Origin: a virus
Reading direction: 5' to 3' (one strand)
IMG/VR virus record: IMGVR_UViG_3300035034_000860
Location: 1-30,429 of that record
DNA length: 30,429 nt
In this document: piece by piece, positions 1-30,429 of the stretch
How the letters are laid out: each line of letters opens with the position of its first letter
Position numbering within the stretch: position 1 is the first letter of the stretch
Notes under the pieces: model-generated
The model's database searches: none
What the model saw: only the letters and a program-made list of their open reading frames with translations
What the model was told of the DNA's origin: nothing
Made by a program: the position numbers and the translations under genes

Positions 1-14
1 CGCAATTTTGAAAC
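1..14. repeat. Terminal direct repeat (left copy), circular junction
   Basis: The bases cgcaattttgaaac at 1-14 are identical to 30416-30429. Collapsing one copy joins two halves of an open reading frame without changing frame, so this is the overlap of a circular (or circularly permuted) molecule. It lies inside a gene and far from the terminase genes, which argues against a cohesive end or packaging site. Confidence 0.9.
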
Positions 15-84
15 CGCCAACACCGTCTGACGAAGCAGCTCCTAAGCGATAAATCTCTATCGCCTCTGTTAAGAAGTAGTCCAC
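1..84 (-). CDS. Head-closure/stopper protein, N-terminal part (continues at 30429)
   Basis: This is the first 28 codons of a 109-residue protein completed at 30170-30415 across the circular junction. The GTG start at 84-82 lies 1 base after the stop of the connector gene and has a GAGG ribosome binding site inside that gene. The protein begins VDYFLTEAIEIYRLG. Its position between a gp6/gp15-like connector and a tail terminator, together with its length, fits the SPP1 gp16-type head-tail joining (stopper) family, which closes the head and docks the tail. The role is inferred mainly from gene order; the primary sequence alone is weak evidence. Confidence 0.75.
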   Translation of the reverse strand, partial: MDYFLTEAIEIYRLGAASSDGVGGFKIA

Positions 85-85
85 T

Positions 86-433
86 TTAATAAACCTCGTC
101 TACAAGAAAAGAGTTGATAATTGAACTCCTCTTCTTCTCTGATAGTCCAGCATAGCTTACCGAGTAATCACCCAAGCTTTGGGCAGAAACGTCTTTTAAT
201 GCTGAAATCTCATTTTTTATGTCATTCGCAATTACAACCTCTAAACCAATCGGGATTACATAGTAGCCCGCAACTGTTTCAGTGTCTTCTTCAATTACGG
301 GCTCGACATATTTGAAGGCACTGTTTGTCTCTTTTTCTATTGAATTAATTATTATCGGTAGCAGAACTTTAATCTGATTGTCATATGTCGTTGCTGTTAT
401 TCCCAAGATTGCTTTAACGTCTGAATATAGCAT
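86..433 (-). CDS. Head-tail connector (gp6/gp15-like adaptor)
   Basis: The 115-residue protein begins MLYSDVKAILGI and is largely helical, with a central segment GLEVVIANDIKNEI and a C-terminal segment containing GDYSVSYAG. This layout and size match the adaptor family (HK97 gp6, SPP1 gp15; often annotated DNA-packaging or QLRG family protein) that forms a ring below the portal. It sits between the Ig-like head protein and the head-closure gene, exactly where SPP1-type phages place the adaptor. The ATG start is preceded by AAAAGG. Family assignment is from recognised pattern and synteny, not from a search. Confidence 0.75.
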   Translation of the reverse strand: MLYSDVKAILGITATTYDNQIKVLLPIIINSIEKETNSAFKYVEPVIEEDTETVAGYYVIPIGLEVVIANDIKNEISALKDVSAQSLGDYSVSYAGLSEKKRSSIINSFLVDEVY

Positions 434-438
434 AGTTT

Positions 439-756
439 TTACCTTTTTGTTAGTTTTACGTTAAATACTTTATCGTCATTACTTTTATCTATCTTGATGT
501 CTTTCACCCCGCTATAAGTTCCAGTTTCAACAGAGTAAGAAAAATCGACTTCAGGTAAACCACGAAACACACATACGCCGAGCTTGTCGGTTACCTGACC
601 GGCAGATTTTCCGTCATAGTTAATAAAAACACAAGCTGAGTTAATCGGTTCGTCTGCGAGATTACCTGTTACCAGAAAAGCTATAATCTGCTTTTTTGAA
701 GTCAGCTCATCTATCCTTTTTGTAATATATGCCAAACTTTTTTTTATCTCTTTCAC
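439..756 (-). CDS. Small virion protein: coiled coil plus Ig-like domain
   Basis: This is a 105-residue protein with a GTG start and a good AAGGAG site 5 bases upstream. The first 23 residues are charged and helical (KKSLAYITKRIDELTSKK). The rest is beta-rich with the pattern of a carboxypeptidase-regulatory-like/CNA-B fold: a segment like VFINYDGKSAG, then VTDKLGVCVFRGLP (Asp/Gly turn followed by F-x-G/N-L/V-P), and a C-terminal strand. The same pattern recurs in the 815-1252 protein and in the baseplate protein. Placed between capsid and connector genes, it is likely a head decoration or head-fibre protein. Its function is not established. Confidence 0.6.
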   Translation of the reverse strand: MKEIKKSLAYITKRIDELTSKKQIIAFLVTGNLADEPINSACVFINYDGKSAGQVTDKLGVCVFRGLPEVDFSYSVETGTYSGVKDIKIDKSNDDKVFNVKLTKR

Positions 757-776
757 CTGGACTCCTTAGCTGAAAA

Positions 777-799
777 GAGAGGTCTATAAACGACCTCTC
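777..799 (-). terminator. Hairpin plus T-tract between two head genes
   Basis: On the minus strand, GAGAGGTC, a 7-base loop and GACCTCTC are followed directly by TTTT. This is the form of a weak Rho-independent terminator or 3' stabilising hairpin. It lies just after the stop of the 815-1252 gene and before the RBS of the 439-756 gene, so it would reduce transcription beyond the capsid block or protect the capsid mRNA end. Confidence 0.6.
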
Positions 800-814
800 C
801 CCATACTCTTTTTA

Positions 815-1252
815 TCAGCCTGTTGCTACTAATTTTACCAATACGTTCAAATCAACTCCAGCGACAACAGTGAAAGCGTTGTCCGTTTGTATTGTATATC
901 CCGGGTTTTCAATTGTCATTGTATGCCCTACTCCAGCAGGTACATTTCTAAACGTTGCTCCACCACTTGCTACAGTTTCTGTGTTCATTCCACCAATCGT
1001 TACCATTGCCCCGTCTATTGCTGTTCCGTCTGCACTGTCTACGACCATTACACTAACGACATTATTAGCGTTGATTATTGTGTCTAATTTAGCATCAAGT
1101 CCGTCTGTAACTGCCTTCACAAGTCCGAGATTGGTACTCATACCTGGCAATAGTGTAGTCTCTGATTTAACTGCTGTTACTTGTGCAGATGTTGAGCTTC
1201 TTCGCTGATTGTTTATAATCGCTTCTTGTTCTGCTTTGCTTCTTGCGTCCAT
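815..1252 (-). CDS. Head decoration/fibre protein with Ig-like C-terminal domain
   Basis: The start is ATG at 1252 (MDARSKAEQEAIINNQ), chosen because AGGGGG lies 4 bases upstream; reading further upstream would overlap the capsid gene for 64 bases. The 145-residue protein has a hydrophilic N-terminal arm and a short helix (residues 35-60). A beta domain follows from about residue 66 with DSADGTAIDGAMVTIGG, then GATFRNVPAG and GYTIQTD, the pattern of carboxypeptidase-regulatory-like (CarboxypepD_reg/Ig-like) domains. It directly follows the major capsid gene, the usual place for decoration proteins or head fibres. The role is inferred. Confidence 0.65.
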   Translation of the reverse strand: MDARSKAEQEAIINNQRRSSTSAQVTAVKSETTLLPGMSTNLGLVKAVTDGLDAKLDTIINANNVVSVMVVDSADGTAIDGAMVTIGGMNTETVASGGATFRNVPAGVGHTMTIENPGYTIQTDNAFTVVAGVDLNVLVKLVATG

Positions 1253-1260
1253 TATTCCCC

Positions 1261-2274
1261 CTATGCCACTTTTACGTCTTGACGTACTATTTTGATGTTG
1301 TTTACATCCCAGGTTCTCGACCAATTTGCATTAGTTGCAAGCTGGGTGTTTGTAGGTGTCACTGCTTGGCCTGATGCGTTTGTAGGAGCTGAAGATTGCC
1401 AGGATATACCGTTCGGATGCACCAGAAACGCTTTACGGTTATAAACTGCATTTGAACCAGCAGAAGCGTTCTCTTGAGCTTTGACATAGTCGTCCATTTC
1501 TGTTAATATCATTGCCCCTTCACTCATAAAGTAAACGACCGAGCAATCGGCAGCGACAACAGGAACAGTTGCATCTACGTAAGGCATTGTACCGTCAGGA
1601 TGTATTCGGATATTAGTGCCTCTTAATGTTGGATATAGCCCTAATCCTGAAGCTTCAGGGACCATTATAATATCTTCGCTTAAATCTAATTTTGCATAAA
1701 CTGTCGGATGGCAGAGCATTAGTTTGATTTTGTCGAACTGGTCACCCATCTTATACATTCCGTCTCTTAGCGTTGCACCTGTTACGATAGCGTCACCTGT
1801 TGAATCCATATAACGGTCTTCTAACAAGTCGGAAAGTCCTTTGCCAGTTCCGAACATACCAGCTAGAGTGCTGACTGCTACTTCGTGATATATGTTAGCC
1901 CAGAAATCAGCTATTAATGAAGCAATGTCAGCCATTGGGTCTGAACCACCTGCAAGTTGTTTAGCGAGCCAACTCTTCGCCCAGCCTCTGCCCTTATAGA
2001 GCATCCTTCCAGTCTGCTGCCCTGCTTCGTTTCCTAAGGCAGTGACAGCCGTGTTCGTATCGATTAAGTCAGTTGCGACATAGCTTTGTGCTGCCCAATA
2101 AGGCAAATGGACAAGTCTTGCCCCGTCTGAATAGATTAAGCCTAACTCTGCCGGTGTTAACTGTTTCATAACTCCTGAGTTCACGAATACTAATTTTTTA
2201 TAAAGTTCCGCTCTTACGAATTCCGCAAAGCGTGGTTTCTCTACACCATTTAGATTGTCTAATGTTAATGCCAT
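1261..2274 (-). CDS. Major capsid protein
   Basis: The 337-residue protein begins MALTLDNLNGVEKPRFAEFV. Features common to HK97-fold capsid proteins that assemble with a separate scaffold are visible: an N-arm, a W-A-K-S-W-L-A-K helix region near residues 98-106, the segment DPMADIASLIADFW (spine helix), and a C-terminal A-domain part with MSEGAMILTEMDD. There is no N-terminal protease or delta domain. It lies directly downstream of the scaffold gene and upstream of a decoration gene. The exact capsid subfamily (possibly Gp13-like) is a recollection of pattern, not a search result. The product should be the most abundant protein of the virion. Confidence 0.85.
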   Translation of the reverse strand: MALTLDNLNGVEKPRFAEFVRAELYKKLVFVNSGVMKQLTPAELGLIYSDGARLVHLPYWAAQSYVATDLIDTNTAVTALGNEAGQQTGRMLYKGRGWAKSWLAKQLAGGSDPMADIASLIADFWANIYHEVAVSTLAGMFGTGKGLSDLLEDRYMDSTGDAIVTGATLRDGMYKMGDQFDKIKLMLCHPTVYAKLDLSEDIIMVPEASGLGLYPTLRGTNIRIHPDGTMPYVDATVPVVAADCSVVYFMSEGAMILTEMDDYVKAQENASAGSNAVYNRKAFLVHPNGISWQSSAPTNASGQAVTPTNTQLATNANWSRTWDVNNIKIVRQDVKVA

Positions 2275-2291
2275 TTTATAGCTCCTATGAA

Positions 2292-2918
2292 TTACTTTTT
2301 AACAGCACCCTCTAACGCTTTAGCAATTTCTGGCGTTTCAGTCTCCAGTTTAATAATTGCTGAAAGATTGAACGTCTCTCTTGCATAAGGATTATAACCA
2401 AGTGGGTTATCTATTTTGTCGGTTGGGATTGACGGCTTTCTGCCTGTCCTTTTCGCAACTTCATTCTCGACATCCTCTTTTAATTTTGCCTGGTAAGTGC
2501 TTTTTATTGTTTCAATTTGTTTGGACATCTTATCTGAATTAGAATAGTCTAAAACATCCAACATCGAAGTCGGTAGACTGCTATCTGCAAAAGTCCTTAA
2601 TGCCTGAGCTTTAAGTTCTGCTTGCAGTTTACCCGTCTCCAACTCTAATAATCTTTTATTGAGATCTTTCAAAGTTCTTTGTTCGTCCGTTTCTTTCGGA
2701 TTAATAGCTTCCATTTTTTCTTTTAACAACGTTTCAAGATTGTTTGCCTGCCAAGTTTCTAACGATTTGGTAAAATGAGCGTCTTTCTGAGATGTGACAT
2801 ATCTCTTAGCTGTCTCATTTTTTTCTAATAGTTCCTTGATTTGCTCTTCTGTTATATTGTTAAAGTCCATTGCTTTAACTTCTTCCTGACCTTCAATCTT
2901 CTTTTCTTCTACTACCAT
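2292..2918 (-). CDS. Capsid scaffolding protein (DUF4355-like)
   Basis: The start at 2918 (MVVEEKKIEGQEEVK) is chosen because GGGGGAG lies 7 bases upstream; a longer form from 2951 lacks such a site. The 208-residue protein is acidic at the N-terminus, with a long charged helical/coiled-coil middle (about residues 20-105). Its C-terminal end is basic and patterned (AKRTGRKPSIPTD, then DNPLGYNPYARETFNLS). This matches phage minor structural or scaffold proteins encoded immediately upstream of the major capsid gene, which template procapsid assembly and are then expelled or cleaved. No protease gene is present in the cluster. Confidence 0.75.
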   Translation of the reverse strand: MVVEEKKIEGQEEVKAMDFNNITEEQIKELLEKNETAKRYVTSQKDAHFTKSLETWQANNLETLLKEKMEAINPKETDEQRTLKDLNKRLLELETGKLQAELKAQALRTFADSSLPTSMLDVLDYSNSDKMSKQIETIKSTYQAKLKEDVENEVAKRTGRKPSIPTDKIDNPLGYNPYARETFNLSAIIKLETETPEIAKALEGAVKK

Positions 2919-2957
2919 TTCTAATCTCCCCCTTGTCGTTCTTGCCAACAAGTTGAT

Positions 2958-3263
2958 TTATATTTTTATTAGTTTTAAAATTGAGAGGATACGTCCTCTT
3001 GATGAGGAGATAGCCTTGCTAAAATAAAAGCTTCTGCTCTCTACTACCAATGCATAATCTACGTTTTGTGATACCTGTATTTTCTTGTTTTTCGGTGTAC
3101 TTCGAGCTGTCGAACCAACCAGATTGCCCGTAACGACAGGAGTTACTCCAGGCGTTTTTAAAGCTCGGATAAAATCATCAGCAGCTATTACAAGCACGTT
3201 GTCAATTCTCTTGTCCAGTATCTCGGTTACTTTCTTTTTATTGTTTACAAATTTAACGCCCAT
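2958..3263 (-). CDS. HK97 gp10-like protein in unusual position
   Basis: The 101-residue protein has the core pattern TPVVTGNLVGSTARSTPK, then QVSQNVDYALVVES. It resembles the HK97 gp10/SPP1 gp16.1 family, in which a T-G-x-L-x-x-S segment is followed by N-x-x-Y-A-x-x-V-E. The ATG follows GGAG by 8 bases, inside the end of the minor head gene. The family normally lies between stopper and tail terminator and helps head-tail joining; here it lies between the MuF gene and the scaffold. It could have moved, or it could be a minor capsid protein with a similar fold. Confidence 0.55.
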   Translation of the reverse strand: MGVKFVNNKKKVTEILDKRIDNVLVIAADDFIRALKTPGVTPVVTGNLVGSTARSTPKNKKIQVSQNVDYALVVESRSFYFSKAISSSRGRILSILKLIKI

Positions 3264-4230
3264 AAATTATCTCCTTCCCATTCTCATCATTCCATTTTGT
3301 GAATGGTTTCACAACCACAGACTCATCGAGAATTCCTGTACTATCTTCAAGAATTACATTAGCTATTGTACATCTACAATTGATGTCCATTGCCGCTATT
3401 CCGAAACCGCCCGGATACTCAGTAGTTAGCCCGTTAATGTGGAAGTAACCGTTTTCGTCTGCTATCTGTCCGTCTAAATCTGCATGTTCGTCTCGGGTAA
3501 CCTCATCACTTGCAGCGTTCCAAATCTTGCCTATTTTCAGCCCTAGCTTGTCAGCCGCATTTTTAGATTCTTCAAAACTTTCTGCTGCTGCTACGTTACT
3601 TGCTCGGTGTTGTTCAGTTCTGACGATTCTAACCGCACGGTAAAAGGCTTTATCTGTTGTATCAGTTATCATCTTCGCTGTTTTGTCATACGCATAACCT
3701 TGTATTGAACCTTCATTGATTGCTTCAGTGACCGTTCTGAGTGTTTCTGTAACACTTAACTTTAATCTTGACTCCCAGCCTATCTTATCCATTGGATTGA
3801 GTATATTAGCCATTATGAGCCTTTCATTAACTCCGTAGACTCCTGTCTTAACTCCAAGACCTTGCTCTAATACATATCGGTTTAATAAATACGTTTTCTT
3901 AATCGCCTCTTTGATAGAGTTTTTGGTTATCGTAAGCGTTTCACCAGTCAGTTCTTTAAGGTATTTGCTTATTTCAATTTCCATTTTCTCGAAGCGGCCA
4001 AACTTCGTCAGCTCGATACTCGTAAGCTTCCCGTCTGTTGCATATTTTTCATAAAGCGTTGCTATCTCGCTCTTGATGTTTTTTAATGCTTTCTTATATG
4101 AGCGAGCAACTTCTTTGATTGTTTCTTCTTCAAGCTTTCGCATATTTGCAGCACTCACAACGTTAAGCTGCTTTGCCATAAATTCTACACGCTGTTCTTT
4201 ATTATTTAGTGTCATCTTCTGTCTCGTCAT
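3253..4230 (-). CDS. Minor head protein, MuF (phage Mu F-like) family
   Basis: The 325-residue protein is helical over residues 1-200. It ends in the MuF signature region, with RIVRTEQHRASNVAAAESF, then GKIWNAASDEVTRDEHADLDG, then PGGFGIAAMDINCRCTI. The H-x-x-L-x-G and P-x-x-N/D-C-R-C elements are diagnostic. SPP1 gp7 is the type example; such proteins bind the portal and enter the procapsid with a role in DNA ejection. The start is ambiguous: ATG at 4230, 4215 or 4179 could be used. All have weak RBSs and the first two overlap the portal gene end, so translation is probably coupled to the portal gene. Confidence 0.88.
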   Translation of the reverse strand: MTRQKMTLNNKEQRVEFMAKQLNVVSAANMRKLEEETIKEVARSYKKALKNIKSEIATLYEKYATDGKLTSIELTKFGRFEKMEIEISKYLKELTGETLTITKNSIKEAIKKTYLLNRYVLEQGLGVKTGVYGVNERLIMANILNPMDKIGWESRLKLSVTETLRTVTEAINEGSIQGYAYDKTAKMITDTTDKAFYRAVRIVRTEQHRASNVAAAESFEESKNAADKLGLKIGKIWNAASDEVTRDEHADLDGQIADENGYFHINGLTTEYPGGFGIAAMDINCRCTIANVILEDSTGILDESVVVKPFTKWNDENGKEIIYGR

Positions 4231-5632
4231 TGAAATTCATTAAGCCGCCATATGCTTCATCACTTTCTTCTTTAATACGTTTCAGCTCTTCGTCTGTGTT
4301 GTCAATTAACGTAGAAGGTAACAAATCAAGGATAGACCTTAGCGAGATAATACCTCTCAGCTTTTGGGCGTTTTCAGCGTAATAAGCCACATCAAGAGGA
4401 ATGTTAGGGATAAAGTCATAACTAAGGATATAATCATCAATATCAATCCCGTTTAACTGTTTCCACCCTGTTACCAACAAGCTAAATTGCTCGTCTAACC
4501 CAAATTCAAAAGCAGAAACTTTATCGGTTCTGTTCGCTTCCATGGACATCAATTTATATTTTCTTGACTCTCCAGATTGGGCACTACCTGAGAAGTGTTC
4601 GTCTGAAAAATCAACGGTTCGACTTATCCTGTAGATGTTATTCTTTAGCCGATCTAAGCATTCCTTAACCCGTGTCGATGAACCTGACTTCTCCAAGAAC
4701 CGAGCATCTGAATCAGGATTGAGAGTTGAAAGCATTTTTGAATCTCTTAACGCTTCTTTCTGTACTGCATCTAATCTAATATTCTTCAAGAATAAGATTG
4801 AATCTCGCATATCTTCGATGTCGTCAAGGTCGCTACTCGCTACACGGTCATAAGCGTCAATTAGTGACTCGACACCGTCAAAGTCACCTTTACCTTGTTC
4901 ATTGTTTAAAAACTCAATTATTGGCACTCGATAGAAGCCGCTTGGATAGATTGTCACCCGCTCACCTGTTTCATTGGCAAGTTCGGGTAAATCTAGATTA
5001 TACCTGTCAGGTACAAAGTCGCCGTTATCCGTTTCGGTGAAATACTGGACGTTAAACTCATCATAGAATTCTACTTGTTTAATAATCTTGTTGTCGGTTC
5101 TTTTTACATCGTAATATCTTAAGGCATAAAGTGGGTCACCTGTTGCGTTGTCGTTTATTACTTTGAATTCCCAGGCGTGAAGATTATTAACCCAAAGCTT
5201 GCCGTCTTCCTGGTAGAACATTCTGCCAGCTCGACCAATAATTGAGAGCCTTTTTGCTAAGTATTTGTCTACTGAAGGAATTTTACATCTGTCTAAAAAA
5301 TCTGTTATCTTATCGATATGTTCCTTGGGTGTATTGTCTACAGCGATATTATAAGAAATCGGAACACCCACAAAATAAGATGTCTGAAGCGTTGCAATTT
5401 CACCCCTGAAGTCGTGTTTAAGCTTATTGTTTATCTTAGTTGTAATGCTGCGTTCTTTTTTGTCAATATCAAGCCATCCCGCTTCTTGAGTGTATCTGTT
5501 CCATTTCGCTTTATTAAGGCTGTCCGTTGCTTCGTATTCCCTTAGTGTCTCCTTAATGATGTAGCCTCGAAACTGCTCTTTATCCCCGATAAGTTTATAT
5601 TGCTTTGATAAGTTGCTTAAATATTCAATCAT
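4202..5632 (-). CDS. Portal protein (SPP1 gp6-like)
   Basis: The 476-residue protein has the order typical of the SPP1 gp6 portal family. An N-terminal region includes KHDFRGEIATLQTSYFVGVPI, and a middle beta region has ALRYYDVKRTDNK and YRVPIIEFLNNEQGKGDFDG. A stem/clip region follows with DAYDRVASSDLDDIEDMRDSI, and then SGESRKYKLMSMEANR. The portal forms the dodecameric DNA channel at one capsid vertex and docks the terminase. It lies 3 bases after TerL and overlaps the MuF gene, the standard arrangement. Confidence 0.92.
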   Translation of the reverse strand: MIEYLSNLSKQYKLIGDKEQFRGYIIKETLREYEATDSLNKAKWNRYTQEAGWLDIDKKERSITTKINNKLKHDFRGEIATLQTSYFVGVPISYNIAVDNTPKEHIDKITDFLDRCKIPSVDKYLAKRLSIIGRAGRMFYQEDGKLWVNNLHAWEFKVINDNATGDPLYALRYYDVKRTDNKIIKQVEFYDEFNVQYFTETDNGDFVPDRYNLDLPELANETGERVTIYPSGFYRVPIIEFLNNEQGKGDFDGVESLIDAYDRVASSDLDDIEDMRDSILFLKNIRLDAVQKEALRDSKMLSTLNPDSDARFLEKSGSSTRVKECLDRLKNNIYRISRTVDFSDEHFSGSAQSGESRKYKLMSMEANRTDKVSAFEFGLDEQFSLLVTGWKQLNGIDIDDYILSYDFIPNIPLDVAYYAENAQKLRGIISLRSILDLLPSTLIDNTDEELKRIKEESDEAYGGLMNFNDETEDDTK

Positions 5633-5635
5633 AAT

Positions 5636-6850
5636 TTACCATCCAACGATTACTCTTGTTTGTAACATTTCTTCTTCTAACGAATATCTAAGGGCGTCAA
5701 TGGCGTGGTCGTTCGTTTTCTCAGGTTTATCAATTTCGTTTCCCTGTCTGTCTTTGCCCCATTGATAGCTTTCCAATTCCTTTATTAAATTAACACATCT
5801 TTCATTAATTAGTAACGTTTTATTTTGGATAAACTTTATCCCTGCAATGACTGAACCTTGCCCCTTCTTAACTCCGATTGCCTGGATTGCCAATCCTTTC
5901 AGTTGCGTTATTGTTCGAGGGTCCTCAGAGTCGCACCAAACGACTTCATCTTTTGCAAATTCTCTTAACTGCTCGGCTAACCTGTCAGTTGTCAACTTCG
6001 TTTCATAAATTTCATCGTCAACATAAATTGTTGAATCGTTTGAAAATGTCCGAACGGTTGCACTTGGATTTGTCCAGCCAAAGTCTTGCCCGTAGCTTGC
6101 CCGTACTCCTCGCAGCGTTTCAGGTCTTTCTTTAACGACAGTATACTTAAAAATAACTCCAGCAAGCACCCCCCAATTACCGAGATAATAAACGCTGTAC
6201 ATATATTCAGATTGATTTTTATAATTCTCATAACGTTCTTTATCCGTATCAGATAAAAATCTATTGTCTAAACAGGTCGTGTGGTGAGCATAGACGTCAT
6301 ATTTATCCCCGTCAAAGAATGTCTTTTTAATCCAGTGATTTTGATGGATTGGATTAAGTCTTAAAAATAGACGGCGTGGAAGGTTAGACTCTCCTCTCTG
6401 GCGTGTATCGATAATCATAAAGTCTTCAAATGTTATCTCTGTCGCTTCTTCGATGTGAATATCGTTGAACATTCCTTTGGGTGGTGTTATTGATTTCAGC
6501 TTCTCAGGGTCGTCACATCCGACAAAATAAGCGACCGCCCCATTGATGCACTTTATTGTCATATCGGAGCGGTTAACGGCAAAGTATTTATTTAGGTTAA
6601 GTTGCCACATTGCCTTTTGAACTTCGTTAAATACAGACCTTTTAAGCGTTCTTGCTATCTTACGAACAATTAATTGATTACGTCCGTTCATCATCGATAA
6701 AACGATTATCTGAGAAGACGAGACAGACTTGCCGCTTCCAGCTCCTCCGTACATTATAATAATTCGCTTGTCATAATAACTAACAAGGTCATAGAACTTT
6801 TTATTAAATACGGTCTTGAGACCTTTAAGATTTATCTTTATTGTTCTCAT
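5636..6850 (-). CDS. terL: Terminase large subunit (TerL)
   Basis: The 404-residue packaging motor shows a Walker A motif GGAGSGKS at residues 35-42 and a Walker B region DIHIEEATE around 130-138. RNase H-like nuclease acidic residues are D256 (GQDFGW), D307 (CDSED) and D385 (HAIDAL). Length and order match Terminase_3/Terminase_3C. The N-terminal ATPase drives DNA into the head and the C-terminal nuclease cuts the concatemer. It overlaps the terS gene by 26 bases, suggesting coupled translation. All catalytic residues expected for the family appear intact. Confidence 0.95.
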   Translation of the reverse strand: MRTIKINLKGLKTVFNKKFYDLVSYYDKRIIIMYGGAGSGKSVSSSQIIVLSMMNGRNQLIVRKIARTLKRSVFNEVQKAMWQLNLNKYFAVNRSDMTIKCINGAVAYFVGCDDPEKLKSITPPKGMFNDIHIEEATEITFEDFMIIDTRQRGESNLPRRLFLRLNPIHQNHWIKKTFFDGDKYDVYAHHTTCLDNRFLSDTDKERYENYKNQSEYMYSVYYLGNWGVLAGVIFKYTVVKERPETLRGVRASYGQDFGWTNPSATVRTFSNDSTIYVDDEIYETKLTTDRLAEQLREFAKDEVVWCDSEDPRTITQLKGLAIQAIGVKKGQGSVIAGIKFIQNKTLLINERCVNLIKELESYQWGKDRQGNEIDKPEKTNDHAIDALRYSLEEEMLQTRVIVGW

Positions 6851-7331
6851 TATCTTCTATTGTTAGGTCAATGTTGACCTCAAGCTCTTCTGCCCCGACA
6901 TTATAGCCGTTATTTGACCAACGCTCAGGCATTCTGTTATTCAAGGTGTAGATGATTGCAGCAACGGAAGGGTCGACAGTAACGGTCTTAATTGTTTTTT
7001 CTCTTATTTGCGGTTTAGAGTTCCCGTTCTTATCTGGAGCGCCCGGAATGAGCTTAGTTGTTTCTTGTGTATATGTATAACCTGCGATCAGTTTCATTAG
7101 CGAGGATTCAGCAGTCAGACACATAAAATCATCAGAGTTGTCCTTGCCTCTTTTGTAAGCCTCATTGAATTCATCAGATTCTTTTAGCCAACGATAAAAG
7201 GTGTTGTAAGAGATTTTGAGCTTTTTATAAACGCTTTTATCGGTGCAGCCCTGCCGTTTCATATATTCGACAACGGTCAGCATCTCAGGCTTAAATTTAC
7301 TAACTGCACCACGCGTCTTTTTTATATACAT
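6825..7331 (-). CDS. terS: Terminase small subunit (TerS)
   Basis: The 168-residue protein has an N-terminal helix-turn-helix (RQGCTDKSVYKKLKISYNTF, about residues 30-49), used to recognise the packaging site. A central helical segment LMKLIAGYTYTQETTK follows, then the characteristic TVTVDPSVAAIIYTLNNRMP ending in ERW. The acidic tail is the likely contact with TerL. It lies directly upstream of, and overlapping, terL. The N-terminal 4 residues overlap the preceding gene's end. Confidence 0.88.
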   Translation of the reverse strand: MYIKKTRGAVSKFKPEMLTVVEYMKRQGCTDKSVYKKLKISYNTFYRWLKESDEFNEAYKRGKDNSDDFMCLTAESSLMKLIAGYTYTQETTKLIPGAPDKNGNSKPQIREKTIKTVTVDPSVAAIIYTLNNRMPERWSNNGYNVGAEELEVNIDLTIEDNENNKDKS

Positions 7332-7957
7332 TTATCACCACGCCTTACGAGGTCGTCCATCCAATCTTTATGAAAGTCATAAATAAGTTTATTATTGTCA
7401 TAGACAAACTGCTCTATCCTGGAGTTGATTGTCATATTTCCACTTCCTTCAAAAATGAAATAATCGTTTTTTTTTGTTTTGCAACAGCAAACTTTCGCGT
7501 GAACATTGACATAAACGTGTTGTGTGCTATCATTTTTGGAGCAAAAGTCACGTAGTTTTTTGGCCCAAATTTCAGGCCTTTTGGTCTGATGGAAAAAGTC
7601 AGAGATTACGAACGTTGCTTTTTTTATTCTTCCAGCTTTTATGAAATCGGTTATTGATTCGACGGTTGGCTGATTGATTCTGAATAGTGCAAGGTACATC
7701 TCTTCAATGTCGGTCTCTTCAAGTATTTGCAAAATAAGCGCGTAGGCGTTAAATTGTTTTTGTGTGATAATCCGAAATTGTTCGTTAGGTTTAGGTTTTT
7801 TGCAGAGGTCAGAAAGTGTCCTTGCTTTTATCAAGTGTATTTCATTGTTTTTTATTATTCTTTTTATTGCATTTTGTTTGACGAGGTCAGCGTTGATGTT
7901 TTCTTCAATAAGCCCGCCCCATTCTGCATTTTCCCAATCAATTTTATTTGTGTTCAT
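7322..7957 (-). CDS. PLD-like (HKD motif) protein
   Basis: The 211-residue protein carries one HKD-type motif near the C-terminus: H153, K155, D165 and GSGN at 171-174, with E182 downstream. The spacing is H-x-K-x9-D-x5-GSGN. The phospholipase D superfamily includes nucleases such as Nuc and BfiI that use one motif per monomer and dimerise, so a nuclease or DNA-binding role is plausible, but the N-terminal 140 residues are not recognised. Three adjacent cysteines (157-159) follow the HAK element. The gene starts 1 base before the methyltransferase stop and ends overlapping terS, so it is co-expressed with the packaging genes. Confidence 0.6.
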   Translation of the reverse strand: MNTNKIDWENAEWGGLIEENINADLVKQNAIKRIIKNNEIHLIKARTLSDLCKKPKPNEQFRIITQKQFNAYALILQILEETDIEEMYLALFRINQPTVESITDFIKAGRIKKATFVISDFFHQTKRPEIWAKKLRDFCSKNDSTQHVYVNVHAKVCCCKTKKNDYFIFEGSGNMTINSRIEQFVYDNNKLIYDFHKDWMDDLVRRGDKCI

Positions 7958-9441
7958 TAGAGTTTTATAATCTCAATTTCATCATCGAGTTTTTGCATTC
8001 TGTCGAGAATTACCTGACAATATTTTTCGTCAAGTTCGAGACCGTAACATTTTCTATCAAGCTGGTGACTAGCGACCATTGTCGAACCTGAACCAAGAAA
8101 GAAGTCAATAACCAACCCGCTATCTGGACAGCTTGATTTAATAACCCTTTCACAAAGAGGGAGTGGTTTTATTGTTAAGTGATTACCTTCATCTCCTTGT
8201 TTTACGTGTGAATTAAATTGCCATACACTATTAAAGTTGTCGTGAATATTATTAAAATAAGCTCTTGTTTTATAGTATTCTTTTTTGATTTCATCGTGCT
8301 CTTTTTTGATTTCATCGTAATCTTTTTTGATTTCATCGTAATCTTTGCCAAAGGCTTTATAATCTTTGCCAAAGGCTTGTAGTTTTCGATAATTTTCTTC
8401 TGTTGGAAAATTCCATTGACTTTTTGTGAAGTAATGTTTGCCCATATGATTCCCGAGTGATGCTTTCCAATTTTTTCTATCACCACACTTCTTCATCTCA
8501 TTGTCTAAATAACTTCTTATTGGTTCAAACCCCTCAAAATAATTGTTATTGTTAAACCCTTGAACCCCCATCATAATAAAAAGACATTTCTCGTCTGCTC
8601 TTGCGTAGCTTCTCCAAGATTCCTCCTTTTGCCCATGAGCACGAGGCTTTACCCACGTTATTAAATTTCTAAACGTTATTTTATTGACTTTTACTAATGG
8701 TTTTAAAATTTCTGAGTAAATGTCCATTAATGGCTCATCATTTCCCCAGCAATACCAACTCCCATTATCTTTCAAATACTCTAGTTGAAGGCTAATCCAA
8801 ATTTTATTGAACTTCAATAAATCACCATAATTTAAACTATCGTTTTCAAAGTTTTTCTTCATCCCGTAAGGGGGGTCGTTATGGGCAAGGTCTGCCAATT
8901 TGCCGTTCATAAGTCTTTCAACGTTTTCTTTTTTTGTTGAGTCTCCACAAAGCAGCCGATGAAGTTCTACGCCGTTTTTTTGAAGAGAGAACAAATCACC
9001 GACCTTTATATCTGTTTCAATTTCATCAGGTTCTTCGTAGTCATCATCTTCTACCGTCTTCGCTTTTTCATCTTGTTTGAAGTCCTCGATCTCAAGCCCC
9101 CAACTTTCAAGGTCAGGTAATTCAAAGTTCAATAATAATAGTTCTCCATCCCAATTTCCACTGGAGACGTTATCTTGAATAATAAAACGCTTCTTTTCTT
9201 CTTCTGTTAAGTTCTCCGCTTTTATCACCCAGTTTTTAGGTATCTTAGACATTCCGAGCCGCTTTATTGCTGTTAGCCGCATATTGCCACCTATGACCAT
9301 ATTATTGCTGTCTATTACAATCGGCCTAAGCTCCATCATCTTTGAAAAGTCTTTTATGGATTGTTTGAGCTTTTCAATTTGTGTTTCGTTTATGGTACGG
9401 GGATTATTCGGATTAAGTTTGAGCTTGTCAACTTCAATCAT
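7957..9441 (-). CDS. ParB-like nuclease domain fused to DNA methyltransferase (N4-C/N6-A)
   Basis: This 494-residue fusion starts with a ParB/sulfiredoxin-like domain at about residues 1-120, including RPIVIDSNNMVIGGNMRLTA. An acidic linker follows (about 127-145), then a class-beta amino-methyltransferase with catalytic DPPYG at 189-193. SAM-binding DFFLGSGST lies C-terminally at 446-454. A coiled heptad insert at about 352-387 (units like DEIKKDY) sits between the two motifs, in the region expected for target recognition. No cognate restriction gene is seen. Such enzymes in phages usually protect DNA from host restriction or mark packaging substrate. It overlaps the upstream small gene by 3 bases. 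Confidence 0.9.
   Translation of the reverse strand: MIEVDKLKLNPNNPRTINETQIEKLKQSIKDFSKMMELRPIVIDSNNMVIGGNMRLTAIKRLGMSKIPKNWVIKAENLTEEEKKRFIIQDNVSSGNWDGELLLLNFELPDLESWGLEIEDFKQDEKAKTVEDDDYEEPDEIETDIKVGDLFSLQKNGVELHRLLCGDSTKKENVERLMNGKLADLAHNDPPYGMKKNFENDSLNYGDLLKFNKIWISLQLEYLKDNGSWYCWGNDEPLMDIYSEILKPLVKVNKITFRNLITWVKPRAHGQKEESWRSYARADEKCLFIMMGVQGFNNNNYFEGFEPIRSYLDNEMKKCGDRKNWKASLGNHMGKHYFTKSQWNFPTEENYRKLQAFGKDYKAFGKDYDEIKKDYDEIKKEHDEIKKEYYKTRAYFNNIHDNFNSVWQFNSHVKQGDEGNHLTIKPLPLCERVIKSSCPDSGLVIDFFLGSGSTMVASHQLDRKCYGLELDEKYCQVILDRMQKLDDEIEIIKL
8281..8385 (-). repeat. Five 21-bp tandem units in the methyltransferase gene
   Basis: Three near-identical units (TTTTTTGATTTCATCGT plus 4 bases) at 8281, 8302 and 8323 are followed by two units of a second type (TTTGCCAAAGGCTT) at 8344 and 8365. 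Each unit is 21 bp and encodes seven residues, so copy-number change keeps frame. The coded product is a charged coiled-coil heptad array. Confidence 0.9.
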
Positions 9442-9599
9442 TTTGCTTCTGCCTTCCTGATTTCGTCAATTATTTCAGACAAATCTAAGACAAGAGAGTT
9501 AATCATCCAGTCTGGGATTGTGTCCTGATTGTCTCTTCTGAATATAATTAATTTTTGTAATTCGTTTTCAAGTGAAACAACAATCTTCAATAAACTCAT
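9438..9599 (-). CDS. Small protein, first gene of the leftward unit
   Basis: This 53-residue reading frame, MSLLKIVVSLENELQKLII at its start and ending RKAEAK, has an ATG preceded by GGAGG at 6 bases. Its TGA overlaps the ATG of the methyltransferase gene (ATGA arrangement), which supports real translation. It is mostly amphipathic helix with a DWMINSLV segment. It is the first gene after the leftward promoter. No family is recognised. Confidence 0.7.
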   Translation of the reverse strand: MSLLKIVVSLENELQKLIIFRRDNQDTIPDWMINSLVLDLSEIIDEIRKAEAK

Positions 9600-9638
9600 A
9601 TAATCCTCCAGTTCTTCGTCTCTTCTTCGAGCAAGACG

Positions 9639-9667
9639 ATGATATAGAATGAGCTAAATTGTGTCAA
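9639..9667 (-). promoter_or_regulatory. Leftward (late unit) sigma70-type promoter
   Basis: On the minus strand a TTGACA (9667-9662) is followed after exactly 17 bases by TATCAT (9644-9639). This gives a -35 identical to consensus and a -10 that matches 4 of 6. The first gene's ATG is about 40 bases downstream. It is the only strong candidate for driving the whole late unit. Confidence 0.75.
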
Positions 9668-9787
9668 TGTTTCAGAGTTGCGAAAATAAATTAAAATAGT
9701 TTAGTCGCTTAAACCCTTGCTGCGAGAGGCTCTTGTCGATTCTTTGCTTTATTTTGCGATTTATTATCATTATTTTGCAGATAGTAC
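9668..9787. promoter_or_regulatory. Control region between divergent promoters, with repeated boxes
   Basis: No gene is visible here. Two direct copies of TTATTTTGC start at 9749 and 9770, 21 bp apart (two helical turns). A similar inverted copy, GCGAAAATAA, lies at 9680-9689. A short dyad GTTTA-6 bp-TAAAC lies at 9699-9714. These could be operators for a phage regulator, such as one of the two HTH proteins encoded in the early unit. That link is inference. Confidence 0.45.
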
Positions 9788-9816
9788 TTGACAGGGAACA
9801 CGGGTTGTTATATAGT
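9788..9816 (+). promoter_or_regulatory. Rightward (early unit) sigma70-type promoter
   Basis: TTGACA at 9788-9793 is followed after 17 bases by TATAGT at 9811-9816. The predicted transcription start is only about 20 bases ahead of the first gene's ATG at 9845, leaving a short leader that contains the AGGAGGAAGG ribosome binding site. It is back to back with the leftward promoter. Confidence 0.8.
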
Positions 9817-9844
9817 TGTTTCAATAGTTACGAGGAGGAAGGAA

Positions 9845-10102
9845 ATGGAAAATGAAAGATACTTAAAAAGTTTGTTGAGAGGAAACTCTCGGCATATCAT
9901 GGATTACGAGAACTATGGACCTCTCGAAGCAGACGACGTTCAAGAAGTCGTCGCTCCGAAAGTCGAATGTATAACGGTAACAAATTCAAAGGGGAGAAAA
10001 TTTAGGTTTCTTTCTCTTGAAATAGCTGAAAAGACATTTGAAGAGTGTGGATTTGTAATTGCAAAAGTGAACGGCGTTCCGTTCAATAAGGAGAAAAGAT
10101 GA
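9845..10102 (+). CDS. Hypothetical protein, first early gene
   Basis: The 85-residue protein starts at MENERYLKSLLRGN. This start is chosen because AGGAGGAAGG lies directly upstream and because an earlier ATG-like start would lie inside the promoter. The N-terminus is charged and helical. A beta-rich middle contains ECITVTNSKGRKFRFLSLE, and the C-terminus contains ECGFVIAKVNGVPF. No family is recognised. Its first place behind a strong promoter suggests an early host-takeover or regulatory role, but nothing in the sequence proves it. It overlaps the next gene by 4 bases. Confidence 0.75.
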   Translation: MENERYLKSLLRGNSRHIMDYENYGPLEADDVQEVVAPKVECITVTNSKGRKFRFLSLEIAEKTFEECGFVIAKVNGVPFNKEKR

Positions 10103-10281
10103 GAATTAGGGTAATTGTTGGAAATTCTAAGAGAGACTTTGCCTCTCTGAGAAAGGCAAAAAAAATTGGCATGCTGAAGGAAAGAACCAGACTCAAGGAC
10201 GGCCATTATGCTGTAGTTGAGGACGGGGAGACTGTAGTCGTTTTTGACTACAGTAGAGAAGAAGAAGAAGAAGACTATTAA
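10099..10281 (+). CDS. Hypothetical small basic-then-acidic protein
   Basis: The 60-residue protein overlaps the stop of the previous gene (ATGA) with AAGGAG upstream. It starts MRIRVIVGNSKRDFASLRKAKK, is basic in the first half, and ends in a run of five glutamates followed by DY. The middle (GHYAVVEDGETVVVFDYS) looks like a small beta hairpin domain. No family is recognised. Confidence 0.7.
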   Translation: MRIRVIVGNSKRDFASLRKAKKIGMLKERTRLKDGHYAVVEDGETVVVFDYSREEEEEDY

Positions 10282-10311
10282 CCAGCAGACCTGAGCACGT
10301 CTATAAACTGC

Positions 10312-10339
10312 TTAATTATGGCGAATTTGCCACAATTAA
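10312..10339. promoter_or_regulatory. Imperfect 28-bp palindrome between early genes
   Basis: The arms TTAATTATGGCGAA and TTTGCCACAATTAA are complementary except for one G-U-compatible and one A-C position. There is no T-tract, so it is not a standard terminator. It could be an operator or an mRNA processing hairpin. Confidence 0.45.
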
Positions 10340-10354
10340 AACAAAAAGGGGGAA

Positions 10355-10420
10355 ATGATGAGAGAAGAAGAGAAGAGAATTAGGAAAGAGATAAAAGGAG
10401 ATGAATATGACCTTGATTAG
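10355..10420 (+). CDS. Possible 21-residue peptide/leader
   Basis: ATGATG follows AAGGGGGAA at good distance and opens a 21-codon frame (MMREEEKRIRKEIKGDEYDL, ending D) that overlaps the start of the next gene. The frame covers that gene's ribosome binding site. It may be a translated leader that couples expression of the next gene, or a chance frame. Confidence 0.35.
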   Translation: MMREEEKRIRKEIKGDEYDLD

Positions 10421-10682
10421 GATTACAAAGTTAACGCACGATTATAAGTCGTGCGTTGAGATTACAAAATCTTTACAAATGAAAGGGATTCACGCTGAAC
10501 TAAGAAAAATTATGATTCAACGACCTTGGAGAACCTATACGAAATATTTTGTTGTCCGTGATGTATGCGGGCTGCAAATGACAAAAGAACCTGGTTGGGA
10601 TTTTCTCGATGCCAGGGAAAATGAAAGCGAGGTAATGGACTTAAATATAAAAGTAAAAACTCGCAAAAGAAGAATTAAGTGA
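10407..10682 (+). CDS. Hypothetical protein
   Basis: The 91-residue protein is taken to start at ATG 10407 (MTLIRITKLTHDYKSC). The AAAGGAG site is 6 bases before it, while it directly abuts the other ATG at 10401. It contains a helical segment VEITKSLQMKGIHAELRK, then RTYTKYFVVRDVCGLQM, and a basic C-terminus (KVKTRKRRIK). No family is recognised. A strong hairpin follows directly after its stop. Confidence 0.7.
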   Translation: MTLIRITKLTHDYKSCVEITKSLQMKGIHAELRKIMIQRPWRTYTKYFVVRDVCGLQMTKEPGWDFLDARENESEVMDLNIKVKTRKRRIK

Positions 10683-10739
10683 GCAAATCGTTGTAAAGGC
10701 AAGTCTGACGTTGTGTTAGGCTTGCCTTTGCTTTTGCTC
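10681..10739 (+). terminator. Nested hairpin (terminator or attenuator) after the first early genes
   Basis: A 15-bp stem AAAGGCAAGTCTGAC (10695-10709) and GTTAGGCTTGCCTTT (10715-10729) has a 5-base loop and two wobble pairs. It is enclosed by an outer stem GAGCAAA (10681) and TTTGCTC (10733), then T-rich sequence. It could end or attenuate early transcription before the replication genes, or process the mRNA. Confidence 0.65.
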
Positions 10740-10816
10740 ATTATTGTTTTGTTTGTTGACCGGCAAAGGGATTTTGAGCTGAATGTAGCTATTAGTTTCA
10801 AGGAGGAAAGAAGGAA

Positions 10817-11014
10817 ATGGAAAAGAAAAACGATAAGATAGTAATGGGACAACTTTTGACCGTCAAAGATGTTGCGGTTATGATGGGGATTAGCTGCGGA
10901 CAGATATATGCTTTAGTCCGAGCTAAGCAGTTGCCAGCTGTAAAGATTGGTTCTTTGGTAAGATTTGACCGAAACGTATTGACAGAGTGGATTAAAGCAA
11001 ACTCGGGGGAATAA
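10817..11014 (+). CDS. Helix-turn-helix DNA-binding protein (excisionase/MerR-like, HTH_17)
   Basis: The 65-residue protein is almost entirely a winged-helix HTH_17 domain. LLTVKDVAVMMGISCGQIYA is the HTH, followed by LVRAKQLPAVKIGSLVRF (wing) and an ending D-x-x-x-LTEWIKANS. Such domains act as excisionases, but there is no integrase here, so a transcription or replication regulator is more likely. The start has AGGAGGAAAGAAGGAA directly upstream. Its stop overlaps the start of the initiator gene, so the two are coupled. It could bind the iterons in that gene or the control region at 9668-9787. Confidence 0.85.
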   Translation: MEKKNDKIVMGQLLTVKDVAVMMGISCGQIYALVRAKQLPAVKIGSLVRFDRNVLTEWIKANSGE

Positions 11015-11847
11015 TGGCAAACGGCAAGAGTTGCTTATATTTCCCTCACGACTATTCAGCAAGAAACGACCCAAAAATCCAGAGAATGAAATCAAAGATT
11101 GGATTAGTTTCTTACGCTATTTATTGGGAAATAGTTGAGTGTTTGTATGAAAATAATAATAACCTACCCACAGACTATGAACAACTTGCATATACAATAA
11201 GAGCAGAAGTAGCAGCAGTAACAGCAGTAATAGAGGACTTCAATTTGTTCACGATAGACGAAGAAGCTGGAACTTTTAGCAGCAACTCTGTTGCAAGGAG
11301 ACTTAGTATAAGGGAGGAGAGGTCAACTAAAGCCAAGAAATCTATTCTGGCAAGATGGGATAAAACGAAATACGAACGTAATACGAACGTAATACGACCG
11401 AATAACGAACGTAATACGAATGTAATACGAACGAAATACGAACGTAATACTATAAAAGAAAAGGAAAGAAAAGAAAAGGAAAGAAAAGAAAAGGAAATCT
11501 ATAAAGAAAAAGAAGCGAGCAACGGAAAAGTTGTTGCTCGCCCATGTGATGAAAACTTAATAAATTATCTTAATGAGATTTCAGGTAAGAACTACAAGTT
11601 AACATCATTGATAAAAACTTCAATAAAATCTCGGATAGATGAAGGATTTACAATCGAGCAAATGAGAGAAGCATGTAAACGACAAGTCAATAACTGCAAG
11701 GGAGACGCCAAAACTGAGACATATATGCACCCATCAACGATTTTTAGGAATGCAACAAATCTTGATAGGTGCTTGAACTTACCTATCGGTAAAAACAAAA
11801 CTGGAAGCTTAGACATCGCAGAAGACGACCCGCTTTTTGATCTGTAG
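11014..11847 (+). CDS. Replication initiator/replisome organiser (Lin1244/DnaD-like)
   Basis: The 277-residue protein has three parts. Residues about 1-100 (YFPHDYSARNDPKIQRMKSK, SYAIYWEIVECLYE) match the Lin1244/Lin1753-like N-terminal domain of phage replication proteins. Residues about 115-170 are a low-complexity K/E/R/N linker. Residues about 172-262 (LINYLNEISGKNYKLT, then EGFTIEQMREACKRQV, then MHPSTIFR) match the conserved C-terminal domain found next to DnaD-like proteins. The linker DNA carries seven 11-bp iterons, as in lambda O where the origin lies within the initiator gene. The downstream gene encodes the helicase loader. It overlaps the HTH gene by 1 base. Confidence 0.85.
   Translation: MANGKSCLYFPHDYSARNDPKIQRMKSKIGLVSYAIYWEIVECLYENNNNLPTDYEQLAYTIRAEVAAVTAVIEDFNLFTIDEEAGTFSSNSVARRLSIREERSTKAKKSILARWDKTKYERNTNVIRPNNERNTNVIRTKYERNTIKEKERKEKERKEKEIYKEKEASNGKVVARPCDENLINYLNEISGKNYKLTSLIKTSIKSRIDEGFTIEQMREACKRQVNNCKGDAKTETYMHPSTIFRNATNLDRCLNLPIGKNKTGSLDIAEDDPLFDL
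11370..11446. repeat. Seven 11-bp iterons, candidate replication origin
   Basis: Copies of ATACGAACGTA begin at 11370, 11381, 11392, 11402, 11414, 11425 and 11436; the third, fourth and fifth are variants and the fourth has an extra A. The period of 11 bp places each copy on the same face of the helix. They lie in the linker-coding part of the initiator gene. Confidence 0.8.
11451..11514 (+). other. A-rich polypurine tract next to the iterons
   Basis: From about 11454 to 11498 the plus strand is purine only, built of repeated AAAAGGAAAGAA-type units, flanked by TATAAAAG and TCTATAAAG. AT-rich, strand-asymmetric DNA beside iterons is typical of a DNA unwinding element. It codes for a lysine/glutamate linker. 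Confidence 0.6.
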
Positions 11848-11856
11848 GAGGAGAAA

Positions 11857-12513
11857 ATGAAAAAAGATAAGATTAATTACAGCGAATACCTTGAGAAGGT
11901 AAGAGCGAGAGAAACGGAGACGACAGAGTGGGAGCAGTCTAAACAATCAACGTTAATTTTTCCTGATTATTACATCAAGTCTAATTTGAAGATTCTTGAT
12001 GCTGTTCAGGAGCTGTTGAACAACGAAGAGGAAACGTCAAAGTCAATTATCTTAGCTGGTTCGGTCGGTTCAGGCAAAACAGAATTAGCGAGGATAATAG
12101 CAGCATCTGTAATCCCTGCAAGATTTCGAACAGATAAAAATTATCGTTGGTGTAATACGTTTGAGCTATGGAACGAGGTTAAAAAGATGTACGGTTCAAA
12201 TTTCGTCGATAAAGGGGAAGCAGTAAGCAAATTAATGGAGATAACGCAGTTTTATATCCTTGATGACATCGGGGCAGAGGACGAGACGCCAGCCTCTAAA
12301 AGTTTCGTTGAGCAGATGATTTTAACAGCTCATAAAAAGTTCGAACAAAACAGATTGAAACTATTGATTATCACGACAAATCTTGGAATATCTGACATTG
12401 AAAAGCGATATTCAGAACGTGTAAGGTCGAGAATTGATGAGATGAGCTATTACTTCTCATTGAGAAAACAAGACTATCGCAAAATGAAGCGACGTGGTGT
12501 AGTAGAAAAATAA
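11857..12513 (+). CDS. DnaC-like helicase loader (AAA+ ATPase)
   Basis: The 218-residue protein has Walker A GSVGSGKT at residues 68-75, Walker B FYILDDIGAE around 132-141, and sensor-1 IITTN at 171-175. An arginine-rich C-terminal segment RYSERVRSRID fits box VII/arginine finger. The size and place directly after an initiator gene match DnaC/DnaI-type loaders that deliver the host replicative helicase to the phage origin. The start has AGGAGG 7 bases upstream, 9 bases after the initiator stop. Confidence 0.92.
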   Translation: MKKDKINYSEYLEKVRARETETTEWEQSKQSTLIFPDYYIKSNLKILDAVQELLNNEEETSKSIILAGSVGSGKTELARIIAASVIPARFRTDKNYRWCNTFELWNEVKKMYGSNFVDKGEAVSKLMEITQFYILDDIGAEDETPASKSFVEQMILTAHKKFEQNRLKLLIITTNLGISDIEKRYSERVRSRIDEMSYYFSLRKQDYRKMKRRGVVEK

Positions 12514-12527
12514 TGCAAGTATAATTT

Positions 12528-12549
12528 CTTGACTAATTTCTCAGTCAAG
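12528..12549 (+). promoter_or_regulatory. Inverted repeat in the dnaC-SMC gap
   Basis: CTTGACT and AGTCAAG form a perfect 7-bp stem with an 8-base loop in the only sizeable gap (69 bases) of this part of the early unit. There is no T-tract. It may be an mRNA processing/stability hairpin or an operator; TTGACT within it has no clear -10 at the right distance. Confidence 0.35.
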
Positions 12550-12582
12550 GCAAAGCTAAGTTAATATTTATGGGAGGATTAA

Positions 12583-14481
12583 ATGACGGTAGAAAGGATT
12601 AGGATTAATAATTTTCGTTCAATTAAAGAATTGGACGTTAAGCTAACGCCTGGAATAAATCTTTTTTCAGGTGAAAATGGAACGGGTAAAACATCGTTGT
12701 TATCTGCGGTCACGTGGTGCTTATACGATGTTATGTCAGACGGACTGACAGGTTCACCCAAAACTGTTGACAGTGACAGCGTTTCTGTCGGTGCAGATGT
12801 AGAAGTTGAAATCTGGATTGACGGGATAAGTTACCGCAGGCTTTTCAAAGAAGTCTACACAAAAAAAAGGGGAACTTCAGACAGTAAGTTAACAGGGCAT
12901 ACAAGCGAATATTATGTCGCTAAAGAGATTGTTGGTTTCACCGATTGGAAAGACAAAATCACAAACACAATAGCAGAACAAGAGATGTTCTTTGTCCTGG
13001 CGATTCCTTCGTTTTTCTCTTCAACACTAAATTGGCAAGAACGGAGAAAGTACCTAATGAGACTTGTTGATAAGCCTGATGCTCAAAAAATTGTAGATAG
13101 TAACGATTCGCTAATTTGGATAAAACAAGAATGTGTCCAAAAGATAGATTCACTCGATGCAGTTGGTCAAAATCAATTCATCGAAGCAGAAATTAAACGT
13201 CTTTCAGTAATCCTGGCAAAGGTTAACACCGAGATAAAAGCGTTGCCGCTTGCGATTACGGAGGTTATCCACTCGCTTTCTGGAATTGACAAGGAAGCTG
13301 TTGCCTCTGCAAAAACAGAAGCAGAGCGGCTAACGATTGAAATTGAGACGATGCTATCAGAAAAGGCAGACGATACAATCGAGAAGACAAAAAAGCAAGC
13401 TGAAGAGCTTATCACGGAATCTAAAAAGAAGCTAAGACAAGGTCAAGAACTCGTCTATGAGTTCAAGCAAAAAGTTGAGCGATATAAAGACAATGTCGTG
13501 ACTCCAACAGCAACAAGAATCAACAATCTTGAAATTGAGCTTAAAAAAGTAGAGTTTAAGATTACAGACAAAACCGCCAGGGCACTGTCAGAACGTGGCA
13601 AATACAAAGAGATTTACAGCGAATTAATCGCTTATAATCCGTCAAACGTATGCCCCACGTGTAACCAGCAGCTACCCGAAGAAATGATTGAAGAGGCTAA
13701 AGAACGGTATGTAGCAGAAAAAAGAGAGCAGCTAAGCGATGTCAACAAATTTGGGCTAAGTCTTAAAACTGACCTCGAGGAGTTACAAGCGACAAAAGAG
13801 ACCATTTTAACAGACATTGAAATATTAAAGGGAGAACAAGAGGTTATAATGAAAGCCCTTAAAACGATGTCAATTAACCCTCTTAATAGCCCTGAAGTGG
13901 TTAAGCTTAACATTGAAGCTGAAGAGCTTGGGCTAAAGTCAGAAGCTTTGCTTGAAAATATTAAAGGCAAGGAACAAGAAACGTTTAAAAAGGATAAAAT
14001 CGATTCGCTAAAAGCACAACGCAAAGCTTTCGAACAAGTAGTTTTCCAATCTGAAAATGATATTAAAGCTCAAAAAAGAATTACTGAGCTAAAGTACAAC
14101 TTAGAAAAACTTGAAGAACAGTATCAAAATAACGAAAAGGAGAAGTTCTTAGTTGAAGAATTTGGCAAAGAACGAGTCAAGCGGTATGAACTTGAAATCA
14201 ATAATAAATTCAAAATTGCAAGCTTCAAGTTATTTGAACTGCAAATCAACGGCGGGATTAAAGATATTTGCACGGTTCTTTATAACGGTTCAGATAATCC
14301 AAGTACAGGAGAAAGATTGTTAATTGACATCGACATTTCAGAAACTCTTTGCGAGAGCTACAACGTAAAAATGCCGCTATTAATAGATAACATCAATAAC
14401 CTGACAATTCCGTTTGACACAATTAGACAAGTAATTTCTACTGAAGTTAATAGAGACTTTAACAAGTTAACAAAAATTTAG
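12583..14481 (+). CDS. SMC/Rad50-like ATPase with zinc hook
   Basis: The 632-residue protein begins with the RecF/SMC pattern RIRINNFRSIKELDVKL and Walker A GENGTGKT at residues 30-37. Long coiled coils flank a zinc-hook CPTC at 357-360. A signature-like STGERLLID lies at about 574-582 and Walker B MPLLIDN at 597-603. The usual glutamate after the Walker B aspartate is replaced by N603. This is the layout of SbcC/Rad50 and T4 gp46 or T5 D13. The neighbours RecT and an MBL-fold nuclease suggest a role in recombination-linked replication or end processing. No SbcD/Mre11-type nuclease is present. Confidence 0.9.
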   Translation: MTVERIRINNFRSIKELDVKLTPGINLFSGENGTGKTSLLSAVTWCLYDVMSDGLTGSPKTVDSDSVSVGADVEVEIWIDGISYRRLFKEVYTKKRGTSDSKLTGHTSEYYVAKEIVGFTDWKDKITNTIAEQEMFFVLAIPSFFSSTLNWQERRKYLMRLVDKPDAQKIVDSNDSLIWIKQECVQKIDSLDAVGQNQFIEAEIKRLSVILAKVNTEIKALPLAITEVIHSLSGIDKEAVASAKTEAERLTIEIETMLSEKADDTIEKTKKQAEELITESKKKLRQGQELVYEFKQKVERYKDNVVTPTATRINNLEIELKKVEFKITDKTARALSERGKYKEIYSELIAYNPSNVCPTCNQQLPEEMIEEAKERYVAEKREQLSDVNKFGLSLKTDLEELQATKETILTDIEILKGEQEVIMKALKTMSINPLNSPEVVKLNIEAEELGLKSEALLENIKGKEQETFKKDKIDSLKAQRKAFEQVVFQSENDIKAQKRITELKYNLEKLEEQYQNNEKEKFLVEEFGKERVKRYELEINNKFKIASFKLFELQINGGIKDICTVLYNGSDNPSTGERLLIDIDISETLCESYNVKMPLLIDNINNLTIPFDTIRQVISTEVNRDFNKLTKI

Positions 14482-14490
14482 GAGGAGAGA

Positions 14491-15408
14491 ATGAGTACAG
14501 ATTTAACGACATCGCAAAGATTTACGGGGATGTTAGAGAAGGAGTTTAAAAGTGCAAGTGGTACAGGTCTTGACCTGACTAGTCACGAGAAGAAACTATC
14601 GCAACACTTGTTTGTCGCTTGCGATACAATGCTGAAAACCTTAGAAATGAAGAGAGCTGGAGACTCTCGAAAGCCTGCCTATACTTGGGATAATATTAAT
14701 CTGCAAGCCCTTGTGATGTCTTCAATTTCACATGTGCAAGCTGGACTTGATGCGCTGCTGCCTGCTCACATCTACCTTGTGCCATACATTGAAGGCAAAA
14801 AGTATAAACTAAATCTTCAAATTGGTTATCGTGGGCTTTTGTTTATAGCCCTCAAACATTCACTCGAACCAATCGAGGACATTAGAATTGAGTTGGTTCA
14901 CTCAAAAGATAAATATTCCGTAACTAAAAAAGACAGGAATTCAGACGTTGAGACTTATTCTTTTGAGGTTGCTAATCCTTTCGACAGAGGCGATATCATT
15001 GGAGGTTTCGGCTATATTGTCTATGAAAATAAAAGTCAAAACGTTCTCGTCAACGTTAGCCTGGAGAAGATAAAGAAAATTAGAAAGTCTGCAAAGACTC
15101 AGACCTTTTGGGATAACTGGGAAGAGGAGATGATTTATAAAACGATAGCCCGGCAGACATTGGGGAAGGTAATTCTTGACCCTGACAAAATAAACTCAAA
15201 GGCACTTCAAGAAGCACTTGAAGAGCCAACGGAGATTGAATATGTTGAAGGCAAGGTTCAGACTGTCGAAGTTGAAGCTGAAGAATTCAACGAACCTGTT
15301 GCGATTGAAGAACCAAAAGAGACCAAAGAAGCAAATGAAACCAAGACAAAAAAATCAACGCAAGCCGTTGACAATGGATATGATATGTTCGGAGAACCGA
15401 ACTTCTAA
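14491..15408 (+). CDS. recT: RecT-family single-strand annealing protein
   Basis: The 305-residue protein shows RecT landmarks: NINLQALVMSSISHVQAGLD (about residues 69-88), then KLNLQIGYRGLLFIALKH, and the C-terminal part QTFWDNWEEEMIYKTIARQT. It pairs single strands during recombination and concatemer formation. The tail after about residue 235 is low-complexity and acidic and ends DNGYDMFGEPNF, possibly a protein-protein contact. It begins 9 bases after the SMC-like gene with GGAGGAGAG as RBS, and its stop overlaps the start of the MBL-fold gene. Confidence 0.93.
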   Translation: MSTDLTTSQRFTGMLEKEFKSASGTGLDLTSHEKKLSQHLFVACDTMLKTLEMKRAGDSRKPAYTWDNINLQALVMSSISHVQAGLDALLPAHIYLVPYIEGKKYKLNLQIGYRGLLFIALKHSLEPIEDIRIELVHSKDKYSVTKKDRNSDVETYSFEVANPFDRGDIIGGFGYIVYENKSQNVLVNVSLEKIKKIRKSAKTQTFWDNWEEEMIYKTIARQTLGKVILDPDKINSKALQEALEEPTEIEYVEGKVQTVEVEAEEFNEPVAIEEPKETKEANETKTKKSTQAVDNGYDMFGEPNF

Positions 15409-16133
15409 TGAAAATAAACACTTATTTCAGCGGTTCGTCTGGTAATCTTAGCAAGTTATCAGACGGGCATACTGAAATTTTGTTTGATTGTGGTGTTTCG
15501 ATGTTAAACATCAAAAAAGCCCTCAATTTTGAGCTTACGAGGATAAAGGCAACTCTTATTACTCACGAGCACAAAGACCACTCAAAAGGTGTCAATTCTT
15601 TCGTCGAGAGAGGTATGACGTGTATATCTTCGGCGGGAACATTCGAAGCTCTCGGAATAGATTCACCTTTTGCAATCGGACTAAATAAAAAAGACGATGG
15701 AGAATATCCGAGTATAAACATTGGAACGCTGATTATTAAACCTTTTGCAATAGTTCACGATGCTGTTGAGCCTGTTGGGTTTTTTGTTTACTCGAAAATC
15801 ACGAAAGAGCGTGTTGTTTATCTTACCGATACCGGAGCAATTCCCGTCAGGTTTAATAATCTAAATTACCTGATGATTGAGATAAATTATTCACTTGAAG
15901 AGATTCAAAAAAGGTATCTTGGAGATGAAGTCGTTTTCGCTCTATATAAAAAAGTCAGGCGAACGCATCTTGAAGAGTCGCAAGTACTTGACTATCTTAA
16001 ATCAATTAATCTTGCTTATCTAAAAGAGCTTCACATTCTACATAGAAGTCAAGGAAATTCAGGAGATACAGACGTTTTAAAAAAGAAATTACTCGACATA
16101 ATACCAAGAAAAACGAAGCTTTTTTTAACGTAA
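15408..16133 (+). CDS. Metallo-beta-lactamase-fold hydrolase/nuclease (YycJ-like)
   Basis: The 241-residue protein begins MKINTYFSGSSGNLSKL. It carries the metal-binding THEHKDH motif (H53, H55, D57, H58), H117 and D141 (YLTDTG), as in the YycJ/WalJ branch of MBL-fold exonucleases. The start overlaps the recT stop (TAATG), so synthesis is coupled to RecT. RecT usually needs a 5'-3' exonuclease partner (RecE, YqaJ type); none is present, so this protein is the obvious candidate to supply resection. The fold is clear; the substrate is inferred. Confidence 0.85.
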   Translation: MKINTYFSGSSGNLSKLSDGHTEILFDCGVSMLNIKKALNFELTRIKATLITHEHKDHSKGVNSFVERGMTCISSAGTFEALGIDSPFAIGLNKKDDGEYPSINIGTLIIKPFAIVHDAVEPVGFFVYSKITKERVVYLTDTGAIPVRFNNLNYLMIEINYSLEEIQKRYLGDEVVFALYKKVRRTHLEESQVLDYLKSINLAYLKELHILHRSQGNSGDTDVLKKKLLDIIPRKTKLFLT

Positions 16134-16149
16134 AGAGGGGGGGTATTTA

Positions 16150-16275
16150 ATGACCGAGGATTCGCATTTATTAAAGTATTTAATTAAGTTCATCTGCTCA
16201 AAACATCCTGAAGCAGTGAAAACATTGTTAGAAGAGATTGAACGTTTAAAAACAAATTTAAGGGAGAAACAATGA
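16150..16275 (+). CDS. Small helical protein, 41 residues
   Basis: ATG follows AGAGGGGGGG at about 7 bases and opens MTEDSHLLKYLIKFICSK, ending in a charged helix EEIERLKTNLREKQ. The stop overlaps the ATG of the next small frame (ATGA), which supports translation. No family is recognised. Confidence 0.55.
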   Translation: MTEDSHLLKYLIKFICSKHPEAVKTLLEEIERLKTNLREKQ

Positions 16276-16397
16276 CAGAGAGAAAAAACATTATTAACAT
16301 TAAGGGTATGATTGTTGAAAGATGGTTAAGAGAGAGCGAAGCGATTGAATATACTGAAAAAGACATTTATAATATAAAATCACACTTGATAAATTAA
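16272..16397 (+). CDS. Small protein, 41 residues, perhaps first part of a broken gene
   Basis: Start ATG 16272 follows AAGGGAGAAAC. The product begins MTERKNIINIKGMIVERWL and stops after KDIYNIKSHLIN. A frame one base back continues from about 16379 with ITLDKLKDKIAEIKK, and a third frame from about 16420 continues with LGQNGYEVLRGKRLVVF. This suggests that a longer protein of about 110 residues was interrupted twice. The first 17 bases from 16271 recur exactly at 17727. Confidence 0.45.
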   Translation: MTERKNIINIKGMIVERWLRESEAIEYTEKDIYNIKSHLIN

Positions 16398-16473
16398 AGG
16401 ATAAAATAGCAGAAATTAAGAAACTGAACTTGGACAAAACGGTTACGAGGTTTTGCGAGGTAAACGTTTAGTA

Positions 16474-16617
16474 GTGTTCAAATTAACCGCAAACCCAACA
16501 GATGTTACCGAAATGGATTTCGGTAACATTAAAGCGCCGCAGTTAGCTATATTTGACTTCAGGGCTTTTTTGAACCTGGGTATGCTCATGATTGAAAGTG
16601 AACGAGCCCAATTTTAG
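16474..16617 (+). CDS. Possible 47-residue protein (GTG start)
   Basis: GTG at 16474 opens VFKLTANPTDVTEMDFGN, ending GMLMIESERAQF. The only SD-like sequence (GAGG) is 13 bases upstream, which is weak, and the frame is open further upstream to 16420. It contains the perfect palindrome at 16502-16529. It may be the surviving 3' part of the disrupted gene noted above. Confidence 0.35.
   Translation: MFKLTANPTDVTEMDFGNIKAPQLAIFDFRAFLNLGMLMIESERAQF
16502..16529. promoter_or_regulatory. Perfect 28-bp palindrome
   Basis: The arms ATGTTACCGAAAT and ATTTCGGTAACAT are exact reverse complements separated by GG. A 13-bp perfect dyad is unlikely by chance. It could be an operator, a recombination or resolution site, or a strong mRNA hairpin; there is no T-tract for termination. 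Confidence 0.7.
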
Positions 16618-16626
16618 GAGGAGAAA

Positions 16627-17001
16627 GTGATAAAGAGAAGAGATTTAGATGGATTATCCATATTTAGAGAGTTGGCAATGTTGGTTAGACCGCGCAACAG
16701 CATTGAGGGCTGGGAAGGGATGCTTGAGAGGATAGCCGAATTTGGTGTCTGTTGTGAAATTGATGGTAAATTCATTACGGTAAGAATGGCTCTGGGATCA
16801 CGTTACCATATAGAAAGAATACCATTAGATATTTATGATAATAAATCTATTTTTATAGTAGCGTTTCCAGGAGCGAGCAGAAGATTGTTTGATATTATGT
16901 ATAGGATTGCACCAGCAGATGAGTGGTTTAACATCGAACCTGAAATGTCGAAGCTGATTAACGCCGAGCGAAAGAGACAGAATGGAATTAACTCCAGATG
17001 A
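16627..17001 (+). CDS. Hypothetical protein, 124 residues
   Basis: A GTG start lies 4 bases after AGGAGGAGA. The product begins MIKRRDLDGLSIFRELAMLV and contains EGWEGMLERIAEFGVCCEID, a beta segment with GKFITVRMALGSRYHIERI, and a helical C-terminal part with RRLFDIMYRIAPADEWF. The mixed alpha/beta composition suggests a small folded domain. No family is recognised. It opens a run of small genes of unknown role downstream of the recombination genes. Confidence 0.75.
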   Translation: MIKRRDLDGLSIFRELAMLVRPRNSIEGWEGMLERIAEFGVCCEIDGKFITVRMALGSRYHIERIPLDIYDNKSIFIVAFPGASRRLFDIMYRIAPADEWFNIEPEMSKLINAERKRQNGINSR

Positions 17002-17012
17002 GGAGGAATAAA

Positions 17013-17489
17013 GTGGAACAATATGAATTAAACTTCACTATTTATGAAGGAGAGAGCTTCGACATTTCAATTAAAGTTTGGATAAAAGACGGTAGTAGCT
17101 GTAATCAGATATATGAGATTATCGATAACATCACTTGTGAGGCAGAGGTGATTACCCTCTATCCGAGAGAGGTAATTAACTGTATTGATTTAGCAAATCA
17201 GCCTATTAAATTCATTGAGACGCTGATTAACGAATATTGTAAGGTCAACATTATCGAGAAGGAAATAACTGAAGCTGAATTTATTAAGAACAAAATGTTT
17301 ATGGAGGCAAAGATAGAAGGCTTTCCATTTCCTTCAGACTTCGTATCAAGAAAGCTTGAAATCTTTCTAAAGAATAGTCTGGGTAAAGGTAAAACAGAAG
17401 AAATCGTAGAATTATGGAACTATACTACGTCTCCAGCAAATCCAGCAAAAGGGATAACCAACGGGTTTTATTTATCTAAACCAATATGA
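17013..17489 (+). CDS. Hypothetical protein, 158 residues
   Basis: The start is placed at GTG 17013 (MEQYELNFTIYEGES) because AGGAGG lies 6 bases upstream; the ATG at 16998 comes before this site. The protein has a beta-rich N-terminal half (FDISIKVWIKDGSSC), a helical middle with FIETLINEYCKVNIIEKE, and a C-terminal segment FVSRKLEIFLKNSLGKGK. No family is recognised. Confidence 0.72.
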   Translation: MEQYELNFTIYEGESFDISIKVWIKDGSSCNQIYEIIDNITCEAEVITLYPREVINCIDLANQPIKFIETLINEYCKVNIIEKEITEAEFIKNKMFMEAKIEGFPFPSDFVSRKLEIFLKNSLGKGKTEEIVELWNYTTSPANPAKGITNGFYLSKPI

Positions 17490-17501
17490 GAGGAGAAATA
17501 A

Positions 17502-17711
17502 ATGACAAGGAAAGAGATTGAGAAGATATTGCTTACTGGAGGAGAGGTTGCAATCTACAGAGTTATGATCAGGCAGAGAAATGATACTGATGATGTAGTT
17601 GAGGGCTTTCGGTATGCCCTTGATTTTTACAGGTTTAACATAAAATATGAGACGCATTATTTTGCTACGTTAAACAAATTGTTAGATGAATTAGGGGATT
17701 TATCCCTATGA
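17502..17711 (+). CDS. Hypothetical protein, 69 residues
   Basis: ATG follows GAGGAGAAATAA. The sequence MTRKEIEKILLTGGEVAIYR, then GFRYALDFYRFNIKYETHYF, then a leucine-rich C-terminal helix (LNKLLDELGDL), is compact and mostly helical. No family is recognised. It lies 12 bases after the previous gene in the same unit. Confidence 0.7.
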   Translation: MTRKEIEKILLTGGEVAIYRVMIRQRNDTDDVVEGFRYALDFYRFNIKYETHYFATLNKLLDELGDLSL

Positions 17712-17727
17712 GCAAATGGAGGAATAA

Positions 17728-17850
17728 ATGACAGAGAGAAAAATAAACTTTTTAAATACAATTAGATCGATATTTGAAATGTTTTTATTAGCGTTGTCGG
17801 CGTCGTTGGTGCTAACGATAATCATCCAGATTATTTTAATCTATATTTAG
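17728..17850 (+). CDS. Small single-pass membrane protein, 40 residues
   Basis: ATG lies 5 bases after GGAGG and opens MTERKINFLNTIRSIFEMF, followed by about 20 hydrophobic residues (LLALSASLVLTIIIQIILIY) up to the stop. This is a clear transmembrane helix with a positively charged N-terminal side. Its first 5 codons match exactly those of the small gene at 16272. Early small membrane peptides in phages often act on the host envelope, for example in superinfection exclusion, but that is only a possibility here. Confidence 0.65.
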   Translation: MTERKINFLNTIRSIFEMFLLALSASLVLTIIIQIILIYI

Positions 17851-17860
17851 GGAGAATAAG

Positions 17861-18202
17861 ATGTATAATCAAGAAGGGTTCAAAGATGAAATAAAAAGAT
17901 GTGGTGACGAAATCTACAACGATGCAATTAACAAATTAATGGTGGCAACCTGTCCGATAGAGATTATCCTTGAAGGTAAAATAGTAAACGGTTTGAGTCC
18001 GAGCGTTTGTCAGGAAGTCGGGATAGGATACAACGAGCAGCTTTTTATTGAAATAAGTTGGTTCACTGTTTTTGAAGGGGATTATGTTTACGAAGCTAAA
18101 GCACAAATTAACGGCAAAAATGTTTGGGAAGGCAAGGTCAAGAACTGGGAACTTCCAACGCTGCTACAAAAATCTTGTGGCATATTATTGTCAGGCAGAT
18201 GA
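17861..18202 (+). CDS. Hypothetical protein, 113 residues
   Basis: ATG follows AGGGAGAATAAG. The product begins MYNQEGFKDEIKRCGDEIYN and contains PIEIILEGKIVNGLSPSVCQ and a beta segment QLFIEISWFTVFEGDYVYEA. The helical N-terminus followed by a beta sheet resembles a small globular domain, but no family is recognised. Its stop overlaps the start of the nuclease gene (ATGA), so the two are translationally coupled and may work together. Confidence 0.72.
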   Translation: MYNQEGFKDEIKRCGDEIYNDAINKLMVATCPIEIILEGKIVNGLSPSVCQEVGIGYNEQLFIEISWFTVFEGDYVYEAKAQINGKNVWEGKVKNWELPTLLQKSCGILLSGR

Positions 18203-18582
18203 AGATTCCAGAGAGCAGGTTCAGGTCTAAAACTGAAGCGGCCTACAATACAATTCTTTTTTACTTGAAAGCAAGAGGAGAGATTGAAGGTTACGAGTAC
18301 GAACCCAAACCGCCCAAGATACTTCATTCTATGGGTAGAGGACGCACATATCAGCCTGATTTCCTTGTTTATTATAAAGGTAGTTGTCGAGTGTATGTCG
18401 AGATTAAGGGTGGTTATATAAGGGAAGACGCTCAATTAAAGTTCGAGTGGGCAGCTTCAAAATACATTAATGAAGAGTTCCAGATGATTCAATTTAAAAA
18501 TGGTGTCTGGACACTGATAAGGCACTATAAAAACGGGGTTAGTGTCTTAGTTAAAAAAAAGAGAAAAGGGATCAAAAAATGA
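18199..18582 (+). CDS. PD-(D/E)XK nuclease (DUF1064-like)
   Basis: The start is at ATG 18199 (MKIPESRFRSKTEAAYN), overlapping the previous stop, giving 127 residues. The pattern S-K-T-E (E13), then TYQPDFLVYY (D54) and VYVEIKGGY (E68, K70) is the PD-(D/E)XK core. DUF1064 phage proteins of this size are similar. A role as Holliday-junction or branched-DNA nuclease would suit the recombination-dependent genome, but DNA repair or host DNA degradation are also possible. The active-site residues look complete. Confidence 0.8.
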   Translation: MKIPESRFRSKTEAAYNTILFYLKARGEIEGYEYEPKPPKILHSMGRGRTYQPDFLVYYKGSCRVYVEIKGGYIREDAQLKFEWAASKYINEEFQMIQFKNGVWTLIRHYKNGVSVLVKKKRKGIKK

Positions 18583-18848
18583 TTGAGAAGAATATGGAAA
18601 AGAGAATGATTAATGATTTTAGAGAAGGTTTGAAACTTGTTATTGACGAGTTTCTGTCTGAGCTTGAAGTCAAGTATCTTGGTTCTAAGTATAATTACAC
18701 ATATAAACAAGCTGCGGAGTTTTTACAAATGCCAATCGCTTGCGTGTATCGGATGGCTAACAGGGGAGAGCTTAAATCATTTGGATTTCATAGGTCAAGA
18801 CGGTTTAGCGAAGAAGATTTGAAAGATTATTTAAATAAAGCAAGATAA
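18579..18848 (+). CDS. Second helix-turn-helix protein (HTH_17), end of early unit
   Basis: The 89-residue protein has an N-terminal helix and then the HTH_17 pattern YTYKQAAEFLQMPIACVYRM, followed by ANRGELKSFGFHRSRRF and EEDLKDYLNK. Related in fold to the protein at 10817, it is excisionase-like, but no recombinase is present. It overlaps the nuclease stop (ATGA). Being last in the early unit, it could switch on the late unit or repress early transcription. That function is inference. Confidence 0.85.
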   Translation: MIEKNMEKRMINDFREGLKLVIDEFLSELEVKYLGSKYNYTYKQAAEFLQMPIACVYRMANRGELKSFGFHRSRRFSEEDLKDYLNKAR

Positions 18849-18857
18849 AAAAGGGAG

Positions 18858-18883
18858 GAAGGGAGCAATGAAACGCTCCCTTC
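18858..18883. terminator. Convergent terminator hairpin
   Basis: GAAGGGAGC and GCTCCCTTC form a perfect 9-bp stem with an 8-base loop between the two converging units. On the minus strand it is followed after CTCCC by TTTTTT, so it best serves the late unit that ends with lysozyme. It may also end the early unit. Confidence 0.75.
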
Positions 18884-18903
18884 TGACTTCTAGAGGAGAA
18901 GTA

Positions 18904-19311
18904 CTAAATGTCTTTTATTATTTTAGCTAATTCCTCAGCACGATAACCTACTTGAACTGCCCAACGAGAATTTAACATCTCTTCAGCAGCTTTAGTATAG
19001 TCACCGTTTTCTATATATATTAATGTCTTTTTAAATCCTAATAATCCAGGCAAGCCCAAATTAACTGCCATATTAATCAACACACCCTGAACCTTACCCG
19101 GTAATCTGTTCCAAGAAGATAAACTTTTCTTCAGTCCTTCTTCAGCGTTTCTGATGTCGTTGTATAGTAGGATACTTGCTTCTTCAATGCTAATACCTCT
19201 ATCTTCTAAGTTTCTACCCCAACCAATCGTCAGCTTACCTGATGTGCAGCGATAAGGCTTCAATTTAAGCCCTTCGTGACGCTTTAACTGTGCTTTAGAT
19301 ACGTTATCCAT
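18904..19311 (-). CDS. Endolysin: T4-type lysozyme (GH24 muramidase)
   Basis: The 135-residue protein is N-acetylmuramidase-like: LKRHEGLKLKPYRCTSGKLT, then IGWGRNLEDRGIS and the helical lobe. The catalytic triad has the known E-8aa-C-5aa-T form: E13, C22, T28, with cysteine in place of the aspartate of T4. There is no signal peptide or SAR segment, so release across the membrane needs a holin, and the adjacent membrane proteins supply candidates. It is the last gene of the late unit. A single lysozyme domain without a cell-wall-binding domain is usual for Gram-negative-type envelopes. Confidence 0.93.
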   Translation of the reverse strand: MDNVSKAQLKRHEGLKLKPYRCTSGKLTIGWGRNLEDRGISIEEASILLYNDIRNAEEGLKKSLSSWNRLPGKVQGVLINMAVNLGLPGLLGFKKTLIYIENGDYTKAAEEMLNSRWAVQVGYRAEELAKIIKDI

Positions 19312-19583
19312 TATTTTGCTTTCCTGATGAGATACTCAATATTCTTGTCGATTTTGCCAATGGTCTTCTCAATACCGTTTATTTGGATTACGATTTCTCT
19401 TATCTTCGCTTCTGACTCAGATTGCCTGGCCCGAAGTTCAGGTAGTGCCTTTTTTTCTATTTCTATAATGCTTTCATTTAACGCGCAGATTTTGTTGGTT
19501 GCTTGCGTGAAATAAATAAAGGTAAGTATCGCTGTAATTCCCAAGATGAGCTGAATTGTTTTTAGTATTCCGTCAAATTTCAT
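19311..19583 (-). CDS. Membrane-anchored coiled-coil protein (spanin- or antiholin-like)
   Basis: The 90-residue protein has one N-terminal transmembrane segment (about residues 7-25, IQLILGITAILTFIYFTQ). A long charged helix follows from about residue 33 to the end (IIEIEKKALPELRARQSESE and onward). This shape suits an inner-membrane spanin (Rz-like) or a one-pass holin/antiholin. It overlaps the lysozyme gene by 1 base. No overlapping outer lipoprotein (Rz1) with a lipobox is visible inside it. Confidence 0.6.
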   Translation of the reverse strand: MKFDGILKTIQLILGITAILTFIYFTQATNKICALNESIIEIEKKALPELRARQSESEAKIREIVIQINGIEKTIGKIDKNIEYLIRKAK

Positions 19584-19588
19584 CTCGG

Positions 19589-19936
19589 TTACCTGAATAT
19601 TTTAGAAAAACCTTTTTTTATCGCAGGCTGTCCGAATCTTTTAAATACAAATTCGATAGCATTAGATAAGCCGCCAAACTTCTTACTTACCTGTTCTTTC
19701 TGTTTTTCGTCTAAGTGTTTGTCTAACTCTTGCATTACCTGACTTTTTTTGATGACTCCCGACTCTCCCGTTTGTTCTGCCTTCAAAATAAGCGAGATAA
19801 TCAAGGAAATTATCGGTAGTATCTTCTTGTAATCAATATTCTTCTTTACTAACAATCCGATTAACACGGCTAAAATTGAAGATATTGCTATTTGCGTTTC
19901 AGTATTGCCTAAGATTGCTTGAATAATATTTATCAT
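19589..19936 (-). CDS. Holin candidate
   Basis: The 115-residue protein has two hydrophobic segments near the N-terminus (about residues 14-30, TQIAISSILAVLIGLLV, and 38-52, KILPIISLIISLILK). A charged helical C-terminus follows with KSQVMQELDKHLDEKQKEQ and ends in basic residues. Two transmembrane helices and a basic tail just upstream of a lysozyme fit a holin, the pore that lets the endolysin reach the wall. The neighbours 19311-19583 and 19951-20238 are alternatives. Confidence 0.6.
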   Translation of the reverse strand: MINIIQAILGNTETQIAISSILAVLIGLLVKKNIDYKKILPIISLIISLILKAEQTGESGVIKKSQVMQELDKHLDEKQKEQVSKKFGGLSNAIEFVFKRFGQPAIKKGFSKIFR

Positions 19937-19950
19937 CTTTCTCTCCTTGT

Positions 19951-20238
19951 TTATCTGTGATTAAGATATTGTATAAACCAAAATGTTGCGTTAAAACAGA
20001 TGAACCCTGCCAAAAAGTCAACAATGCTGTCAATCAAATTATAGCCGCTTATCCAATTGTGTGTTGATATGTAACGCTTTAGCTGATTAACCTCCCAAAT
20101 AGCGAAGATAAGCCCAACTGCCAAAACGGTAAAAGCAATCAATGATGCAGTATTCATCACGATAAGTCCTACCAATCCAACAATTGCCCCGACCCCTGCG
20201 TGCTTCCAAGTGTTCGTTAATTTAATTTTCATAATCAT
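19951..20238 (-). CDS. Membrane protein with about three transmembrane helices
   Basis: The 95-residue protein has hydrophobic stretches at about residues 14-29 (AGVGAIVGLVGLIVMN), 31-48 (ASLIAFTVLAVGLIFAIW) and 68-88 (IDSIVDFLAGFICFNATFWF). The start is ATG 20238 or the ATG 6 bases later, both overlapping the previous gene end. Located in the lysis cassette, it may be a second holin or an antiholin. Confidence 0.6.
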   Translation of the reverse strand: MIMKIKLTNTWKHAGVGAIVGLVGLIVMNTASLIAFTVLAVGLIFAIWEVNQLKRYISTHNWISGYNLIDSIVDFLAGFICFNATFWFIQYLNHR

Positions 20239-20734
20239 CTTCTAAATAATACTTGTCTAAAGAATCTATTAGCTTAGCATAGCTTAACCTCATATCTAAC
20301 TTAAGAACCTCTTCTCTACTGTTTATCCACTCCTTTAGCTCGTCTTTATCACTAAAAGCTCTATACTGGAGTTCTACGGGCAGTTCATAACTTTCTGGAC
20401 ACGTTACATTGAGTCTTACGGTTGAATCATAGACAGGTGCTTTAATTAACTCGCCTTCTTCGGTATATTCTCCAGCTTCTATCTCAATTTGGCTTAATCT
20501 GATAAAATCTAACCTTAATCCGTTAATGTGTTCGTAATTAGTATTAACGTAGCTACCTATTATATAATCAAGGTGTTCTTCTTTATTTTCTTCAGTTACT
20601 TCAATTTTCTTAACAAGCTTGAGTTCTCCATTAGACATTACGAGCCTTGCTACATAATTATCTCCATTAAATCCGTTAAATGTCCTTCCAATGATTGCGA
20701 TTGCTTCTTCAATATTATTAAAGCTACACTGCAC
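20222..20734 (-). CDS. Hypothetical protein between tail fibre and lysis genes
   Basis: The 170-residue soluble protein has a GTG start with GGAGG 6 bases upstream. The N-terminal part is FNNIEEAIAIIGRTFNGFNG, the middle is beta-rich (STVRLNVTCPESYELPVEL), and the C-terminal part is a long acidic helix ending DKYYLEDDYEN. It overlaps the fibre gene by 11 bases. It may be a fibre chaperone or minor tail protein. No family is recognised. Confidence 0.65.
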   Translation of the reverse strand: MQCSFNNIEEAIAIIGRTFNGFNGDNYVARLVMSNGELKLVKKIEVTEENKEEHLDYIIGSYVNTNYEHINGLRLDFIRLSQIEIEAGEYTEEGELIKAPVYDSTVRLNVTCPESYELPVELQYRAFSDKDELKEWINSREEVLKLDMRLSYAKLIDSLDKYYLEDDYEN

Positions 20735-21899
20735 TTGTTACCTCCGATATGTCTAATGTTCCGATTGAAAGTGATTTGAATACATTGCTAATGTCTGCTA
20801 TCTCTGAAATTACTTTGTCAGTTGTCATCAAATTAAGAAAATAAACTGACGTGTTAGCTGCACCAGTACTGCCTAATTTAATGTCAACAGGAGCAGCGAG
20901 TTCTATCTCTGGGCCGACGTGGCTTACGATCTTTGCTTTCCAGTTGCTACCATCTTTATAAACCATTATTAAATTAAGATGTGTCGCGTCCCAACTGACA
21001 ATAACTCCGAACGTTAGCCGTGTGTTAACTGTCCAAGTTGGTAAAGCTGCAACAAGAGTTTCACTATCAATTAGTATTTTAAGCTCGCTATCAGAATCGT
21101 CGAGGTAAAGCTTGTTACTACCAGCATCACTGAATAGATAGGTGTCAGATGCATCTCTGACTGCATTGACAATCATTGCAATTGAACCCGTAACAGGCAG
21201 ACAATCAGGCATAGACGGTGTAGGTAATGTTCGTGTTACTTCTGCTGTTGTAGTCGGGATGTATAGAGTTGGGTAAACCCCAACTTCAGATTGCATCCCA
21301 TAAACATATATGTCAAATAGTGTCTCTCCCGCATTTCTAAAATCTACGGCATAATAAGCAGGATTTACTGAAAACCCTGCCGAATATTTTTGCCACTTAT
21401 CGGTAAGGTCAAATAAATTATCTGTAGCTAATAGCGCCGCTTTCCCTGAAACAGATGCTGACTTTGCCCATATCGACCTTGTTCTTCCCTCTGCTCCAAC
21501 GCCAGTAATGTTAAGATAAGTAGCTGCATTGCCAGTAACCCTATATGCCCTATTACCACCAAACGGGTCTGGCTGGTCAGGAGTAATGGTAGTAGTCACG
21601 TCGCCGACTGCCTTATTGAAGTTTGGCAAAGTTTCGTTAACGTAGTTTGTTGCCCCTTTCTCGACAGCAATAATATCCTTGAATACTCCTGTCGCTAATG
21701 GGAACTTAGCCTTTTCTGGACAGTCTCCTAAAACTCCTTCTTCAGCAACAAAATCAACAGTCCTATCTATGCCCTCGCAGATCATATCTTTTAATGAGTG
21801 TAGCTTTGTGATTACGTTCCTTCCTTGTGACGTTGCTCCAGTTCCTGTGTTCATTCCACCATTAGCGGTGAATAATTGTAATATCCCTTTATCTGCCAT
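20724..21899 (-). CDS. Tail fibre/receptor-binding protein with lectin-like domain
   Basis: The start is ATG 21899 (MADKGILQLFTANGG) with AGGAGG 4 bases upstream. The 391-residue protein has a short N-terminal attachment segment (about 1-60). A carbohydrate-binding jelly-roll region follows, ending in the common tail-fibre pattern IYVYGMQSEVGVYPTLYIPT, then TTTAEVTR (about residues 195-225). The C-terminal half (GSIAMIVNAVRDASDTYLFS and onward) resembles a LamG/concanavalin-type sandwich. It probably binds host surface sugars. It is the last clear tail gene before lysis. Confidence 0.75.
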   Translation of the reverse strand: MADKGILQLFTANGGMNTGTGATSQGRNVITKLHSLKDMICEGIDRTVDFVAEEGVLGDCPEKAKFPLATGVFKDIIAVEKGATNYVNETLPNFNKAVGDVTTTITPDQPDPFGGNRAYRVTGNAATYLNITGVGAEGRTRSIWAKSASVSGKAALLATDNLFDLTDKWQKYSAGFSVNPAYYAVDFRNAGETLFDIYVYGMQSEVGVYPTLYIPTTTAEVTRTLPTPSMPDCLPVTGSIAMIVNAVRDASDTYLFSDAGSNKLYLDDSDSELKILIDSETLVAALPTWTVNTRLTFGVIVSWDATHLNLIMVYKDGSNWKAKIVSHVGPEIELAAPVDIKLGSTGAANTSVYFLNLMTTDKVISEIADISNVFKSLSIGTLDISEVTSAV

Positions 21900-21907
21900 T
21901 ATTCCTC

Positions 21908-22099
21908 CTATACACAGTCTGTGCCCCATAATAGCTTTTCTATTAGCGAGCTGATTATTAGCGTTACTGTGTTTATATCAATCACCGTTCCAGATTCGTC
22001 AGTTACATAATTTGTATAATTTCTTAAACGCTTTACGATGCCGTCTTTTTTCCCTTCTTGTTGCTGCAGTATAAAAAACGTTCGTTGTAGTCTATTCAC
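21908..22099 (-). CDS. Small tail-region protein, 63 residues
   Basis: A GTG start at 22099 overlaps the previous stop by 8 bases and is served by GGAGG 6 bases upstream. The product begins MNRLQRTFFILQQQEGKKDG and ends in a hydrophobic helix with VTLIISSLIEKLLWG. No family is recognised. It lies between the receptor-binding genes, and may help fibre assembly or be a baseplate cap. Confidence 0.6.
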   Translation of the reverse strand: MNRLQRTFFILQQQEGKKDGIVKRLRNYTNYVTDESGTVIDINTVTLIISSLIEKLLWGTDCV

Positions 22100-22391
22100 T
22101 CTCTACCTCCAGAGTCTCTAATATTCCAGGTACAAACCATTTATAAGTCAGTATCCCCGCGAGCCCGTCATCATTAGATAGACAATTCAGCCTCATTTGA
22201 GCTATTCCTTTAGCTAGTTTATTGTGTTTATTATCCGAGACAACATCGTCAAGAATACTGTTGACGGCGATTATATCATTTAGGTGCTGCCCGCTAAGCT
22301 CGACTTGCTCGATATATTCTTGAATAAAAGTAGTCTCTTGCAGACGTCTAATCTCGTCGATCTCATATTGTATTTGATTAGTTTTGCTCAT
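22092..22391 (-). CDS. Hypothetical tail-region protein, 99 residues
   Basis: The mostly helical protein starts MSKTNQIQYEIDEIRRLQET and contains YIEQVELSGQHLNDIIAVNS and a C-terminal WFVPGILETLEVESE. It starts 1 base after the end of the upstream gene and its last codons overlap the next gene. No family is recognised; a small structural or assembly protein is likely from context. Confidence 0.65.
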   Translation of the reverse strand: MSKTNQIQYEIDEIRRLQETTFIQEYIEQVELSGQHLNDIIAVNSILDDVVSDNKHNKLAKGIAQMRLNCLSNDDGLAGILTYKWFVPGILETLEVESE

Positions 22392-22392
22392 C

Positions 22393-22725
22393 TTATACTT
22401 CCTTTTTAGTTAGCTCGAAGACTATGCGTTTCATCGCTGCTCCAGATTTATCATTCTTGTCGTTAAGCGTTTCAATTGTAAAGCCATTAAGGCAAAGATA
22501 CACCACGCTGTCAAACGTTATCGATGTCTTCAAGAATATTCTCCATTTAGCAAGGTCAGCGTTGTCTCCTGTTTGCTGGAACAAGTTAACGCTGAATTCA
22601 ATTCTTTTCTTGTCGAAATTGTTTTTGATAATGTGTGTTCCAGATTGAGTCAGAAAAACTTCGTTCTGAGTAAAGTCTCCGAGATTTCTCATACCTATCC
22701 CGCTAGCTGTTAAGCTTATAGCCAT
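22393..22725 (-). CDS. Small beta-rich tail protein, 110 residues
   Basis: ATG has AAAGGAG upstream. The product MAISLTASGIGMRNLGDFTQ, then RIEFSVNLFQQTGDNADLAK and VVYLCLNGFTIETLNDKN is beta-rich, like a small tail or baseplate component. It directly follows the large baseplate gene. No family is recognised. Confidence 0.65.
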   Translation of the reverse strand: MAISLTASGIGMRNLGDFTQNEVFLTQSGTHIIKNNFDKKRIEFSVNLFQQTGDNADLAKWRIFLKTSITFDSVVYLCLNGFTIETLNDKNDKSGAAMKRIVFELTKKEV

Positions 22726-22737
22726 TTTATTGCTCCT

Positions 22738-25700
22738 TTATGGTATTAGTGAACACGGTTCTACTTTTATTTTATATTTCAACGTCATCATCTCGATGTC
22801 TGCTAACATTGGACAGAACCCCGCCCAAAGAGGTTGAGACAATGCGACGATGTTGATTCGTAAGATAGATTCGTCAGCTAATCCAGCAACTAATCCAGCT
22901 GATGTTGATAAACTATAATCAAATTGAATAACATTCGTAGGTGGTCCTTTTCTAATTACGTCTTCACGCAAAACGTTCGGGATATGAGTGGCTACATCTG
23001 TAACAACAACAGCACCGACAGGTGCTGTTGGTTCATCGGCAGTAATCCTATAAAATAGACCATAATTTGGCAGCTGAAAGGTAGCAACGTCAAATAGATG
23101 TGCCATTCCGATTATTACCCTGCGAGCTGGTGAGGTTTGTGTGTGGTCAACAAATGTCTGGATAGTTACTCTAAAATGATGTATTCCATTTTCAAAGGTT
23201 TGCTCAAACAGGTCTGATGATGATGCAAAATCAACTTCTCCTTCTTGAATGATTACTTCGTCCGAGCGTTGATAAGCAACCTCGTCACTTTCGACACTAT
23301 TAAAGAAGGTTTTCGCTCTGATTTTCTCAGCTTCAAGTTTCTTTGTAAGAAAGATTGGTTCTGAATATATCGGAGAATCTTCGTCAGGTTCTGACCCGTC
23401 TGTTGTATATCTTACAATAGCACCGCTGATTTCAGGTTTGTCGATTACAACGGAGACCTCTTGACTATCATCAATAAATACTTTTCTTATTTTGGGAGTT
23501 AGAACACTTACTGTACCAACTTCAACTTCTTCAGACAGAGTACTTGTAGAATAAACCCCTATAACAGAATAAGCCCTTGCTTTCACAGTTTTTGTAGCGT
23601 TCAATAAAAATGGTGTAGTATAAAGATTGCCTTGATTATTGCCTGATATTCCCCACAGGTCAAGAGTCATTAATGCTGAGATTATATCGTCTACTGACGT
23701 AGTATCTATAATCACAGCGTCAGCAATTCCATCAATATAAAGTTGATAATTCTCTTCTTCAGTTGTAACATCTTCGCCGTCTGTTGTATAATAAATCTTC
23801 TGCCCTTCGGCTTGAATAAGCTCAACCTCAATCATTCCCGTTATAAGACTTCTTAGCTTTATCTCAGGTTCTGTTGGCTTGGTATCTACTATAACTTTCG
23901 TGACCTCATAGTCGTCTATTTCATCAACCAGGATTGTATCTTCTATCAGGGTATACCCATCTTTAGAAATATTGTATTGATATGGGATAGAGCTAATTGG
24001 CACGTTGATAAATCTACATTTACCATTTTCGTCAGTTCCATAACTGTAGATCACGTTATTTATAATAATTGTAACAGAAACGTCCTTAATAGCGTAAATG
24101 CCCCCGTAAGTAACAGTAAATTCTATCGTTGCGATGTCTAAAACGCCAAGTTTAAGCGTGTGAACGTTGCTTTCATAATTTGGTTTGAAACTTTTAAGAT
24201 AGGTTAGAAACTCGTTTTTAATTAGGTAGTTATTAAACAGCTCTGGAGTGCTACCTAAATCTATTGCATCAAGTTCAATCTCTCGTCTGTTTTGATACGT
24301 TTTGTAATTTAAAGAAAGCTTATTACTCAAATAAGACGTGTTATCTCCAGCTATTTGATTAACATTATAGTCACTTTTAGCTCCTATTCCCATAATCGTT
24401 GTAGATAAATAAATAATATTGGCGTCAGTTATTGGTATCTGTACCCCGATAGCGTCAGGTATTATATTGACAACTCTTATCGTTCCATCATATGATGCGT
24501 AGAGTTGCTGACGGCTAATGTATAGTTGTTCTTTAATTAAGGCCAGATGATTTACCGTTCTTTGTGATAATGTGACCGCGTGTGGAAGAATCGTACCAGT
24601 TCGTCTAATTTTAAGTTCTGATAGCTCAGCGAGGGTTATATTAAGGTAGTTTATCAGGCCAACTGAATAGCTTCCAGAATAAGGCACAGGTAGGTCTATT
24701 GCTTTCTTGAATATTGGATTAGCCCCAAACTTAGAAAAGTTTCCTGATGTTGTGTTTAATGCATAGAGTTTGAATTGTCTAATTAAAGATATCCAACTGT
24801 CTGTTGTCTTCTCTTCTTCATCTAATCCCCAAATATTAGGGAACGCTTGCGAGAATGTAGGTCTTGCTGTCGACACGTGAGACGGGCTAATATATGCCCA
24901 ATCCGTAACGAAATCTTCCCTTGATACCTTCGACCAAGCTGTGATGTTATTAGGTCGCCAAACCTCAACTCTCATCTTTGCCATATATTTAGGCCTGACA
25001 TCCCATTTCGATTTTACCACGCTATATGTTGCCGTTGATAGATATGCTTCAAAAATTGCTAAATGAAGAACGACAAAATCTTGATAGTTTAGACTTGTTG
25101 ACGGGATATTAGGATTCCAACCAACCCTAATTACTTCTCCTAATAATCCAACCTCATCATAGATAAATTCATCTATTAAATAATCTGGATTAATTGCTTT
25201 ATTGTCAGCGTCAGTCAACGTTGAAAGTGTTTCATCTTCGTTTGAATTGATTAATAAAAATTGTTCTGAACTTACGTTTTGTTGTGCTGTAGCTGCTTCT
25301 TGAGTACTTGTTAATGGTAGCCCCGAAACTGTACCAATCTTGTCTAAGAATAGTTTGACGCTCCCATCAACATCACCAGACGTTTTTAACCAATATATCT
25401 TAGCTGCTCCAAGATTATCAAAGCTGAGTTCATCGTATAGTTCTAACATCTTCGTATAGTCATAACAAACAATTGTAGCAGCTCCTAAATCTATCGAATT
25501 ATTAAGCTGGTCGTTTAAGATTATCATTGTAGCTACTAATGCCGCATCTGAGTAAATCAAAGCTTTATACTTGCAAAGCGACCTGTCGACTACATTTGAC
25601 AAAGGCATTTTAACGATGTTATCCGTAATCCATTCAGTTGCAATACAGTTTATTGTGGCTCGCTGAGGTGTTCTAAAAAAGGACTTTTCAGATTCAATCT

Positions 25701-25791
25701 CAATTTCGCTAAAGTCTATTTCAATTATGTCTGCTGCTGCTAAGGTATAAGCTAACTCATCAGCAAAATTATAAAACTTAACGCTATACAT
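22738..25791 (-). CDS. Large baseplate/tail-tip protein with Ig-like and chitobiase-C repeats
   Basis: The 1017-residue protein follows the tape measure gene directly, so it probably forms the tail tip (distal tail/Tal/receptor-binding functions combined). Residues 1-550 are unrecognised, with beta-rich sequence typical of baseplate hubs. At about 555-640 lies a carboxypeptidase-regulatory-like domain (VSVTIIINNVIYSYGTDENG, then FINVPISSIPYQYNISKDGY). Two CHB_HEX_C_1-type modules follow, marked by YYTTDGEDV (about 664-672) and RYTTDGSEPDEDSPIYSEPI (about 793-812). The C-terminal 150 residues are another beta domain. Such add-on modules commonly bind glycans. Confidence 0.75.
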   Translation of the reverse strand: MYSVKFYNFADELAYTLAAADIIEIDFSEIEIESEKSFFRTPQRATINCIATEWITDNIVKMPLSNVVDRSLCKYKALIYSDAALVATMIILNDQLNNSIDLGAATIVCYDYTKMLELYDELSFDNLGAAKIYWLKTSGDVDGSVKLFLDKIGTVSGLPLTSTQEAATAQQNVSSEQFLLINSNEDETLSTLTDADNKAINPDYLIDEFIYDEVGLLGEVIRVGWNPNIPSTSLNYQDFVVLHLAIFEAYLSTATYSVVKSKWDVRPKYMAKMRVEVWRPNNITAWSKVSREDFVTDWAYISPSHVSTARPTFSQAFPNIWGLDEEEKTTDSWISLIRQFKLYALNTTSGNFSKFGANPIFKKAIDLPVPYSGSYSVGLINYLNITLAELSELKIRRTGTILPHAVTLSQRTVNHLALIKEQLYISRQQLYASYDGTIRVVNIIPDAIGVQIPITDANIIYLSTTIMGIGAKSDYNVNQIAGDNTSYLSNKLSLNYKTYQNRREIELDAIDLGSTPELFNNYLIKNEFLTYLKSFKPNYESNVHTLKLGVLDIATIEFTVTYGGIYAIKDVSVTIIINNVIYSYGTDENGKCRFINVPISSIPYQYNISKDGYTLIEDTILVDEIDDYEVTKVIVDTKPTEPEIKLRSLITGMIEVELIQAEGQKIYYTTDGEDVTTEEENYQLYIDGIADAVIIDTTSVDDIISALMTLDLWGISGNNQGNLYTTPFLLNATKTVKARAYSVIGVYSTSTLSEEVEVGTVSVLTPKIRKVFIDDSQEVSVVIDKPEISGAIVRYTTDGSEPDEDSPIYSEPIFLTKKLEAEKIRAKTFFNSVESDEVAYQRSDEVIIQEGEVDFASSSDLFEQTFENGIHHFRVTIQTFVDHTQTSPARRVIIGMAHLFDVATFQLPNYGLFYRITADEPTAPVGAVVVTDVATHIPNVLREDVIRKGPPTNVIQFDYSLSTSAGLVAGLADESILRINIVALSQPLWAGFCPMLADIEMMTLKYKIKVEPCSLIP

Positions 25792-28124
25792 TAGAAGCCA
25801 CCTCTAATTGATTCGCCGATTTTATTCGCTCGGTTTATTTCTGTTGGAGAAATCTTGTTTTGAATTGTTAAGATTGGAGAGAACTCCTTTGCCTGTAAGA
25901 TACTCGCAATCAGGGAAAGTTTATTTGACAGTCCAGAGAAACCTCCAACATCAACACTCGCACCGCTATTTATTGAGTTCAGAAGCGGCAGATTTTGAGC
26001 TGTAGCCGCTCTATTGACAACATACTCTCCTCTTGTAAGGTTCGCTAAAACGCTGTCTCTATTGGCAGAAACCCCCTCCGAAATGATGCCACCTGTCGCA
26101 TAACCTTTGACTTTCCCACCTTTATTGTGTCCTTGAACTTCACCGCCTTCATTGAATCCGAATAGCTTTGTTATTGTACCGAATATCCCAACAACTGCCT
26201 TCTTTATTGCCATCCTGATGAGGTCTTGTATGATTGCGTTAGTCATCTTGCGAAATGCACTTTGAAGATTATCAGCTTGGATGATTGAGTCTGATATTGA
26301 ACCAGCAATAGAGTTGGTAATACTTTCTCCAACCTCTGAGTAAAGCCCTTCAATCTTAGCGACCGTTACTTTTGTAGATTGTTCTTGTTGATATAATGCT
26401 AATTGATATTCTCTGCCGACCTCTCCGTGAATGCTTGAAACTTTCCAAAGATATTCCTCCCAAGCTTTTGCAATATTTTCAGGTGTAGACATTCCTATCC
26501 TAGCAAATTCGTTTTCTGCTGCTGTGACAGACTCAATCCGTTTGCGAAGCTTTTCTAATGTAGCTTGTCTGATACTTTCTCCAACCTCTGAGTAAAGCCC
26601 TTCAATCTTAGCGACCGTTACTTTTGTAGATTGTTCTTGTTGATATAATGCTAATTGATATTCTCTGCTGACCTCTCCGTGAATGCCTGAAACTTTCAAA
26701 AGATATTCCTCCCAAGCTTTTGCAATATTTTCAGGTGTAGACATTCCTACCTTAGCAAATTCGTTTTCTGCTGCTGTGACAGACTCAATCCGTTTGCGAA
26801 GCTCTTCTAATGTAGCTTGTCTGATAATTTCAAAATGTAATAAATCTTCTTCTGCTGCTGCTAATCGTTCCGTTTCTTTTGTCGCTACCTTGACTTGCTC
26901 CGTGTTGCCTTTCCCCGCTGATGTACTTTTCTCTATTGCGTTTCGTAGTGCCCCTAGTCCAACTTCATATTTATAAGTCTTGGCAGTCGTTCCAGTCATC
27001 GCATTCGCGAACTCTCCCCAAACGCTGACAACCTTCTGCTTGAAATAATCAAGAGACTTCGCCATCCCTGGGAATAGCCTTGTCCAGCCTGTAAGAGCAT
27101 CAAAAAGCAACTCGAACCCTAATAAAATAGCTTTTACTGTATTTATCCCTAATGATTTCAACATTTCAAACAGGAAAATTAACGCAGCGTATAAGCCCTT
27201 AACTGTTTTATCTGCACCTTTAAGAGATTCAAATTGCGCAACCATTGCCTTCAGCTCTTCTTCAAGCTGCTCTGTTGACAATTCACCTAAAGTCTCTTGA
27301 ACGTCTCCAATTGAAACGTTGAGAGCATTAAAGTAACCAACGGCATCTTTAATGAACGGTATCATTTTGCTTGCTGCCCCGTCTGTTGACCTGACTAAAC
27401 CAATGCCTAATTCTTCCTTGAGGTCTCCGAAGAGGTTTTTAAGTTGGATAGACGGTTCAATCATATGAGCGGCAGCGTTTGCAAATTTGCCTTCAACGGT
27501 GTCTAAAATAATCGCTTGAGCTTTTGCAAGTTGGTTCGTTTCTGAAAAGTTCTTTATCATCTCTTGCTGCGTGTCAGTAAATACAATCCCTACCCGTCTA
27601 AGTCTGGTAAGCCCTTCAACGGGAGATTCTAAAGCTATTCCCAAGACTGCCGTTGCTGAAGAGAGCCCCCCCGTAACAGTCGCCATATCAACTACGTTCT
27701 TAATCGCTCTCTTGAAGGTTTCACCTGTTACGTTCTGGAACTTGAGCATTGATGACATTGCCTCTTTCATTATCTCTTCATCACCATAATTCGAGACCGC
27801 TTGAAGCTCTCCAGCCATTCGTTGAAGCTGACTAGCTGTAAATCCTGCTGCTCCACCTGTTGCATTGACTTGAGCTTCTAATAGCCTAAATGAACGCTCT
27901 TGATTTCTTGCAAATTGTTCAAGGTCTTTCATTATATCAAACGCCTTCTTCATAGCAAACAGTCCAGCTGCAACGCCTGCAATAGCCCCCGCTATTTTAG
28001 CAAAGCCTTGCGACATTTTAGAAGCTGATGACTCAGCTTTCCTTACCGATTTATCAAGCTCTCTGTCAAATTTGCCTGTCTTTGCATCGATTTCAGCGTA
28101 TAATGTCCCAATGTTTTCTGCCAT
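25791..28124 (-). CDS. Tail tape measure protein
   Basis: The 777-residue protein begins like other tape measures (IGTLYAEIDAKTGKFDRELD, coiled coil, then FAKIAGAIAGVAAGLFAMKK). It has hydrophobic segments in the middle (LIFLFEMLKSL and AILLGFELLF). It ends with the typical EGGEVQGHNKGGKVKGYATG and SANRDSVLANLTRGEYVVNR region. It sets tail length and is ejected into the host at infection. Residues about 434-601 consist of two nearly identical 84-residue repeats. It overlaps the baseplate gene by 1 base and follows the tail chaperones. Confidence 0.93.
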   Translation of the reverse strand: MAENIGTLYAEIDAKTGKFDRELDKSVRKAESSASKMSQGFAKIAGAIAGVAAGLFAMKKAFDIMKDLEQFARNQERSFRLLEAQVNATGGAAGFTASQLQRMAGELQAVSNYGDEEIMKEAMSSMLKFQNVTGETFKRAIKNVVDMATVTGGLSSATAVLGIALESPVEGLTRLRRVGIVFTDTQQEMIKNFSETNQLAKAQAIILDTVEGKFANAAAHMIEPSIQLKNLFGDLKEELGIGLVRSTDGAASKMIPFIKDAVGYFNALNVSIGDVQETLGELSTEQLEEELKAMVAQFESLKGADKTVKGLYAALIFLFEMLKSLGINTVKAILLGFELLFDALTGWTRLFPGMAKSLDYFKQKVVSVWGEFANAMTGTTAKTYKYEVGLGALRNAIEKSTSAGKGNTEQVKVATKETERLAAAEEDLLHFEIIRQATLEELRKRIESVTAAENEFAKVGMSTPENIAKAWEEYLLKVSGIHGEVSREYQLALYQQEQSTKVTVAKIEGLYSEVGESIRQATLEKLRKRIESVTAAENEFARIGMSTPENIAKAWEEYLWKVSSIHGEVGREYQLALYQQEQSTKVTVAKIEGLYSEVGESITNSIAGSISDSIIQADNLQSAFRKMTNAIIQDLIRMAIKKAVVGIFGTITKLFGFNEGGEVQGHNKGGKVKGYATGGIISEGVSANRDSVLANLTRGEYVVNRAATAQNLPLLNSINSGASVDVGGFSGLSNKLSLIASILQAKEFSPILTIQNKISPTEINRANKIGESIRGGF
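26321..26824 (-). repeat. Tandem 252-bp direct duplication in the tape measure gene
   Basis: 26321-26572 and 26573-26824 differ at only about 6 positions by eye. Each encodes 84 residues (for example ESVTAAENEFA and EVGESI), so reading frame is kept. The near identity points to a recent duplication. Confidence 0.92.
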
Positions 28125-28318
28125 TAAAAAACTCCTTTCCTTAAGTTTTGCTCGTCAACAAGCGTTTCTATGATTGATATCGGTTTAAGCGACTCACCAC
28201 CACCCAACCAAGATTGAAGGTTACCGATGTTTTCCATAAATCTTTCTATATACCAAATGCTCATTGAATCTATTTCCTTAATACTGAAATTATAGAAATG
28301 GCTAAGCATTGCATACAC
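28124..28318 (-). CDS. Tail assembly chaperone extension (GT, made by -1 frameshift)
   Basis: This 64-codon frame starts formally at a GTG that overlaps the previous gene's stop, but it has no ribosome binding site. The frame is open back to the A9 run at 28346-28354 in the upstream gene. A -1 shift there would give a fusion of about 177 residues: residues 1-104 of the upstream protein, then GLERSSWCV, then this region (VYAMLSHFYNFSIKEIDSMS and onward). This is the gpG/gpGT arrangement of siphophages, where the extended form recruits the tail tube protein to the tape measure. A separately initiated 64-residue product is the less likely alternative. Confidence 0.82.
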   Translation of the reverse strand: MYAMLSHFYNFSIKEIDSMSIWYIERFMENIGNLQSWLGGGESLKPISIIETLVDEQNLRKGVF

Positions 28319-28656
28319 TACACACCAGCTTGAGCGTTCAAGTCCTTTTTTTTTACGCTGTAGGTTTCAAGCTTTGTCATCTCCTCTTGAAAGAGTTGCA
28401 TTGTAGCTAATGAAAACCTCTTTAGTATCCACCTAATAGAAATCGGAAACAAACGTTTTACAATAGGGATGTTACATCGGAAATTATCGTAACGTATGGC
28501 GTCCCTGATTGCAAACGCTAGTAGTACAGCTTGTCCCGTGCTGTTATTCTTATACCTGTTAAAAGCTTTTTCGATGTTAATAATGTCTTGAAGGCATCTT
28601 TGCCTAATTATGAATGTTTTTCCGTTTATCGTGACTTCTCGTTTATCCTGGAACAT
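28318..28656 (-). CDS. Tail assembly chaperone (G-like)
   Basis: The 112-residue protein begins MFQDKREVTINGKTFIIRQR, contains the helical stretch DIINIEKAFNRYKNNSTGQA, and lies between the tail-tube genes and the tape measure gene, the position of lambda gpG. It should coat the tape measure during tail assembly and not enter the virion. The gene contains A9 near its end (codons 101-104, GTA AAA AAA AAG), a slippery site for the GT fusion. Confidence 0.82.
   Translation of the reverse strand: MFQDKREVTINGKTFIIRQRCLQDIINIEKAFNRYKNNSTGQAVLLAFAIRDAIRYDNFRCNIPIVKRLFPISIRWILKRFSLATMQLFQEEMTKLETYSVKKKDLNAQAGV
28346..28354 (-). promoter_or_regulatory. Slippery A9 run for -1 ribosomal frameshift
   Basis: The coding strand has GT followed by nine A and GG. 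In the zero frame this reads GTA AAA AAA AAG, containing the heptamer A AAA AAA. A -1 slip continues AAA GGA CTT into the next open frame without a stop until 28124. Confidence 0.85.
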
Positions 28657-28661
28657 CTGCT

Positions 28662-29360
28662 TTACTCCGTAACATCAGAATCATAAACATAAAGCGTGTT
28701 CGATAAAGGTGCAGAAAGAGTAGGTCCAGGATACTTTTCAAAAACAGCTTCTACCTTAATCCCTGTCCCGAAGTCTGCTGTAGCTATCGTCAATTCTGCT
28801 GTATTAATATTGCCGTCTATAACATCAGAGTCATAATAAACCCAATTATCTGCAGGCTTATAATAATAAAACATGTTTATTTTATCCGTAGCTACGGCGT
28901 CAGCAGGTAAAACATAACCAACATTGACAACCGTATAACTTCCACTTATCGCAGCTGAAACAAGAGCGAGACTATGAATACTAAAAGCCTCTTTTATCAC
29001 CCCTGTAGCCTGATAATTGAACGTTCTTGCTATCATCTCACCAACAGCTACCGGGTTTGAGATTGACGTTATAATCGCACTAAGCCGTCTTGTTGAGTGT
29101 TTATCTTGAAGCTCGATTACAACGGATGTATCAGCTGTAACGGGGATTATTGACGCTGCCTTTTCAAGCACAACAAAGCTTCCAGATGTGTTTTTAAGCC
29201 CGTCTGTGATAAATGTTCTTGCGTTGCTGCCAGCTTCGGATTGAGCGGTAACATCTAAAACGTTCACTTCTGCCGAAAGATCCCAAGTATTCGTTATCAA
29301 TACTTTTTCGATAGGAGCAGGGAAATAAACCTGCCCCTGCTTTCCTGTATATTTTATCAT
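28662..29360 (-). CDS. Major tail (tube) protein, long paralogue with C-terminal domain
   Basis: Residues 1-128 of 232 align with the 123-residue protein at 29375, sharing WDLSAEVNVLDVTAQ, ARTFITDGLKNTSGSFV, and TSISNPVAVGE-type segments. The N-terminal part has the tube-protein pattern of phage tails. The C-terminal 100 residues are an added beta domain with two YDSDV elements. It could form the tube with the domain facing outward, as in lambda gpV. It lies next to the tail chaperone gene, the normal place for the main tube gene. Confidence 0.8.
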   Translation of the reverse strand: MIKYTGKQGQVYFPAPIEKVLITNTWDLSAEVNVLDVTAQSEAGSNARTFITDGLKNTSGSFVVLEKAASIIPVTADTSVVIELQDKHSTRRLSAIITSISNPVAVGEMIARTFNYQATGVIKEAFSIHSLALVSAAISGSYTVVNVGYVLPADAVATDKINMFYYYKPADNWVYYDSDVIDGNINTAELTIATADFGTGIKVEAVFEKYPGPTLSAPLSNTLYVYDSDVTE

Positions 29361-29374
29361 TTTTATCTCCCTTT

Positions 29375-29746
29375 TTAGGTTATTTCAACATCACCTGAAA
29401 CTTGGAAGTTTACAGAAACGGTTACCAGCTCTCCTACTGCTACTGGAGTAGAAACGCTTGTTATAAGGCAATCACCGGCATAAGAATAATTCTCATCTAA
29501 AAGCACGAACGCAACAGGAACGCCGAGCGTTGGTCTGATTGGTGTGATTGACTCGGTCATATCCAGCACAAATGAACCTATTGCATTTCTAAGTCCATCG
29601 CTAATGAAAGTCCTTGCCGTTAGTGGTGTTGATGCCTGATGTGTTGTATCTAATACCCCTACTTCTTCACTAAGTTCCCAATTTCTTGTATTATATGGAA
29701 CTGAATTTATTGTTGCAAGCCCTTTATTACCTACATATTTAGCCAT
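29375..29746 (-). CDS. Major tail (tube) protein, short paralogue
   Basis: The 123-residue protein MAKYVGNKGLATINSVPYNT, then WELSEEVGVLDTTHQA and ARTFISDGLRNAIGSFVLDM resembles the N-terminal domain of the next gene along its full length. It contains no C-terminal decoration. It could make part of the tube alone, or be a tail terminator-proximal or tip variant. It follows the tail terminator gene. Confidence 0.8.
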   Translation of the reverse strand: MAKYVGNKGLATINSVPYNTRNWELSEEVGVLDTTHQASTPLTARTFISDGLRNAIGSFVLDMTESITPIRPTLGVPVAFVLLDENYSYAGDCLITSVSTPVAVGELVTVSVNFQVSGDVEIT

Positions 29747-29751
29747 TTTTT

Positions 29752-30177
29752 TTACTCCTTCGAAAAGCTTGCCGTGAATCTAATCACGGCAAACCATACT
29801 TTATTATTATTGTCAAATCTTGCTGGTGTAATTAAATCTACAAGCAAGGAATTAGTTTTTACTGTTATTCCTGACCCTGTACAGCTCAGGTCGTTGAATC
29901 TCATTAGTGTTTTAATCGTGTCAATGTCGGAATCGACATCAACAGACGTATAGGTTTTAAGCTGGTCTGTTGGATATTCGACCAAGACTTGAAACGAACA
30001 ACGCAAAGACTCGTTAGGGTTTCCAGTTGTTGCCATTGCTGAATCATCTGTAATGTTGAAGACGTCATAAATAATCCTTTTACCTGTCGCAGATGTTGGA
30101 GCGTGATTATAGTAAACAGCATTAGGGAACATCGTTATTAGCGAAGTGTAGATTGACTTCTTAATTAAATTAATCAA
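29752..30177 (-). CDS. Tail terminator (gpU/gp17-like)
   Basis: The start is taken as TTG 30177 (MINLIKKSIYTSLITMFPNA) because AGGAGG lies 4 bases upstream and the start overlaps the stop of the head-closure gene. An ATG at 30222 would give 15 extra residues and a 53-base overlap. The 141-residue protein (IIYDVFNITDDSAM, SFQVLVEYPTDQLKTY, TKTLMRFNDLSC-like region) has the size and position of tail terminators that cap the tube and join the head. Confidence 0.72.
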   Translation of the reverse strand: MINLIKKSIYTSLITMFPNAVYYNHAPTSATGKRIIYDVFNITDDSAMATTGNPNESLRCSFQVLVEYPTDQLKTYTSVDVDSDIDTIKTLMRFNDLSCTGSGITVKTNSLLVDLITPARFDNNNKVWFAVIRFTASFSKE

Positions 30178-30429
30178 GTATCCTCCTACAATATGCCTTA
30201 TAATGCGAGATTGAAACGTCATTAATTCCCTTGAAATAGTCCACGCTTAAGACTGAGTATTCGATTGAATTATGCTTAATCGTGTCTGTTGCTATTAGTT
30301 CCGTTTTGCAATACACAACATTAGTGACCTCTTTTTGAAGCTGTTCGTTTTGAAAGACGTCAGTTGTTTTACGAGAATCTATCTTTGCAGCGTGTGTCGT
30401 TCCTTGTTTCGTTCTCGCAATTTTGAAAC
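30170..30429 (-). CDS. Head-closure/stopper protein, C-terminal part (starts at position 84)
   Basis: This is the rest of the 109-residue protein that starts at 84 and runs through 1 to 30415 on the circular map (bases 30416-30429 duplicate 1-14). It reads RTKQGTTHAAKIDSRKTTDV, then TELIATDTIKHNSIEYSVLS, and ends YKAYCRRILD. The beta-rich composition and size fit the SPP1 gp16 stopper. Its stop overlaps the TTG start of the tail terminator gene by 8 bases. Confidence 0.75.
   Translation of the reverse strand, partial: FKIARTKQGTTHAAKIDSRKTTDVFQNEQLQKEVTNVVYCKTELIATDTIKHNSIEYSVLSVDYFKGINDVSISHYKAYCRRILD
30416..30429. repeat. Terminal direct repeat (right copy)
   Basis: This copy is identical to 1-14 and marks the circular overlap. 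Confidence 0.9.

Follow-up and report, generated by a model that had tools for sequence, protein, structure and literature searches.

A gene for a small PLD-like protein, lodged between a DNA methyltransferase gene and the gene for the terminase small subunit (TerS), raises the question of what such a protein contributes to a phage. The window analysed here spans an entire IMG/VR virus record (30,429 bp), and a first-pass annotation of its sequence had suggested that the protein might be either the nuclease half of a phage-carried modification/nuclease pair or a nuclease linked to packaging. Having compared its motif, predicted fold and gene neighbourhood with those of its relatives, we favour, with a probability of roughly 60%, a small single-motif PLD nuclease whose role lies in the processing of replicated phage DNA, either in preparation for packaging or in its course.

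The ORF is real and overlaps both of its neighbours, as had been described, sharing 10 nt with TerS and 1 nt with the methyltransferase gene directly upstream (Table 1). On the minus strand the genes run in the order 53-aa ORF, ParB/methyltransferase, PLD gene, TerS and terminase large subunit (TerL), and the early genes run in the opposite direction from approximately position 9788. A promoter-like sequence agreeing at 11 of 12 bases, and identified by consensus match only, is present at 9667-9639 on the minus strand.

Table 1. Genes of the minus-strand operon and conserved motifs of the PLD-like protein, in window coordinates.
Feature	Position	Strand	Evidence
53-aa ORF, head of the same operon	9438..9599	-	ORF
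ParB_N + N6_N4 DNA methyltransferase	7957..9441	-	PF01555 E=7e-32; phrog_498 E=2.4e-81
Single-HKD PLD-like protein	7322..7957	-	ORF, ATG start, 211 aa
H153-x-K155 catalytic motif	7493..7501	-	H 84/85, K 85/85
E170-G-S-G-N174 motif	7436..7450	-	E 83/85, S 85/85, N 85/85
E182-Q183, acidic E182 8 after N174	7409..7414	-	E 85/85, Q 83/85
Terminase small subunit TerS, directly downstream of the PLD gene	6825..7331	-	phrog_309 E=2.5e-27
Terminase large subunit TerL	5636..6850	-	Terminase_3 PF04466 E=9.9e-50; Terminase_3C PF17288 E=8.2e-21

A PLD fold with a degenerate HKD motif

When compared with PHROGs, the PLD protein matched phrog_20533, a family of unknown function, across residues 18-199 of its 211 aa (E=8.5e-22), as well as phrog_16945, which is annotated as 'endonuclease' (E=8.1e-7); direct Pfam matches were weak and those to NCBIfam unconvincing. 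Relatives were identified in Flavobacterium phages 6H, 1H, 2A, 23T, FPSV and laban6-1, in Bacteroides phage BT-TP2, where the protein is recorded as an endonuclease on a structural match, in Bacteroidales MAGs (four loci, by genome scan with closer alignment) and in many IMG/VR contigs. The known hosts of phages carrying the gene are mostly Bacteroidetes.

Sequence searches of the PDB returned no relative for either a single-protein or a profile query, and the fold assignment therefore draws on a predicted structure, weak matches to Pfam PLDc_2 and structural comparison with Foldseek and VIA-align. An AlphaFold2 model built on 34 aligned members displays a confident PLD alpha/beta fold (pLDDT 86.5, pTM 0.80), in agreement with the initial description of the protein as PLD-like; model confidence is low for the first 20 residues and for residues 174-177 beside the active site. 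Foldseek matches with E<0.001 are PLD-type folds, with a probability of 1.00 for PLD-fold chains. By VIA-align the best match is NucT (Z 13.0, 3.0 Å over 136 residues), followed by Nuc (Z 12.4, 3.1 Å over 131 residues), where rows within 1 Z unit of each other count as tied; SauUSI (Z 11.5), NgoAVII R (10.8), BfiI (8.9) and Zucchini score below these two. The PLD-fold matches cover residues 52-211, leaving a short helical N-terminus. Second place in the BFVD library of viral structures goes to a protein of Arthrobacter phage Galaxy called 'NucT-like nuclease' (gp53, phrog_16945), which is thus matched by fold as well as by the family HMM. PLDc_2 itself matches 10 of the 34 members, at best with 1.1e-7; its matches to laban6-1 gp033 and 6H gp22 fall short of its cut-off.

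Conservation was scored over 85 relatives, the window included, that remained after removing sequences more than 90% identical. K155, S172, N174 and E182 are invariant in this set, H153 and G171 (84/85 each) and E170 and Q183 (83/85 each) are nearly so, and F195 (82/85) and N70 (79/85) are also conserved. The sole relative without H153, L113, has a sequence that is frayed downstream of the motif. Neither finding that would have counted against the first-pass reading, a model lacking the PLD fold or a family conserved at residues other than H153/K155, was made. The resulting family signature is HxK(x)13-14-EGSGN(x)7-EQ(Y/F), with a gap of seven residues between N174 and E182 in 84 of the 85, and judged on these sequences its presence is far beyond chance. 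E182 may be the counterpart of the acidic residue whose hydrogen bond holds the catalytic His of Nuc.

The motif that had first drawn attention to the gene, H153-A-K155-x9-D165-x5-G171-S-G-N174, is present as written, and the spacing that had been called unusual proved to be so, the stretch from K to GS being 3-4 residues longer than in the canonical reference motif HxK(x)4D(x)6GSxN. The canonical Asp at K+5 is lost in 83 of the 85 relatives and retained in 2, the position being K, E, Q or R in nearly all. D165 had been read as a motif residue; its position holds N in 28, D in 12 and K in 10 of the 85. The run of Cys described next to the motif does adjoin it (C157-C158-C159), but is unconserved, with Cys at the three positions in 22, 13 and 11 of 85, and for want of conservation both D165 and the CCC are rejected as functional residues. 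By fold and core residues the protein is a member of the PLD (HKD) superfamily with a degenerate HKD motif that falls short of the full textbook form.

Among characterised proteins the closest likeness is to Nuc and NucT, which have in common with the window protein the fold (Z 12.4-13.0), one HxK...GSxN motif per chain and a similar core size. In contrast to these enzymes, the window family lacks the K+5 Asp, has the longer motif loop, carries the EGSGN and EQY signatures, and occurs in a phage terminase neighbourhood with no sequence-level PDB match; the window protein also has an N-terminal extension of ~50 residues with a helix at residues 23-51. The fold and chemistry are already known, and what is new is a packaging-linked branch of a known superfamily. 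Our searches of the open-access literature turned up no named branch of this kind, linked to packaging and degenerate in its HKD motif, and no paper on a PLD nuclease in phage packaging.

Linkage of the PLD gene to unrelated terminases

Gene neighbourhoods were counted for 84 non-redundant loci outside the window, of which 77 were informative and 7 lay on contigs that were too short. TerL starts no more than 3 kb downstream of the PLD gene in 63 of the 77 informative loci (median 904 bp) and is located upstream within 6 kb in 6 loci; it was not found in 8 of the 84. The next gene downstream is often a small terminase, matching phrog_309, 83, 606, 51 or 57, or GP3_package in L020. In over half of the loci this next gene overlaps the PLD gene or follows it after about 10 bp or less. 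The view that such a gene is foreign to a standard packaging module was therefore wrong, as a position just ahead of TerS/TerL is the usual place of the family, and the packaging-linked nuclease offered as an alternative in the first-pass annotation is supported by the same count.

The TerLs encoded downstream match the Terminase_6N, Terminase_3, TerL_ATPase/TerL_nuclease and GpA models, and form six or more groups that BLAST does not connect. Even in the subfamily to which the window protein belongs, PLD proteins that are 54-73% identical adjoin TerS/TerL pairs with no significant BLAST match. The PLD proteins of L006 and L007 are 73% identical (TerL E 0.018), those of L007 and L011 69% (TerL E 2.0), those of L006 and L011 64% (TerL E 0.42) and those of L006 and L008 63% (TerL E 0.98). 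The occurrence of similar PLD proteins beside unrelated terminases shows that the PLD gene is exchanged independently of the terminase, yet reaches the same slot.

The extent to which the gene is retained differs between lineages. In a Duneviridae-like TerL lineage from IMG/VR, comprising 80 loci of which 13 are on contigs that start too near TerL to be evaluated, the PLD gene is present 0.9-2.9 kb upstream of TerL in 67 of 67 evaluable loci, many of which are closely related and do not represent independent events. Cellulophaga phage Ingeline (L156, Ingeline_1), whose TerL is 45% identical to that of laban6-1, has no recognisable copy, and none was recognised in the more distant Porphyromonas phages (including L157, phage017a) and Leef phages examined. 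In a different, PBSX-like TerL set a copy was found in 1 of 47 evaluable loci. Some lineages thus conserve the PLD gene while others dispense with it, and it is not universally required.

Some family members are encoded elsewhere. At L017:4337-8267 and L116:4305-7064 a PLD relative is directly followed by a DnaG-like primase gene in the place of the terminase, and in L029, L130, L044 and L139 members lie near portal, capsid or tail genes. Galaxy gp53 is encoded in the replication region, after the SSB gene, whereas the window gene directly precedes the terminase genes. These members away from terminases suggest that the enzyme may process DNA more generally, with packaging as only one of its settings.

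Candidate roles of the PLD protein

PLD nucleases are homodimers with a shared active site and a phosphohistidine intermediate, and NucT is a cation-independent endonuclease that prefers ssDNA (PMC5714352). Were the window protein a packaging-linked nuclease, it would be expected to dimerise as Nuc and NucT do, such that two sets of H153, K155, N174 and E182 would compose one metal-independent active site in which H153 would attack the phosphodiester. It would be made from the late operon along with TerS and TerL, and might clear single-stranded, flapped or branched stretches of the concatemer that would stop the motor; alternatively, it might contribute a cut to the terminase reaction. The gene would then be a transferable cassette compatible with many unrelated terminases, and if the protein works with so many of them, DNA is a likelier target than one particular TerL. 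The number of different TerLs, together with the outlying relatives beside SSB and primase genes, favours the clearing of ssDNA, flaps or branches over a dedicated partnership with TerL. We put forward more tentatively the specific proposal that the cassette is terminase-independent, consisting of a degenerate-HKD PLD dimer that several unrelated TerS/TerL pairs could use and that would cut or clear concatemers.

Accessory packaging nucleases are known mainly as HNH proteins. Under the terminase-independent proposal, the PLD family would join the nuclease domain of TerL and HNH proteins as a third kind of nuclease associated with packaging, at times acting in series with the latter. Retention of the PLD slot while terminases are exchanged points to a general, little-studied DNA-processing need in packaging. 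The gene can be tested in the culturable Flavobacterium phages 6H and laban6-1 (Duneviridae), whose gp22 and gp033, respectively, are 29-30% identical to the window protein, have the same motifs and are encoded upstream of TerS/TerL; their records describe them only as hypothetical.

A broader function, in which the protein is a general late or recombination nuclease for flaps, ssDNA or junctions and lies beside the terminase only for co-expression, appears to us somewhat unlikely. It would suit the relatives next to the Galaxy SSB gene and the L017 and L116 primase genes, along with the ssDNA preference of NucT (PMC5714352), yet leaves the strong, repeated linkage to TerS/TerL in the face of terminase exchange poorly accounted for.

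The slot beside TerS/TerL is also that of packaging HNH genes such as HK97 gp74, and PF01844 (HNH) matches nothing in the window, which raises the idea that the PLD protein is a functional stand-in that occupies the HNH slot beside TerS and aids cos or pac cutting by the terminase. In vitro, gp74 is reported to stimulate TerL in cleaving cos, and of the two strands it may cut one (PMC9410871, PMC11331095); on that basis a second nuclease in series is conceivable. We nevertheless regard the stand-in role as distinctly unlikely, since the PLD gene pairs with many TerL groups and since tandem HNH and PLD genes ahead of the terminase in L010/L011, L094 and L152 indicate that the two are not simple alternatives. 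An HNH_2 protein is encoded directly upstream of the PLD gene at L010:7209-7604 and L011:569-964, and is also NinG/Rap-like in PHROGs (3.8e-6); in L094 and L152, which have an HK97-type TerL, HNH matches precede the PLD gene by ~0.6-1 kb and share its strand. These HNH calls were made by Pfam, a regex for HNH having found one case, and in the PBSX-like TerL set (A10) HNH is too rare for the set to serve as a good control for HNH linkage. Simple replacement of an HNH protein is accordingly weakened as an explanation by the tandem loci. The gp74 type resembles the PLD gene in being a small nuclease gene beside TerS/TerL, but its HNH fold and motif are unrelated to those of the PLD protein, and genes of both kinds co-occur in some genomes.

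That the protein has no catalytic activity and serves to bind DNA or as a scaffold with a PLD fold, akin to FAM83 or TrmBL2, is very improbable: the PLD folds of those proteins score Z 11-12.5 against the window model and the canonical HKD Asp is missing, but even members that have diverged widely keep the HxK, GSxN and E182 sets with little or no variation.

The weakest proposal, that the protein is the restriction half of a phage-borne BfiI-like pair with the adjacent methyltransferase, is rejected on neighbourhood and architecture despite the touching genes in the window and a PLD nuclease domain common to BfiI, NgoAVII R and SauUSI (Z 8.9 for BfiI and 10.8 for NgoAVII R), because only 6 of the 60 loci with enough upstream sequence have a ParB/methyltransferase like that of the window at a distance of up to ~2.5 kb, the family is linked to the terminase instead, and, unlike BfiI (a chain of 358 residues) and NgoAVII R, the 211-aa protein has no DNA-recognition domain, or room for one, and no conserved methyltransferase partner. 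PADLOC offers no restriction model that fits the protein, which as a candidate defence gene product likewise gave no convincing PADLOC match.

Further features of the record and related genomes

An exact 14-bp direct repeat, CGCAATTTTGAAAC, occupies positions 1-14 and 30416-30429 of the window, and a 114-codon minus-strand frame crosses the joint of the record ends once one copy of the repeat is removed. Judging from these two features, the record, although nominally linear, probably represents a complete genome or assembly closed into a circle.

Porphyromonas phage017a (L157), whose TerL is related, has a methyltransferase gene just upstream of its terminase genes. At L021:3602-5968, and in the same form in L022, TerL reaches 788 aa, a length well beyond that of its relatives. 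Matches to Hom_end and LAGLIDADG_3 occur in one member of the TerL set, and the L021 gene may hold an intein.

Several genes of the window contain internal repeats. The methyltransferase gene has in-frame 21-bp tandem repeats at 8268-8378, in 3.8 and 1.9 copies, that encode charged heptad-like units (DEIKKDY, AFGKDYK) between conserved parts of the protein. At 26320-26831 a 252-bp unit is duplicated in tandem with a 97% match, within a 777-aa tail gene (25791-28124) that is probably the tape measure. Lastly, an 11-bp unit is repeated 7.9 times at 11364-11450, within an ORF at 11014-11847, and gives rise to NERNTNVIR-type peptide repeats.

Follow-up and report, generated by a model that had tools for sequence, protein, structure and literature searches.

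A candidate replication origin carried as a dyad array inside the initiator gene of Lin1244- and DUF1376-type phages

An array of seven short dyads and the A/G tract that follows it very probably constitute a phage replication origin, carried inside the gene of the replication initiator, in the viral DNA studied here (IMG/VR record IMGVR_UViG_3300035034_000860; the whole stretch of 30,429 nucleotides is hereafter called the window). This reading is drawn from sequence comparison. The first-pass annotation had proposed a candidate origin at this place, paralleling lambda O/ori, and the proposal is supported by DNA-level conservation of the repeats, by the strand-asymmetric tract, by the position of the array in a linker and by the loader gene next to it (Table 1).

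The dyads start at 11371, 11382, 11393, 11404, 11415, 11426 and 11437, the last ending at 11446, which agrees within one base with the seven 11-bp iterons previously placed at 11370-11446 inside the initiator. Tandem Repeats Finder reports 7.9 copies of period 11 (score 130, 11364-11450). The 11-bp period thus stands, and each unit, besides being a direct repeat, is a dyad: TACG-NN-CGTA, with 0 or 1 arm mismatches in each of the seven sites. The 11-bp self-match score of the initiator gene is 47.4, against maxima of 26.2 in 400 synonymous-codon shuffles and 10.8 in codon-order shuffles (n=400), and the pattern T[AG]CG..CG[CT]A matches only three times in the whole window, always within the array. 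Rfam and tRNA scans of the window gave no match.

Table 1. Features of the candidate origin and its surroundings in the window
Feature	Position	Strand	Basis
Replication initiator gene, 277 aa, Lin1244_N + linker + Phg_2220_C	11014..11847	+	Pfam, PHROG
N-terminal winged-helix domain coding part (aa 9-115), presumed iteron-binding	11038..11358	+	AlphaFold2 model
Seven 10-bp dyads at 11-bp steps, candidate initiator-binding iterons	11371..11446	+	Repeat analysis and conservation in relatives
Strand-asymmetric A/G tract, candidate DNA-unwinding element	11451..11515	+	Period 5/15 at 11454-11497
C-terminal Phg_2220_C domain coding part, presumed partner contact; swapped among relatives	11560..11769	+	Pfam and C-terminal comparison
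DnaC-like helicase loader gene, directly downstream of the initiator gene	11857..12513	+	PHROG 3277, E=1.1e-19

The assignment of the two genes as replication initiator and downstream helicase loader, already made at first reading, holds in both Pfam and PHROG. The 277-aa initiator matches PHROG 2562 and 428, both 'replication initiation protein', and in Pfam Lin1244_N (PF14297) over aa 9-92 (E=2.7e-12; 47.7 bits vs a cut-off of 25) and Phg_2220_C (PF09524) over aa 183-252 (E=2.3e-11). An AlphaFold2 model of the initiator, for which 30 relatives from retrieved loci were added as input, shows a confidently modelled winged-helix domain at the N-terminus (pLDDT 91-98 over aa 11-110), mostly helical with two short strands, followed by a long helix and a helical C-terminal part. 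The residues coded by the array, about 120-140, form a low-confidence stretch between these two folded parts, in keeping with the earlier statement that the repeats lie in the linker-coding part, and this is what a disordered linker would be expected to give. A PDB sequence search with N-terminal profiles found no relative. The loader gene also has ATP-binding/DnaI-like NCBIfam matches, below cut-off, and is followed by SbcC-like, RecT and metallo-hydrolase genes (Pfam/PHROG); an HTH_17 gene (10817) lies directly upstream of the initiator gene. Elsewhere in the window, a metallo-beta-lactamase-fold hydrolase (15408-16133) weakly matches anti-Pycsar Apyc1, two 21-bp tandem arrays (8268-8378) lie in a gene (7957-9441) whose product has ParB-N and DNA methylase domains, and the tape-measure gene holds a 252-bp unit in tandem duplicate (97% identity, 26320-26831), which is either a real duplication or an assembly artefact.

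Pressure at the DNA level on the 11-bp unit, as the first-pass annotation supposed, is borne out by position-specific synonymous codons, co-varying arms and fixed gene positions in different frames. In ANA[LMVS], the peptide encoded by the array, GCG codes the first Ala in 62 of 67 cases and GCA the second in 67 of 67; the Ala that closes this peptide is GCT in 60 of 78. Where these genes encode the N-terminal domain, Ala codons are mixed (255 GCA, 208 GCC, 161 GCG and 183 GCT). The chi-square of position-fixed against background Ala codons is 461, a value that counts related sequences as independent and is not a calibrated probability. Because the Ala codon is set by its position in the unit, the constraint acts on the DNA and is not explained by the peptide; array dyads are found in all three reading frames.

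The symmetry of the unit is maintained as its sequence varies. With kin sequences treated as independent, outer arm positions are complementary in 144 of 169 NNCGNNCGNN sites (shuffle mean 115, maximum 129) and inner arm positions in 142 of 169 (mean 123, maximum 137), and central positions in 9 of 169 only (mean 10.9). Perfect 4-bp arms with a 2-bp gap are about four times as dense in linkers as in control regions; arms 1 or 4 bp apart are enriched there as well, and they overlap these repeats. The co-varying arm types are TGCG/CGCA, TACG/CGTA (the window), AACG/CGTT, AGCG/CGCT and TCCG/CGGA (Bifidobacterium), with TACA/TGTA (a Porphyromonas phage) and TGTT/AACA (E. coli Rac ydaU) as further types at the linker. 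Since an array consists of copies of one unit, independent arm changes are about as many as there are types and are not given by the count of sites. The types differ from one initiator subfamily to another.

Searched as a DNA pattern of two tandem units with two arm positions free, CGAACGNAATNCGAACGNAATNCG, the array is present in 103 IMG/VR contigs. In 77 of the 80 loci read the pattern falls at the linker within an ORF of about 150-360 aa, always on the sense strand; all 77 proteins join one BLASTP cluster, and most of the ten that were scanned carry an N-terminal Lin1244_N or DUF1376 (YdaU) domain. Among 84,980 species genomes, 13 stretches match the two-unit pattern, with matches within initiator-like genes in Chitinophagaceae, Bifidobacterium cuniculi, Bacteroidetes and Hydrogenedentota. 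The match in a Gastranaerophilales genome, where the dyad centres are flipped, is likely an origin. We rejected four genome matches (L115, L120, L125 and L126) as initiator arrays: they seem unrelated to initiators, and their arms mostly fail the complement rule. Short ATGCGAACGTAATGCGAACGTAATGCGAA arrays with non-complementary arms lie outside long ORFs in Bacteroidales (L119, L121, L123) and Undibacterium (L126). In Bifidobacterium cuniculi, a duplicated 135-bp unit comprising linker and array gives two arrays per initiator gene (L117:2480-2720).

An array-independent search, with queries that end just short of the array, at the conserved Arg-Trp, retrieved by the N-terminus only 242 relatives of the Lin1244 type and at least 462 of the DUF1376 type from viral contigs. 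Reducing the best 80 of each type at about 90% DNA similarity left a non-redundant set of 93 (32 Lin1244 and 61 DUF1376), in which the linker carries a T[GA]CG..CG[CT]A dyad in 30 of 32, 52 of 61 and, in total, 82 of 93 relatives; at least one NNCGNNCGNN is present in 88 of 93. A typical array reads ATGCGAACGCATTGCGAACGCAATCCGAAGGCAATGCTA, and site spacings of 11 (44) and 22 (15) predominate. The first-pass annotation had named relatives that keep the protein and lose the repeats as the case that would speak against an origin; about nine in ten close relatives keep dyads, and several seeming exceptions have different dyads at the same place. The initiator gene of a Porphyromonas phage (L004), at first sight without an array, has TACA-AA-TGTA in its linker and TACA-GT-TGTA 215 bp upstream. 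A clear dyad was not found in relatives L193, L249, L256 and L268, and bacterial relatives from phylum-wide searches include some with other repeats or none. In the genome locus L308, a repeat-rich DUF1376 linker contains GAACGGCGTT units, one stretch being masked as N. Related genes also occur on the extrachromosomal elements EF62phi, pCT01 and pSWBY1, a location that fits an initiator role.

Directly after the array in the window comes the A/G tract (TATAAAAGAAAAGGAAAG..., A 0.69, G 0.22, C 0.015). An 'AT-rich tract' had been noted here; it is better described as an A/G tract, with a 5-bp period. Most relatives have a short-period, T-poor tract after the array, with a period of 5, 6 or 7. 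In Lin1244 phages the tract is (AAAGG)n, with period 5 (A 0.645, C 0.014); in DUF1376 phages the units are ACCAAT, ACACAAG or AACCAAG, the period is 6 or 7, and the composition is A 0.49, C 0.31. The period-5 tract is kept despite different iterons in prophage-like genes of Bacillota and Bacteroidota (L323, L325, L326, L328, L330, L334, L339), and plasmid pCT01 of Crassaminicella also carries it. In the DUF1376 phages Thalassomonas BA3, Vibrio 1.183 and Xanthomonas Rb1, which have other repeats, a period-7 tract is the sole shared element. Such fixed short-period tracts give a way to study, by comparison, the recognition of unwinding elements. The record of Vibrio phage 1.183.O annotates a 'CRISPR spacer' inside the DUF1376 initiator linker (L296:2861-2890), probably internal repeats misread as CRISPR.

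Many relatives have a further, lone dyad upstream of the linker, at exactly 199 nt in 26 of 32 Lin1244 relatives (27 of 32 have any upstream site) and at exactly 149 nt in 29 of 61 DUF1376 relatives. These dyads fall within the winged-helix coding part, where the peptides are mostly NANAL (Lin1244) vs MR[ST]H (DUF1376); outside the initiator gene lie only 12 of 215 dyad sites in 355 kb scanned. The window's own initiator gene has no upstream dyad. A lone dyad 150-200 bp upstream recalls loop-forming operators, and dyads would suit a dimeric regulator, so the initiator or another phage protein might bind them as an operator that governs copy number or the expression of the replication genes, at the level of transcription or translation, with the origin elsewhere. 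We consider this improbable. The arrays lie more than 300 bp into the gene, away from the promoter, and are followed, as in origins, by a conserved tract of different composition; moreover, the sites in the equivalent position in lambda and pSK41 are origins (PMC5043065, PMC5703833).

By the design of the search all N-termini are related, yet C-terminal parts are related in just 10% of Lin1244 pairs and 17% of DUF1376 pairs, from which it follows that the array remains linked to the N-terminal domain as its partner domains are replaced. A second alternative is that the array is bound not by the initiator but by the HTH_17 protein (10817) encoded directly upstream, or by a protein of the host. 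The small upstream gene varies among relatives, whereas in phages of several phyla the array accompanies the N-terminus of the initiator, its dyad types varying with initiator subfamily, all of which makes another binder very unlikely. The binding by the HTH protein that the first-pass annotation proposed to test finds no backing in the few relatives checked, which have no HTH_17 gene just before the initiator, and the GC skew that it proposed as a check on the replication start only tracks gene strand here. Hardly tenable, finally, is a flexible repetitive protein linker or neutral slippage array without DNA function: the region does code a low-confidence, linker-like stretch in the AlphaFold2 model and slippage can generate tandem arrays, but neither a peptide constraint nor slippage would be expected to fix synonymous codons by position, to make the arms co-vary, to leave single dyads upstream in other frames or to keep 11- and 22-bp spacings in diverged genes, and on these data we rejected purely protein-level and slippage explanations of the array.

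If the array and tract are an origin, the N-terminal winged-helix domain would bind the dyads, perhaps with one dimer per dyad, and the loaded array, its sites about one helical turn apart, would strain the DNA so that the A/G tract opens. The C-terminal domain, together with the DnaC-like loader, would then put the host helicase on the opened strand. The further dyad that many relatives have some 200 bp upstream may provide an additional contact, looped or regulatory.

We further suggest, tentatively and at somewhat less than even confidence, that these loci represent one undescribed class of phage origin across Bacteroidota, Bacillota, Pseudomonadota, Actinomycetota and other hosts. In such a class the DUF1376/Lin1244 winged-helix domain would travel with its own coding-region dyads, whose arms co-evolve with the domain, and with a short-period, T-poor unwinding tract (the 5-mer AAAGG, or 6-/7-mers with ACC/ACA, depending on initiator class or host) that the loading machinery would read single-stranded, C-terminal partner domains being freely exchanged. 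Among the open full-text papers listed for Lin1244, DUF1376 and oriJ, we saw none that describes these sites, and in the literature searched we found no described role for Lin1244_N. The family DUF1376/YdaU is listed without a known function; both it and Lin1244_N gain a candidate function as an origin-binding domain, and for hundreds of phage and prophage genomes sequence alone indicates a place to search for the origin.

Origins inside initiator genes are already known, and three systems invite comparison. YdaU of the E. coli K-12 Rac prophage has a DUF1376 N-terminus and three TGTT-NN-AACA dyads in its linker; no others occur in the 8 kb read. The gene after it, ydaV, codes for a putative ATP-binding protein. 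YdaU differs from the phage arrays in dyad sequence and in spacing (33 and 23 bp). The Rac element has an active origin, oriJ (PMC3945230).

In lambda, inverted-repeat iterons bound by O dimers lie in the middle of the O gene. They are followed by an A+T-rich region whose purines are almost all on the same strand, and the loader P is encoded next (PMC5043065, PMC7466680). The phages described here share the inverted-repeat iterons within the initiator gene, the strand-asymmetric tract and the adjacent loader gene. They have 10-bp dyads at 11-bp steps in place of the four 19-bp iterons of lambda, their tracts have 5-, 6- or 7-bp periods, and one dyad is common to phages of several phyla. The 277-aa initiator has no match to the lambda O family at E<=0.01 (Pfam, PHROGs).

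In the pSK41 Rep protein, an N-terminal winged-helix domain binds Rep boxes in the central part of rep, the middle region, coded by ori, is a dispensable linker and the C-terminal domain is DnaD-like (PMC5703833). The 277-aa initiator has no match to RepA_N (PF06970) at E<=0.01 (Pfam). Fold matches include plasmid-initiator Rep structures, DNA-bound among them (4pql, Z 6.3; 4pt7/4pta/5kbj, Z 5.9), tied with many generic, unrelated winged-helix proteins. PHROG 1701 'DnaD-like helicase loader' matches aa 130-263 (E=1.2e-6), the C-terminus that Pfam names Phg_2220_C, and a whole-model structural alignment with DnaD reaches Z 6.2 but with an rmsd of 14.2. The phage genes resemble pSK41 RepA_N in having putative binding boxes mid-gene, coding for a linker between N- and C-terminal domains, and differ from RepA_N plasmids in iteron sequence, spacing and downstream tract, and in being phage initiators beside a DnaC-like loader. 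Between pPR9 and pSK41 the N-terminal domain and the origin region differ together while the C-terminus is kept (PMC5703833), and in the phages, too, the array goes with the N-terminal domain. The architecture is of the lambda O/ori-lambda and pSK41 RepA_N type, in sequence families with a match to neither.
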